Of a stretch of DNA of 64,000 bases, positions 1 through 64,000 are shown one piece after another. Origin of the DNA: Hyaloraphidium curvatum (lineage: Eukaryota; Monoblepharomycota; Hyaloraphidiomycetes; Hyaloraphidiales; Hyaloraphidiaceae). The stretch is from NCBI GenBank assembly GCA_025558095.1, contig JAIVFI010000025.1, forward strand, positions 434,001 through 498,000, read 5' to 3'. Every line of letters begins with the position of its first letter. The first letter of the stretch is position 1. The notes beneath the pieces are model-generated. The model ran no database searches and was not told the DNA's origin. It saw only the letters and a list, made by a program, of their open reading frames with translations. The translations under genes were made by a program, and so were the position numbers.

Positions 1-272
1 GCGAACTCGAGGCCATCGCCGACCCCGCGGCCCGCGCGGCTCGCAAGGAGGTCATCGACCGCGAAATCCGCGCCTTCATGAGCCCGCTGCGCACTGCCGA
101 GGCGTTCGACCTCGAGGAGCTGGTTGACCCGCGGAGGACGAGGAGCCTGGCGGTGCCGTGGGTCAGGAGGATGTACGAGGTGCGGCTCCCGCAGCTGATG
201 CACTTGGAGATGGGGAGGGCGGACGGATGGGGACCCAATGCGGTGGGCGCCAAATCGACGTACTTGCCGTGA
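1..272 (+). CDS. Acyl-CoA carboxylase carboxyltransferase subunit (3' end only)
   Basis: The reading frame is open from the left edge and stops at TGA 270-272, so only about the last 89 residues are present. The visible part has the usual C-terminal signature of biotin-dependent carboxyltransferase subunits: a helix, then MSPLRTAEAF, then a DLEELVDPRRTRS segment matching the family's 'D-x-IDPR-x-TR' block. Enzymes of this family (propionyl-, methylcrotonyl- or acetyl-CoA carboxylase beta) move carboxyl groups from biotin to an acyl-CoA. Which acyl-CoA cannot be told from this end. The tail after the conserved block is about 40 residues longer than I expect for short family members. Confidence 0.75.
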   Translation, partial: ELEAIADPAARAARKEVIDREIRAFMSPLRTAEAFDLEELVDPRRTRSLAVPWVRRMYEVRLPQLMHLEMGRADGWGPNAVGAKSTYLP

Positions 273-320
273 TCGGGAGGAAAGGAGAGTCTATAGAGGT
301 TTTACAATCGTCTTTCAAAC

Positions 321-2015
321 TCATGCCTTGATCGGCGTCAGCACTACGCGGACACCGTCCTTGGCTTTCAGTGTGCCAGTGAAGAGCACCTTGAAGGTCC
401 CAACGTCCGGTTTCCACTCGTACCGCCGAACGAGCTCGGCCGTCGCCATCCGTCCCTCGGCCAGAGCGAGACGCTCTCCAGCACACCGACGAGCGCCGTT
501 GCCGAACTGTTTGCGGGGCAATCAGTTTCGCTGACCAACCAGACCAAGGGCCAACTCACGGGAGCGTAGGCAAAGAAGTTCACGGCGCCGCCGTTGGGGT
601 CGTCGAGGAACCTCGAAGGATCCCACTTGTCCGGGTTCGATTTCCAGAAGCGCGGGTCGGTCTGCGCCCCGTACACGAACGGGAGCACCTGGTCGCCCTT
701 GCGGAACTCGATCGTGGCGGGCTTGCCCGTGGCCGTGTCGGTGTACTCGTACACGAGGTCGCGGTTCATGACGCGGCCACCACCGTACGGTGCGGATGGG
801 TACAGACGCAGCGTTTCTGCACGGATGGTGAGCCAAGAACGAGGCGAACAGCGCAAAGCAGCTCACCCTTCAAGCAAGCGTTGAGGATCGGCATGGCTTC
901 CAGCTTCTCGAGGTTGGTGATGAGCTCGCCGGCTCCCGTTGCGGGGCCGAAAGCGTCTAGGACCTCGGCGCGAAGCTTGGACTGCCAGTCAGTGTTCACC
1001 GAAAGCTCGTGCGCCATAAACGATAGAAGCGCGGCGGTGGTCTGCAGACAGCTCAGTCAACGGAGGTAGAACTGATTGCTGCGGAATGACCCACGTCGTG
1101 ACCCGCAAAGAGCAACGTCACAAGCTGCCTGACAATCTCGTCATCCTCCTTGAGCCAATCTGGTACCTTTGCGCTCCTGAAGAAATCGTCCAGGATCGAG
1201 ACCCTGTCCGGATCCTCGCCCCTCTTCCGCCTTGCGACGTTGCGGAGCACGAGCTGGTTGATCGCATCCATGTCCGATTCGTACTGCTTCACTATCTTCG
1301 GGAAGAGACTCCAGATTGGGCGAGCGAAAGTGGCTTGGAGCGCGCTAAGCAGCTGCGACAGGCCGAGCACGCCGTCCCAGGCCTTCAGGTAGCGTTTCCC
1401 TTCCTCGGTCGTCTGGGCGGCCACCGCCTCGCCAAACACGAGCCGGCACACGACGTCGAACGTGAGGTTATTGAACAAAGCCTGCAGCTCGACTTTGCCG
1501 CCGTTGGCCGCCCGTTCCTTTTCCACCCTATCCAGAAAGACCGCAAACTGCTCTCGCATCACAGGGAGATAGCTCCGGATAGCGGGTGCCGCAAAGGTCT
1601 TGGTTCCGAGGTGTTCCCGAGCCTCCCTCCACTTCTGCCCGTTCGGCATCAATATGAGACCACCTGCATGCCGCCGAAGGATCTCGGCGTAGGGATGGGA
1701 GCGGTCGAAGGCCTCCCAGAGCGGTCCGGCGAACACCTCGCGCAACACGGCGGGGTCTGCGACGAGCACAGAGCGGGACCACGGCTTGAAGATGTTGTAG
1801 ATCCTGAGAACGGGCGAACCGAGCTCGCGAATGGTTTCCTTGTGATAGTCGTGGCTATCTCCCAAGCGAGAAATCGGAACCTGCCGAATGAACGGGATCG
1901 AGACGAGCGTCGGAACGCCATCTCTGAAGCTGAGGTATCGCCGGCGGTAGAGCTCCGCGAGAAGAAACAGGACCGAAATGCCGAGCGTCAGACTCGTCCA
2001 AAATGACGCTTCCAT
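321..2015 (-). CDS. Cytochrome P450 monooxygenase, ER membrane-anchored
   Basis: Four exons (2015-1095, 1041-867, 816-560, 506-321) give 512 residues, the usual length for a microsomal P450. An N-terminal hydrophobic anchor lies at about residues 5-20. The I-helix oxygen-binding motif AGHDTT (304-309) forms only after the first intron is removed. The K-helix ETLR (366-369) forms across the second splice. The PERF-like motif is DPSRF, and the heme loop FGNGARRCAG (452-461, axial Cys459) starts the last exon. These joins support the intron calls, which are all 51-53 nt. The sequence resembles CYP52/CYP4-type fatty-acid hydroxylases, but that substrate is an inference. The gene is divergent from the SDR gene starting at 2232. 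Confidence 0.93.
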
Positions 2016-2231
2016 CGTTCTCGAAGAAAGCTTTACGCCGAAACCGATGGCTTCAAGGACGAATCGAAAGTTGTCACCCAGACATGCGCGGGTAAACAGC
2101 CGATCCTGATTCCGCGCCGTCAGTGCCGATCACGCTGGCGGTCTCTTCTAGCTAGCCCGCGAGCGCACGCGCCTTGCTTGCCCAGGACTGTAGTATCAAG
2201 TCTCAAACCTGGTTGACTTTCTTCCGTTGCG

Positions 2232-3370
2232 ATGGAAGCTGTCCGCGACGCCCTGGCCACGGTCGGCCTGACTCCCGTCTCGGCCGCCGCGATTGCCGGC
2301 GTGGCCTACTCGTTGCTCCGTATCCGACGATGGGCGGCCGGCGGCAAGGTTGCTGCAGGTGATCTCAAGAAGGACCTCACCGGCAAGACCTTCGTAGTTA
2401 CTGGAGGATGCGGAGGGATCGGGATCGAGACCGTCAAGCAGCTCGCTCTGCAGGGCGCGACGGTGGTTGCTGCGGCCAGGGACTACCAAAAGAGCCACGA
2501 CTATCTGAACGCGATGCTGGCGACGCTACCGCCTACTCTGGCCGCGAACGTTTCGTTCGAGGCGATCGACCTCGCCGACCTGGACTCGGTGCGGGCGTTT
2601 GCGAAGCGCTACATCGACAGCGGCCGGGACATCGACGTCCTCATCAACAACGCGGTTTGTTGAGGGAGGATACAGAGAGCTTTTCGGGGACTCATGTTGC
2701 TCTTTTGCAGGGCATCATGGCGCTGCCCGAGCGTGCGACGTCGGCACAGGGCTTCGAACTACAGATGGCGACCAACCATCTCGCGCACACGCTTCTCACC
2801 TACCTTTTGCTTGATGTCATCAAGAAGACGGCTGCGAAGAAGGGCGGAGCTCGGATCATCAACGTTTCCTCGGGGGCGCACCGTATGGGCGCTATCAACT
2901 GGGACGATTTCGAGAACGGGAAAAAGTACGTTCCCTGGAAAACATATGGGGACACGAAGCTGGCAAACATCATGGTGGCTGTCTCCATGGCTTGGAATGA
3001 GCTGAAAGGGACGGGCGTCGTCATCAATGCACTGCACCCCGGTGCCGTCAGGACGTGAGCCTTTCGCTTTGCTTGTCTCCAACGGGCGATTGACAGTCGT
3101 CTCGTCAGCGAGTTGGCGCGGCACTCGATGAAGGGCCGCGAATGGCTCGTTCCGTTTTTCCTGCCGCTCATCTACCTCCTGCTCAAGAGCCCGTGGGAGG
3201 GCGCCCAGACGACCCTGCACCTAGCCGTCTCGGACGAAGGCGGCATCGTGACGGGCGCATACTTCGCGGACTGCAAGCGCGCGGCGCTCATGGACAAGCT
3301 GGGGCAGAGCTCGCGACCCGAGGAGATCGAGAAGCTTATGGAGGTCACCAAGCAGAAGATTGGATTGTAA
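2232..3370 (+). CDS. Short-chain dehydrogenase/reductase with N-terminal membrane segment
   Basis: Three exons (2232-2654, 2711-3054, 3097-3370) encode 346 residues. A hydrophobic stretch near residues 12-27 precedes the Rossmann nucleotide-binding motif TGGCGGIG. The NNAG motif (139-142) is created by the first splice. The active site has Ser in INVSSGAH and the Y220-x3-K224 pair in TYGDTK. A second hydrophobic stretch, VPFFLPLIYLLLK, lies in the C-terminal third, as in retinol-dehydrogenase/WWOX-like SDRs. This suggests an NAD(P)-dependent oxidoreductase on a membrane acting on a lipophilic alcohol or ketone; the substrate is unknown. Its promoter region of about 215 bp is shared with the divergent P450 gene. 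Confidence 0.9.
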
Positions 3371-3425
3371 CACGGCTCTCTCCGCTCGCGCGCAATAAAT
3401 TGAGACTACTTTTGCGCACCTCTAT

Positions 3426-6016
3426 TCACTTGGCGGACAGGAACGACGCGATCCGCTCCCACATGCGCTGCATGATCGCCGGCTCGGGGACCATGTGCGT
3501 CAGGTTTGCCACCGGAAGCAGCTGCACCTTGTCCGACTCCATCGCGCCGGCCCGGAACAGGTGATCGACGAGCTGCAGCGAGTGGGAGAAGTAGACATTG
3601 TCGTCGGCCGTGCCTGCGAAGGACCAGCGGGCATGAGCAACGCCTCTACAGGCGCGCAGACGCCGAGCGAACCGTGAATGAGGAGCAGGCGCGCGTTCAC
3701 CTCGCTCCGGTTGAGCAAGGACGACTCGGCGTAAGCCTTCGTCGACGTATTCGCCGAATCAGCCAGATCCGGCACTCCCAGGTAACGCTCTGTGTAAGTA
3801 GTATCGTCTCCAGTGACGTTTCATTGGAGTTCCAGCAAGGTGATAGCGTCATGGACTCACAGAGCAACCATTCGGTGACCGGAGCACCCGCAACGGCGTT
3901 GGCAACCTTGAGCCTGCCGATCTTCTCGCCCTGAAAGAACGTTAACAGAGTCGAGCGCCGGAGGACGCGCAAGCCCACCAGCATGGCCATTGCCGCGCTC
4001 ATGTATCCGCCGTAGCTCCAGCCGTTGCAGCCCAAGATACCGTCCTTGGCCACGTCGACGACTCCCTGGCCTTTCAGGACGTGCTCGACGACTCCGCGCA
4101 CGCCGTCGCACTGGTCCATGACCGGAGCTGGGAATGCGAGAGCTTGAGTGCCGAGACAGCTCCATCCTTCGCACGGCACACACCTGTCAAGAGATCGTAC
4201 TTGATCGCGCGCTCCCACGCTCGTCCCCGTCCCGGCGTGCCCCTCCCGTCGAGCTTCACGACCACCGACCGCGTCCGATCCGCGAGCCACTGCAGCACCA
4301 GGTTCGGCAGGCACGCGTGCTGCACCTCGAGGTGGTGCGGCCCGCCGTAGACCTGGAGGATCACGGGCAGCCGCTCCTTGGCCGGATCGAACCCGTGCGG
4401 CCGGATGACGGCGGTCCAAAAGTCTTTCGGGGCCGGAAGCTGCTCCACGGTGACGTTTGGGGAGAATCCGGGAGACTCGGCGACGGAGGGGACCTCGAGC
4501 ACGGGCGAGGTGGAGGATGGGGAGCAGCGGAAGAGGAAGGTCCGCGGCATGGTCGCCAGGTCCGTACGAACGAGGGACAGGAACCGGCCGGTGCCCTCCG
4601 TCCCGACCAGCGCCGCGTCCTCCACGCCCTTCCCCTCGAACGAAGACACCCGGCGCGTCGCCAGCTTCCCGTCACCGCCGCGCGATACGGCAAACACGTA
4701 GTTCTCGGTCGGGTTCGGCCCGCCGCGGTAGTAGAGCGTCCCCGCATCCTCGTCGTAGCCCACGAGCTTGGTGTAGCCGGCCGTCGGCTCGACCCAGGTC
4801 TCGACCAGGGCGGCCGCCTTGCCGGAGCCCGGCGCCGGCAGCGAATACAGCCCAACCCTCCACCCGGGCTCCTCCTCCGTCGCGAAAAGGAACTTCCAGC
4901 CTGCCCAACCCTGAGGGAAGCCGGCGCCGGCTTGTTGGTCCCAAACGAAGCACGGGAATGCCTGATCGATGTTGATCCAGGCCTCGTCGCGCACGGCCAG
5001 GAGCTCCGTCATGGCGCCCGTGGCAAAGTCGGTGCAGACGAGCAGCTTCATGTCGGTCTGCTCGCGGTTCATGACCACCACGGCCAACGGCGAGGGAGCC
5101 CCGCTGTCCGCCGGCGCCCGCGGCCAGTTCACGTTGACGACGTACGGGTAGCGGTCCCAGTCGATCTGGAGCCAGACAACGTTGTCCTTTGAATCCAGCG
5201 AGACGACTCCGAGCTTGACGGCGGCGTTCTTCCGTCCGGGCCGAGGGTAGAAGAAGGGCTGCGGTGCCTTCTCGGGCATGATCGGATCCGAGATGTGGAA
5301 GACCTCGACTCCGTCGTTGTCGGTCTGCTGGAAGCACAGCATCGACGAGTCGGGCGAGGGCCAGTAGCCTGAAGAGCATCAGCTAGCGATCAACGCTTCG
5401 GCACCTTCGCCAACGCACCTGTAAACCTGTGCATCTCCTCTTGCGCGACGAATTCGGCGAGCCCGTTCGGTTTCGCTTCGGTGCCGCCAAACGTGAGCTG
5501 CTCCTCCACATTTCCGTCCAAGCTGACCCTCCACACGTCATTGTCCCGCACGAAAAACACGTAGTCGTCGGTGAATTTGGGGTCGATGGCCGGGCCCACT
5601 CCAGAGTCCGTACCCAACGGCCTGACCGACCCTGCACCGAGGTCGTAAAGGTACATCCTGCCGCTGAACACTGTCAGCACCGCGCTGCCCTCGCGGTTGG
5701 TCTGGTACGAGATGAATCCGCGCGCCGCGACGCGCATCCGCTCCAGCAGCGCCTTCTCCGCGGCGGACAGCTCGCCATCGGCGGGCTTGCCGATGAGCTT
5801 CTCTGGGCTGAGGATCTCCACGGCCTCTGCGGTGCCCGACGCGTCGGCCGGCAGCGCGACGCGGAACAGCGTCTGCCTGTTGGAGCGCGGGCCGCTGCGC
5901 AGGAACACCGCGTCGGCGCCGCCCGCGCCGGGGACGACGCGCACGCCGACGGGCCGCCCGGCGGCGAAGCGGCGCGTCTCGCTGAGGTCGCGCAGGAAAG
6001 TCGCGGGGACCGCCAT
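3426..6016 (-). CDS. Dipeptidyl peptidase IV-like serine peptidase (S9B)
   Basis: Six exons (6016-5419, 5368-4184, 4127-3979, 3930-3861, 3807-3673, 3613-3426) give 774 residues, typical of S9B enzymes. The N-terminal beta-propeller carries the paired glutamates of the substrate N-terminus site in FVAQEEMHRF, followed across a splice by GYWPSPDSS. The C-terminal alpha/beta-hydrolase domain has the nucleophile elbow GWSYGGYMS (Ser632), Asp in GTADDN (about 716) and His in NLTHMV (about 752), so the triad is complete. No signal peptide or anchor is visible, which suggests a cytosolic DPP8/9-like or bacterial-type enzyme removing dipeptides after Pro or Ala. The 48-nt third intron is a multiple of three and stop-free, so an uncorrected reading would include it. 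Confidence 0.92.
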
Positions 6017-6153
6017 GGCGCGTCTCTGCGACGCTGAGTGTTCACGGCCGTGCCTCTAAGTGATCGACGCACCCCGCGCACGCCAACGTCTCCCACGGCC
6101 GATCCCACCCGTAGCCGCGCCACCGAGGCTGCCGTCGCGCGCATTCAGTCGAG

Positions 6154-6663
6154 ATGCCTGCCACTATCTCGACCGGAAAAGGTGGGCGGGCCCTGAGGCG
6201 ACCGATGCGGCCATTGACGCGTCTCCCAGTTCCCCCGCCCTCCCAGCTCGTTCCTTCACCGCCCTCGTTCAGCAGCTCCATCCTGATGGAGGGCACGCCG
6301 CAGAGGCGACTCGTGGTATCTGGCCAGGTCGGCTCCATCCCCGGGGAAGGCGCCGGACCTTTCTCCGTGCCATCGGACTACTCGGGGCAGGTCCAGGCTG
6401 CATACCGCAACGTTGCGTCGATCCTTGAGGCCAACGGCATGGGCTGGGCGGATGCCGTGCGTACGGGTGTCTTCATCGTCGCTGGCGCCACCGCGGAGGA
6501 GACGACGGCGCGGATCGTGGAGTTTCGTCGCATCCGGGACGGCATCTTGGAGCCCGTCTTCAAGAACAGTACGCGGGGACCGCCTGCGAGCACCCTGCTC
6601 GTGGTTGCCGCGCTCGCAGCGCCCAACCTGCTCTTCGAGATCGAGGTTGAGGCTGTCGCTTAG
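6154..6663 (+). CDS. RidA/YjgF/YER057c family protein
   Basis: The conserved part runs from LVVSGQVGS through YRNVASILEANG to the C-terminal LLFEIEVEAVA, the standard RidA fold. Family members deaminate reactive enamine/imine intermediates or act as chaperone-like trimers. The RidA arginine expected before the C-terminal block is present in NSTRGPPAS. A probable 48-nt intron (6182-6229, GTGGGC..CAG) would give 153 residues starting MPATISTGK. Reading through it gives 169 residues with an unlikely basic insert, so I prefer the spliced form. The 5' end lies 137 bp from the start of the divergent peptidase gene. Confidence 0.8.
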   Translation: MPATISTGKGGRALRRPMRPLTRLPVPPPSQLVPSPPSFSSSILMEGTPQRRLVVSGQVGSIPGEGAGPFSVPSDYSGQVQAAYRNVASILEANGMGWADAVRTGVFIVAGATAEETTARIVEFRRIRDGILEPVFKNSTRGPPASTLLVVAALAAPNLLFEIEVEAVA

Positions 6664-6935
6664 CTGGGTTGGGGTGTCCAATCTTCTCGAGATCGAAGTG
6701 GAGGCTGCCTGCTTGGCAGGAATACATTGAACTCTGTATCAGTAAGTCTTGAAGGGAATCTTTGGATTCACTAGAAGTGGTTCCTGTCGTGCGAAATCGG
6801 GGATCGAGGAAGGATGCAACTGGAAGCGCCAAGGAGTCGCCGCCGAGTGACCCCGCGCCGCGCCACCGCACGCAGGCACCTCACCCCCATCTTCGACGTG
6901 TCGCACCCCTTCGTCTGCCCGGATCTTGCCCAGCA

Positions 6936-8750
6936 ATGTCAAGGCGCGCGTCGCCCCGCAGCTCCGGGGCTGAATTAAATGCCGACGGCCTCCCGGGGTC
7001 TCCTTCGTCCGCCTTTTCCACGGCGGCCTTCAGCGAGCCGCCGTCGTCGCCGGACGCCGGGAAAACGGACAAGGGCCCCCGTGTGATGTCCGTCGACGAT
7101 CTCCGAGCCCTGGACAGCGAACTGCACGCGCTGGTGGACGCGGCGTGCGGTGCCGGCAAGAAGCGGACGGAGCGGCCTACGAATCTCGCCGTGACGGTCC
7201 TCGTCAACTGGGTCGCGGTGCGGCAGACCGTCACGAACTACAAGCAGCTCCAGCCCGGGATCTCCGTCGCGAACTTGCTCGGCAGGCAGAGCCATCTTTG
7301 GGGTGCGTTCCACATCCTACTTCATCGCGGCTTCAAAGTCGCTGATCAAGCGCATACTGCTTGTAGCATTCGGCTTCTGCAACGTCGACCGTCGTGACGA
7401 TTCTGGCTCTTTGCACCTAGATGGCATCCTCCGGCCGCACTGGCGATCTCTCTATTACCTTCTGCTGGCCATCGTGCACCGGAAGATCACCAGGCCGGAC
7501 TTCAACGACGAACTCGGCTTTCCTGTACCGGACGGGGCTTCGGAAGAAGATTGCCCCGCTGTGCTCCGAGCAATCAAGGGGAAGTACCGTTCCAGGCTTG
7601 ACCGGGGCCTACAGATCAACACTGGGTGAGCCCCGACAGGCACTTCGGCCCATGGCATTGCTAAAGCGCTCCTCCAGCGCGTTTATCTCGTCTGACAAGT
7701 GGTCCAAGATCCAGAGTGCGCTCGATGTCTGGGCCGACCACGCCCCGGACCATTGGCGGGAGATGCTGGCCCGCCACGCGGCCGGAAACCCCTGCACGGA
7801 TCGGGAGATGTTCGAGTGGCTCGCCACCATGCCCCTGGTTGGCAACTTTCTCGGCTGGCAGATCGCCCAGGACCTCGTGATGCACTCGGGAGGCGTCGTG
7901 GTGAAGGACCCCGACTTCGTGCAGCTCGGTCCGGGGGCGAGCAAGGGTCTGGCAATGTTTGGGATGCAGAACAGGTTCTGGGATCTCCTGAAGAAGTGCA
8001 ACCGCGACCTCGCAAAGCTGAAGATGGAGCGGTGGCAGCGAAAGGACGAGGACGGCACGCGGGAGGTCGTGCCGTTCGTGCTGTCGGCAACCGAGCTGGA
8101 GCACGTCCTGTAGGTCTGCCTTTGCTTCCTCTACCCATCATCCTGAAGGGTCCTTCCAGATGCGAGATCCAGAAGTACGTCAGGGTGGTCTCTCGTGGCC
8201 CCGTGCCGGATGGGACAAAGTTCAAGTCCGGCACAAAGGTGCCGGTCAAGCCGAAGCTCGCGCGCGAATTCAGGGAGCACTACGGCATCGATGATTCGGC
8301 TGCGCCTCCCAAGGGGAAGAAGAGGAAAGCTTCGGTGGTCGACAGCGACGCCGAAAGCGAGGACACCCTCGTCGCAACCCCAAGCAGAACGAAACGGCAG
8401 CGCAGGATGCTGAAGAAGGACCTGAAGAAGGAACTGCACGTCACGACAAAGGGCGATCGGACACGCCCCCCGGCATTCAAGCAATCTCCCTCCAAGATCG
8501 TGGCCAAGGAGGCCGCAAATGAGGACGGCATTTACGAGGTTCGCCTTTCGTTTCAACCGCGGCGTGTTGGCCATCAGCTGATCCCCTTCTCTAGGTTGAG
8601 ACCATCGTCAAGACTCGCGTGCGTCGGGGCGTCCGGGAGTTCTACATCAAGTGGCTTGGGTACAACGATGATACGTGGGAGCCGGAGGACCACCTCGGTG
8701 GATGCGGCAGGATGCTCAGGGCATTCAAGCAGGAGCATGGGCTTTGCTGA
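6936..8750 (+). CDS. 5-hmdU-kinase / putrescinylthymine-pyrophosphorylase-type helical domain fused to a C-terminal chromodomain
   Basis: Five exons (6936-7302, 7421-7625, 7678-8109, 8160-8538, 8595-8750) join in frame to 512 residues. Residues 1-50 are low complexity. Residues about 55-345 are helical and carry PLVGNFLGWQIAQDL, LGPGASKGL (about 275) and, across a splice, EHVLCEIQKY. I recognise these as hallmarks of the HMUDK_hel/aGPT-Pplase family, which acts on 5-hydroxymethyluracil in hypermodified phage DNA and has fungal members. A basic linker (PPKGKKRKAS, SRTKRQRR) suggests nuclear localisation. Residues 459-505 form a chromodomain with an intact aromatic cage (Tyr460, Trp481, Tyr484) in YEVETIV, IKWLGY and WEPEDHL. 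The start could lie at 6762 or 7086. The chromodomain is clear; the enzymatic assignment rests on remembered motifs. Confidence 0.72.
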
Positions 8751-8847
8751 GCAGTTGCTGTTTGATGTGCACGCGGCCGAATCTTGGGAATGCATCTCCG
8801 CCATTCCGACGTGCGACGCGATCGCAAAAAGCCGATCGCGCTACACA

Positions 8848-10392
8848 ATGAGCCCTCCGCCATTCGCCGCCGAAATTTTCAGCGGGCGTCCGGAATCGCT
8901 TGAAGAGCTGCGTCGTGGCGTCGATGACGCGCTTTCCGCGCTGTCTGGGGCGCCACCGCCGTCGGGACCACCGTTCGTCGGCTCGACCGCGGAGGAGCTG
9001 GCAGCGCGGTTCGAGCCGCTCTTTGAAAAGTCTTTGGATTCGCCGTCTTCTTCCACGGCCAATGCCATCCTCAAGGACGTTGTGGCGGCGTGTGTGCCGC
9101 CCTTCCATCCTTCTTCTGTGGCCCACCTTCATACGCCGGTCTTGAACTCTGCTGTCAAGGCCGAAGTGGTGATCGCGGCTCTGAACCAATCGATGGACTC
9201 CCTCGATCAAAGTGGCATCGCAACGGTGGCTGAGCTCCGGGTCCTGGATTGGTTGGCGAAGGACCTTGTCGGTCTCGAGGGACCCGCGGTCGGCGGAACA
9301 TTCACGTCGGGAGGTACCATGTCGAACTACTTTGCGACCCTTCTTGCACTCCATACCCACTTGACACGTGTTCATGGCTGGGATGTGCGGACGAATGGCC
9401 TGCCTCCCGAGCTGCTCCCAAAGCTCCGCGTCCTGACTAGCGGCATTTCCCACTTTTCTATCGAAAAGGCCGTATTGCAACTCGGTCTCGGAACTCGTGC
9501 CGTGGTGAAGGTTCCCGTGGATCCGAGCACCTTTCGGATCGACGTCGCAGAGGCCGAACGGATCGCTGCCGACCTGGTTGCCGACGGCTTAGTCCCGTTC
9601 CTCATCGTTGCGACAGCTTCCACTACCGACTTTGGATCCTTCGATCCCCTGGAGCCGTTGGCCGCCATAGCGCAAAAGCACAACTGCTGGTTCCATGTTG
9701 ATGCCGCGTATGGCAGCGCTTGCCTGCTGTCGCGCACTTTGCGCGGGAATCTTGCGGGAATCGGCAAGGCCTCGAGTGTAACACTGGACTTTCACAAGGC
9801 ATTCTTCCAGCCAGTCTCTTGTGGTGCTTTGCTCGTTGCGGACAGCTCCTGCTTCTCCCTCGTGACCGTCCTCAGCGATTATCTCAATAGTGAGGCTCGG
9901 TTGGACGCTGGTATCCCGGATCTCGTCAACTACAGCCTAATGACGACCCGAAGATTCGACGCATTGAAGCTGATTGTCTCCATAGCCGAGATTGGCCTGG
10001 ATGCGATGGCGAAAATGGTCTATCGCTTGTTCGAGCTTGCTCGCTGGGCCCACGACGAGATGTTGCGGAGGCAGCTTCATGGCAGCGATGCAGGGGACCT
10101 GCATCCTTTACACGAGCCCGAATTTGGCTGCCTTGTCTTTCGGTTCATCCCGCGCGACACGGAGGCGCCAATCGAGCTGGTTGATGCCGTGAACAAGAAG
10201 GTGCCCGAGACGCTCTTCGATCGTGGGACGGTGGTCCTCGGACACACGAAGGTGGAGGGGATCGGCAATGCCCTTAAGCTGACTTTGAACAATCCCGCGG
10301 TGCTCGAGGAGGAGCTATCCCGGGTCCTGGACGCGGTGCAAAGATGCGGGGGGGAGGAATGGGAGCGGATCATGGATCGAGCCAGATCTTGA
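8848..10392 (+). CDS. PLP-dependent decarboxylase, L-2,4-diaminobutyrate decarboxylase-like (group II)
   Basis: Single exon, 514 residues. The group II decarboxylase fold is shown by GGTFTSGGTMSNY, the Asp in FHVDAAYG that pairs with the PLP pyridine nitrogen, and the Schiff-base lysine Lys317 in TLDFHKAFFQP. The 'HKxFFQPxSCGALL' form is closer to diaminobutyrate decarboxylases, which make 1,3-diaminopropane, than to glutamate or aromatic amino-acid decarboxylases. Substrate is an inference. The start MSPPPF is the first Met in frame after the stop of the upstream gene; the frame is open further upstream but only as a shadow of that gene. It lies 97 bp downstream of the chromodomain gene on the same strand. 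Confidence 0.9.
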   Translation: MSPPPFAAEIFSGRPESLEELRRGVDDALSALSGAPPPSGPPFVGSTAEELAARFEPLFEKSLDSPSSSTANAILKDVVAACVPPFHPSSVAHLHTPVLNSAVKAEVVIAALNQSMDSLDQSGIATVAELRVLDWLAKDLVGLEGPAVGGTFTSGGTMSNYFATLLALHTHLTRVHGWDVRTNGLPPELLPKLRVLTSGISHFSIEKAVLQLGLGTRAVVKVPVDPSTFRIDVAEAERIAADLVADGLVPFLIVATASTTDFGSFDPLEPLAAIAQKHNCWFHVDAAYGSACLLSRTLRGNLAGIGKASSVTLDFHKAFFQPVSCGALLVADSSCFSLVTVLSDYLNSEARLDAGIPDLVNYSLMTTRRFDALKLIVSIAEIGLDAMAKMVYRLFELARWAHDEMLRRQLHGSDAGDLHPLHEPEFGCLVFRFIPRDTEAPIELVDAVNKKVPETLFDRGTVVLGHTKVEGIGNALKLTLNNPAVLEEELSRVLDAVQRCGGEEWERIMDRARS

Positions 10393-10575
10393 CTTCCTAA
10401 TGCTAGATCGTGACTTCTTATAGACCTCCCTACTTGAAGCTTGTCAATCCTTCGGCGGGTGATTCGACTCCTCAAGTTTTCTGTTTGTGGCTAAGGAGTT
10501 GGCGTCCCCACGACTAGTCTCCCGGCCCTGTCTCTGAAGCGAATCCTTGGCTGTGGACGGTCCATACCATCAGCG

Positions 10576-13024
10576 ATGGCGCTTCCGCCGCCGCCGACGC
10601 GGCCTCTGTCGATAGATGAAGCCCATGCAGCGCTGACCGCCGTCGGGATGATCCTCGAAACGACCGAAGCCGTAGTGGACGGCGTGACCTTCAAAGTCTG
10701 GAAGAACGCGTTCCCGACCGTGCGAGCACTTTGGGAGAACACCGCTCGGTTCAGGGACCTGGGCTGGGACTACCTTCTCCATGTGTCCCCCGACGGGACC
10801 GAGCAGCAGCGCGTCTCGTTCGCAGAGGCCTGGAACATCGTCTCAACGCTCGGGCACACCTTCTTGGGCTCTCATGCTGCTTTCGGATTGGGAAAGGGGT
10901 CGAGGGTGGCTATACTGAGCCGGAACAGGCCCGAATTCGTCACCGCATTCTACGGGATCGTCTCCAGCGGTAACGTTGGTCTCTCGCAGCCCCAGGCAGC
11001 TGCTTCGGCTTGACACCATCAACCAGATTGCCGTGCCCGTCAACGCTTGGCTCAAGGGGGAAGAATACCACTACTGCATCGACAATGCCGATTGCCGTGT
11101 TCTCATCGTTGACGAAGAACGCCTCGCCCGGCTGATCGGCGACCGGCACGAGGAAAACTACCTCATTCCCCTGCAGAGGAAGGGCCTGACGGTGATCGTG
11201 GTCCCGGATAGCAAGCCTTCGGAGGCGCAACGGAGGGATTGGCAGTCGAAAGGGATCCTCCTTGGGAGGACGTCATCTCGGGAAGCTTCATCGGCGGCCG
11301 GCGGAGCACCCTTCCGGACGTTGAGGTGCTGCCCGAAGACTACGCAACCATTATGTACACGTGAGTGCCCACGCACGCGCCTGCCTGGGAACTTATCGTG
11401 TTCTCCAGATCGGGCACCACCGGAAGGCCGAAGGGAGCTCTCGGTGCGAACCGCGCTCGGTGAAACATAATGGCGCTCACTGACGGATCTGTGGCCTGCA
11501 GGAAGCCACCGTAATTTCACCTCTTGTCCGTTTCACAACAACGTCGCGCCGCTGCGAAGCTACCTCCGCCGGGGGGAGCCGATCCCCACGCCGGATCCCA
11601 ACGCGCCGCAGCAGATCGGTTTGGTTACCCTTCCGAGTGAGCGGCTGCGTCTGAAGTGGATGGAGTTGGCTTCTCACAATGTCGTTCCGTTCCATCCGCA
11701 GTGTTCCACGTGGGCGGGCTTCACGGCGCGGTCCAGGCATATACCACGGCAGGGGCGTTAATGATAACCATCAACAAATTCGACGCAGGGCTCGTCGTCC
11801 GGTGCATAGAGCGGTATAGGATCACCGGAATCGGCACCGTTCCGACCATCGTCTGGTACGATCGCCTGCCTTGTTGGTCGCCGATAGCTTTTTGATATCC
11901 CTATTCCTTGCAGGGCCATAATCGAGCACCCCGAGTTCACTACTCGCGACATGTCGAGCTTGGCGAGTTTCGTCTACGGGGGGTCGCCCGCCTCGGAAGA
12001 CCTCCAAAAGCGTGTGCGGGACAAGGTCAAGGGCAGCCAAGCAGGCATGTCATTTGGGATCACGGAGACCGGTATGGCTCGAGGTTGCATCGGTGCTGTC
12101 TTTTGCTGACGGTCGGAGCAGGTTCCAACAATGTGACGTCTTTCGGGGACGATTTCGTCCTGAAGCCCATGAGCACCGGCGTCCCTACGCCCGTCAACAA
12201 GATCATGGTGATCGACCCCGAGGACGACAAGGAGTTCAAGCCGCTGCCGGTCAACACCGTCGGCGAAGTGTGCATCTTCGGCCCCAACGTCGTTCGCGGC
12301 GGCTACTGGCGGAATCCCGAGGCGACCAAGAAGGCGTTCTTCAAGCCGGGGTGGTATCGCACCGGGGACCTCGGGCGCATCGACGAGGAAGGCAGCCTCT
12401 TCATTGTTGATCGCGCGAAGGACATGTTGATCGTGAGTTGGCTCTGTGGTGATCTGTGGCCCTTTTTGACGTTTCTCGCCGTCCTGTTCCTTTCGGTCAC
12501 CTTCTCCGCTCCTCTACCGTCCCCGGCCATCCTCAAACCTCCCAAACAGCGCGGTGGCGAAAACGTGTACTGCGCAGTTGTAGAGAATGCGCTCTTCCAG
12601 CACCCGAGTGGAGCAGTGATCGAGGCTGCGGTGGTCGGGCTTCCGCACAAGCGCCTCGGGGAGGAGGTTCGCCCCCGATCACTCGCTTTCTTCGACTCCC
12701 TCGCCTGACACCTCGACGCCTTGCTCGCAGGTTGCCGCAGTCGTTCAGATCAAGCCGGAGTTCGAGGGCAAGATCACGGAGCGGGACCTTCGGCAGTGGG
12801 CGGCGTCGAAGCTGGCCTCGTTCCAGGTCCCCGTCATGATCGACATCCGGACGACGGAGCTTCCATACAACGCCGCCCGCAAGGTGCTCAAGCGTGAATT
12901 GAGGGATGAGGTGGGGTTTTAGCAGCAATGGAGCGGGGAGTTCAACTGAGCTGAATGTCCGCCGCAGGTGGTCAAGATCGCGCGAGAGCGAGGGTTGCTG
13001 GACGGCGGGGCTTCCAAACTCTAG
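10576..13024 (+). CDS. AMP-binding acyl-CoA synthetase with C-terminal SKL peroxisomal signal
   Basis: Exons 10576-10974, 11027-11360 (internally unresolved), 11409-11443, 11502-11636, 11702-11855, 11914-12071, 12122-12432, 12550-12666, 12731-12910 and 12968-13024 encode about 610-625 residues. The P-loop TSGTTGRPKGALGSHRN is assembled across two introns. LPMFHVGGLHG, YGGSPAS, WYRTGDLG, DMLIRGGENVY and the C-terminal Lys block (NAARKVLKREL) follow in family order. The last exon adds VVKIARERGLLDGGASKL, ending in the PTS1 tripeptide SKL, so peroxisomal activation of a fatty or aromatic acid is likely. Near 11200-11270 the frame shifts by one base between the 5' part and the DPPWEDVI segment; no good intron explains this, so a small intron or a sequence error is possible. 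Confidence 0.87.
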
Positions 13025-13152
13025 CTGATCTACTGAGAGCTTTTGTAGCTGAAGTAGGATCAGATCGCTTCGGAAAAGGGGGCCGCCCAGCGCCGTGCCC
13101 GCGCGATCCGATCGACGGCACGCGTTTCGCGCACAAAGAGACTCGATCCGCC

Positions 13153-14232
13153 ATGCCCGCCAACTCCACGATGCGGAGCGGCCCGCTGCTCTGCCTGCTG
13201 CTTGTCGGCATCGGCCTTCTCGCGCGCGACGCCGCGGCAGCGGGCGACCTCGAGGACTGCCTTCGCGACCCGTCGGCGGCCGAGTGCCGCGACGCGAGGT
13301 ACCCGCCCGACCGCGCGGCAAAGGACCTCGACGCGCTGTGCGACGCGATGCCGTTCATGTCGGGCTGCTCCGTGCGGTCGCTCTGCCGCGGCGCGGGCGA
13401 CGGCATGCCCGCGCTGTGCGGCGACCCGTTCGTCGCCCTCGCCTCCGTGTGCCTCAAGGACATGCCCCGAATGCACGGCTGCTCGTCGTTTACCGCTCTG
13501 TGCGCGGCAAACTCGACGGTGCGGCAGTGCGCGGACGCGTCGCAGGTCGCATCGCTGGTCCCGACGACGGCGAAGGCGCGGGACGGAGTTTGGAGCATCT
13601 GCGGCGAGATGGACATGGAGGGGTGCCAGGCCTGCCCGAAAAAGGCCGGCCGATCCTTCCCGGACTGCGACATCCTCGCGACCTATTCGCAACTGTGCGT
13701 GGACATGCCCGGCATGGAGCAGTGCCGCGATTTCGGGTGGGATAGCATGTGCGCGGCGGAAGCGTTCCATTCCAGCGCCTTCTGCACCGCCGAGCCGCTC
13801 ACGGGTGTGCCTTTGGCTCCGGCAATGAAGATGTTTTTCCATTTTGGCCTTGCCGACTACGTTCTGATCCGGGCATGGGTACCGCGGACGGGCCTGCAGT
13901 ACGCGGCCACGCTTGCCGTTGTTTTCCTCGCTGCAGTGGGCTACCAGGTGCTGGACATTGCCCTGGGCAACGCGATACCCGCCATGTCGCGGCCTTCGGT
14001 AGCCTTGGTCGACAATGGCGAGCCGGCGACACAGCGTGGTGTCAGTCCCAACGCTGTTCGGGCGCTCGCTGTCGCCGGCATGAAGCTGTACGGATACTGT
14101 TTGATGCTCATCGCGATGACGTTCAACGTTGGACTTTTCGCCGCGCTAATTTCGGGTGTCGCTGTGGGCGAGTACTACTACGGATCAAAGCGATTGGCCG
14201 GAGGCTGGGACGGGGAAGGCAAGTGCTGCTGA
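13153..14232 (+). CDS. Ctr-family copper transporter with Cys/Met-rich ectodomain
   Basis: Single exon, 359 residues. A signal peptide (LLCLLLVGIGLLARDAAAA) leads into a lumenal or external domain with regularly spaced cysteines and three related copies of a Met-Cys motif: MPFMSGC, MPRMHGC and MPGMEQC. The C-terminal half has MKMFFHFGLADYVL (a Met cluster just before TM1), then hydrophobic segments LQYAATLAVVFLAAVGYQVL and LYGYCLMLIAMTFNVGLF. The latter contains the M-x3-M copper-selectivity motif (MLIAM) of Ctr TM2. A third segment, LFAALISGVAVG, and a Cys-Cys C-terminus follow. Together these indicate high-affinity Cu(I) uptake as a trimer. The start was set at the Met before the signal peptide because upstream frame overlaps the acyl-CoA synthetase's last exon. 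Confidence 0.87.
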   Translation: MPANSTMRSGPLLCLLLVGIGLLARDAAAAGDLEDCLRDPSAAECRDARYPPDRAAKDLDALCDAMPFMSGCSVRSLCRGAGDGMPALCGDPFVALASVCLKDMPRMHGCSSFTALCAANSTVRQCADASQVASLVPTTAKARDGVWSICGEMDMEGCQACPKKAGRSFPDCDILATYSQLCVDMPGMEQCRDFGWDSMCAAEAFHSSAFCTAEPLTGVPLAPAMKMFFHFGLADYVLIRAWVPRTGLQYAATLAVVFLAAVGYQVLDIALGNAIPAMSRPSVALVDNGEPATQRGVSPNAVRALAVAGMKLYGYCLMLIAMTFNVGLFAALISGVAVGEYYYGSKRLAGGWDGEGKCC

Positions 14233-14315
14233 TTCAGCAATATCACCATCGAATGGTCAATTCTTGGCCCAATTCTTGGCCACAATCAATGAATCGAATG
14301 ATCAATCTTCTGCTC

Positions 14316-15575
14316 TCAATCTAGCACGTCCCACACCGTCTTTACAGGCCTCTGCCAGCTGCCGTCCCCTTCCCCGAACCACGACCCGAGCCAAGTGTCA
14401 CTCCAGAACTTGGTCAGGTGCCTTTGACCCCCGTCGCAAAGCACAGTGACCACGATCCTGTCCGCCTCCCCGCACCACCCGCGCTCCTTGACCGCCTTCA
14501 CCACGCCGACCAGGTTGACACAGCTGCTCGAGCCCAGGAACAGCCCCTCCTTCTCGACCATGTACCTCGCCATCCTCACGCACTCGGCGTCCGACACCCT
14601 GACCGCATCGTCGATCCACCCGCGTTCCAGTCCCGTCGCCAGATTCCGCGTGAGCCGGTTGATCCCGACGCCCTCGACCAGCGTGTCCACCTGGTGCCGA
14701 CGGCGGGTCCCCTCGCGCTCGAAATCGCCGGCAAACATGATGCCGTGCTTGACCTTGTGGTACAGCCCCGAGCCGGGCGGGTCGGAGAGCACCGAAACCA
14801 TGTCGCGGCTGTGGCCGGTCTTGAGGTACCCCGAAACGCCGGTGAGCGTCCCGCCCGTGCCCGCGGCCATGACGAACATGGAGATCGGGCGGCCAGGCGC
14901 CGCAGAAGACACAAAGTCGGCGATCTCCGGTCCCGTCGACGAGTAGTGTATCCGCCAGTTGCAGGGGTTCTCGAACTGGTCGACGAAAACGGCCGATGGG
15001 CCGCCGCTCCCCTCGGCCTCGGCGGCTGTCTGTGCGGCCCGTCGCCTCGCAATGTTGACGAAGTGCCTCGGATCCGCGATCGGCGCCGGCCGCACCTTCT
15101 CCACCACGGCCGAGAGCGATCCGAGCAGCGCATACTTCTCCGCCGCCTGGTCGTCCGGCATGACGATGTGGCATTCGTACCCCATCGCCTTGCACACCAG
15201 CGCAAGGCTGATCCCCGTGCTCCCGACCGTGCCCTCGTAGACACGGTCGCCGCGGCCGCGGACCAGCCGGCCCTCGCGCTCCGCGGCCTCGACGGCGGCA
15301 AGGGCCACGCGGTCCTTGGAGGAGCCGCCGGGGTTCATGAACTCGGCCTTGGCGTACACGGTGACGCCGAGCTCCTTGCTCAGGGAGGAGAGGTGGAGTG
15401 TGGGCGTGTTGCCGATCGCCCCAGCGAAGCCGTGGCGGTCGTCCCGGTCCGGGCGGGGGGAGCTCGAAGTCCGCGGCAGGAGCCATCGCGCAGCGGAAAG
15501 CACCGTGCACGTGCCGGCGACCCCGAGGAGGAGGCCGACCAAGAGATCCGCGGTCGGTTTCGGGAGCTCGCGCAT
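14316..15575 (-). CDS. Membrane-anchored cysteine synthase-like PLP enzyme (fold type II)
   Basis: 419 residues, no intron. Residues about 8-27 (ADLLVGLLLGVAGTCTVLSAARW) form a membrane anchor. The catalytic domain has IGNTPT, the PLP lysine in NPGGSSKDR, the asparagine-loop equivalent GTVGSTGIS and the glycine-rich phosphate loop AAGTGGTLTGVSGYLK. This is the O-acetylserine sulfhydrylase / cystathionine beta-synthase fold. The anchored form resembles the yeast mitochondrial outer-membrane protein YGR012W. The usual 'GNTG' substrate loop reads GSTG here, which may mean an altered substrate. An alternative Met lies 33 bp upstream. The gene starts 99 bp from the divergent METTL4-like gene. Confidence 0.88.
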   Translation of the reverse strand: MRELPKPTADLLVGLLLGVAGTCTVLSAARWLLPRTSSSPRPDRDDRHGFAGAIGNTPTLHLSSLSKELGVTVYAKAEFMNPGGSSKDRVALAAVEAAEREGRLVRGRGDRVYEGTVGSTGISLALVCKAMGYECHIVMPDDQAAEKYALLGSLSAVVEKVRPAPIADPRHFVNIARRRAAQTAAEAEGSGGPSAVFVDQFENPCNWRIHYSSTGPEIADFVSSAAPGRPISMFVMAAGTGGTLTGVSGYLKTGHSRDMVSVLSDPPGSGLYHKVKHGIMFAGDFEREGTRRRHQVDTLVEGVGINRLTRNLATGLERGWIDDAVRVSDAECVRMARYMVEKEGLFLGSSSCVNLVGVVKAVKERGWCGEADRIVVTVLCDGGQRHLTKFWSDTWLGSWFGEGDGSWQRPVKTVWDVLD

Positions 15576-15674
15576 TGTTGCCAATTGTTGACATGCCCCG
15601 CCGGCCATCACAGAGTCACAGACGTGAATGAAGGTCGGCAAACAGAAATTTGCGGCAAAGGCAACGAACTTCAG

Positions 15675-17018
15675 ATGCTCCAAAGCTGGAAATCTGTAGA
15701 CGAGATGCAGGTCCTCGAGTGGAAGTCGGAGCGCGTTTCCGCACTTTATCGCACGGCTGCAGACTGTGGGAATGAGCAACGCGTTGAGCTGCTGCGGCGG
15801 GCGCGCCTGGTGGAGACCCCACATTCAGCGGGCCCGCCGGAAAGCGGCGGCGGGGAGGACCGCGTCGTCGAGGGCGATTCCGGGCCCGTGCTCGTCACGA
15901 CGAAGCTCAGCAGCCGTCAGAGGATGAGGATGCGCGTGAAGGAGAGGAAGCGGCCGTCGGAAGAGGCTCAGGGGCCGGTTGAGCCGCCGAAACGGCAGAG
16001 GCACCTGAACCACGGCGAGGCAGCCGAGTGGAGCTTCCACGAGGAATTAAGGCCGATTCTCCACGAATGGCATGGGAAGCTGATGAGCGGACTGGAGGAT
16101 GGCACTTTGTCGCTGGTGGAGGCCGGTTTTGCTTCGTACGAGTTGGACGCCAAGGACATCTCGGAGCTGGACTGGCCCGCGATCGCTGGAGGGACCGTTC
16201 CCGTCGACGGAGTCGGGGATCTTCTCTCGGCCAATGGAGCGATTGAGGCCAAGGCCCTCGCGCGGCGAACGTGGGCGAACACGTCCGACCAATTCCTTGT
16301 CCTTGACGTGGCGGACGATGAGGCTTCTCGGCGGCTTGTCTTCCCTCCGCGCTGCCACTTTTGCGTTTCCGACCTCGCAGACTCCGCATTTTCAACCTTT
16401 CTTTCTTCGTCGGACAGGATGTTCCACGTCGTGCTCGTGGACCCGCCGTGGCCGAACCGCTCGGCGCAACGGAAGCAGACATACAGCCTTCTTCCTAGCA
16501 CGGAGGTCACAGCTGCCTCCCTGGCGGCGCATTTGGCCCAGCTTTCAACCGCAACTGCCGAGGACGCTGCAATTGGAATCTGGTGCACCAACCGTGCAGC
16601 GCATCGTGAGGCTGCGAAAGGAGTCCTCGAGCAGCTCGGATTTCCCCATCTGTCCGAATGGGTTTGGGGCAAGGTTGCCATTTCGGGAACCTGGGTCGTA
16701 CCGCTGGATGCAGGAGTTGGCAACGGACGGCGACCCTACGAGGTCATGCTCCTAGGACGAAGAAGCGCAGCCAATGAACCCCCGGCGGTACAGAGGAGGG
16801 TGGTGTTTGCCGTGCCGGAGCGGGAACACTCTAGAAAGCCGCGGGAATGGAACGATCTCGTGGCTCGCACCCTGTTTCCGGACCGGGACAGCGATGAACT
16901 TTGCTGCCTGGAACTCTTCGCCAGGGATTTAAAGCCGGGATCGTGGTCCTGGGGTAACCAGGCGCTCAGGTTCCAGGACGAGGTCTGGTGGTTGGAAGGG
17001 GAAGTGCAAAACGAATAA
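15675..17018 (+). CDS. MT-A70 family adenine N6-methyltransferase, METTL4-like
   Basis: 447 residues, no intron detected. The catalytic DPPW motif sits in VVLVDPPWPNRSAQR with a following TYSLLPS. IGIWCTNR, LSEWVWGKVA and the C-terminal CLELFARDLKPGSWSWGNQAL complete the Rossmann methyltransferase core. The last block (LELFAR..PGW.SWGNE) is specific to the METTL4 subgroup rather than METTL3/14. Known METTL4 proteins methylate adenine in DNA or U2 snRNA; which applies here cannot be told. The N-terminal 240 residues include a basic stretch (MRVKERKRPSEEAQ), consistent with nuclear localisation. A longer frame upstream (from 14418) is the antisense shadow of the neighbouring PLP gene and was excluded. 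Confidence 0.87.
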   Translation: MLQSWKSVDEMQVLEWKSERVSALYRTAADCGNEQRVELLRRARLVETPHSAGPPESGGGEDRVVEGDSGPVLVTTKLSSRQRMRMRVKERKRPSEEAQGPVEPPKRQRHLNHGEAAEWSFHEELRPILHEWHGKLMSGLEDGTLSLVEAGFASYELDAKDISELDWPAIAGGTVPVDGVGDLLSANGAIEAKALARRTWANTSDQFLVLDVADDEASRRLVFPPRCHFCVSDLADSAFSTFLSSSDRMFHVVLVDPPWPNRSAQRKQTYSLLPSTEVTAASLAAHLAQLSTATAEDAAIGIWCTNRAAHREAAKGVLEQLGFPHLSEWVWGKVAISGTWVVPLDAGVGNGRRPYEVMLLGRRSAANEPPAVQRRVVFAVPEREHSRKPREWNDLVARTLFPDRDSDELCCLELFARDLKPGSWSWGNQALRFQDEVWWLEGEVQNE

Positions 17019-17137
17019 AACTTCATGAATGCAGCAGGCTAGCGGCGATCGGCGCCCTTTACCGAGGGCAATGGCGTCGACCCAGATCGGAGATGAGCGG
17101 CTTGTGATCGCGACGCAGCACCACCTTTCTGCACGCG

Positions 17138-18808
17138 ATGTCGGACGAGCAGGACCGCAAAGGCGGCGATGCTCCGGCTGAGCCCTCAAGTCAAGGAGAA
17201 CACGAAGTCCCCGTGGAGTCTGTCGTCGAGGCGGTCCACGATGCGATCGCAGCGCACTCCGCCGAAGTGAAGGAGCTCGCGCAGTCTTTGGATTCGGACG
17301 CGAAGGACGTGGCTGCCGCGGCGGGCGAGATCGTCGGCGAACTGAACGAATCTGGCGCTGCATCGGCCGAGAGCGGGCAGGGCAAGTCCGTCGGCGACGA
17401 GGAGCCGACTCCGAACGCAGGCGACGCGTCGCACGCCCGGAAGCCATCTCTTGCCACCTCGCCGTCGCTCCTGCTGACGAGCGTTGCCGAAAATGTGGCT
17501 CGGGCGGCCGGAAGTGCTGCAAAGACGGTGGAATCCGCGGCCTCGGAGGTTGCCAAGAAGCTGAAGCTGGACTCGCTGGAACCCGTCGAATGGGCACCGC
17601 TCAGCATTCCCATGGAGCGGAGGAGGCAGACCCTTGCTGTTGCGCTGTGGTTAGTATTGCGAGGCGGGGTTCGTTGACGTGAGAAGAATGCTGACGTGAC
17701 TTCCACTGCAGGGCCCTCGTCGCGCCAATCAGCTGGTTCCTCTGCATTTACTGCGTGCTGCTCACATCCTACACGTCGATCCGCATCTTGTTTCTCCTCT
17801 ACTGCGTGTGGATCTACATCGACGAGGCACCGTTCCGGGGCGCTCGGCCGCTGCGCTGGGTTCGGCACTCCTCCCTCGCGAAATGGTTCGTGGACTACTA
17901 TCCGGTGCAGACGATCAAGACGGTCGATTTGGATCCGAACGAGAACTACCTCTTCGGCTACCATCCGCACGGGGTTCTCGGCTTTGGTGCCTGGGCGACG
18001 TTCGCGACGGCCATGACAGGCTTCGAAGAGTCCTTCCCCGGCATCACGCCCCACCTGTGCACCCTCAACGTCAACTTCCGGACGCCGTTCGGGCGTGAGT
18101 GGCTCCTTGCCCACGGCGTCATCTCGGCCGACAAGAAGAGCATCTTGAACACGTGGAAGAAGGGCAAGGGGCAAAGCGTGACCCTAGTAATCGGCGGCGC
18201 CGAAGAAGCCAGCGTTGCAGTAAGCACGACCTTTGACACCGCCACTGCGTTCTGTTCTCTTATTGGTCAATCGTCTAGAAACCTGGCACCTTCGACCTGG
18301 TTCTCAACAAGAGGCTCGGCTTCGTGAAGCTCGCGCTGTCGCAGGGCGTGTCGATCGTGCCGTGCTTTGCTTTCGGGGAGAACGAGCTGTTTGAAGTCAT
18401 CACGAATCCGACCGTGGACAAGGTAGAGCGTCTGAACTTGTTTCCGGGGCTTGGGTGTCCTCATGGCGCGTTGCCCTTGCCCCAGATTTCCAACTTCTTC
18501 AAGAAGACTTTTGGGTTCACGACTCCTCTCATTCACGGTCGAGGCATATTCACCTACAACTACGGCATTCTCCCAAGAAGGTGAACTTCGTCGGCGATTC
18601 GGAGTTGCAGCCCCTTGACATGTTCCGAAGGCGTCCGATCCACGTCGTTGTGGGCAAGCCGATCGCGACCCCCAAAACCGAGAATCCTAGCGATGAGCTC
18701 GTGCGGCAGTACCACAAGCAGTACCAGGACGGGCTTAAGGAGATCTTCGATGAGTGGAAGGAGCGGTTGTCGCCCAAGCGGCGGCAATCGTTGCGATTCA
18801 TCAAATGA
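17138..18808 (+). CDS. Diacylglycerol O-acyltransferase 2 (DGAT2) family
   Basis: Four exons (17138-17649, 17712-18219, 18279-18580, 18631-18808) encode 499 residues. The first about 150 residues are an acidic, Ala-rich extension absent from most DGAT2s. Two adjacent hydrophobic segments (LVAPISWFLCIYCVLLT, RILFLLYCVWIYI) anchor it to the ER. The catalytic YHPHG motif follows in LFGYHPHGVLGFGA, then IGGAEEASV, the R-x-GFVKLAL block, PCFAFGENELFEV, HGRGIFTYNYG and VVVGKPI. The final VVVGKP block is recovered only by removing a 50-nt intron that begins with the apparent stop after ILPRR. It makes triacylglycerol from diacylglycerol and acyl-CoA. Confidence 0.93.
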
Positions 18809-18994
18809 CGGCGGTCGAGAGTTGGAGCTGACGGCGCGATGGTCGCGCACGGCATCGATGGTAATCTTGCTGTACCGAGCAGAGCATGTTATTCAGGAAC
18901 CTTGAACCTCCTTGGGCACTTGATGTGCCCGTGCCCGAGTGACCTGATCGACGGTCAGTAGTGGCCAACTGTCCTCGCGGCCTCGCCGCGTGCA

Positions 18995-21393
18995 ATGCGA
19001 ATATCGGCCCGGCTGTCGGCAGTAGTAGCCGTCGTTTTTGCATGCGTCTATCTTCTGCTTCCGCGCGGCCCGGCTGCCGCGCTGGACGACTGGAAGCCGG
19101 TGGACAACGGCGCTCTGGACGCGGCTCTCGCCGAGCTTCATCGGACACAGAAGGCGGCGGAACTGCCAGCACAAACCGTCGTTACTTCTACAGATCCAAA
19201 GCATGGCGCTGGATCGGATTCGAAGCCGGACTCGGGGGCGTCAGGTGTGGACGCGGGAGCGACGTCTGGGACAGAAACGCCCGCGCCTGAGCAGCCGAAG
19301 GGCGAGCCGAAACCCGTCAATGTGACCGGACTACCGGGTCAGGAGAACAAAACCGAAGCATTTGGCTCAGAAAGCGTGGCATCGGGACCGGTTCCAAAGC
19401 TCGTTGTAGACGCGACATGGAAGCCGCCGCCGAATGAGACACAGGAGGTCAAGCTGCCCAACGGAGAGACCAAGAAGGTCAAGTGGTAAGCAAAGGAAGC
19501 CGAGTTCCGTGTCCCTTCGTAACGATCCGACCTCCCGCAGTCGAGCTGACTTCGACGGACCTTGCCATGCCTATGCGCCACTTGTCGAGGCTAATGGGGC
19601 CGTTCCGAACCAATTTCCCGCGGGAACTCTTCAGCGCTTCGATATTGAGCACGGCGGTGTGCTCACTGCTTCCTTGGTTTCTTACGATCCGGCGCTCCTG
19701 CCGTCTTCGGATGGCATCTTCACCCCCAGCGCAATAGTGCCAATTCACCTCGTTCCGGACGAGGATGAGGCACGACGGACATACTTGGAGAGCGGCGCGT
19801 CGGAAATCCATCTTTGGCACGCGGCTTTTGTGGCGCCAAAGCCCGGAGAGTTTATCTTGGTGGTTCGCCTTCGTCAGCAGACCTCGGCCGTCACCGACCC
19901 GGCTCTGTGCACAACGCTGGCCTCTTATCCCGACTCGGACATGGAGGCAGTATCTGGGCCGGTCAACTATTCCGATCCCGTGCGCAGCGGGTCTGCGTAC
20001 GTGCGCGAGCTTCGGCAGCACTGCGGATGGAACAAAACCAGGGAAGATTGGTTCGACCTGATGAAGAACGATCCGGGTCGCCCGGCCAACGTGCCGTGGG
20101 CAAAGTCGATCGTCTTCCAGCGCAATGTGACCGTGACAGCGCCTCCCGGCGATTCCGGGGGCATCGCCGTTCCCCGAACATCCGGGCGGATGACAAAGGT
20201 CATCGAGGCGCTTTTCCGCTTCGTTTATCGCCCACCGCCGGGGATGACGGCTGCCGATATTGCCGCAGACCCTCGTCTTTTCTCCTTGGGCACGTACGAA
20301 TCAGCTGCGCCGGATCTGCCTCCGTCGAACGCTTCCAAAGCGACGCCTGGAAACATTTGGATGCGGCCGACGGTCGAGATGTGTCCCTGGGTCTTCGAGC
20401 GCCATGCCGTGGGCTCCAATTGCTCGTCTCGCCCGGGCCAGCTCTATTTCCGGCCCTTGTTTGCCCCCGAACGCAAAGATTGGCTCATTTCCAAGGAGCG
20501 TTTGGCGCGCTGTGTACGAGAGGAGCGAGTCAAGATCGTCGGCGATTCGCTCGCCGGCCTCTTCACACACGCGATGAACTGCGCTTGCATGCGTTATACG
20601 GGCAAGAATTGCTTCTGGGCTCCGATGGATAGCAGGGGCGCGAACGGGCAGGTGTTTCCTCTGCATTACTTTGCCTCTCTGCATCCGCCCGAGGGAACCG
20701 ACCCTCCGCGGGAGCTGTTGCGTTACCTCGTCTCTACGAAGCAGGGATCGGGAGTCGTGCTTTGGCAGCTAGGAGCCTGGCCTATAGCCTACACGAACTC
20801 GACGGTCTGGCAAAGGGCCTTCACTCGAATCCTCGAGGAAATGCAGACGGATCTCGGGACGGAAAGGGACTTGTGGCGGGATTGGGCTCAGCGCAGGGAT
20901 CGACACAGGACAGCGGAGGGCGAGCGGGAGGTAGCTGAATCAAGCGGCCAGGCAAACGGGTCGGTGAACGCTACCGGACCGAAAGCAAGGAACTTCAAGG
21001 AGGAACCTGTACCGCAGGTGCCGCGCCGGTACCTCTTCGCCACAGCCACGCCGTTCCAAACTTTCATCGAACCACTGACATGGCTGCGGATGCCTGCTTT
21101 TCAAACGCTGGGCCGCGCGCTCAAGTACAACCACCTCCTGCTCGAGGCGCACAATGCCCAATGGGCGTTGGTCAAGCAAGCGGACCAACGGGTCGAGATT
21201 GTCGACACTTTTCGCATCTTGGAGCAGAGGTTCGACGCCAGGACGGACAATGCCCACTACTGTCCTGGTGCAACGTTCGAGGTGGCAATGGTTGGTTTTC
21301 GTCGTGAACCCCCCCCCAGGCGGGCCCGGCTTACAATGCTATGATGTTCCTCTGCAGGTCCTCTGGCAAATCATCTGCAGAGATGTGGATTAG
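18995..21393 (+). CDS. PC-esterase/SGNH-like type II membrane protein
   Basis: Three exons (18995-19485, 19541-21290, 21358-21393) give 758 residues. A single hydrophobic segment at about residues 8-23 (SAVVAVVFACVYLLL) with a basic N-terminus indicates a type II Golgi or secretory protein. A long Pro/Glu/Thr-rich stalk with N-glycosylation sites follows. VKIVGDSLAGLF carries the GDS nucleophile block of the SGNH/PC-esterase superfamily, and near the C-terminus DNAHYCPG supplies the D-x2-H pair. This is the arrangement of polysaccharide O-acetyltransferases (TBL/Cas1-like) and NXPE proteins. Acceptor is unknown. The last splice is less certain; without it the protein ends at 21344 with a proline-arginine tail. 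Confidence 0.75.
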
Positions 21394-21530
21394 CTAGAAA
21401 CTGCCTCGGGTCAACACAATTGTTTGGCCTGGCGCGACGGAGTGCTTGATGAGCGTGACGGTCGGATCTCGACGCCAAAGTTCTCGCGCATGTGGGTCGC
21501 ACAGTACGGATAGTGGGTCGGCCCCCCCAC

Positions 21531-23268
21531 ATGATAGAGATGGCCTCAAGGCCGACATCTCCACGTCCACCGGCGCGGGTTCTCGTGATAGGATGCGGGA
21601 ATCGCGGGACTGTCTACTCCTTCGCGACGCTCCAGTTCCCCGAGCTCGGAACCGTGCACGCGCTCGCAGATCCGAAACCTGCGCGTCTCGCCGCTCTGGC
21701 CAGGCGCTTTGCTGTGCCTCAAGAGAGACTGTTTGCCTCGCACGTGGATATGCTCGATGCTCTCGACTCCGGTCGCCTGCGAGGCGATGCAGCAGTCGTG
21801 GCTGTTCCCGACAGCCTCCACGCTACAGTTGTCGAACGGGTCAGCGGTCACGGCCTACATATCTTGTGCGAAAAGCCAATGGCTACATCTATTGAGGGTA
21901 CGAGTGCTCATTTTCGCTCTAGCTTGCGCGGTAATCCTGACCTTGGAACAGAGTGCGTCGCGATCTCGCGGAATTCCCTGCGGTCTGCAAAACTGTTCGG
22001 CATTGGGCACGTGCTGCGATACACGCAGGCGAACATGCAGCTGAAGGCCCTGCTTGATTCCGGAGTCATTGGCCCCCTCGTGGCTCTCACGCACATCGAG
22101 CCCGTCGGTTGGTTTCACTTTGCTCATTCCTGTACGTCCTGCTGCTGCTGCTGCTCCGCTTCTTTGCTGAACAAAGCCTGCGCGCTCGCCAGACGTCAGG
22201 GGCAACTGGAGGAGCGAGAAAGAGTCGAGCTTCACGCTCTTGACGAAGAGCTGTCATGATCTCGATGTCATCCACTGGTTCGTTGGCGACCACGACAACG
22301 CCGTCCTCCCGGACGGAAAGTCGCCATCCGTGACCTTGCGGAATCGCAAGGAGGGCAAACCAGCACAGCGGACCATAGCCAATCCCATGGAGCGGGTAGC
22401 TGCTTTCGGAGGCAGGAACCAGTTCCGGAAGGAACGTAAACCAAAGGATGCGGGTGATGCCCGCAGATGTTTGGATTGCGCCTACGAGCCGAATTGCCCT
22501 TACTCGGCGAAGCGTCTGTACCTGGATCCGCTGCTGGACTCGCTAGGCGTGCTCGACAGAGCGAGAGCCGACGTGCCTCGATATTCGCCGTTCACGACCC
22601 CGGTTCCGCGTTCTGCAGGTCACGTGGGGGACATAGAAGATACCCCAATCGCCGTCGGATGGCCCGTCGACATCGTGGTCGAGCCGCCTGTTACGGTGAG
22701 GAAGGTCAGACAGGCCCTTCGTGAAGGCCGATACGGGACCTGCATCTACGAATCGGACAATGACGTACCGGACAACTACGCGCTCTCGTTTTCATTCCGC
22801 TCTGGCCTTACGGGCACGTTCACACTCGTGTCCACTTCGATCTACGAGACGGGCCTGGACCGCCGCACTCGAATATGTGGTGCAAGAGGAGAGCTCGAGA
22901 CGGACGGCAAGACGGTCAAATGGACGGACTTCACCTCCAACTCAAGCCGCACTTTTGATCCCTACGCGGATGGCGTGGTGTCCGCAGAGCTGATACCTGA
23001 TACCCCACTTATTGCACCGCCGAAGGTTGACGCCGGTCCAGTCTTCTCAGGTGGTCATGGTGGCGGAGACCCCGCGCTAATGTATGGCTTCCTAAAGGCG
23101 ATCGCGCTGGACGATGCATCTATGCTGCGCAGCTCCGCCATCGAGGCCCTGGAGAGCCACATCTACGTCTTTGCAGCGGAAGAGAGCAGGAGGACCGGCA
23201 GGATTGTGGACGTGAACGAGTTTCGGCAGAGGGTCGGCGCGGCTCTAGAAGATGCTGCAAAGCTGTAA
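21531..23268 (+). CDS. Gfo/Idh/MocA-family NAD(P)-dependent oxidoreductase
   Basis: Three exons (21531-21897, 21952-22131, 22193-23268) give 540 residues. The Rossmann motif VLVIGCGNRGTVYS is followed by the EKP motif in HILCEKPMATS. After two splices come GIGHVLRYTQ and the catalytic-region CHDLDVIHWFVG. An insert with four cysteines (CLDCAYEPNCPYSAK) may bind a metal and is seen in some long members of this family. Enzymes of this family oxidise sugars or inositols; the substrate cannot be assigned. The second intron (22132-22192) contains a short CTG repeat. Start could be Met 21531 or 21540. Confidence 0.9.
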
Positions 23269-23296
23269 TCAAGATCCCAAAAGACAGACAATCACA

Positions 23297-25512
23297 TCAC
23301 TCCTGCACCGAGTCGTAAAGCCTTTTGAGAACAGGCAGGAAGCGCTCGCGGAGCTGCGGCCGCTTGTTCTTCATCGAAGGCGTTATGAGACCCTCTTCAG
23401 GGGTGAACGGATCGGGATGAAGGGCGATCGCCTGTCCCGGGATCAAGGTTTAGCTCAGCCGGCACCGTAAGCTCAAGCAAACCAACCTTTGGTATCTCGA
23501 ATCCAAGCAGCCCATTCTGCTTGCCAGTCTTGATCACCTCCTCCATCACCAGCTTCACGAGATCGGGGTCTGAGCACAACTCCTTCAGGCTGCCGCTCTT
23601 TTTCTTGTCCTTTGCCCAACCCGCAACACGTTCCGGATCCGGGACAAACACCGCGACCAGCCAGCGCTGGGCGAGCTCCCCGTACACGAAAGTTTGGGCG
23701 ATCCAAGGGGAGCGCAGGAGGACGGCCTCAATCTTTTCCGGCGCGACGTACTCTCCCTGCGACAGCTTGAAGACGTTCTGTGTCGCGGGTCAGCACATTT
23801 CCATTGATGGATGACGATGCTACCAACCTTGCTGCGATCAATGATCCTGAACGTTCCGTCCGGAAGCAGTTCGGCAACGTCCCCTGTCATCACGAATCCG
23901 TCGCCGTCGATGGTCTCGGCAGTCTTTCCCGGTTCTTTGTAGTAGCCCGCAAAGGCGTTCGGCCCGCGGCAGCAAATCTCCCCCCGCGGGTTGGGGCTGT
24001 CGCGCGATGTGTAGCCCAACTCCGGCACGTCCTTGAGGATCACGTCGACATAGTGAAGGGGAACGCCGACTGTGGACCCGAACGGGCCGTATGGGTTGTT
24101 GACGCCGGTCGATGTGATCACTGGGCAAGCACGTCAGCGACTCCAACCACGGAGAAGATCGTGAGATACCCACGACCGGTCGTTTCGGTCTGCCCGTAGA
24201 GCTCCGACACCTTGACGCCGAACACGACCCGTGCAAACTCAAGCACAGCTCCATCGATCGCCGCCGCCCCAATGAACCAGCACCGCACCCTGCCGCCGAT
24301 CAGCTGCTGGAATTTGTGGAAGGCGCCCCCAGGTCGATCGTGCTCCGAGTCGTTGGTCACGATTCCCTGCTCGAGCATCAATCGGCGCTTTGCCGTGTAG
24401 GCCGCGTCGAAGCGCGAACGGGCTTCGGGTCCCTCGGCGTCCACCATGGTCCGCACCTGCGCCACGAGCCGGTTGAGCACCCGCGGCACGAACCCGAAGA
24501 AGGTGGGCTTGCAGATCTGGACGTCGGAGAACATCTCGACCGCCCCATTGCTCCCAAACGCAATCGGTACGCCGCGGCTCATCCACGACCAGCTGCCCCA
24601 CCGGTCTCCAACGTGCGCAGAGGGCAGGTACGAGTAACTGATGTCCTTGGATGCTTCGGGGAAGAAGCCTAGGCTGGGTCCGTTGGCAGCGTTCACGATG
24701 TAGACGAAGTTGGCGTGGTTCAGAATCGACCCTTTGGGTTTTCCCGTCGTGCCCGAGGTGCTGATGATTGAGAACGGGGCCTTGGGATCCTTGGCCGGCT
24801 TGGGCGGGAGCACGTTGGCGGCGCCGGTTTGCAAGAACCTTTCGTACTCGTGGAACACGAGTCCCACGACCCGGCCCTCGGCGAGCTCGCTTTCGGGGGG
24901 CATCGGCCCGGCAATGACGAGGTGCTGCAGCGTGGGCACCTTGCCTTCCCGCTTGAGCCTGACCATCCGCCCCGTGTTGGCCGCGGAGCAGAAGACAACG
25001 CGGAGGTCGCAGAGGACGATGATGTGGCCGGCGAAATCATCGTCCGATGTCGTGTACAGAGGCGCCGAAACAAAGTCGTAGGCGACGCAGGCGACGTCCG
25101 TCGTGTACCAGGGACTTCCATTCGGGAGCATCAAACCAACCATCGAATCCAGGCTCCCAGACTTTAGGCCGCAGACGCGCTGAAGCGCAGTCCCCAGCGC
25201 GAGCGCCCTCCGGTGCACGTCGTCGTATGTCTCCCAGACGTAGGCCGAGCCGGAGCGCGTTCCAAAGCCGGCGCCCGTGGCCTTGCGAGCGAGCTCCACG
25301 CCTCCGAGCCAGATGTCCCACACGGTTTTGCTGGTGTCGACGTGCCATTCAGCGGCACCCTGAGGGGTGTCGAGATTGCGGATGAGCCCGGTCTGGCCGG
25401 GTTTCGTGGAAGGGGAGACGACGGATAGCTTCATCGCTGCACGCGCCCGGACGGCCGCCGTCTCGGCTGGCGAGTAGTCCGCGCCGTTTTCGATGCGCTC
25501 GAGCGATGCCAT
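23297..25512 (-). CDS. Long-chain fatty acyl-CoA ligase (ACSL type)
   Basis: Four exons (25512-24174, 24120-23828, 23777-23487, 23431-23297) give 685 residues, the usual ACSL length. Motifs in order: STSGTTGKPKGSILNHANFV, SYLPSAHVGDR, YGQTETTG, GEICCRGPNAFAGYYK, FVMTGDVAELLPDG, IIDRSKNVFKLSQGEYVAPEKIE (spliced) and the C-terminal lysine region TPSMKNKRPQLR. The splice after YGQTETTG uses a GTGGGT donor. No PTS1: the protein ends SVQE. It activates long-chain fatty acids with ATP and CoA, probably at the ER or lipid bodies, and could feed the DGAT2 encoded on the other strand. The 3' end lies 28 bp from the end of the convergent oxidoreductase gene. Confidence 0.93.
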
Positions 25513-26109
25513 GGCGGTGTGAAGCGACGCGATGCCGAGCTTTTGTGACCCCGGAGAGAGTTTGTCGCCCAAGCCGGCTCTCGAGTGGCGAAGTGGAAGT
25601 GGCAAAACACTGCGAAGGCCCGGACGACGTCCGCTGGACACTCAATTGAAATGCCAATTTGGAATTGTCGTTACTTTGCATGATGGCAGCGAGCAGGAGC
25701 GTCGATCTTCCCCCTAACAAGGAAACAAGGAGGCTGAGGCGCGTGATCTCGAAGGCACTCGGATGGAAGGAAGGGGAGCCGGGGGGCAACCAAACAGAAC
25801 CAGTGAGTGCCTTTGCTCGGTGACGGCTCTTGGCTGCTGCCCACGGCGACCGGGTCTGGCAAAGGACGTCGGGCGCGATCGGTTGGCCGACGAACATGGT
25901 CCCACCGAGATGCATCGGATTCCCACGAAAACCTGGCAACAAAGGCGTCCTGCTCCCAGCCTTTTGTATCGACCATCACATTCTGCGAAATGGAGACGGC
26001 TCGGTGTTTGCAAGGGAAACGTGAGTCCCCGAAATCCCGAGATTGGCTGAAGATAGAGACAATCGAACGTTCCCGAATGGCGCCAGGCAACAGGTGCAAA
26101 CCGGGGAAG
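25513..26109 (+). other. Intergenic region, no gene recognised
   Basis: Divergent upstream region between the acyl-CoA ligase and the first RING-CH gene. The frame of the RING-CH gene is open back to 25807, but its translation is basic and unlike the family. I see no RNA gene, repeat or convincing TATA box. Confidence 0.5.
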
Positions 26110-26856
26110 ATGGCCACCGAAACGTCCTCTCTCGTACAAGGAGCAGTGGCCGCCATTGAGCCCGAGTGCCGGATCTGCCAGGAGGCCGAGCTAGACGGGG
26201 ACCCGCTCGTGACTCCCTGCCGCTGCCGCGGGTCGGCCGCGCACGTGCACCGCAGCTGCATCCTGCGATGGCGCACCGCCGGCTACGGCGTCCTGCAGCG
26301 CTGCGAGATATGCGCAGCCTCGTTCGACGACAGCGCGGCGGTGCCTCCTGGACACGAAGCGCGCCCCGCAGCCGCCAAAGGAGCATATGCGGGGGGCTGC
26401 CCGCCGGCGGGCTTCCGCTCGCCCGTCATTACGACGCTCACCACAACCGCCGTCGTCGGCTGCTGCTCGTACACCGCATTCCACTTCTTCCGCGCCGGTC
26501 TCGGACACTTTGTCGCGGCAGGCGCCTCCCGGGACTTCCTGGCCATTGCATTCGTGCTGCTCACCGCCCATGCCACCGGTTCTGCTGTTCTCGCGCAGCT
26601 GTTCTTTTTGTACGTTCGGGGGCCGGCCGATAGGCCCTCGGCCGGCAGCTTCCAGGTGCCGTTGCTCCCGCGGCTCTTTGCCACCGCAGCGCACCTGTTC
26701 AGGAACCCGAAGGAGCTCATGGGCCTGGGGTTATATTTCTTTGGAGCGCCGTACATCTACCTGCTGGCCGCCGTCGTCCACCCGGCAGCCGATTCGGCGC
26801 TCCGACGGGTCGAGGACGCGTGGGGGAACCTGCTCGCCGTCAGGCGTGTTGTTTGA
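26110..26856 (+). CDS. RING-CH (RINGv) membrane protein 1, MARCH-like
   Basis: 248 residues, intronless. The N-terminal RINGv domain has C-x2-C (CRIC), C-x-C (CRC), H-x2-C (HRSC), the conserved Trp in ILRW and C-x2-C (CEIC): the C4HC3 order of MARCH-type E3 ubiquitin ligases. Three or four hydrophobic segments follow (ITTLTTTAVVGCCSYTAF, FLAIAFVLLTAHATG, LGLYFFGAPYIYLLAAVV). It would transfer ubiquitin to membrane proteins, but partners are unknown. First of three tandem paralogues. An alternative Met lies at 26077; I chose 26110 because the paralogues start only 9-10 residues before the first cysteine. Confidence 0.87.
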   Translation: MATETSSLVQGAVAAIEPECRICQEAELDGDPLVTPCRCRGSAAHVHRSCILRWRTAGYGVLQRCEICAASFDDSAAVPPGHEARPAAAKGAYAGGCPPAGFRSPVITTLTTTAVVGCCSYTAFHFFRAGLGHFVAAGASRDFLAIAFVLLTAHATGSAVLAQLFFLYVRGPADRPSAGSFQVPLLPRLFATAAHLFRNPKELMGLGLYFFGAPYIYLLAAVVHPAADSALRRVEDAWGNLLAVRRVV

Positions 26857-27233
26857 AGCGGACCAAAGTCATGGATAGACTGAGTTGAGGGGGAATGTAT
26901 TTGGGGCTCCTGTGTCTGACGGTGCGCGTGGAGGAGGGATAACCACTGCTTCGAACATAACAACAGCGGATGGGGCGGGGAGGAGACGGAAGGCCAGGCA
27001 CTGAAAAGAGCTGTACTGCATCCTGTACACATCCGACTCAAATTTCCAGCTTGTTTCGTTCGCTGCGATTGTTTCCGTTCGGAACTGTCCGCGATTCCAT
27101 GCGGGGTTCGGCGAGATGGCTGAACATTCCATCGAAGGCCAGGAGGGAGACCCATAAAGGGCGCCCTTCCCCGCGCTCAGGCATACAATCGTCGACGAAT
27201 CGCCCCGAGTACTTCCGCTCTTGACCTAGAACC
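26857..27233 (+). other. Spacer between RING-CH genes 1 and 2
   Basis: Non-coding as far as I can see. It holds the 3' flank of gene 1 and the upstream region of gene 2, including the shared element at 27175-27190. Confidence 0.5.
27175..27190 (+). promoter_or_regulatory. Shared upstream element of RING-CH gene 2
   Basis: GCTCAGGCATACAATC lies 59 bp before the ATG at 27234. The almost identical GCTCAGGCATATAATC lies 60 bp before the ATG of gene 3. In gene 3 the A/T core reads TATAAT, so this is probably the core promoter (TATA-like) of the duplicated genes. Confidence 0.5.
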
Positions 27234-27971
27234 ATGCCGCTCGCCCGACCGGACGCCGAGTGCCGCATCTGCCGCGAGCCCGAGCTCGACGGCGACCCGC
27301 TCGTCACACCGTGCCTCTGTCGGGGTTCGGTCGCCCATGTGCACAAGAGCTGCATCGTCAGGTGGCGCACCACGGGCTACAGTATTCTGCGGCGCTGCGA
27401 GATGTGCGCCAAGACCTTCGGCCCCGCCGCCGCGGTGCCGGCCAAACCGGACCCGCGCCCGGAGGCCCAGAGCGCCCGCGCCGCGCGGCCCGCGCCCGAG
27501 CGCGAACTCTCCGCCCGCGAACGCTTTGCCGTCGGCATTCTCCTGCTCTCCTGCGGCGCGGCCGCCGCCTTCCACCTCTTCCGCGCCGCGCTCGCCTTAC
27601 TGCTCGGCGGGACGCCCTCCGACGGCCTGGCGGTCGCGTGCGTGCTCCTTGCCGCCCACGCAACAGGATCGGCTTTTTTCGGGGGACAATTCCTCAAGCT
27701 CGCCCGGTCTTCAGGCGGCAGCTCGACCCCGGCCGAACCACTGGCCAAGCAGCTGCGATCGGCCGCCGCGCACATTCGCGCCAACCCCGTGGACCTGTCG
27801 GCCATGGCGCTGTACGCTCTCGTAGGGCCGTACCTGTACCTTGTCCTCGGCGTGGCCAACCCGGCCGCGGAGATGATGCTGCGGCGTGCAGAGCGGGCGT
27901 GGGGCATGCTGCGGGATGCCAGAGCAGCCGCGTGGCCGGGCGAGAGGGTCGCGGGCCAAGATACACTGTAG
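27234..27971 (+). CDS. RING-CH (RINGv) membrane protein 2, MARCH-like
   Basis: 245 residues, intronless. RINGv residues: CRIC, CLC, HKSC, IVRW, CEMC, all present. The segment after the RING, CAKTFGPAAAV, is identical in paralogue 3, so genes 2 and 3 are the closest pair. A Pro/Arg/Glu-rich linker precedes hydrophobic segments FAVGILLLSCGAAAAFHLF, LAVACVLLAAHATGSAFF and MALYALVGPYLYLVLGVA. The HATGS motif in TM2 is shared with gene 1. It has the same predicted role as its neighbours, membrane-bound E3 ligase. Confidence 0.88.
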   Translation: MPLARPDAECRICREPELDGDPLVTPCLCRGSVAHVHKSCIVRWRTTGYSILRRCEMCAKTFGPAAAVPAKPDPRPEAQSARAARPAPERELSARERFAVGILLLSCGAAAAFHLFRAALALLLGGTPSDGLAVACVLLAAHATGSAFFGGQFLKLARSSGGSSTPAEPLAKQLRSAAAHIRANPVDLSAMALYALVGPYLYLVLGVANPAAEMMLRRAERAWGMLRDARAAAWPGERVAGQDTL

Positions 27972-28458
27972 AACAGTGATGCGAAGATGCAGTTTATCCT
28001 GTTCTAGCCGCAGCTGTGCCCGTTGCGCTTGATGAACTCTAGTGCCCGAGAGTTTTGCACACCCACTTGCCAAGTCGCCACTGATGGGATCGGGACGAGC
28101 ATCCTCAGCGGGACGTGACCGTAGGAAGTTATCAGCGGACGATGACCGTCGATGATGGCGGTTCGGCGTCAGCGCGTGCCCAATCCATTCCAGCCAATCC
28201 GAGCCCCGATTCAGCGCTACTGATTCCACGTCGATTCCCGCGGCCAACGCAAGAACGGAGGAGCGTCCACCTATTCGGAACCTGCTTTCTATTGCCTTTC
28301 CTCGAAAGCAACGTGGGTCGAACCGCCTGGCTGACCGTATTCCATCGAAGGGCTGGTGCCAAGAAGAGACTATCACGAGCTTTCCGAGTTTCCGCGGAGC
28401 TCAGGCATATAATCCTCGCCCACGACCCGCAGCGCCATTCCACAACAGTGCTACACCA
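27972..28458 (+). other. Spacer between RING-CH genes 2 and 3
   Basis: No coding region supported. It contains the 3' flank of gene 2 and the upstream region of gene 3 with the element at 28399-28414. Confidence 0.5.
28399..28414 (+). promoter_or_regulatory. Shared upstream element (TATA-like) of RING-CH gene 3
   Basis: GCTCAGGCATATAATC, with TATAAT at 28408-28413, sits 60 bp before the ATG at 28459. It matches the element of gene 2 at 15 of 16 positions and at nearly the same distance. Confidence 0.5.
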
Positions 28459-29142
28459 ATGTCTTTCTCTTTCCGCGTACCCGAGTGCCGTATCTGCCGC
28501 GAGCCGGAGCTCGATGAGGACCCGCTCGTCACGCCGTGCCTGTGCCGCGGGTCTGTCGGACACGTACACAAGAGCTGCATCGTGCGGTGGCGCACCACCG
28601 GCTACAGCGTGCTGCGGCGCTGCGAGATGTGCGCCAAGACCTTCGGGCCCGCCGCGGCCGTGCCGCAGCCCGAGAAGGACGATGCTTGCCTGCGGGAGGG
28701 ACCCGAGCGCTCGGGCTCGCCGCTCGTCGCTGCCCTCCTCGCCGTTGGCCTTTTCGCCGGATGCGCTTTCGCCGGCCTCCGGTTCTTTCACGGCGCGCTG
28801 AGCTTTGTGCTCGCTGCCCCGCCGCCGAAGGGCATGGCCACGGCGCTCGTGCTTTTCGTCGCCCACGCCGCGGGCTCCGTCGTGCTCGCGAAGCAAGTCA
28901 AGTCGATGATGCGGTCTTCGGGCGGCAGCGTCGCCTCGGCCGGCGAGCCGCTGTCTTCACGGCTCCGGACGACCGCCGCGCATTTCCTCGGCCACCCGCG
29001 GGACCTCGCAGTCGCGACTGCGTACGTTTCCATCGCGCCGTACATGTATGCCCTCGTCGGCATTGCGTACCCGGCGGCGGATGCGCTTGTGCGGCGGGCG
29101 CAGATGGCTTGGTGGGAGCTCCGTCATCCTAAGTTCTTTTGA
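28459..29142 (+). CDS. RING-CH (RINGv) membrane protein 3, MARCH-like
   Basis: 227 residues, intronless. RINGv order CRIC, CLC, HKSC, IVRW, CEMC is complete. Hydrophobic segments LVAALLAVGLFAGCAFAGL, ATALVLFVAHAAGSVVLA and VATAYVSIAPYMYALVGIAYP follow. The PYMYAL/PYLYLV/PYIYLL motif in the last segment and the AHA-GS motif in the second are shared by all three paralogues. The linker after the RING is short and acidic, unlike that of gene 2. Confidence 0.88.
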   Translation: MSFSFRVPECRICREPELDEDPLVTPCLCRGSVGHVHKSCIVRWRTTGYSVLRRCEMCAKTFGPAAAVPQPEKDDACLREGPERSGSPLVAALLAVGLFAGCAFAGLRFFHGALSFVLAAPPPKGMATALVLFVAHAAGSVVLAKQVKSMMRSSGGSVASAGEPLSSRLRTTAAHFLGHPRDLAVATAYVSIAPYMYALVGIAYPAADALVRRAQMAWWELRHPKFF

Positions 29143-29590
29143 GGGGGAAAGCTGCGAACACGGATGCCTCTATAGATGGGAAATGGTGTAACTGACTCGG
29201 CGCAAACACAACTGCATTCATGCTTCTCTGAGCGAAAGCGACCATTTGCGCCTTGAGGACGGAAAGCGATGTTATCAGTTCACTACTGCGCCTTGAGGAC
29301 GGAAAGCGATGGTATCAGTTCACTACTGCGCAAGAGGAACAACCCAAAAGTGCCACCGAAATCAGCAGAGAAGCGGATGGACATGTTTCTCTTTGTTCCG
29401 CCGTCGTTTCGGTGCTCGGACTCGGAGCTTGAAAGCCCGATTGCCACAGAGCTCAGTGAACGATTCGGCCGGGTCGTCCCTTGCCACCGTCTCCCGGTCC
29501 TCTCTCGGCTCCTCCGGCACGAATCGTTCACGAGCCGGCTCGTTCGGCACGCCGAGGAACTCAGCATTTAACAAGGTCGCAAGTCCCGCG
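29143..29590 (+). other. Intergenic region with a 40-bp tandem repeat
   Basis: This is the region between RING-CH gene 3 and the DUF1254 gene. The only structure I see is the direct repeat at 29247-29331. Confidence 0.55.
29247..29331 (+). repeat. Direct tandem repeat, 40-bp unit, 2.1 copies
   Basis: Unit 1 is 29247-29286 and unit 2 is 29287-29326. They differ at one base (GATGTTATC versus GATGGTATC), and the first 5 bases (TGCGC) start a third copy. It lies about 260 bp before the ATG of the DUF1254 gene, so it could affect transcription or be a replication-slippage scar. Confidence 0.9.
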
Positions 29591-30922
29591 ATGGACGCCG
29601 CCTCGCTCCGCGACCTCGCCCGCGATGCCTTCACCTTCTTCTACCCTCTCGTGCTCATGGACATTTCCCGCGCCCAAATGACCGAAACCGGCCCCGGCCC
29701 GGTCCGGGCGCCGGCCAACGCCTTCGCGCACAACCCCTCGTTCCCAAAGGGCGGGTTCAAGGGGGTTGTCAGGCCCAACTTTGACACCTACTACACCATC
29801 GCGTGGCTCGACCTCCGCGCCGGCCCCGTCGTGCTGTCGACGCCCGCCGCGCCCGACGGGCCTTACTACATCCTGCAGGCGCTGGACCTGTGGACCGACG
29901 TGTTCGCGTCCATCACGCCGCGCAACACGGGCCGCGAGGCCGGGCACTACGCGTTCGCGGGGCCCGGGTGGAAGGGCGCCCTCCCCGATGGAGTGGTCCG
30001 CGTGGACGCGCCGACGAACGTCTGCTGGATCCTGGGGCGCACCGCGGCCTCGGGCCCAGAAGACGCGCGGGCGAGGGCGATACAGAAGGGTTACCGCGCG
30101 GTGCCGCTGGCCCACTGGCCGGGTGAGGCGCCCCCCGTGCAGCACCTCAAGAACCCCAAGGTGGATTTCAGGACGCCGCCGCCCAAGCAGGTCGACCGGA
30201 TGCCCGCGCGGGCCTTCTTCGCGCTCGCGGCCAAGCTGCTGGTGGACAACCCGCCGCACCACGTGGACTGGCCGATCCTGCAGCGGCTCCGCCGCGCCGG
30301 GTGGCAGCAAGGGGCCGGATTCCCCTCCTTCCCGGACGCGCTCGAGTCCGCGCTCGAATCAGGAGTCGGCGACGCCCGCCGCTCCATTGCGGCGGCGATG
30401 GAGCGCGCCGGCACCCTGGCCAACGGTTGGCGCACCTCAATGGACCTTGGCACCTACGGGGCGGACTATCTCAAGCGCGCCGCGACGGCGCTGTTCGGGA
30501 TCGGCGCCAACGTGCCCGAAGATGCGCTCTACCCGGCGCTGTGGACTGACGCCGACGGGCTACCGCTCGAGGGGAAGGAGGCCTACGTGGTCCGGTTCGA
30601 AAGGGGCAAGCTGCCGCCGGCGGGGACGAGGGCGTTCTGGAGCCTCACGCTGTACGACGCCGAGGGGTACCCCGTGGCCAACAGGCTCAACAGGTACGCG
30701 CTGGGGGATCGGGATTCGCTGGTCCTCGGGGCGGACGGGTCGCTCGAGATAATCGCGGGAGGGCCCGAGCCGACCGACCCGCGCCGCCTGGCGAACTGGC
30801 TGCCGGCGGGGGAGGGCAGGTTTACGATGATGCTGCGGGTGTATGAGCCGCGGGCAGAGATGCGGGAGGGGACTTGGCTGCCGCCTCCCGTGAGGAAGGT
30901 GGGCAGTGCGAGCAAGCTTTGA
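29591..30922 (+). CDS. DUF1254/DUF1214 domain protein ending in SKL
   Basis: 443 residues, intronless. An N-terminal DUF1254 region (YPLVLMDISRAQMT, PNFDTYYTIAWLDLRAGPVVLSTP read in pieces) is followed by a C-terminal DUF1214 region (RAFWSLTLYDAEGYPV, NRYALGDRD, and a final NWLPAGEGRFTMMLRVYEP). This two-domain family is common in bacteria, and its biochemical role is not established. The protein ends GSASKL, a canonical type 1 peroxisomal targeting signal, which implies work in the peroxisome. I chose the Met at 29591 because the conserved domain begins within 15 residues of it; the frame is open back to 29309. Confidence 0.88.
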   Translation: MDAASLRDLARDAFTFFYPLVLMDISRAQMTETGPGPVRAPANAFAHNPSFPKGGFKGVVRPNFDTYYTIAWLDLRAGPVVLSTPAAPDGPYYILQALDLWTDVFASITPRNTGREAGHYAFAGPGWKGALPDGVVRVDAPTNVCWILGRTAASGPEDARARAIQKGYRAVPLAHWPGEAPPVQHLKNPKVDFRTPPPKQVDRMPARAFFALAAKLLVDNPPHHVDWPILQRLRRAGWQQGAGFPSFPDALESALESGVGDARRSIAAAMERAGTLANGWRTSMDLGTYGADYLKRAATALFGIGANVPEDALYPALWTDADGLPLEGKEAYVVRFERGKLPPAGTRAFWSLTLYDAEGYPVANRLNRYALGDRDSLVLGADGSLEIIAGGPEPTDPRRLANWLPAGEGRFTMMLRVYEPRAEMREGTWLPPPVRKVGSASKL

Positions 30923-30978
30923 GGTTGCGGGGGCCAAGAGTGGTGTGCACATGAATTGGTATCAGACAGATCGCTCGG

Positions 30979-31938
30979 CTACATGCCCGCGGCGTCCAAC
31001 GCCCGCACAACGACCTCCTCCATCTCGAAAAGCCCGCTCAGGTGCCCACCGTGGACGTGGACGACCTCGGCGTCCGGGTACTCCCTTACCAACCATTCGC
31101 CCATGCCGTTCGGGGCCCGGTCGTCCCCCTTGCCCATGACTACGAGCACCTTGCCCCTTCCCTTGAGCTCCCGCAGGACGAATCCCCAGTCGGCGTTGAT
31201 TTCCGTCGCGCACCCGAGGAAGCACTCCCATCCCCCCGCCACGGCCTCGGCGGCGCCACGGGCCATGCCGCGCTCCAGCTCGCCCTCGGCTACGCCGTAG
31301 CGAGCCCGCCACTCGGCAAAGCGCTCGCGCTCGGCGGCGTCCATGGTGTCGAAGAGGGTGTCCTTCATGAAGGCGAGCGCGCCCTCTTCAGTGCTCAGCT
31401 TCGAGCTGGTGATCCAGCTTGCGATGCGCAGCACGGGCAGATAGAGCGACGGCCGGCCGACGGCGAGGTAGGTGCCCCAGCCCATGTCCCGCGAATAGTC
31501 CGCGTGCAAGGCGAACGGGGAGAAGGGCGCCATGAGCAGTGCCCCAACGAGGCAGCCGGCAAACTCGAACGCGGAGGCCGGCGCGCCGTAGACCACCTGC
31601 GCGTGCACGGTGCCGTACGAGCCGCCGGCGACGAGCAGCCGCAGGGTTTCGGGCTTCTTGCCGAGCGCACGCAGCAGGTCGGCCACCGCGGCCGGGAGCC
31701 ACGTCGCGAGGGGCCCGGCGCCGGGCGGGAACTTGGAGCCGCCCTGGCCCGGCGGGGTAATCGCGATCCAGTGGATGCCGCGGGTCTTGAGCAGGGGTTC
31801 GAAGCGCGTCTCGGCCGACGCCACGCCGAAAAGGCCTGGCCAGAAGATTACGGTCTTTTCCGAGGCGGGCACGCCGGCGGACGAGTACTGGAGCGCGCCG
31901 CCCGCAGGCAGCGCGTGGACGAAAGTTGGCGTGGGCAT
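30979..31938 (-). CDS. Alpha/beta-hydrolase fold protein
   Basis: 319 residues, intronless. VIFWPGLFGVAS provides the region of the oxyanion hole, the nucleophile elbow is AGGSYGTVHAQ (Ser in GGSYG), VLVVMGKGDDRAPNG holds the acid, and VHVHGGHLSGLFEME holds the catalytic His. The central lid region (about residues 140-220) is variable. No signal peptide or organelle signal is visible. It probably is a carboxylester hydrolase or thioesterase; substrate unknown. Convergent with the DUF1254 gene, leaving 56 bp between stops. Confidence 0.82.
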   Translation of the reverse strand: MPTPTFVHALPAGGALQYSSAGVPASEKTVIFWPGLFGVASAETRFEPLLKTRGIHWIAITPPGQGGSKFPPGAGPLATWLPAAVADLLRALGKKPETLRLLVAGGSYGTVHAQVVYGAPASAFEFAGCLVGALLMAPFSPFALHADYSRDMGWGTYLAVGRPSLYLPVLRIASWITSSKLSTEEGALAFMKDTLFDTMDAAERERFAEWRARYGVAEGELERGMARGAAEAVAGGWECFLGCATEINADWGFVLRELKGRGKVLVVMGKGDDRAPNGMGEWLVREYPDAEVVHVHGGHLSGLFEMEEVVVRALDAAGM

Positions 31939-32499
31939 CGGGGCAGTCGGTTCCGAGTGTTGAGTTCCGACTTGGCCTGTTTACGCGACGCTGTGCGCCG
32001 CAGAAGAGCATGCAAACTCGGGCCGAATCCGCAGAACAAGACTCCGCTACGGAGAGTTGCTCCTTCTAGGAAGTTTGCAGAAAGCTCACTCCCAAGTGGC
32101 CTCCGTCTCTACTCCCCGGATAGCTTCCGGTCGACCAGATCGCCGAGTGACGTCATGTGTGGACTGCGGATTTCGGTGACCTCCAGGGCTGCACCCGCGC
32201 CACCTATACATCCGGAACATGGCTCATTATGCTGCGGGAGAGCAGCAGAGCAGTGATATGCGCTGCCGGGACCGCAGGATGCTGTGGAGCTGTTGCATGA
32301 AGCGGCCGGCGATCGGAAGCCACTGGTGAGTGTCCAAATCACCCGCGTCCGCTCCACCCAGTCATCTCTCCCCGCTGTCGCTCCACCTGCGAAAGGCATC
32401 TCAAGGTCAGCAGCGGGTCTGGAGTTGTTCCTGACGGTTCCGCGCGGAAGACAGGGGCCGTCGCGCTCAAGCAGCGTCATCTTTCAGGCAACCCCCGCG
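31939..32499 (+). other. Divergent intergenic region; inverted arm begins at 32419
   Basis: Upstream of the hydrolase (minus) and the membrane-protein gene (plus). From 32419 the sequence matches the reverse complement of the region ending at 48420; before that point the two copies do not match. Confidence 0.6.
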
Positions 32500-34663
32500 A
32501 TGTCCAAGCCGCTCCCCGTGCCGCCCGGCGCGGACCTCTCCCGCTCCGGCACGATCGACCCGAACTACGGCTTCCCCGGCTTCAAGATCCCGTCGCCGAC
32601 GTCGCCGCAGGCCGACGAGGCGCGCGGCGAGCGGCACCTCGTCGTCTCGAACCCCGACTCGATGCGGCGGAGCAAGGCGCGCCGCGACTCGGCGACGGCG
32701 CATGCCGGGCAGGCCCACGACGAGGGGAACGGGGGAGCGACGGTCAGCTCGCCCGCGGAATCGCACCACTCGTCGGCAGCGGTGCCCGAGACCCCCGCGG
32801 ACCCCGACCTTCCCGCCGCCTCGGAGCCCACCACTCCCGCAGTCACGCCGGCGGCCAGCACCGCCGCCTTCGCCTCGTACCCCGTCCCCCGCGCCCTGCT
32901 CGGCGGCCCCGCGGCGTCGACCGTGCCCACGGGATCGACGGGGGCGTCGACGCTGCTGTCGGCGGTGAGCGAAAAGACCGTGGGCAAGGTGGCCAGGGAT
33001 GAGAGGGCGGTGGTGGGCGCGCTGGTGATGGGGATCTCGCAGACCGTCGGTGCGTGGGCTTTTCGCGATCAGGGGCACAGACCTTGCTGACCGCTTCGGA
33101 ACTCGCCCGTGCAGTCAACACGGCGTTCATGATCGCGCTCATGGTGGTCCACAGCCAGGTGATCAACTGGCTGCCCACGCTCGCTGGGAGGTTCGCCCCG
33201 AGCTCGGCCCAGGCCTGGTGGGTATTCGCGGCGCGAGATCGGTCCAAACTGAACTGATCGTCCGTCCGATGAACCTGTCCCACAGGTTCGACGTCCTCGT
33301 CGCCTTCCAGACCCTCATGGTCTACCACGGCCTCTTCCTCGCGGCGCAGTACGTGGGCCTGGCCCTGCTGTGGGACAGCGTGCGCTCCACGAACACGCTC
33401 GAGCTGCTCGGCTTCTTCGTCTTCCAGGCGTGCTCGTTCGCCTACACCGTCGTGCAGGTTCGGAGCTACGGGGGTGTCGCCCGCATGTTCTGCCTGCTGA
33501 CGAAAGTCACCCTGCAACGTTGTTCTCCGAACAGGTGGTCCAGGAGCAGTACCTCGACCGGCTCATCGTCGTCGCCTGGCCCGACGCCGACTACGGCGCA
33601 TCCGAGGGCGCACGGTTGTACCGGATCCACTTTATCCTCTCTTGCACCATCCTGGCCATCAACGGGGCGTTCCTGCTGGGGTGGGCGGTGCTGGGGAGGA
33701 GGATGTACGTGGATTGGTGGGTTGGATGGCGGGGCGGCGTCGGTTCTGCGCTCGGAGCTGACGTACGGGACTCTCCTGTGCTACTCACAGGGGTTGGAAG
33801 AAGTACCGCAGGGTCGGCGCGGACATGGCCGTGAGGCGTGGGTGCCCGTGCGGCCTGCGTCAGCGATCGCGGCCGCTGACATTCACAGCATCGTATCCGC
33901 ACCCACAGGCCGGGTCTTCTGGCACCAGCTCTACGTGCTCCTTCTGAAGGTGGACCTGTTTTTCTTCGTCGGCTTCGCGGTGGTGGGTTGACGCGGACGG
34001 TTGCCGATCGGGACCTCCAGGATTGATCTACCCCTCGTCTTGCTCACCCACAGCAATACATCAACATGGTCGCCGGCAACTTCTTCTACGACCCCTCTAC
34101 CGGCTTCGTTGCCGGCATGTCGATTGTCGCCGCCGCGGTGGTGCTGGTCGTCGTCGCCGTTGGGCTTTTTGCGGTGCGTCGGATCTAACACTACGATCGG
34201 GGTACATCGGCTGACTACGCGATGCCCGACTTCCTTACCCGACGATCACCGGGACGATCCTGTCGCACAGGCCCGCCTGCAATCGGTCCCCCTCCTCGCC
34301 CTCTTCCTCTGCGGCCTCCTCGCCGGCATCGGCTTCGACAGCTACCTCTTCTGGCTCGTCTTCGCCTCCCCCTCCTCGTTCGTGTTCGACGGCGCCCGCG
34401 GCGGGATGAGCGTGTTCAGTGGGTCCCCTTTCCCCGCTTCCGTGATCGCGCGCTGACCACCTCGATGTGCAGTGGCCATCGCCCTCGCCGCCGCCGTCGC
34501 CACCCTCGCCGTGTCCGCGATCAACCTGCGGTACTTCATCGCCGGGACAAAGCTGCGGTGGAAGGAGCTCAGGCTGGAGCACGGGGAAAGGGAGGCGAGG
34601 AGGAGCACGGAGGGGTTGAAGGAGGGCAAGGGGGAGGAGGCGGGGCGGTGGGGGATCGATTGA
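32419..34663 (+). repeat. Inverted duplication, arm 1
   Basis: About 2.25 kb that reappears in reverse orientation at 48420-46159. Exons are almost identical, while several introns have diverged clearly. The arms begin at CTGGAGTTGTTCC (32419 and 48420) and end within a few bases of the stop codons. The arms are 11.5 kb apart. Confidence 0.93.
32500..34663 (+). CDS. Multi-spanning membrane protein of unknown function, copy 1
   Basis: Nine exons (32500-33049, 33115-33217, 33286-33457, 33535-33716, 33791-33837, 33909-33982, 34054-34173, 34271-34418, 34473-34663) join to 528 residues. The N-terminal about 150 residues are Ser/Pro/Ala-rich and disordered. At least six hydrophobic segments follow, including QTVVNTAFMIALMVVH, FQTLMVYHGLFLAAQYVGL, RIHFILSCTILAINGAFLLGWAV, LLLKVDLFFFVGFAV and IALAAAVATLAVSAINL. 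The C-terminal tail is charged (KLRWKELRLEHGEREARR). The layout resembles a family of seven-helix fungal membrane proteins, but I cannot name it. Every junction preserves frame and joins hydrophobic segments sensibly. The second copy is intact too. Confidence 0.82.
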
Positions 34664-35041
34664 GGCGTCGCATTGGAGGGGAGCGACGGCGAGATCTTTA
34701 GCGTTGGATGATGCGCGGAATAGGCGGAGCGTCTTTCGTTGTACTCGCTGCGATCACGGTGACGCCGTCCTTTCCCAATGTAAGCGACGATATCGTTGGA
34801 AAAGAAGAGCTAGCTGTGTCTGCGCTGGAACTTTGAGAAGGTGAGCAGGCTTCGAGGCCCAAAACGATTTGCACTAAATTGCACAGTGCGAAGGAAGGCG
34901 GCGATGGGGTTAAGGCATCGCACAGTTCCTTGTAGGGTCGGGGAGATTTGAGGAACCCTGCTGGTCTTGGCCGCATGACGCGGGTGGCGTAAACAGACGC
35001 AAACAAACGCTCCCTGCACCCCGGCGGCGGCCGATCCGGCG
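34664..35041 (+). other. Intergenic region, nothing recognised
   Basis: Less GC-rich than the flanking genes. No gene, repeat or clear promoter motif seen. Confidence 0.5.
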
Positions 35042-37279
35042 ATGCAGGGCTCCGCCGCCGCCGCGGACCCGTTCGAGCTGCTGTTCGGCCGCGGGCAATC
35101 CGGGTCCCCGACGCCCCCGCTGTCGAACTCGCCGACCCCCCCGGATGGCGACGAGCTGCGGTTCCGCTCGGGGGGCGAGGCGGCGCTCCTGGCTGCCTTT
35201 GTCGATCTGGTTGCTTCGCGGACAACGTGGCTCCAGCGGGCGGCGACGCGCGAGTGCCTGCTCGCCCTGGGCGGCGAAACGCGGTCCGAAGACTTGCGGT
35301 CGCGCGACCTCGGCTCGCCGTCGCCACGCTTGAATGACTTCTACACGAACCCGCTGTTCATTGCTGCCGCCGCTTGGTTTGGCGGCCGTGCGGCGCTCGA
35401 GGCCGGCGGCGCCCCTTCGGACCGTCGTTTCTCGGAGCTGCCCATGTCGGAGCTCCTGCCCGCCCTGGAGCGGCGCTTCGTGCGGCGGCTACGGACAGCC
35501 CTGGCGCGCTTCTGGACGGCCGCCAACGCTGACGGCGGCCGTGCGCGCCCAGAGACCCTCCAGACCGACGACACGCTCGTGCTCGCGTTCACGTTGACTA
35601 TGTCGGGCACGGTCTTTATGGCACTCATGTCGCGGCTTTCGGCGGCCAGGGCCATGGTCCGCCAGAACGTGGCCATCTTCCGGCGGACGCGCGTGCCCGG
35701 CGAGGTCGGTTTCGACCCAGGCATCGCTTCCCTGGACGAGCTGCTCCTGCACCAGCACTGGCTCGACTCATTTTGGATAACCGCCGCGGTCGACTGCCAG
35801 CTCGCCGCGGTCGTGCACACCGCTCCGCTGTGGGACCCGCCGAACGAGTTCCCCACCGTCCCGTTCCCGCTCCCGGCTGCGGCGCTGGCCGCGGTCCCGG
35901 CGCCCTCGCAGCGCCAATCGGGTGGACAAGTGCCCACACAATTCCTGGCTCTCCAGGCGCCCTTCCGGTGCCGCGAGTATTTCCACTGGCTGCGGCAGGA
36001 TGCCCCTGATGCCGTGGATGTGTTCGCACGGGATCGTGTGCTGGACTATTGCCTCGGCGACAACGCGGTGTATTCGACCTTCAACCTGGGGTCGATGCTG
36101 CTGTATGCCGTCATGCAGGTGGACCTGTACGTGGCATGGCTGGCGGACGAGTGCGGGCTGGGACTGGTGGAGGTACTGGTGGCCGAGGAAGCTCTGGAAG
36201 CGCGGCACCGTGGCGACTGGGCGGCCGACTATTTCGTCGAGGACCTGCTTGCCAATCTGCGGATGGGGGAAGCCATCCGGCGGCGGCGACACCTTTGGGA
36301 GGCCGTCCGCCTGATCGAGGAGCGGTTGCCGGCGGACCTGCGGGCGGCTGCCGACCGTAGCGACTACGCGGCGCTGTCGGCGATGCTCTCGGCGCTGCCT
36401 GGACGGTCAGGCCAGCAGGTCCTTGCGTTCCTTATCATGCTCCGCCTGCTCGCCGTCTCGCTCGTCAGCCCCGCCCCCGCGGATGGCGACGCCGCCCAGC
36501 CGTACCTCCCTTCGGACGACGGCGAAGCTGCGCGCGACGATCCGGCTCTTTCGCGGTGGTTCGCCTCCCCAAGCTTCAGCGAAGCATGCCGCCGCTCGGC
36601 CACCGCGGCGTCCAACATGCGCATGCTCTCGCTGCACCTCGCCTCGGAGCTCCGCGGGAACTTTATCCTCGCGACATTTGCGTGCACCGCCGCCGCGCGC
36701 GCGGCGCACTTCCACCTCCTCGCCCTCCTCCGGCTCCCCACGCTGCTCCCCTCGGCCTCGCCCGACCTCCGAGCGCAGGCACCTGCCCTCCGCGCCGCAC
36801 TCGTCGCGGACGTTGCAGCGTGCCTGGACCTGCTCGACGCCCCGGACCTGCCTCCGCACCCGCACCGCGCCGCCGCATCGGCGCTGCGATCGTTCCTCGC
36901 CGGCGCCGCGGCGGGGTTGGAGCCGGGAATGCTCCGCGCCGAATCCCAGAACGGCGGGTTCTGCCCCCATGCCGGCGGCGCGGGGAGGGACGGGGCATGC
37001 TACCTCTGCGCAGCTGAAGGATCGGGAGGCGGGGACGGAGAGGATCCGGTGGCGGGGTTGCCGGAGTTTGCCATGGCCGGGGGCAAGGGGCGCAGGGTGC
37101 GGTTCGCGGATGGGGTGGAGGTGGGAGAGACGTACGGCAAAGAGGAGTACGCGCGGGCCGGAGAGGCGGAGGAGGAGGTCGACACCGCCGGATGGCGGGA
37201 GGCGCGCACCGAGGCCATCAGGATGCTGCTTGAGGCGAGGGACATGGGGGTGCCGCCTGCGGGGAAGACGGGGGGCTGA
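35042..37279 (+). CDS. Protein resembling the middle-homology region of fungal transcription factors, no zinc cluster
   Basis: 745 residues, intronless, Ala/Leu-rich and largely helical. A short Ser/Pro-rich N-terminus precedes a region whose pattern (FWITAAVDCQLAAVVHTAPLW, then a PF-R-REYFHWL block and repeated helices) recalls the fungal-specific middle homology region of Zn2Cys6 activators. There is no Zn(II)2Cys6, C2H2 or bZIP motif. The C-terminus is charged and contains CPHAGG..GACYLC, too few cysteines for a known finger. It might be a regulatory partner that has lost its DNA-binding domain. The start at 35042 is the first Met of the open frame. Function unknown. Confidence 0.62.
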   Translation: MQGSAAAADPFELLFGRGQSGSPTPPLSNSPTPPDGDELRFRSGGEAALLAAFVDLVASRTTWLQRAATRECLLALGGETRSEDLRSRDLGSPSPRLNDFYTNPLFIAAAAWFGGRAALEAGGAPSDRRFSELPMSELLPALERRFVRRLRTALARFWTAANADGGRARPETLQTDDTLVLAFTLTMSGTVFMALMSRLSAARAMVRQNVAIFRRTRVPGEVGFDPGIASLDELLLHQHWLDSFWITAAVDCQLAAVVHTAPLWDPPNEFPTVPFPLPAAALAAVPAPSQRQSGGQVPTQFLALQAPFRCREYFHWLRQDAPDAVDVFARDRVLDYCLGDNAVYSTFNLGSMLLYAVMQVDLYVAWLADECGLGLVEVLVAEEALEARHRGDWAADYFVEDLLANLRMGEAIRRRRHLWEAVRLIEERLPADLRAAADRSDYAALSAMLSALPGRSGQQVLAFLIMLRLLAVSLVSPAPADGDAAQPYLPSDDGEAARDDPALSRWFASPSFSEACRRSATAASNMRMLSLHLASELRGNFILATFACTAAARAAHFHLLALLRLPTLLPSASPDLRAQAPALRAALVADVAACLDLLDAPDLPPHPHRAAASALRSFLAGAAAGLEPGMLRAESQNGGFCPHAGGAGRDGACYLCAAEGSGGGDGEDPVAGLPEFAMAGGKGRRVRFADGVEVGETYGKEEYARAGEAEEEVDTAGWREARTEAIRMLLEARDMGVPPAGKTGG

Positions 37280-38021
37280 TGCGCGGCGCTGAGGGGCGTG
37301 GAGGGGCGCCGTGCGCATGCGGAAGTGCGCGGAAGGACCGCTGGCCGTATTGCGGATCAACTCGCTTTGGCCCTTCGGCCAAAGGTCGCGCAACCGCGGC
37401 ACTGTAACGTGGCCCATGGAAGGCACAATCGACGTCGTATGCTCATCTACCTTCTCTTGCTCCTCTGACAAGGCCAAACAGAGGCGGATGCCTTCGCGCG
37501 GACGGTCCGACCGGTCCGCACTGCTGCATCAGCCCTCAGATGATGGCCAAGCCGCCAACGGAGAGCGGCGACCACTCCGCGACCAGCCGCATCCTCCGAC
37601 GACACGCTTTGCGAGAATGATCTTTCCCTTCTGCATGTTGGAGAAAATGAGCGGACGTGCGTCGCAACGGCCGGTTGACTGCGTCGGCACGATTCTATCC
37701 CGAGCCTAGTCGGCGAGTCGGGACCTTCCGGCCAATGCCGCCGTCGCACTCCCCCGCACCCCAAATCGGCAACAGCTTCGAACGGTGCGGATAACAACAC
37801 GCGATGTCTTCGCCGGTTTTTCCACTGGCTCATTGGAGCGCCGGCCACCAGGAGCGGAGAAGCGGAGTGAGCGCTTAAATGGAGCCACCAGCCGGTCAGA
37901 AGACCCTGGCGGGGGCCGACTCCTCAGCATTCCGGCCAGCAGCAAAACCCAAAGCTGCGGCTATAAAGGCAGAGACAGCTAGCCGCGCCCGTCAAACGCT
38001 CACCGCCAAGCTTCTGCGACA
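37280..38021 (+). other. Intergenic region / promoter of the carboxylesterase gene
   Basis: No gene supported in 742 bp. A canonical TATA box lies near its right end (37962-37967). Confidence 0.55.
37962..37967 (+). promoter_or_regulatory. TATA box of the carboxylesterase gene
   Basis: TATAAA within GGCTATAAAGGC, 55 bp before the ATG at 38022. Spacing fits a short 5' leader. Confidence 0.6.
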
Positions 38022-39933
38022 ATGCTCCGCCCCGCCGCCGTGCTCGCCGGCCTCGCCGCCCTCCTCTTCGCCGCGCCCGCCGCGCTCGCGCAGAACGTGG
38101 CGCTGGACTATATCACCCTCCAAGGCGCCACGGCTTCCGGCACCTCCAGCTGGAAAGGAATCCCGTACGCGGCCGCGCCCGTCGGGAACCTCCGCTTCCG
38201 CGCTCCGCAACCGCCGGTGGCCGTCTCTGGGGTCTACAACGCCACGGCATACAAGGACGGCTGCATTGCCTCCCAGATGACCGGCTCCCTGCCACGCCAG
38301 AAGCGCCAGAGGCCCCCGATTGGCGGCGGCTCGACCTCGGAGGACTGCCTCACGCTCAACGTCATCGTGCCTGAGGGGACCACTGAGGGGGCCAACCTGC
38401 CCGTGATGGTCTGGGTGCACGGCGGCGCCTTCATGTCCGGCAGTGCCTCGGGCAGTGAGTATCGAAGCGCCCGCTCGCGGTCGCCGGAACTGACATTGCT
38501 CCCTTGCAGCCGACGGCGCGAGCCTTGTGGTCGCAAGCAACGGTACCATTGTCTTCGTTTCGATCCAGTACCGCCTGAACGTGTTCGGCTTCATTGGAGG
38601 CGAGGAGGTCATCCGCGAGGGCGTCGGCAACCTGGGACTGCAGGACCAGGCCGCGGCGTTCCAGTGGATCCGCAAGTACATCTCGAAGTTCGGCGGGAAC
38701 CCCAACAACATCACCGCCTTCGGCCAGTCCGCCGGCAGCCGTGAGTGGCACACCTCCCTCCGCATGGTCGCATTCTGATCGCCATTCCCGTCGCCAGAGT
38801 CCGTCGCGCTTCAGACGATCGCCTACAACGGCACGCAGAACCTTTTCGACCGCGCCATCATGGAGTCGGGCACCTACGTTTCGTTCCACGACATCTACAA
38901 CGCCACCGAGCAGGCACTCGGCTTCGCCCAGGTCGCCGCGGGCGTCGGATGCGGCAGCAACGCCACGCTCGCCTGCCTCAGGACCGTTTCGGCTTCCAAC
39001 CTCTCGTCGGCGTCGGCAGGGCTGAATTGGAGACCCATCGTGGACAAGAAGCTGTTTTACGACGCTCCGATGAAGATGGTGGAAGCTGGCCGGTCGCAGA
39101 ACCTCCCGATCATACTCGGAACGACCACCAACGAGGGCACGATGTTCGCGTCGTCGGCAACGGACTTTGTCTCATTCCTCAACACCAACTTCCCCTCCCT
39201 CAACGCATCCTCGATCGCGGAGGTGGAACGGCTCTACCCGGCCTCGGCCTTCAACTCGACCACCCTGCGCGCGGCCGAGGTGTTTGGAGACGTAGTGTTT
39301 GTCTGCCCGTCGGAGAACTATGCCGCCATCTACGCCACCAGGGGCGTCAATTCCGTCTACGACTACCGGTGAGTCGCATGCCGGACTATAGTTCTCGCCG
39401 AAACCGGGTTGCTGATCCGATTCCCGCCCACCAGCTGGGACTACGCCACCTCGTCGACCAACGGGGCCGCACACGGCGCCGAGATCTCCTTCGTTTTCAA
39501 CGCCGCCAAGACCACCGAGTCCGAGGACCTCCTCGCCGACGTCTCCTCGGCCTACTGGCGCTCCTTCGGCCGCACCGCGGACCCCAACACCTATCGGTAC
39601 CCCAACTCGACCGCCTGGCCCCTGTACAAGAACGGCACCAGCACGCAATTGTTGATGACCACCCCGGCGCTGCAGATGACCACCGTGGTCGCAGGCGCGT
39701 ACATGCCGGGGCACGCGGAGCGCTGCGCTTTCTGGCGCCAGTACGAGCTGGGCCAGGCCGCGGGGTACTACAACGCCTCGGCCACGGTGCTGCCCACGGG
39801 CACGGCGTCGACGGTCGCGCCCACGGCGACGGTGTCGACGACCAGCAGGCCCGCCGGTGCCGGCAGGGGTGCGGGGCGCGCGGCGGTGGAGATCGCCGCG
39901 ATCGTGGCCGGCGCCGCCGTTCTTCTGCTTTGA
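38022..39933 (+). CDS. Type-B carboxylesterase (cholinesterase family), secreted, probably GPI-anchored
   Basis: Four exons (38022-38454, 38510-38740, 38798-39368, 39435-39933) give 577 residues. A signal peptide (AVLAGLAALLFAAPAALAQ) leads into the family landmarks: SEDCLTLNV, VMVWVHGGAF (oxyanion hole), the nucleophile elbow FGQSAGS, GTTTNEGT with the acidic triad residue and GAAHGAEISF with the His. All three triad regions are intact. Many N-glycosylation sequons are present. A Ser/Thr-rich stretch and a final hydrophobic segment (EIAAIVAGAAVLLL) end the protein, the arrangement of a GPI attachment signal. It hydrolyses esters at the cell surface; the substrate is not predictable. Confidence 0.93.
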
Positions 39934-40130
39934 TCGATGCTCGTCGTTGGATTTAGAAGCTTGCTGTAATTCGAAGGGGAAGAGCGCAGGATAGAAGCCG
40001 GTTTCGCACTTGAACGTGCTCTATTGTCCACGGGATCTCCGATCCAAGACACGCAACTGCCCAGGCAAAGATGCGAGTAGCTCCAGCTTCAGGGGGCGAG
40101 AATGTTGTATCTGCCCGACGCAGCAACCAA

Positions 40131-41241
40131 TCAGATCGGCTCGACATGTCCGGAGGAGGAAGAGACCCACCCGCCGTCGACAAAGTGCACCCCGCCCGTG
40201 ACCGACTTCCCCCCCTCGCTGAGCAGGAACAGCGCCATGTTGCCCACGTCGCCCTGGTCCGCGGGCTCGGGGAGGGGGAGCTTCTTCTTGTAGGCCTGTG
40301 GACAGCAAGTGCGAGCACTGTGTCAGCACGCCGAAACAGCGAAGGACGGCGATCCCGCAAGCCGCCCACCGCCTGCGTCTCGTCGAAACCCTCGATCCCG
40401 CTCGCCGCCCTCGTCGGGATCGCGCCGGCGCTGATGGCGTTGACCCTGATCCCCCTGGGTCCGAGCTCCGCGGCCGCGTAGCGCACCGAGGCCTCGAGCG
40501 CGGCCTTGCAGGGGCCCATGATGGAGTAATGCGGGGCGACGACGGTGGTGCCGTAGTACGCTGCGCACGGGGTCGATCAGTTGCGGCGATTCCATCCTGA
40601 GGAACGAATGGCACGAGATGTCCTGCGCGCGTGGCAGCCATCAGCGCCGATCGGCCCTCGACCTGCGTGCGGGGCGCCCACCATTGCCTTCTGGAACCCC
40701 GCCAGCGACGAATCCACCACCCGCCCGCGCAGGTCGTCCCGGGGGGCGAACGCGATCGAGTGCACGAGGAAGTCGATGCGGGGCCACTTGTCGGCGACGG
40801 CGCGGAAGAAGGCGTCGAGCTGCCTGGGGAGCGGAAAGGGGGGGCGGATGAGGTCAGAGAGGGAGACGGGCGGGGGGAGGGGAGGAGGTACCCTTCTTTC
40901 TCGACGTCGAGGGGGAGGATGATCGGGCTCGTGGGAGAAAAGGACGCGCATCAGAGCCCCGCGACACGGACGTCCGCGACCCCGTCCCACCTCTTGATCT
41001 TCTCGGCCAACGGGCGCACGTATTTTTCAGCCTTTTCGTTGAGGAACGACACGGCGCACTCTGCCCCCGCGCCGTGCAGCTTCTGCGCAATGCCCCAGGC
41101 TTTCCCCGGCGGGGCGTCAGGCCGCGTACGTGGCGGTCGGACGCGGCAGGGCCCACCGATGGACTGCTCGTTGGCGATGCCGATGACGACGCCGCGCTTG
41201 CCGGACATGTCGAACGGGGAGAGCGAGCCGGTGGAGAGCAT
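40131..41241 (-). CDS. FabI-like enoyl-ACP reductase, possibly disrupted
   Basis: Translated pieces, in order, match bacterial Fab[21 protein letters not shown] (spliced over 41156-41100), [33 protein letters not shown] (spliced), [17 protein letters not shown], then [18 protein letters not shown] with the Tyr-x6-Lys catalytic pair, [20 protein letters not shown] and a last exon [14 protein letters not shown]. FabI reduces enoyl-ACP in type II fatty-acid synthesis. Two problems stand out. An in-frame TGA at 40951-40953 has no convincing intron around it. Near 40555-40580 the chain jumps from SFLRM to YYG with about seven residues missing and a frame change. It is a decaying gene, a mis-sequenced one, or one with unusual introns. 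Confidence 0.7.
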
Positions 41242-42053
41242 GGTGCGGCGGCGGCGGGGCTGTGCGCGGGGCAAGGGGTGATGGGTGTTCGAGGTGGTGG
41301 TGGATGACTCGAAGCCACGTCAGCGCTCCTTCTCCGCTCCACAAAACAAACAAAGGATGCCGCGCGCCGAATCTCGCGGCCGCCTACTGCGCTTTGGCCG
41401 TACGGGCCGCGGTTTCCGACAACCCGAAGTCACCAGCCGCGGACGGCGGCGATGCGCTGCCTCGGGTTCGGCGGCCGCTGCTCCTCGGACGACGCCGGGG
41501 CGCAACTCGCGATCCGCGCGACATCGCCGGAATCTCACCGCCACGGGCCAGCGGCGCATTTGGACCGTGATGACAAGGACCTCCCCGCCTCCCCAGCCGC
41601 CGAGCAGTCGCCGTTTTTCCGCCTGGGTGCCAACGCCTCGGATACCGCCGCTTCGCCTCCGACACAGTGCGCGAAAGAAGCGGGGAGCTCGGAGGAGCAT
41701 CTACCCCGTCGCCGGTCGTTTGCACGGGGTTGGAAAACCCCACGCGGGTTGACTCAATATGGCCGGACGACGCTGCGAGGACGGGCGCTTTCGGACGCAC
41801 GACCGGCGGCGGGAGCGGCGGCGGCGATCTGGCCGGAGTTTGTCGGGGCATCGTGCCTGCGCGCGCGGCCGCCGGGGCCTGCGACGCCACCTTGCCTCCG
41901 GATTCTGGCTTTCCGCTTGGGATGCACGGACCTGGAGACCCTGGTGGTGCAGGCCCAGACCGCCCCCTTTGCCGACCGGACCCCATCCCTCTTCCGCGGC
42001 GTGCAGAGCCAGGCGGCAGGCCGCCGGCGGCAGTTCCGTCCCGGGCGGCCGCG
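41242..42053 (+). other. Intergenic region, no gene recognised
   Basis: About 0.8 kb of GC-rich sequence between the divergent FabI-like gene and the PAS/zinc-cluster gene. Several open frames cross it on both strands, but their products are Arg/Ala/Pro-rich and unlike any family. I see no TATA box. Confidence 0.5.
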
Positions 42054-44208
42054 ATGAGCGAGCGCGCGCCGCCGCCCGGCCCGCTGGGCCCGTTCCCGCC
42101 GTACTCGTACTATGGCACGCCCGGCGCCGTGCCCTCGCCCGGCCTGGCCGACCCGTACGGCGGCTCGCCCGTCGGCACGCCCGGCACGCCCGACGAGGAC
42201 GGCAGCGAGAAGAAGAGGCGCCGCAAGGAGCGGATCAAGGTCGCCTGCGACTCGTGTGAGTGGCTCATCCGGGGCAGGCGGGCGTGCGGGGACGGCGGGG
42301 CGCCTCGGCCACCGGTTGCGGGCACGGAGCCGCTCGCCGGGGCCGCGGAGGGGCCGCCGGGCGGGATGGGGTTTTCCCCGGGGAGGCGGGGCCGTCCGGG
42401 GTGGCCGTATTGGGCGGACCAGGGACGCCCGCCGCCACTCGCGGAGCACTTGAAGAGCGCCCGTGGAGCACCGGCAGAGGCGGAGTCTTCCTTGTGGCCC
42501 GCTCGCCGCCGTTGCCGCCGCACCCCGAGAGCCGTCGCGCTGACGCCACCCCCCGGCACCAGGCAACAGGTCGAAGCACTCCTGCGATGGCCAGCGCCCC
42601 TGCGCCCGCTGCAAGCGCGCCGAAAAAACCTGCACCTACGAGCGGGCGCAGGTCACCAACGCCCTGCGCTCCAAGGCCGAGCCGAGCGGGTCGCCCGACC
42701 TCGGCTCGCCCTCGGGGAGCAGCGTGACCTTTTCCCCCGCCATCAACCCGCCCCCGCCCGCCCCCGCCGGCGACGCCTCCATCGTGCCGTATCTCAACAC
42801 CAAAATCGCGCACCTGGCGGGCTTCATCAACCCGCGCACCGTGCGCGTGACCCCCCCGCACGTGCCCCCGACCCCCGCGGAGCGCGCCGCCGTGCGCTCG
42901 CTTGCGGCGCAGCTGCTGCAGATCGCGCCCCCCGGCACGAAGCTCCTCAGCGAGCTCCGCACGGGCGAGATCATCTCGGGCGACCCGGCCGGCTTCCCCG
43001 CCGGCTTCCTGTCCTGGCCGCGCGACGGCAAGCCCGCGACCTTCAAGATCGACGGCGCGGACATCGACGGCTTCGTCGTCTGGCACCAGCCCGACGGCGC
43101 GGTGCCCGAGGAATACTACGCCGGCTGCGTCTGGGTGCTCCGCAGCCCCCCCGCGCAGCCCGTCCCCGCGCCCTCCTTCGCGGTGCCGCAGCACCCCCTG
43201 CACCACTCCCCCGACTTTTCCTCCCAGCCCTTCCCCTCCCCGCCCATCACCCACTCGTTTTCCGACAGCTCGATGCGCGCGCCCTCGCTGTACGACGGCA
43301 TCGGCCGGCAGGGCGTCTCCCCCGCCGCCGCCCCCCCCTCGCCGGACCACGCCCCCGAGCTCCGCAAGACCTTCCGCCTCCTCGTCCCCGTGATCGACGC
43401 CAACGACGCCGCCGCGCTGATCGAGGACGCCTTCGGGCGGTGCGTGAGCGCCAACGCGCGGTTCTGCTCCACCTTTGGCATCCTCGGCCCGCCCGAGAGC
43501 CTGGTGGGGCAGCAGGACTGCTCGGTGCGGTACGTGGCGCCCAAGACGGACGATCCGGCGGGGTTCGAGGCGGCGCAGAGGGAGGCGACGGCGGCGAAAA
43601 ACACGGCGAGCGGGGACGGGTACGAGTTCAGGCTGGCAGACGGGAGGATATTCCAGCGGGACTACGTGGCCGTGGTGTCGTCGACCGAGCCGCCCGAGTA
43701 CGCGGGGCACATTTGGCTGTACGTTTTGCACGGCCGCCCCGCTTTTGCTCCGCTGACATCCCCTGTTTGCAGGTTCCGCGACGTGACGCTCCAAAAAGCC
43801 TGGGAGGTCGCCCGCACCTCCTCGGGCCAGCACCGCCCGCGCTCCTGGTCCGAGCTGACCCCCGAGGAGCAGGAAGCCGCGCAGCAGACGGCCTCGCTGG
43901 TCGAGGACGACCAGCGCCGCGTTGTCCTGACCAACCGCGCCTTCACGGAGCTCTTTTCCGTGCCCGTGCCGCCCGATGCGCTGATCGGGACGGACTGCTC
44001 GCGCTCCGCGGACCAGGCGAAGCACCTGTTCATGGATCCCGAGACGTTCGTGGCGCGGATCGAGCAGATACTGAGGGAGCGCAAGGTGGTAAGGGGGGAG
44101 CTGCTGCAGATGCGCGACGGGAGGATGCTCGAGAGGGACTACATGCCGTGCTGGCTTGAGTCCGATTATTTAGGCCACGCGTGGACTTATCGCATCAAAT
44201 ACCTCTGA
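42054..44208 (+). CDS. Zn(II)2Cys6 transcription factor with two PAS-like domains
   Basis: Three exons (42054-42255, 42563-43718, 43773-44208) give 597 residues. The binuclear cluster is split by a 307-nt intron, the longest in the window. Spliced it reads CDSCNRSKHSC then DGQRPCARCKRAEKTC, i.e. C-x2-C-x6-C-x5-C-x2-C-x6-C, preceded by basic KKRRRKERIK. A first PAS-like region runs about residues 370-475 and ends GRIFQRDYVAV..GHIWLFRDVT. A second ends GRMLERDYMPC..GHAWTYRIKY. These endings match the beta-strands of PAS sensor domains. It probably is a ligand- or redox-responsive DNA-binding regulator; targets unknown. The start is the first Met giving a Pro-rich leader before the cluster. Confidence 0.88.
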
Positions 44209-44415
44209 GGGTGGTGTGGTATGGACTTGCCGTCGTGGTCGGTTATCTTGGCCACGCCTCAGACGTACAGGGTCAAGTGCGTGTGAAGCGGACGGCGGAT
44301 GGGGCAGGGGAGGATGGGCAAAAGGCGGGGATGGATGATTGGGGAGAGCGTTCTGTTTCTTCTAGCCGTGAAAAACGATGCCGAGATCTTCTACACGGCC
44401 TGCCGCTCCGTCCCG

Positions 44416-44756
44416 TCATCTCCGCCTCCGCCGCGTCTGCGGCCCGTCCTGCGGCGCCGGCTCCGCCGCCTGCTGCCCTGCCTGCTGCGCGAGTGCGCCC
44501 CCGTAACCCCCGCCCGCCTGCTGCTCGAGCTGGATCTGCGCCTGCTGCAGCTGCGCGGCCTGGTGGACCGCCTGGATCTGCTGCAGCTGCTGCAGCTGCT
44601 GCGCCGTGGCGGCCTGGCCCATCATCGGGCCGTAGGGCGAGTTCCACGGCGGCGCGCCCTGCCATCCGGCGGCGACGGTGGTGTACGGGTTCAGCATCAT
44701 CGCCGGCGGCGGGGGGTAGACGTTCGGGTAGGGGTCCGCGTATGGCAGGTGGCCGG

Positions 44757-44788
<32 letters not shown>

Positions 44789-45609
44789 GGCAGGGGCGGG
44801 GGTTCCGGGTCCGCAGAGGGGGCGGCGCGCTTCCGCGGGCCTCGTGCGGCCGGCGCGGGGGGCGGCGAGGCCTGGGACGCCGGCTTGCCGGTACTCGCGT
44901 CCTTGGCGGTCTGCCCGCGCTGCGGCACCTCGAACGGCGGCACGTCCTCGTCGCGGTACCCGGCGTCCCTGAACACCGCGAGCCGCACCGCGCGCAGCCT
45001 CGCCAGCACGGCGTCGCGGTCGTGGGCGCCGTCGGCCAGCGCGGAAAAGAGCGCCTCTGCGTCCAGCCGCGCGACGAGCAGCTCGGCCTCGAGCTCGTTG
45101 ATGCGGGTCTGCAGCACGGCAAAGTTCTGCTTGCGGCGCTCGCGGAAGGCGGCCTGCGCGAGGCGGTTCTGCTCGCGGCGCTTGGGCGCCACGGGCGGCT
45201 TCTTGCGCGGCTCGCCTGTCTGCAGGGGCAGGAAAGGGAAGTTAGATATGCTTAAATCGTCGGATTTAGGCCGGAAGTGGCAGGCAGGAGCACGGCAGGA
45301 GCACAGACGACATCAGGTCCCCTCTGGCAACCCCCCGCTCCCGGTCCGCATCCCACCCGCTCCGCGCGAATTCACCTTTGCGTCATAGTCCTCGCCCTCG
45401 CCGTCCGCGTCGGGGTCGGGCGCGCCCGCAGCGAACGTCTGCGGCACCGTGACAGGTGGTCCGTACGGTCCACCCGGATATGCCAACTGTTGGAGCGCCG
45501 TGGCGGCGAGGTGGCCCGCCGGCGCCGGCTCCCCCGGCTGCGGGAGCAGCGGCGTGCGAAGGCCCAGTGTCGCGGCGGCAGACTCCAGAGGGTTCAGCGG
45601 GTTGGCCAT
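44416..45609 (-). CDS. bZIP transcription factor, AP-1/Yap-like, glutamine-rich
   Basis: Two exons (45609-45376, 45219-44416) give 345 residues. The basic region KRREQNRLAQAAFRERRKQ has the N-x2-A-Q-x2-F-R Yap-type contact residues, and a short leucine zipper (LQTRINELEAELLVARL) follows. An acidic segment precedes it (DPDADGEGEDYD). The C-terminal half has a run of ten glutamines and further QLQQLQQ clusters, typical of an activation domain. Yap-type factors regulate oxidative and metal stress responses; that role here is an inference. A 156-nt intron separates the acidic region from the basic region. The C-terminal cysteine domain of yeast Yap1 is not present. Confidence 0.88.
44758..44787 (+). 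repeat. (CTG)10 microsatellite inside the bZIP coding region
   Basis: Ten uninterrupted CTG units on the plus strand encode ten glutamines (CAG) on the minus strand. Length polymorphism is likely. Confidence 0.95.
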
Positions 45610-46158
45610 TGGAGGCGCGGGACGGGATCCTCCTCGGAGTTGGTCAGCAGGTGCTGGTTACGTAAAGTCATCGGACCTACTTGACCTCACACCGAAAACG
45701 GTCCTCCGAATATTGGGGGAGGATCCAAAGTCCCTGAGAATTATCGGATGAGGTTGGATTGTACTCGGTGACCGCTCCCCAGAGGCCGAGAACCGCGGGC
45801 CCGGGATCCACCCCGTTGCCGCCGCGCCCCGAGGTCTCTCTAGTACGTGCGCGGTGAAACCGGACTCCCGATGTCAGCGCCAGTCTCGACATCACTCTGC
45901 CGGCCCGACGGCACACAGGTCGCCAGGCTGGCGCCCGATGCCCGGCTACGGATCGTGGCCCTTGCCGCCCGCGCCTTGCCGCCCTGCCACTTCCGCAGTG
46001 TGCGTAGTTTACAGCGCGGACATGCATACGACACAGCTGTACACCCGAAGACGCTCCTCTTATCTCGAGCGGCATCCAACGCCTCAAGACCCAGATTTTT
46101 TCCCCTTTTCGCATGCCTGTCCTTCCCTCCTCCACGTCCTACCTGTTGACACTACCCT
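45610..46158 (+). other. Intergenic region, nothing recognised
   Basis: Lies between the start of the bZIP gene and the stop of membrane-protein copy 2. No gene, repeat or clear motif seen. Confidence 0.5.
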
Positions 46159-48339
46159 TCAGTCGATCCCCCACCGCCCCGCCTCCTCCCCCTTGCCCTC
46201 CTTCAACCCCTCCGTGCTCCTCCTCGCCTCCCTTTCCCCGTGCTCCAGCCTGAGCTCCTTCCACCGCAGCTTGGGGCCTGCGACGAAGTACCGCAGGTTG
46301 ATCGCGGACACGGCGAGGGTGGCGACGGCGGCGGCGAGGGCGATGGCCACTGCACATCGAGGTGGTCAGCGCGCGATCACGGAAGCGGGGAAAGGGGACC
46401 CACTGAACACGCTCATCCCGCCGCGGGCGCCGTCGAACACGAACGAGGAGGGGGAGGCGAAGACGAGCCAGAAGAGGTAGCTGTCGAAGCCGATGCCGGC
46501 GAGGAGGCCGCAGAGGAAGAGGGCGAGGAGGGGGACGGATTGCAGGCGGGCCTGTGCGACAAGATAGCCACCGCACGATCGCCGGGCGAAGGTTGCGGAT
46601 GGGCGACGCGTAGTCAGCCGATGTACCCCGATCGTGGTATAGACCCGACGCACCGCAAAGAGCCCCACGGCGACGACGACGAGCACCACGGCGGCGGCGA
46701 CGATCGACATGCCGGCGACGAAGCCGGTCGAGGGGTCGTAGAAGAAGTTGCCGGCGACCATGTTGATGTATTGCTGTGGGGCAATCGCCGCGCACAACGA
46801 ATCACGATCAGTCCAGGAAGGTTCCGATCGGCGAGGTCCGGTGCAGACCCACCACCGCGAAGCCGACGAAGAAGAACAGGTCCACCTTCAGGAGGAGCAC
46901 GTAGAGCTGGTGCCAGAAGACCCGGCCTGTGGGTGCGGATACGAGCGAACGCACCGCCCGTCAGCGGCCTGAGATCGCTGACGCAGGCCGCACGGGCACC
47001 CACGCCTCACGGCCATGTCCGCACCGACCCTGCGGTACTTCTTCCATCCCCTGCGGGTCGAAGATAGGAGTTCTCCAGGTCAGTTCCGAGCGCAGAACCG
47101 ACGCCGTCCGCTTCCGACCCACCAATCCACGTACATCCTCCTCCCCAGCACCGCCCACCCCAGCAGGAACGCCCCGTTGATGGCCAGGATGGTGCAAGAG
47201 AGGATAAAGTGGATCCGGTACAACCGTGCGCCCTCGGATGCGCCGTAGTCGGCGTCGGGCCAGGCGACGACGATGAGCCGGTCGAGGTACTGCTCCTGGA
47301 CCACCTGTTCGGAGAACAACGTTGCAGGGTGACTTTCGTCAGCAGGCAGAACATGCGGGCGACACCCCCGTAGCTCCGAACCTGCACGACGGTGTAGGCG
47401 AACGAGCACGCCTGGAAGACGAAGAAGCCGAGCAGCTCGAGCGTGTTCGTGGAGCGCACGCTGTCCCACAGCAGGGCCAGGCCGACGTACTGCGCCGCGA
47501 GGAAGAGGCCGTGGTAGACCATGAGGGTCTGGAAGGCGACGAGGACGTCGAACCTGTGGGACAGGTTCATCGGACGGACGATCAGTTCAGTTTGGACCGA
47601 TCTCGCGCCGCGAATACCCACCAGGCCTGGGCCGAGCTCGGGGGGAATCTCCCGGCGAGCGTGGGCAGCCAGTTGATCACCTGGCTGTGGACCACCATGA
47701 GCGCGATCATGAACGCCGTGTTGACTGCACGGGCGAGTTCCGAAGCGGTCAGCAAGGTCTGTGCCGCTGATCGCGAAAAGCCCACGCACCGACGGTCTGC
47801 GAGATCCCCATCACCAGCGCGCCCACCACCGCCCTCTCATCCCTGGCCACCTTGCCCACGGTCTTTTCGCTCACCGCCGACAGCAGCGTCGACGCCCCCG
47901 TCGATCCCGTGGGCACGGTCGACGCCGCGGGGCCGCCGAGCAGGGCGCGGGGGACGGGGTACGAGGCGAAGGCGGCGGTGCTGGCCGCCGGCGTGACTGC
48001 GGGAGTGGTGGGCTCCGAGGCGGCGGGAAGGTCGGGGTCCGCGGGGGTCTCGGGCACCGCTGCCGACGAGTGGTGCGATTCCGCGGGCGAGCTGACCGTC
48101 GCTCCCCCGTTCCCCTCGTCGTGGGCCTGCCCGGCATGCGCCGTCGCCGAGTCGCGGCGCGCCTTGCTCCGCCGCATCGAGTCGGGGTTCGAGACGACGA
48201 GGTGCCGCTCGCCGCGCGCCTCGTCGGCCTGCGGCGACGTCGGCGACGGGATCTTGAAGCCGGGGAAGCCGTAGTTCGGGTCGATCGTGCCGGAGCGGGA
48301 GAGGTCCGCGCCGGGCGGCACGGGGAGCGGCTTGGACAT
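46159..48339 (-). CDS. Multi-spanning membrane protein of unknown function, copy 2
   Basis: Nine exons with the same lengths as copy 1 (48339-47790, 47724-47622, 47553-47382, 47304-47123, 47050-47004, 46926-46853, 46773-46654, 46551-46404, 46349-46159), 528 residues. Only a few amino-acid changes separate the copies, such as GRFPPSS for GRFAPSS and FVAGPKLRW for FIAGTKLRW. In contrast, the introns after exons 4, 6 and 7 differ heavily in sequence and length. Retained open frame and splice sites in both copies indicate that both are expressed genes. Topology is as described for copy 1. Confidence 0.82.
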
Positions 48340-48420
48340 CGCGGGGGTTGCCTGAAAGATGACGCTGCTTGAGCGCGACGGCCCCTGTCTTCCGCGCGGA
48401 ACCGTCAGGAACAACTCCAG
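46159..48420 (-). repeat. Inverted duplication, arm 2
   Basis: Reverse-complement counterpart of 32419-34663. Homology stops sharply at both ends: outside it the 5' flank reads AGGAGCCGC instead of AGACCCGC, and the 3' flank diverges within the last codons. Confidence 0.93.
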
Positions 48421-48856
48421 GAGCCGCAAACGGTGGTCTGACCTGTGTCGTGTCGCTTGCGGTGGAGCGACAGAGGGGGTGGAGCGGGCGCGGGAGATTT
48501 GGACACTCACCAGGTGGCTTCCGATCAGGCGTTTCCATGCATCGATCCCGCACAGCGTTCCCCCGCATCAGCAGCGCATGGAATGGAAACTGCATCAATG
48601 TCACAACGAAAACATCAGTTTCCGGCTTTTGGGAGGTGGCTCTGTTGCAGCCCACAGACCGGAATCCGTCGAGTCGAAATGACGTCAGCAACGACGCACA
48701 GGCGCTCCGGATGGTAACTCGGCGAACCCGTTGAGGCCGTTGTAGGCGCACGACAGGACCGTAAGCATCCATTTTAGTGCTAAAACTAGGCAAGGATGGG
48801 GCGGGGACGGATCGCAGGATCTTCCACCGTGTTCCGACCTCCGGGGGTCCGAGCTG
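48340..48856 (-). other. Intergenic region, nothing recognised beyond the end of arm 2
   Basis: The first 80 bp belong to the inverted arm (5' leader of copy 2). The rest, up to the stop of the F-box-like gene, shows no gene or motif. Confidence 0.5.
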
Positions 48857-50548
48857 CTACATCGCGTTGAACTGCTGCACTTCCCCGTCCCCGTCGCCCT
48901 CCCCGTCCCCGTCCTCCTCTTCCTCATCATCCTCCTCGTCGTCCCCGTCCCCGTCCTCCCCCTCAGACCCCCCGCTCTCCGTCTCCCACCCCTCCTCCTC
49001 GCCCTCGTCGTCGTCGTACCCCTCCTCGTACTCGTACGGCTCGAGCGACCACCCGCGGGGGCCGCCCCACTGGAGGCCGACCTCGCCCTCCTCGAACCTG
49101 TACCGCGGGGAGAGGCGTCGGCCCGGGCGCGGTCGCAAGGAAGCACGGGGGCCCACCGGTCCAAGAACCGCGCTTCGAGCTGCTCCCTCCGCCTGCGCTT
49201 GCCCCGCAGCTCGAACCCCAGTTCCTCCCACCCGAAGTACTCGATGCCCGACCTGAGCAGCGCGCGGACGCACCGCTGCCCCTCCGTCAGCACGAGCCCG
49301 GCCGGGGAACGATGCGGGGACGTACGTTGTCGAGGACCAGGGTGGTCGAGCTCATGTCGAGGTGTTTGAGCTTGGGCAGGGCGAGGAGGCGTTCGAGGTC
49401 CGCGGCGTCGAGCTGCGCGGCGTCGAAGCCGCCGAGGAAGGTGAGATCCAGCTGCGGAAAGCGGGGCGCAAGTGAGCGGGACGGGAAGCGGGCAGCAGCC
49501 GAAGGGTAACCACGTCGACGAGGTCCGGGAACGATTCGCAGAGCGTCCGGATGCCCTGCCCCGACAGGTCCGCCCCCGCGACCCCCAGCGCGCGGAGCTT
49601 CCACGCCCCCGCGCCCGCCGCGAGCCGCGCCAGCACCTCGTCGTCCAGATGCGCGTGGTCCTGCAGGTTCAGGCACTCGAGCGGGAGCCGCGCGAACGGG
49701 AGCACGTAGTCGGCCGGCCCCTCGGGCACCTCCGCGTCCGGCGGCTCGGGCGCGACCCAGTCGAGCTTCTCTATCCGCGGGCAGGCGCGCGCGACGAAGG
49801 CGCAGAAGTCGGGGGAGGTGGTGCACGGCAGGCCCACGATGCCGAGGTCGCGCAGTTCGGGGGTTTCGGAGAGGAAGGCGCGGAGGTGGCCCTCGTGCGC
49901 GAAGCGGGAGGCGGCGACGCGGAGGGTGCGGAGGGCGCGCGGTCGGATGTAGGGGAGCAGGAGGGGGAGGATTTCGGTATCGAGGTCGATGACCTCGGTC
50001 AGATCCAGTATCTTGATTGTGTGCAGCGGCGGCGGCTGTTCCGGCGACGCCGGGGCGATGTCCATGTCCGCAGCGGCGCTGCCGGGTCGGTCGTCGTCGA
50101 ACAGCCCGCCCAGCAGCCCGTCCTCGAGCGCGTCCCTGTTCCACGGCGCGCGCACCCTGCCGCCCGAGAGGCTCTCGACCATGCGCCACGCCTGCTTGGC
50201 GCCGCCCTGCAGGTACAGGTCGCGCAGCAGGTGCTCCATGGCGGCGGCGTGCCACGCGCGGCAGACCAGCGCCATGCCGGGCAGCAGGTCCTCGGACGGC
50301 GAGTCGTGGTCGGGGTCGTACAAATAGGCCGCGATGAGGAGCAGGATGTGGTGCGGGAGCGCCGCCGCCGACACGTTCCACGGGCGGCGCGGCGAGAAGA
50401 CGCGCGCGAGGCCGGCCGACATGCCGGCCAGCTGCCGCGTCACGGCACTCAGCGCCGCACTCAACATGTCGCGCGAGACGGGCGGCGCTGCCGGCGCGCG
50501 GCTGCCCCGCCGCCGCCGCCCGTCGGACGGGCCGTCTCCGGAGGACAT
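48857..50548 (-). CDS. F-box/LRR-like protein with acidic C-terminal tail
   Basis: Four exons (50548-49511, 49451-49326, 49275-49157, 49097-48857) give 507 residues. After an Arg-rich leader, ALPHHILLLIAAYL..MALVCRAWHAAAMEHLLRDLYL has the hydrophobic pattern of an F-box, which recruits substrates to SCF ubiquitin ligases. Leucine-rich repeats follow (LRTLRVAASRF, LRDLGIVGLP, LECLNLQDHAHL, LRALGVAGADL, LKHLDMSSTTL). The final about 60 residues are almost only Asp, Glu and Gly, ending GEVQQFNAM. Splices were set by LRR continuity (DVV to LDLTF, LDN to RCVRALL) and by frame. The acidic tail is unusual for F-box proteins. Confidence 0.78.
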
Positions 50549-51090
50549 TGCGGCGCGTCGTCCGGCCGCTGGCAGGGTTCTTCAGGGCAGCGCAGCGTCT
50601 GGATCTGCCGTCCCGGAAACCTGCGAGGTGCCAAGGGATTCCGTTCATGGACTCGCCGCCTTCCTTCAAAAACCCCGGAGGACGACTTCCGGACGAAGCG
50701 TAAGCGGCTGAAGAAGACGAACTCATGAATCAAGATAGTTTCTCATTGTCAATCGTATCATCTATAGTCGATCCGCGGCTCCCGCCTACTTCACGGCCTA
50801 ACGGGTCCCGAATCCTCCTTCTCCCAAGTTTAGGTGGGCTACCGCCCCCTAAACCCCGCCCGGAGGCTCCGCCCCCGGACCGCCCTCGGACCCCGGAATC
50901 AAAGTTTGCTCTATTTTATAGTGCCGGGTCACCAGCCCTTCCGGGGAAGCTTCTTCCCCGCTCGGCGCTCTCCTCGTTTCATTTCGGTCGGGCGGGCGCC
51001 GACACCGCGAGGAATGGACGCCACGCGGGCCGAATTCGAGCGTTTCGCGGCCGAAGTCTACCTCCCGGCCGTTGCCCGTGCGCTTTGGGC
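50549..51090 (+). other. Divergent intergenic region
   Basis: Between the F-box-like gene and the next plus-strand gene. An A/T stretch, TATTTTATA (50912-50920), could be the core promoter of the latter. At 51014 an ATG starts a frame (MDATRAEFERFAAEVYLPAV) that fits a coding N-terminus but is out of frame with the downstream ORF. Confidence 0.5.
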
Positions 51091-51930
51091 ATGGAGGCCG
51101 AGCGGGACCTCGGGAGACTCAGACTCCACGCAAACCCGTTCTACGCGACGCTCCCGGGAGCCCGTCCTGCCGTGCTCTCCCAGGAGAACCCGAAGGATCT
51201 ACACGACCACATCGCTGCTGTGCGGAGGACGCTGCCGTCGGGGACCGCGCGCTGCGATGTCGATTCCGCACAGGTCGAGTTTGCCTGCAACCCGTTCTTC
51301 GCCATCGTGCGGGCCTCCCTGCGGTTCAAAGTCCCAGCCGATGCGAATCTGGGCGAGGAGCAAACGACCCTCGTGCTGCACCGCGTCGACGGGCGGATCG
51401 TCGCGGGCGCCGTGCACCGCGCCCGCCCGCCGTTCCCGGATCAGGCCGACCTGGCGCCCGCCGCCGCCGACTTTTCGGCCCTCCTGCTGGAGCAGCACGT
51501 TTCGAACGGCGTGGGCATTTTCCTCGGGACCGTCGCGCCGGAATCCTTCCGCGACCAGGCGTTCCCCATCCTGCTCTCGGGGCCGAACGGGACCGACCGC
51601 CTCGAAACCGTGCACGGCTTCTTCTCCATGATCCGCCCCGTGGGCGCCTCCTTCCGCCGGGCCGGCCTGCACACCTTCCGCGCCGTCGGGCCCCTCGTGG
51701 TACCCTACGGCCCGCACATGGGCGTCGTCCACGCGACCGCGGAGTGGATGGGGGCCGGGGGCAGGGTGCTCCTGCGGGAGTGCGCGGCCTACGTGATTCA
51801 TCGGCTGGATGGCGGGGTCATCATCACGGGGTTGGGGAGGGTCTACCCGAGCAGGGGAGGGATGACCTTGGAGGAGGCTTGGCAGGAGCAGGGCGTGCTC
51901 GGCGGCGCGAAGGCCAAGGGGAAGATGTGA
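51091..51930 (+). CDS. Conserved-looking hypothetical protein
   Basis: 279 residues from Met 51091, one exon as drawn. Mixed alpha/beta with well-formed strands (TTLVLHRVDGRIVAGAV, GVGIFLGTVAPESF, ECAAYVIHRLDGGVIITGLG) that look like a real fold, but I do not recognise the family. No signal peptide, membrane segment or metal motif. The true start may be 51014, whose first 24 residues look genuine; a short intron or base error between 51060 and 51115 would be needed to join them. Two NPFYA/NPFFA repeats lie about 50 residues apart. Confidence 0.6.
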   Translation: MEAERDLGRLRLHANPFYATLPGARPAVLSQENPKDLHDHIAAVRRTLPSGTARCDVDSAQVEFACNPFFAIVRASLRFKVPADANLGEEQTTLVLHRVDGRIVAGAVHRARPPFPDQADLAPAAADFSALLLEQHVSNGVGIFLGTVAPESFRDQAFPILLSGPNGTDRLETVHGFFSMIRPVGASFRRAGLHTFRAVGPLVVPYGPHMGVVHATAEWMGAGGRVLLRECAAYVIHRLDGGVIITGLGRVYPSRGGMTLEEAWQEQGVLGGAKAKGKM

Positions 51931-52570
51931 GGAGCACAAAAGGGACCCCTAGTTAGTTCTATCAACAAAGTGTGAAAAGTGTGCCACGGATCCCCCCCGA
52001 GATGCGGAACCCGAACATCTTGGCCCTGCGTTTTGCGTTCTTCATCTCGCCAATGAATCACTCGAGAAAACTCTGTAGACCGAAGCGGCCGCGAGCGAAA
52101 TGGGGCACCTTCCCCAACTGCAAGGATCGGCGCCCCGACTCACTCAGGCCCCCTTCCCCGCCGGCTCCGCTCTTCAGCACTGCTTCATCATGCCGCCCGT
52201 GTGAGTCTGTAGAGTCAAACGACTCTCCCATGAACCCTCCGGCTTTCCGCCTGCTCGGAGCGGAGCGATTTGGGCGGGCGGCTTCCGGCGAATAAGGCTT
52301 CACGCCACGGCCATGGCAGTTCGAGCGCACCCTGCCGAGACGTGGATACAACTCCATCTCATTCAGATCGATGTCCCATTCCTATTCGACTTGCAATGGG
52401 TTCGTTGGCGGCCATGCACTCCTCTTGCTATGGTGCGGGATGGGTAGGGACTGGCCGTCGGCGCAATTCGGAAATCAGATCGGTCCGGAGCTCCGCGTCG
52501 GCGCAATTGCCTGCCTTGCGCATTGGCCAAACCAGGACTCTCATCTCACCCCCTTCTATCGACACCCACG
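51931..52570 (+). other. Intergenic region, nothing recognised
   Basis: 640 bp, less GC-rich than the genes. Short frames on both strands look random. No repeat or promoter motif is convincing. Confidence 0.5.
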
Positions 52571-53302
52571 ATGATGGCCAAGCTGCTCGCCTTGCTCACC
52601 GGTCTCGCGGTGCTCGTCGCCGGCGCCGCGGGTGCCCCCGCCGCCGCGGGCACGACGAAGGTCCTCTTTGCCCGCTCCTGCGGCGAGTGTTTGGAGTCCA
52701 GCTTCTGGTCGGTTGACGTGCCGCGTTGGGACTGCCACGATGCCTGACTGGTCCCGCCCTTCCGCAGCGAGTACGGCTACCCAGGCGCCCCGGACGGCAG
52801 CGTCGCCTGCATCGTCGAGCAGGGCGCCCACGCCCTGTACCGCCGCTACGCACCGCCGGGGCTTACCTTCACCTTTGGCGCCGGCGACGACGGCCAGGCC
52901 ACCATCACCAAGTCGTCGGGCGGTGTCACACTGGATCTGATCTCGCCGGGCGGCCCCTCCTTGCCCGGCGGCGTCTTCCGCGCCGACGCGGACGGGCTGA
53001 TCCTCGAGCGGCAGTGCGGCGCGACCGACGGCAACCCGAGCTACATGATGTACCTCACGGGCACGGGGCCGTTCCGGCTCACGAGCTTCTCGATCGGCCA
53101 GAGCACCGCCCAGGCCGGCCAGTCCATCAGCATCACCAACTGCTCGCCCAACCCCGCGCTGCCCACTTCGGCCGGGGACGTGTCGCCGACTTGCAGCCAG
53201 ACGGGGCCGGGGGCCTACATGCTTGTGAGCCCCAACTTCTCGGCCTGCGGACAGGGGGTCCGCATCAAGAGCTTCACCATCGAGGTCGTTTCGCCCCCTT
53301 AG
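52571..53302 (+). CDS. Small secreted cysteine-containing protein, unknown function
   Basis: Two exons (52571-52686, 52768-53302) give 216 residues. A signal peptide (LLALLTGLAVLVAGAAGAPAAAG) is followed by a beta-rich region with about seven cysteines (SCGD, VACIVE, ERQCGAT, ITNCSPN, PTCSQT, SACGQG), which suggests disulfide bonds outside the cell. The intron is 81 nt and contains an in-frame stop, so without splicing only 58 residues result. I do not recognise a family. The repeated Ser/Thr/Gly-rich loops recall small extracellular proteins of fungi, with no evidence of enzymatic function. Confidence 0.72.
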
Positions 53303-53613
53303 GTCGCCGAGTGAAGGCAAAAGGAACCGGAGCGATCGGTGAGTCGATCTACCCCGTCGTCGCGTGCGGCGATCGACGGCGCGACCAACCAGGTTCCTCA
53401 TTCTTTTAGGGATCGATGAGGAGAGTTCACGTCGGCTACATCTATAGGAGGGGACTAAAGGGAGGCATAATACGGACCAGTGTACACAATCAATCCATTG
53501 AAACGAGAACCGCGTGCTCGTCGACGATTGCCGAAAAGGGGTCGGTGCTTTGTTGACGCGACGCGATCGGCGGAAACCGGCTTCCGCAGCTATCGCGGAC
53601 GCACGGGCGCCCA
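53303..53613 (+). other. Intergenic region, nothing recognised
   Basis: 311 bp between two plus-strand genes. No motif identified. Confidence 0.5.
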
Positions 53614-54573
53614 ATGATCTCGCTGGCGGCGGCCCTCTCCCGGGCCGGATTCCCGGCGTCGACCCCGGCGACGCGATTGGGCGGGCTCACGAACCACAAC
53701 TACCTCGTGGAGCACGGCGGCTCCCGCTTCGTGCTGCGGATCCCCGGGCCGGGCACGGCCGAGTACATCGACCGCATCTCCGAGGCCGATGCTGCCCGCT
53801 CCGCCGCCGAGGCCGGGGTCAACGCCGAGGTGGTCTTTTTCGACCGCGACGGGCTCATGGTGACCAAGTACGTCGAGGGCGCGCGGACCATGTCCGCCGA
53901 CGCCTTCCGCGACCTCGACGCCGTCGCCCGCGCCGGCTGCGCCCTGCGGCGGCTGCACACCGCCGCCTCGCCGTTCGCCAAGGACTTTGACCTGTTCGGG
54001 ATGATTGACGGGTACAAGGCCGTGCTCGCGACGAAGAAGGCCGCGCTGCCGGAGGGCTACGACGAGCTGCAGACGCTCGCGGCCGACGCCCGCGCGGCCT
54101 TGCTGGCCGACAACGCCCCCAAAGCGCCGTGCCACTGTGATCCTCTCTGCGAGAACTTCCTGGACGCTCCGAACGGAATGCGCCTCGTGGACTACGAATA
54201 CGCAGGCAACAACGACCCCATGTGGGACCTCGCGGACCTCTCCGTCGAGGGCGGCTTCTCCCGCGAGCAGGAATCCGCGCTCCTCCGCGCCTACTTCGGG
54301 GGGCCCCCTCCCGCACGCGAGGCGGCTCGGGTGGTGGTCCACAAGGCCATGTGCGACCTGCTGTGGACGCTGTGGGGGGCGATCCAACACGCGGACGGGA
54401 ACCCCGCCGAGGACTTTTGGGCCTACGCAGTGACTAGGTTCGGGCGGTGCAGGGAGCTGATGGCGACGGAGGAGTTTGCCGAGGCCGTGGCGCTGCTTTC
54501 GGGCGCGAGGAAAGGCGGGGAGCGAGAGAGGGAGGGGGCGTACCTGGCGGTGCCGCAGAGCGGGTCTCTGTGA
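53614..54573 (+). CDS. Choline/aminoglycoside kinase-like phosphotransferase (LicA type)
   Basis: 319 residues, intronless. The N-terminal lobe has RLGGLTNHNYLVEH (glycine-rich nucleotide loop) and FVLRIPG. The catalytic loop reads PCHCDPLCENFL, matching the H-x-D-x4-N pattern of protein-kinase-like small-molecule kinases, and the Mg-binding block is RLVDYEYAGNNDPMWDLADL. The YEYA..N-D-P-x-x-DL signature is strongest for choline/ethanolamine kinases, so phosphorylation of choline or a related amino-alcohol is likely. The second loop residue, usually Asn or Gly, is Cys here. Cytosolic; no targeting signal. Confidence 0.86.
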   Translation: MISLAAALSRAGFPASTPATRLGGLTNHNYLVEHGGSRFVLRIPGPGTAEYIDRISEADAARSAAEAGVNAEVVFFDRDGLMVTKYVEGARTMSADAFRDLDAVARAGCALRRLHTAASPFAKDFDLFGMIDGYKAVLATKKAALPEGYDELQTLAADARAALLADNAPKAPCHCDPLCENFLDAPNGMRLVDYEYAGNNDPMWDLADLSVEGGFSREQESALLRAYFGGPPPAREAARVVVHKAMCDLLWTLWGAIQHADGNPAEDFWAYAVTRFGRCRELMATEEFAEAVALLSGARKGGEREREGAYLAVPQSGSL

Positions 54574-54766
54574 GGTTCCCCGGGCAAACGGACTCGACTT
54601 CTGGGGCACGCTCAAATCATGCCAAGACAACTATCTCGGAACAAGAACCAGAGAAGCAAGAGAGATGTAGATGTAATGGAGAGGGGCCGTGTAGAGGGCT
54701 CCCGAGCATGTAAGCCGAATCTATTCATGTAATCGCTCCCTCGTATCGAGCCATGCCTGATACTAC

Positions 54767-55752
54767 TCAGTGGGAGTAGATGTTCCGCAGCGTAGTAACA
54801 CCACCGTCGCAGGCGTGGATCTGCCCCGTGACTGGCGGGAAAGGGTCAGCGTCAACGAGGTCGGTCGGCAGATTCGCCGTCCCAGCACCCACCGTAAGCC
54901 GAATCATCGGACAGGAGAAAGAGCGCATAGTACGCCTGCTCCCACGGCGTCCCCAGCCTGTTCTGCAGCGGTATGCTCACCCCCATCCTCGCAGGCGCCA
55001 CTCTATTCGCCGCCCTGCCCATCGGCGTGTCCGCGATCCCGATCCGCAAAACGTTGACCCTGGTGCCCTGGGCGGCAAGCTGAGACCCCGCGCTCCGCAG
55101 CAAACCGTCCAGCGCGGTCTTGCTGCTGTCGTACTGGATCGCGCCGGTGGGCTGCGCCGCGCCGACGGAGGAGACGAGCACCACCGAGGCGCCGGGGCGG
55201 AGGTGCGGCGCCGCGTGCTTAAGAAAGGAGAACTGCGAGATGAAGTTGAGCCTCATGGTGGCTTCGAGGTCCTCCACGCTCAGCGAGAGGCCCGCAGCTC
55301 CGATGCTGGCGCCAACATTTGCCACGAGGCCGTCCAACGGGCCGCCGAGCTTTTCCACGGCCTCGGCGACCACCCTCTTCACGTCCTCCTCGACTGACAC
55401 GTGCATCCTTATCAGATCCATTGTTTCCGAGCGCGGCAGCCCGCAACCCACCCGTCACGTCCCCGCCCAGCGCGACCGCCAGCGGACACGCGTCCTCCAT
55501 TCTCACAAGCTCCGCCGTCGCCTCGGCCCCCTCCACCGTCCGATTATGCACCGCCACCGCCGCGCCCTCCCGGCCAAATACGATGCACATGGCCCTCCCG
55601 TTGCCCGGGGGCGCCGACGCGTCCTCCCCTTCGAGCTTCCGCTGGCCCCCGGCGACGACGAGGACGCGCTTGCCGGCGAGCCGGCCAAGGCCGGGCGCGC
55701 GGCCGGCGGAGACGGGGTTCAGGGAGGAGTAGTTGGGCGCGGTGGAGGGCAT
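54767..55752 (-). CDS. Short-chain dehydrogenase/reductase
   Basis: Three exons (55752-55452, 55393-54893, 54831-54767) give 288 residues. RLAGKRVLVVAGGQ starts the Rossmann fold. A 15-20-residue insert rich in Pro, Glu and Gly lies where the compact GxxxGxG loop should be, before GNGRAMCIVFGREGAAVAVHNR. The LVANVG block stands for NNAG, Ser lies in VVLVSSVGAAQ and the catalytic Y-x3-K is YDSSK. The first splice joins GDVT to VEEDVKRVV, and the last adds VTGQIHACDGG, the family's C-terminal dimer segment. The insert could also be a missed intron, but it has no good splice sites. Substrate unknown. Confidence 0.87.
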
Positions 55753-55758
55753 CGCCGG

Positions 55759-56949
55759 ATGTTCGAAAGGGGATGGGAGACAGTTGTTGCGGCAGGGTGG
55801 AGCGCCGTTGGCGCAAGTTTGGCGGATCGTGTGACGCCCGGACTCGAGCGACACCGCACGACGGCACGCGCCGCGGAGCACCCGCGCATCCTGCTCGCAG
55901 CCGTGCTCATCGTCGCGTCGGCGTTCGTGGCGCCGCTGCCGGCCGGCGTGCCGGGTCTGGCGGATGGCCCTGTCGCCATTACTTCTCGTCCCGCACCCGC
56001 ATTCCCAGATCCCAACGCCCACCTCCCCGTCGATCCTTCCGCCGCCGCTGTGGGCATCGTCGGCGGTGCTCGGAGCTTCAACGACACGCACCCCTCGACC
56101 GTGTCGAACTTCCTCGGCGGCCTCGTGGCACCTTGGCCCGCCGATCGCGCACCCTGGCACGTCGAGGTGTTCGCCTACCTCGTGGTCGCCGGCTCCAAAT
56201 ACAGGAAGCAGGTCGCCTCCCTCGCCGCCGGCCTCCCTGGTCTGGCGTGGCTCCGAATCGACGCCTCGGGCCGGGACCCCGAGGCTCTCCGCGCGAACTT
56301 GGCGGGTGGAGACGCGGTGCTCCGCAGGCTGGCAGGCAACACCACCGATTCGATGCTGGGGAACTGGGCCAACTACTTCGAGTGCTGGCGGGCGATCCTG
56401 GACCGCGAGAGGAGCCGGGGTTGGCGGTACGCCGCGGTGATCCGGGCCCGGCCGGACTTCATGTGGGCTGCAAAGCACCCTCCCCTGGGCCTGCTCGCCG
56501 AGGTCGATCCCGGCGTGGTATTTGTTCCGGATCCAGAGCACTGGGGGGGCAGCAACGACCGGCTCGTCGTTATGCCCCGCGCGCTGGCGCCGGCGTTGCT
56601 CGGCGCCTCGGAATCCTTTGCCGATCCCGATACCAGTCCGACGCTGAGCATCCTGGATGGGTGCCCTGCGCAGGGATGCAACCCCGAGACGCTGCAGCTG
56701 CTCCTCCTGCGCCATCTGAACGCCACGGTGCGCGGCTTTCCGCCCTGTGCTTACCTCCTCGAATCGGGGGGGAGAGACGGGCTGGGGATCGGTTTCGCGG
56801 AGCATTTGCGGCCGGTGGCTGGGGGCGCAAGGTACCCGGACGAGAAGGCAGCGGTGGAGAGGGCGATGGGGTTGCTCGAGGACGGGTGGGAGGAGGCGTG
56901 GGGGAGGCGGGGGAGGAGGATGTTCGGGGAGATCGGGATTGCGGAGTGA
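55759..56949 (+). CDS. Glycosyltransferase-like type II membrane protein, unknown specificity
   Basis: 396 residues, intronless. One hydrophobic segment (ILLAAVLIVASAFVAPLPAGV, about residues 36-56) behind a basic N-terminus suggests a Golgi type II protein. The luminal part begins VGIVGGARSF and contains NYFECWRAILDRERSRGWRYAAVIRARPDFMW, whose R-x-RPD motif occurs in fungal and oomycete glycosyltransferase-like proteins of uncharacterised families. DRLVVMPR and GCNPETLQLLLLRHL follow. Activity is an inference. The chosen start lies only 6 bp from the start of the divergent SDR gene, so one of the two starts may be wrong. Confidence 0.7.
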   Translation: MFERGWETVVAAGWSAVGASLADRVTPGLERHRTTARAAEHPRILLAAVLIVASAFVAPLPAGVPGLADGPVAITSRPAPAFPDPNAHLPVDPSAAAVGIVGGARSFNDTHPSTVSNFLGGLVAPWPADRAPWHVEVFAYLVVAGSKYRKQVASLAAGLPGLAWLRIDASGRDPEALRANLAGGDAVLRRLAGNTTDSMLGNWANYFECWRAILDRERSRGWRYAAVIRARPDFMWAAKHPPLGLLAEVDPGVVFVPDPEHWGGSNDRLVVMPRALAPALLGASESFADPDTSPTLSILDGCPAQGCNPETLQLLLLRHLNATVRGFPPCAYLLESGGRDGLGIGFAEHLRPVAGGARYPDEKAAVERAMGLLEDGWEEAWGRRGRRMFGEIGIAE

Positions 56950-57757
56950 GGAGGGAACCCGCGGTGCGATCCAAGGTACGATGGCGGCTTACGGGAAGGA
57001 AATGACGGCTCGCAAAGTGCTATGCGCCGAGTGCCATCCCTCTTCCCAAGTGATGTATGGGGCGACTGGACGACGGATATACCAGGTGACAGGACCCGGA
57101 AACAGACCCCCCGTGCGCAACGCCGCGGAGCCGGCCCGCGACGATGGACGACGGCCACGATCCGCTGGCGCGTGAACTGCGCGAGCTCCAGCGGCGGGTG
57201 ACATGGCGCGGGGCGTGGCGCAGCTGGAACCGGGAGAAGTGGCGGATAATGCGCATCCTGAGTTCCCGACGCGGTCCACACGATCGTCGGGCCGCCCGGG
57301 ATCGGATCCGGAGCGGATCGGGGCCCAGTCGGAAAGGCGGGCGGCGTTGCGGGCGGCGGCGCGATCCGGGCGGCGGCGCGATCCAGGCGCCGACGCCGGG
57401 CGGCCGCGCGATCCGCGCCGGTGCGCGTCGGGAATCGGCCGCCGAATACGAAAGGGGATTGGGGGTCTCGTATGGACCTGCCCTGTGCGGTCCCGGGGTC
57501 AGGACGGTTAGGTTCGCCGATGTCGTGTCGGGGTCGAATGGGCGTTTCGGCGCCCCCTTGGTCGACGGCGGCCGACGGGCGGATCGGGGCCTCGGATGTG
57601 TCGTCCGAAAACGCGCCGAGATACTTGGACCAGCGCGGCCGCGATCGATGCGGGACGCGGCCGGCCGACGACGACCCGCCGTTGGAGCTCCGCCCGCCGC
57701 CCGATCACCCATCCAGGGCCTCGATCGCCGCCTTCGTCCGGCGGCGCGTTCCGCACC
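56950..57757 (+). other. Intergenic / upstream region of zinc-cluster gene
   Basis: 0.8 kb, very GC-rich from 57250 on, with repeated GATCCG/GGCGGC words around 57300-57420. Open frames on both strands are long because stops are rare in this composition. I see no supported gene. Confidence 0.5.
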
Positions 57758-59890
57758 ATGGACGCCAGCGTGCGGCTCCGGACGTCGTGCGAGGGCTGCT
57801 CGCAGTCGCGCCGGCTGTGCGAGGCGACGCCCGACGGCGGCTGCGTGCGGTGCGCGGCGCGGGGGATGGAGTGCGTGCGGGCGCCGTCGCGCAAGCGGGG
57901 CCCCAAGGGGCCGTGGGGGCCGCGGCGCGCGCAGGGCAGAAAGGCTGCCGCGGACCGTGCGGAAACGGGAGGGGCGAAGGGGGCGGGCGGCGGCGGCGCG
58001 GGGGGCCGTGGCGGGGGCGCCGACCCGGGGCAGCCGGCGCGGGGCCCGTCGGCCGCCTCGTCCGCCTCGCTCGCCAGCCTGGACGGCACTCTCTCGTCGT
58101 CGTCGTCGCTGGCCGACCACGCCGACGCCAACTCGCTGGCGCTGCTGCCGCTGAGGGCGCCCCACCGGCAGCCGCCGCCCGACCTCACGCTGCCCGACAT
58201 GGACACCTTCTGGCTGTGCTGCACGCAGTTCTTCCTGCCGCGCACAATGCCGCACACGACCATCGTCGACCACCGCGAGCTGCTGCGCCCAGACTCGACG
58301 CCCATGCTGGTGCTCTGCTCGGTGCTGCTGGCAACCATCGCCGTGGCCCGCCAGGAGGTGCCCGACACCGTCGTCGCGCTCGAGGCCGCGCTGTTCGAGC
58401 GCGCAAAGGGCGAGATCATGTCGCTGCTCGACGGCGGCCAGCGCCCGCGCGTCGAGGCCTTTGCCGCCCTGGCAAACCTCAACCTGTGGACCTTCCACAA
58501 GGGCCTGCACGGGCTCGGCAGGAAAATCAACGACCTCGCCGACTTTTTGCTCGTGCGCGGGGGATACGTGCGCGAGGACATGCGCTCCGCGGACCCGCCC
58601 TCCTGGGCCGAGCACCTCGCCGCCACGCGCGGCCCGGGCATCTGGGACGCCGCCCTGTCCCCGGGCGAGCTCGCCGCCCTGCGCTCCGACTGGCGCGCCT
58701 ACTACACGCGGCAGCGGCTGGTGCACTTCCGCCTGTTCTGGAAGTGGATCCGCAAGGAGTGGGCGCGCGAGCGCGACGGCCTGGGCATGGACCTCGAGGT
58801 GCTCCGGCTGCCGGCGATCCCCCCTCCGGCGGTGTGGGAGGCCGCGGAGCAGCCGGGGTTCGACCCGCGCTGGGGCAGCCCCCCCATGCCCGTGGTCGCC
58901 GAGTCGCTGGGCTTCCTCGTGCTGGACCCCGCCGACCCAGCCCGCCCGGCCATGCTCGCCGCGCTCACCCCGCAGCTGACCGCCGGCCGCGAGGTCCTGG
59001 TGTGGCTGCGTCTCGTGCTCCGCCGCGAGGTGGACCGCTTCCTCGTCTCGTGCCGCGAAGCCGGGCTCGCCTCCCCCGCCGAGCTCCCCTCCGACCCGTC
59101 CTCCCCGGCCGCCCTGGCCTTGCCGCCCCCTTTGGCGCAGCTCCTCCGGCACCGCGCCGCGCTGGACGCCACCATCCTGCAGATCCGCGACGCGTACCCC
59201 CCCGCCGCCCGCCGCCTCGCGGAGGACGGCGACCCCACCGACTTTTTCGCGCTCCACACGGCGTCCATGGGGTCGCCCGCCATGGCGCACACCGAGGTGC
59301 CCAGGTTCCTGATGATCCTCCTTTTGCGCCTGGAACTGTACACGTCGCTCGGCGCCATCCTGGGGGAGGACCCCGAGCGCACCGCCGAGGCCCTGAGCAC
59401 CGGCCGCCGCGCTCTCCTTGCCGAGTTTGCCGCGGGGGGCGTCTACTCCGACTTGCTGGCCCACGCTTTGGCGTACACCAAGCTGTTCGAGCACCTCCTC
59501 CGCCTCTCCCCCATCGTCAACCAGTTCTCGGCCTACACCTCCCTGTTTTCCGTGTGCTGCCTGCACGCGACCTTTGCCTCGGCCATCCGCTCCACCCTCC
59601 CGCCGCACCCCTCCCCCTCCCACGCCGCGCTCGCCGAGGTCGAGCGCGGCGCGGAGGTCTGCATCCGCGCGTTCGAGCTGCTGGGCCGCGTGGGCCCCGT
59701 CGGCCCCGCGATGGCCGCGCTGGCGCGCAAGATGCTCCGCGGGGAGCGGATCGGCGGCGGCGAGGTCGGCGGGCCGATGCACCTCGCGGACGCGGCGGCG
59801 GCGGAGCAGGGGGGCGAGGACGTGGGCGTCAGGGGCGCGAGGGAGCTTGAAGGGCTGCTGGCGGTGTACCAGCGGTTCGCGGACCTTTGA
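57758..59890 (+). CDS. Zn(II)2Cys6 transcription factor with fungal middle-homology-type region
   Basis: 710 residues, intronless. The binuclear cluster is at the N-terminus: C-E-G-C-x6-C-x7-C-V-R-C-x6-C (SCEGCSQSRRLCEATPDGG, then CVRCAARGMEC), followed by the basic linker APSRKRGPKG that typically contacts DNA. A Gly-rich and Ser-rich hinge precedes a long helical region (FWLCCTQFFLPRTMPH onward) of the kind found between cluster and C-terminus in fungal activators. The same pattern in the 35042-37279 protein makes the two distant relatives. Start is the Met three residues before VRLRTSC; upstream frame is open but Arg/Pro-rich. Target genes unknown. Confidence 0.87.
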   Translation: MDASVRLRTSCEGCSQSRRLCEATPDGGCVRCAARGMECVRAPSRKRGPKGPWGPRRAQGRKAAADRAETGGAKGAGGGGAGGRGGGADPGQPARGPSAASSASLASLDGTLSSSSSLADHADANSLALLPLRAPHRQPPPDLTLPDMDTFWLCCTQFFLPRTMPHTTIVDHRELLRPDSTPMLVLCSVLLATIAVARQEVPDTVVALEAALFERAKGEIMSLLDGGQRPRVEAFAALANLNLWTFHKGLHGLGRKINDLADFLLVRGGYVREDMRSADPPSWAEHLAATRGPGIWDAALSPGELAALRSDWRAYYTRQRLVHFRLFWKWIRKEWARERDGLGMDLEVLRLPAIPPPAVWEAAEQPGFDPRWGSPPMPVVAESLGFLVLDPADPARPAMLAALTPQLTAGREVLVWLRLVLRREVDRFLVSCREAGLASPAELPSDPSSPAALALPPPLAQLLRHRAALDATILQIRDAYPPAARRLAEDGDPTDFFALHTASMGSPAMAHTEVPRFLMILLLRLELYTSLGAILGEDPERTAEALSTGRRALLAEFAAGGVYSDLLAHALAYTKLFEHLLRLSPIVNQFSAYTSLFSVCCLHATFASAIRSTLPPHPSPSHAALAEVERGAEVCIRAFELLGRVGPVGPAMAALARKMLRGERIGGGEVGGPMHLADAAAAEQGGEDVGVRGARELEGLLAVYQRFADL

Positions 59891-60216
59891 GGATGGGGAT
59901 GGGATCGGTGGGGGGTTGGATGGCTGGGGGGCAAGGGGCCGCGGGTGATGTACAGCTGGCGGGAGCGCGGTGTATGTCGCGATCGTCCATTGCTGCCGTG
60001 AATTGATGGCCTGGATGTTCCGAGGGGCGAGTGAGCGTCCCTGAAATTGAGTCACGCGAGACCCTGTGAGGACGCATGCGCCACGCTGACTCGCCTGCAT
60101 CCCCCAGTGCCTCCGTTCTCGAAATCTCGGCCCAGAAAGATATAAGCCCGGCCTCCGACGTGCTCGGCAGGCCCTTTCGACAGCAAAGAAACTCAGATTG
60201 AACACAGCTGACCGCG
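59891..60216 (+). other. Intergenic region / promoter of the lipase gene
   Basis: Holds a TATA-like motif (60141-60146). Nothing else identified. Confidence 0.5.
60141..60146 (+). promoter_or_regulatory. Probable TATA box of the lipase gene
   Basis: TATAAG in AAGATATAAGCCCG, 76 bp before the ATG at 60217. Confidence 0.5.
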
Positions 60217-61434
60217 ATGCGCCGCCCCGTGCTGCGCGGACTCCCCTCCTGCTCGACGCTCCCCGCCCGCAGGGCGCTACCCGGCCTCCTCCCCACCCTG
60301 CTCGCCCTCGCGGCGCTTTCTCTCATCCTCTCCCTGGCGGCCCCCGCCGCCGCCGCCCCCGTCAGCGCCTCGTGGCTCGCCGACCCCGAGCCCGGGGACC
60401 CCGCCTCGGTGCCCTACATAGACGTCGGGTACAACCTCACCAACGCCAAGGTCTTCTGCCCGCGCCCGGGAGCGCAGCCCCTCGTGGACGCCTCGGACCG
60501 CGCGATGCTCGACGCCCTGTACTGGAGCTACCGCCTGACGGACCTGACCGACTGCCTGCGGTACAACCAGAGCGAGGAAACCACGACCGCCTGCGTGGTC
60601 ACCCGCAACGTTGTGCCGTTCCGGGAGTTCCGCCCCGTGTACGGCCTGCAGACATCGACCTACGACGTCGCGGCCTACCTGGGCGTGGTCGCGGAGGACA
60701 ACACCGGCACGCCGCTGCACCGGCCCATGATCGTGCTCGGAGTCAGGGGTACGAGCAACTTCGAAGAGATCCTGCTCGACGTGCAGGGGTGGCAGGCCAA
60801 CTGCTCCGCCGTGGGGATCCGGCACCCGGACTGCATGGTGCACGAGGGGTTCAGCAAGGGGTTCAATGCGCTGCACGGACCCGTGGCCGAGATCCTCGAG
60901 GGGATGGTGGAGCGCTACCCGACCGCGGCCATACGGATCGCGGGGCACTCGCTCGGCGGCGCCCTGACGACGCTGTTTGCCCCGCACGTGGCGGCGAACT
61001 ACTCGGCCAACCACACCGTCACGCTCTTCACCTCGGGTAGCCCCCGCGTGTTTTCCCCCGGGTACGCAAAAGCGTTCAGGGAGCTGGTGCCGCGGGCGTA
61101 CAGGCTCGTGCAGTTCCTGGACCCCGTGCCGCACGTCCCCCCGAACGCGAGCGAGCTGCTCGGCAGCTACGCGCACGTCGGCGAGCCCTACTTCACCTTC
61201 TCCTCGTCGATCGGATCCTGCGGGCGGACGTACCTCGCCACCGCGCGCTGCACCCGGGTGGGCGACACGGGCGAGGACAGCGACTGCCAGAACACGCTGT
61301 GGAACTTCAAGGCTTCCTTCAAGACGGGGATCGAGGCCTTCCTCACCGGGGCCGCGTTCCTGAGCTCCTGGCCGTGGCACCCCAAGTACTTTGTCGAGCA
61401 CGTGCCGGTGAACCCGTTCCCGGGCAAGTGGTGA
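60217..61434 (+). CDS. Secreted class 3 (fungal-type) lipase
   Basis: 405 residues, intronless. A long N-terminus with a strongly hydrophobic core (LLPTLLALAALSLILSLAAPAAAA) is a signal peptide or signal anchor. The class 3 lipase features follow: VLGVRGTSNFEEILLDV (oxyanion hole region), VHEGFSKGFNAL, the nucleophile elbow IAGHSLGGALTTL, TSGSPRVFS, the acidic residue in LVQFLDPVPHVPP and a C-terminal His in HPKYFVEHV. Multiple sequons (YNLTN, NCSA, NYSAN) fit secretion. It hydrolyses triacylglycerols outside the cell. Cysteines at CLRY, TACVV, NCSA, DCMV and SCGR probably form disulfides. Confidence 0.92.
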   Translation: MRRPVLRGLPSCSTLPARRALPGLLPTLLALAALSLILSLAAPAAAAPVSASWLADPEPGDPASVPYIDVGYNLTNAKVFCPRPGAQPLVDASDRAMLDALYWSYRLTDLTDCLRYNQSEETTTACVVTRNVVPFREFRPVYGLQTSTYDVAAYLGVVAEDNTGTPLHRPMIVLGVRGTSNFEEILLDVQGWQANCSAVGIRHPDCMVHEGFSKGFNALHGPVAEILEGMVERYPTAAIRIAGHSLGGALTTLFAPHVAANYSANHTVTLFTSGSPRVFSPGYAKAFRELVPRAYRLVQFLDPVPHVPPNASELLGSYAHVGEPYFTFSSSIGSCGRTYLATARCTRVGDTGEDSDCQNTLWNFKASFKTGIEAFLTGAAFLSSWPWHPKYFVEHVPVNPFPGKW

Positions 61435-61624
61435 GGCGTCGAGGTGGGGCGGGGGAAGCCCCATTGGACCATCCGGGGCTCGGTCCCCTCCCTGTACATT
61501 TGCATGTATACTTGTTATTATCAAGACTTTGTCGTCGAACGCGAATGGACCCGAATGGGCCGTCTTGTCTTTTCTTGTGTCGGCGAAACGGACCCCGATC
61601 CGGCTTCCGACCCCGCTCGCTCCG

Positions 61625-64000
61625 ATGTCTGTCCCCCGCGCGGCGCGGCCGCTCCACCGGCCTTCCGCCGAAGCGGATCGCTTCCTGCCCGAATCGCCGC
61701 GCGCGCTGGTCCTCCCGTCGGGCGCGGCGCTCGCGTGGACAAACATCCAAACAGCGCGCGACGCGACGGCCGGCGGGGTGCACGTCCTGCGCGGCGGGGC
61801 GGCGGCTGCGGTGCGCGTGCCCGGACGCCCCGGATTCATTGTTCCCACGGAGCGGCCGGGCGTGGTGCTGGTCGGCGCGACGGACCGGGTCGGGCTGTTG
61901 GACCTGGCCGGCGCCGCGTGGACGCCCCTGGCCGCCGTGCCCGGCGCCGGCGAGCGCGTGCCGATCAACGACGGCGAGGCGACGCCCGACGGAAGCGCAG
62001 TGGTGTTCGGGACAAAGGACGCGAACGTGCTCGACGGGCAGAAGAAGTTCTCGCTCGACCTGGGCGGCGACCGCGTGGCGTTCGGGCAGCCCCGGCCAAA
62101 AGGGAAGCTGTACCTCTACACCCCGGGGGACAACCGCGTCTCGGTGCTGGCAGAGGGCATGTCGTGCTCCAACGGCAAGGTGTTTTCGCGGGCCGCAGAC
62201 GGATCGCTGACCCTGTACGACATCGACTCGCTCCGGCGCAACGTGACCGCCTACCCGTTGGACATTTCCGCGCGCACCCTCGGCCCGGGCCGCGTGTCTG
62301 CCGACCTGTCGCGCTACCGGGGCGTGCCCGACGGCATGTGCGCCGCGGGGGACGGCACCGCCGTCGTCGCCCTCTTCGACCCCTCGGCCTCGCCAACGGG
62401 GCTGGCGGTGCGGATCGAGCTCGAGGGCGGGCGGGAGGTGGAGCGGTGGGAGGTGCCGGGGTCGCCGAGGGTCACATGCCCGCTTCTGGTGCCCGGGGAG
62501 GGGGGAAACGGGGCGAAGCTGGTCCTGACGACGGCCGTCGAGGGGATGCCCGACAGAATGAGGGCGGTTTGCCCCGAGGCCGGCACGCTGTTCGAGGCCG
62601 ACACGGACCTCCGCGGCGTCCCCGAACCCGCACACGTCGTCATGGGGTCCTTGCTCGACTCCCCGCCCGCGAACGGTGAGGCCGACCTTTCCAAGGATGA
62701 GTTGGAGGACGACCCGCGCAAGCTCCGCGCGCTCCTGGACCTGGGCTCCCTCCTGGACGGCCTGGTCGAGGAGTCCCAGATGGAGCGCCGCTCCCTCGGC
62801 GAGACGCTGGCCCGCGTGCTGCCCGAGCTGTGCGGGTTCCTCGGCGCCAGGGGCGCGTTCGTCCGCAGCTTCGGGGAGGACCTCGCGCTCGGCACGTTCA
62901 AGCACCCGGCGGACCTGGAGATCCCGGACGAGCAGGGGGTGCTGCACGCCGCGGGGCCGGAGGAGAGGGGGGAGGTTGCCAGGATGGTGGGCACGGATCT
63001 GGTGCTGGCCAGGTCGATGGACGTCGCGGGGGAGTGGTTCGGCACCGCCGGGCTGGTGGTCCCGGCGGAGGCGATGCGCTGGGACGAGACGTTCATGGGG
63101 CGGTGCCTGCAGGTCGCGTGCGAGGAGCTCGACAACTTCCTCTTTGCGGTGGGTGGCGCTTCCGACGGAGCGCGCTGCGGACTGGTGACCGATATCCTTG
63201 TCGCAGATCCGCGCCGCCCGCGAGAAGCACCGCGTGATGATGGAGCTCGCCGACGCCCTGCGGCACCGCGTCCTCGGCGAGGGCCTCGTGCAGGCCGTCC
63301 GCGCGCTCTCGCGCGCCGTCCCGCTGGACCGCGTCCTGCTGGTCTGCGTGGCGGAGGAGGAAACCGCGCGCACGCTGCACGTCCAGCTCTTTGAGCAGGG
63401 CGAGCTCCGCGTGGACACGATGGGCTCGCTGCCGCCGCCCGACGACGAGAGTGAGATCAAGATGGAGGCCGGGGGGTACCTCCGCGGTGGGGACCGGGCG
63501 CTGCTGAGGCGGTTCGCGTTTGAGCACGCGCAAGAGGAGGTGCTGATCAACGGGGTGACGCATTCGACGGTCGTGGGCAAGGTGCTCGTCACGTCGCGGT
63601 TTGGGAGCTTCAACACGGTGGGCTTCGCGGAGAGCCCCATTGGTCTCGCATTGACACCCCCCCCCGCCCCCTCGTCCACGCAGTACGACCGCGAGCTCCT
63701 CGCCGGCTTCGCGGGCTTCGTCCGGCAGCGCGTGGTCGACTTCAACAAGGAGTGGCGCAACCTCGCCCGCAGCTTCCGCGCCGAGGACGTCGCCCGCCTC
63801 CTCCAATCGGACGATTACCGCCAGCGGTACCTCGGCCCCCGCGAGGAGGTCGTCGCGATGCTGTACGTCGACATCGCCGGGTTCACGCGGATCAGCGAGC
63901 AGGTCCTGGGCACGCCGAGCGCGGTGGCGGCGCTCGTGGAGACGTGGTCGGAGCAGGCGGTGCAGCTCGTGTGGGAGCACGGCGGGGTGTTTGACAAGAT
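61625..64000 (+). CDS. SMP-30/gluconolactonase - GAF - GAF - class III adenylyl/guanylyl cyclase fusion (3' end outside window)
   Basis: Exon 1 is 61625-63148, with a GTGGGT..CAG intron to 63206 and exon 2 from 63207 to the edge. Residues about 15-320 match the SMP-30/gluconolactonase propeller (INDGEATPDG, GMSCSNGKVFS, GVPDGMCAAGDG, then KLVLTTAVEGMP). Residues about 365-510 form one GAF-like domain, and a second follows after the intron (LGEGLVQAVRALSRAVPLDRVLL..VGKVLVTS). Then FVRQRVVDFNKEWRNLARSF and YLGPREEVVAMLYVDIAGFTRISE begin a class III cyclase, with the first metal-binding Asp in YVDIAGFT. The second Asp and base-recognition residues lie beyond the window, so ATP or GTP use is undecided. 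A second small intron near 63645-63680 is possible. Confidence 0.85.

Follow-up and report, generated by a model that had tools for sequence, protein, structure and literature searches.

What does a domain known from phage thymine hypermodification do in a fungal protein that also carries a putative histone-mark reader? The question is raised by a five-exon gene of Hyaloraphidium curvatum on the plus strand at positions 6936-8750 of the window (the whole 64,000-nt stretch of DNA analysed here), whose predicted product comprises an HMUDK_hel domain and a chromodomain (Table 1).

Gene model and membership in the HMUDK_hel family

The preliminary description had proposed a spliced, five-exon protein of 512 aa. 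The five exons were retained, but exon 2 had been started 54 nt too late. An alignment of phage members showed a conserved F-C/T-N-V/I-x-R-E-x-D motif that is absent from the 512-aa model and is encoded just upstream of its exon 2. When the first intron was set to 7303-7366, this motif came back in phase and the protein became 530 aa long; the other three introns are 50-56 nt. The 18 residues regained (AFGFCNVDRRDDSGSLHL) include F126, N128, R131, and D134, each invariant or at least 90% conserved in HMUDK_hel. When a profile of phage and prokaryote sequences was used, the score rose from 59.4 bits for the 512-aa model to 75.0 bits for the 530-aa model, and the alignment then spanned residues 80-383. 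On this profile evidence, the longer version of the intron (7303-7420, 118 nt) was dropped in favour of the 64-nt GT..AG intron. The other sequence features first described are all there and in frame, namely GNFLGWQIAQDL (about 7841-7876), LGPGASKGL (about 7925-7951), EHVLCEIQKY (split after EHVL by the intron at 8110-8159), and a chromodomain with a Tyr/Trp/Tyr cage. The linker in exon 4 is rich in Lys and Arg (KGKKRK, RTKRQRRMLKK) and resembles a nuclear localization signal.

Table 1 Exons of the HMUDK_hel/chromodomain gene and other located features. Positions are those of the window unless a locus (L) or contig (C) is named.
Feature	Position	Strand	Content
Exon 1	6936-7302	+	aa 1-122; Ser/Pro-rich N-terminus, then start of helical domain (RQTVTNYKQL; invariant R96)
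Intron 1, revised	7303-7366	+	64 nt; GTGCGT..TTGTAG; branch-like CTGAT; raises the profile score from 59 to 75 bits
Exon 2	7367-7625	+	aa 123-209; HMUDK_hel FCNVDRRDD motif and RKITRPDF segment
Exon 3	7678-8109	+	aa 210-353; HMUDK_hel core: helix-hairpin-helix-like GNFLGWQIAQDL, GPGASKG, LEHVL
Exon 4	8160-8538	+	aa 354-479; CEIQKYVR, the last HMUDK_hel motif; basic linker; GIYE starts chromodomain (cage Y478)
Exon 5	8595-8750	+	aa 480-530 and stop; remaining chromodomain, cage W499 and Y502
PLP-dependent decarboxylase	8848-10392		97 nt downstream
MT-A70 family methyltransferase	15600-17018		about 7 kb downstream; E 4e-26
DUF1254/DUF1214 protein	29309-30922		function unknown
Putative 2OG-oxygenase/chromodomain ORF	L145:4191-5045 (C13:118690-119544)	-	motifs HTD, GDMLVFRGDQVHAG, FRIHGFL
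Paralogue of its oxygenase-like domain	L158:1414-2535 (around C6:718124-718615)	-	48% identity; ORF without chromodomain
Chromodomain ORF beside Pre-SET	L148:1668-3002 and C29:199712-200005		chromodomain split by probable intron
Cys-loop ligand-gated channel-like ORF	L024:33-1022	-	likeness by eye; no Pfam match

A fusion of this kind could be an artefact of the gene model, with the chromodomain exon taken from another transcript or exon 4 reading into the downstream decarboxylase, and the stop-to-stop frame 7696-10392 indeed runs uninterrupted from exon 4 to the end of the decarboxylase. However, the first cage residue (in GIYE) already lies within exon 4, removal of a clean 56-nt GT..AG intron completes the chromodomain up to a stop codon, and the decarboxylase starts at an ATG of its own (8848). 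We therefore consider an artefact highly improbable. Because exon 4 alone holds both CEIQKYVR and GIYE, the fusion is independent of the choice of exon 5.

The helical domain had been assigned to the HMUDK_hel / aGPT-Pplase family, and the Pfam search that had been proposed as a check placed it in HMUDK_hel (PF18723) with 59.7 bits for the 512-aa model and 62.4 bits (E = 5.7e-17) for the 530-aa model, above the cut-off of 25. HMUDK_hel is labelled aGPT-Pplase1 in several phage records. Overall identity between the fungal domain and the phage and prokaryote members is about 22-25%, and yet 16 of the 17 columns that are at least 97% conserved in 39 aligned members are kept in the fungal protein; the sole loss is an invariant Asn, which is T164 in the fungus. 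Since so many conserved columns survive at this level of identity, the match is not due to chance, and by sequence the fungal protein holds a real HMUDK_hel domain. The polar invariant residues R96, R131, D134, D274, E355, K358, and R361 are among those retained. The loop that matches APDINTWANPGPG of the phage members is shorter in the fungus (KDPDFVQLGPG), which, together with T164, suggests that the fungal substrate may differ.

HMUDK_hel had a single match in the H. curvatum genome (31.9 Mb, 55 contigs), which contradicts the idea that the domain is multi-copy transposon cargo. Relatives in this analysis came only from DNA-modifying phages and some prokaryotic sequences, and the best-scoring ones among those fetched were bacterial (e.g., L128, a Hyphomicrobium locus, with E about 6e-12). 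Viral contigs searched directly with the fungal protein gave no match, and the relatives were reached via phage members. Such modification genes have reportedly been found in basidiomycetes. An HMUDK_hel domain joined to a chromodomain and lacking a kinase most likely makes the fungal protein a candidate new variant of a known family.

Phage partners and predicted fold of HMUDK_hel

Phage HMUDK_hel proteins stand alone and are about 290 aa long. Phage M6 encodes HMUDK_hel as gp55, directly after the P-loop kinase HMUDK_HMUD1 (gp54), with ADDT as gp51; the HMUDK_hel of phage ViI (Vi01_130c) is likewise a protein of its own. Both gp55 and Vi01_130c belong to the same Pfam family as the fungal domain and share the collinear motifs F-C/T-N-V, GAY/F, HhH G.F, GPGA.(R/K)G, and LCE..KY.R with it. 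In the phage pathway, a 5hmdU DNA kinase phosphorylates 5hmdU in DNA before further modification takes place, and purified M6 kinase acts on 5hmdU DNA according to an unpublished result mentioned in the same paper (PMC6449724). The kinase HMUDK_HMUD1 shares an operon with HMUDK_hel in many phages; it is a P-loop NTPase, a different domain.

We surveyed the gene neighbourhoods of HMUDK_hel in 114 phage and prokaryote loci, of which the 87 full loci were used to count thymidylate-synthase homologues. Such a homologue was located within 5 kb of HMUDK_hel in 79 of these 87. A P-loop kinase cluster was found in 54 of the 114 loci (adjacent to HMUDK_hel in 29), a class I SAM methyltransferase in 19 (adjoining HMUDK_hel in all 19 and never together with the kinase), an FkbM methyltransferase in 11 (adjoining in nine), and a TAGT glycosyltransferase in 23, counts that represent non-independent events because the loci are related to one another. 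The partner beside HMUDK_hel therefore varies among kinase, methyltransferase, and glycosyltransferase near a thymidylate-synthase homologue, which suggests that phage HMUDK_hel is a common base-recognition or base-presenting subunit for interchangeable transferases. Thus, a domain named after a kinase may be a general base-handling subunit. In phages it would bind a 5-hydroxymethyl-pyrimidine base or present it to whichever enzyme is encoded alongside. In loci L002-L144, TAGT or GT1 glycosyltransferases occurred near HMUDK_hel, and several of these loci appear to be undescribed gene sets for hydroxymethyl-pyrimidine modification.

The fold was called from VIA-align ranks and Z values obtained with a model of the bacterial homologue from L128 (40-row alignment, pLDDT 95) and with a model of fungal exon 3 alone (pLDDT 77). 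The top match of the L128 model was PUGT, the 5-PmdU glycinyltransferase of phage PaMx11 (8z2n; Z 11.7, 217 residues, 3.8 A), which belongs to the same kind of pathway as phage HMUDK_hel. DNA glycosylases and the queuine salvage enzyme DUF2419 came next (Z 8-9.6), the glycosylase matches being Mag2, AlkA, EndoIII, AGOG, and OGG1 (Z 7-9.6); such Z values can come from common arrangements in helical proteins, but PUGT covers nearly all of the L128 model. For the exon 3 model, PUGT again ranked first among PDB chains, weakly (Z 4.4), ahead of other DNA-binding proteins, among them an AlkA glycosylase and RecR. A Foldseek search against PDB gave no significant E-value, and the HMUDK_hel family profile had no match among PDB sequences. 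From the structural ranking, the HhH DNA-glycosylase fold class is probable for the HMUDK_hel family, and the fungal copy is consistent with it.

The likeness to these proteins is one of predicted fold, and it has limits. HhH DNA glycosylases share the overall fold class by prediction but show no detectable sequence-family match. Their catalytic Asp/Lys after the HhH has a possible counterpart in a nearby Asp of the fungal protein (KDPD), but the alignment is gapped there. PUGT, an amino acid:DNA transferase (ADDT; PaMx11 gp46), is the closest solved fold to the bacterial homologue and has collinear GPW/GNF HhH and ETxLC/EHxLC motifs. However, the Pfam ADDT family does not match the fungal protein, a profile comparison of HMUDK_hel with ADDT gave a probability of only 6%, and glycinyl transfer by the fungal protein would be conjecture.

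The chromodomain and the genomic setting

The chromodomain of the preliminary description proved real by Pfam (44.7 bits on both gene models, E = 1.3e-11; cut-off 25.1), and its aromatic cage is intact (Y478/W499/Y502). Its best PDB sequence matches were S. pombe Chp1 (E = 8.6e-12), CDYL, and HP1, which have the Tyr/Trp/Tyr cage in common with it. By sequence, the domain matches best the H3K9me-reading type and is a candidate reader, which in the fungus is attached to a predicted DNA-glycosylase-fold domain. A chimera with a chromovirus integrase chromodomain is unlikely, as the many integrase chromodomains of the genome are only ~21-32% identical to it and have a two-residue insertion, whereas the Chp1 type fits well.

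Two Pre-SET matches were found in the genome as histone methyltransferase candidates, one of them with a chromodomain ORF directly upstream; this latter pair (contig C29) is a candidate Clr4/Suv39-like H3K9 methyltransferase. The H3K9me mark therefore likely exists in this fungus. DNA methyltransferases were also found in the genome, as were chitin synthases, which fit a fungal source.

Phage HMUDK_hel genes mostly have a thymidylate-synthase homologue nearby, together with a kinase or another transferase; this arrangement is customary in phage operons and does not define the sequence family. In contrast, no thymidylate-synthase homologue or transferase link was seen among the identified neighbours of the fungal gene (RidA-like, PLP decarboxylase, MT-A70, and others). 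The PLP-dependent decarboxylase shares its reading frame with exon 4. PLP enzymes also occur in phage hypermodification pathways, probably a coincidence here. The MT-A70 family protein is a candidate N6-adenine methyltransferase.

Elsewhere in the genome, an ORF on contig C13 carries a C-terminal chromodomain that is the closest in the genome to the one fused to HMUDK_hel (38% identity). Its remaining part is a putative 2OG-type oxygenase, judging from its HTD ... H ... R motifs and a weak match (E 0.53) to a 2OG-Fe(II) oxygenase in PDB; Pfam gave no oxygenase match for this ORF.

Candidate functions in chromatin

At a probability of roughly one half, we favour the reading that the fungal protein, with its single-copy HMUDK_hel domain of probable HhH-glycosylase fold and its H3K9me-type chromodomain, is a chromatin-targeted protein that handles DNA or a modified base. 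The chromodomain would replace the link to a partner gene and bring the HMUDK_hel domain to methylated-histone chromatin. Once there, the domain may bind DNA or a modified base and serve as a reader or as the docking subunit of some transferase.

The preliminary description had gone further and proposed an enzyme of the base-hypermodification type that is targeted to methylated-histone chromatin and modifies oxidised thymine or cytosine; the helical domain would then transfer a group onto such a base in heterochromatin. Our results do not support this proposal, and we consider such an enzyme unlikely. The 5-hmdU kinase of M6 is a separate P-loop protein, and in phages the genes for the chemistry are separate neighbours of HMUDK_hel. 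The fungal protein has neither a Walker A motif (G....GK[ST]) nor a match to a P-loop family in a motif scan and Pfam, which rules it out as a 5-hmdU kinase by itself. Nor were partners found in the genome, although these searches are no proof of absence: a search for the HMUDK kinase gave no convincing homologue and nothing over the cut-off (best E 0.2); Tet_JBP had no match to E 1 in an exon-by-exon search that may miss a divergent gene; and an ADDT profile search had no match, but its controls gave none either. The low ADDT profile probability also argues against the proposed enzyme. On the other hand, the invariant polar residues are retained and the genome holds the putative oxygenase with a chromodomain. 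The fungal domain may also be catalytic, because PUGT, the nearest solved fold, is itself an enzyme; for the same reason, the adaptor-only role suggested by phage gene neighbourhoods could be too narrow, and HMUDK_hel could be catalytic there too.

The glycosylase matches of the L128 model also allow for a repair protein targeted to heterochromatin. In H3K9me chromatin, its glycosylase-like domain would bind or remove a damaged base, an oxidised base, or an abasic site; according to its PDB title, Mag2 sculpts DNA at abasic sites. Such a role is slightly more doubtful than an enzyme of the hypermodification type, as the sequence family is that of DNA-modifying phages and not of repair, no catalytic Lys/Asp pair can be assigned, and the Asp that follows the HhH is ambiguous in the fungus. 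Somewhat less probable still is a domesticated phage or bacterial domain that has kept only general DNA binding beside the chromodomain and involves no modified base. The low identity to prokaryotic members (about 23%), the shortened loop after the HhH, the single copy, and the lack of a visible 5-hmU source would fit this. However, the family-invariant residues are almost all retained, indicating that a specific site is probably still in use, which argues against plain DNA binding.

Within the favoured reading of a chromatin-targeted base-handling protein, the C13 ORF offers a speculative extension. The chromodomain oxygenase might oxidise a pyrimidine in H3K9me chromatin, and the HMUDK_hel/chromodomain protein might bind the product or present it to a transferase. 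We regard this pathway as very unlikely on present evidence, but if true, it would give the heterochromatin of a fungus a modified-base mark placed under histone guidance. In any case, one fungal protein links a phage thymine-hypermodification domain with a putative histone-mark reader, and it provides a direct candidate for asking whether fungal heterochromatin carries, or is read via, modified pyrimidines beyond 5mC.
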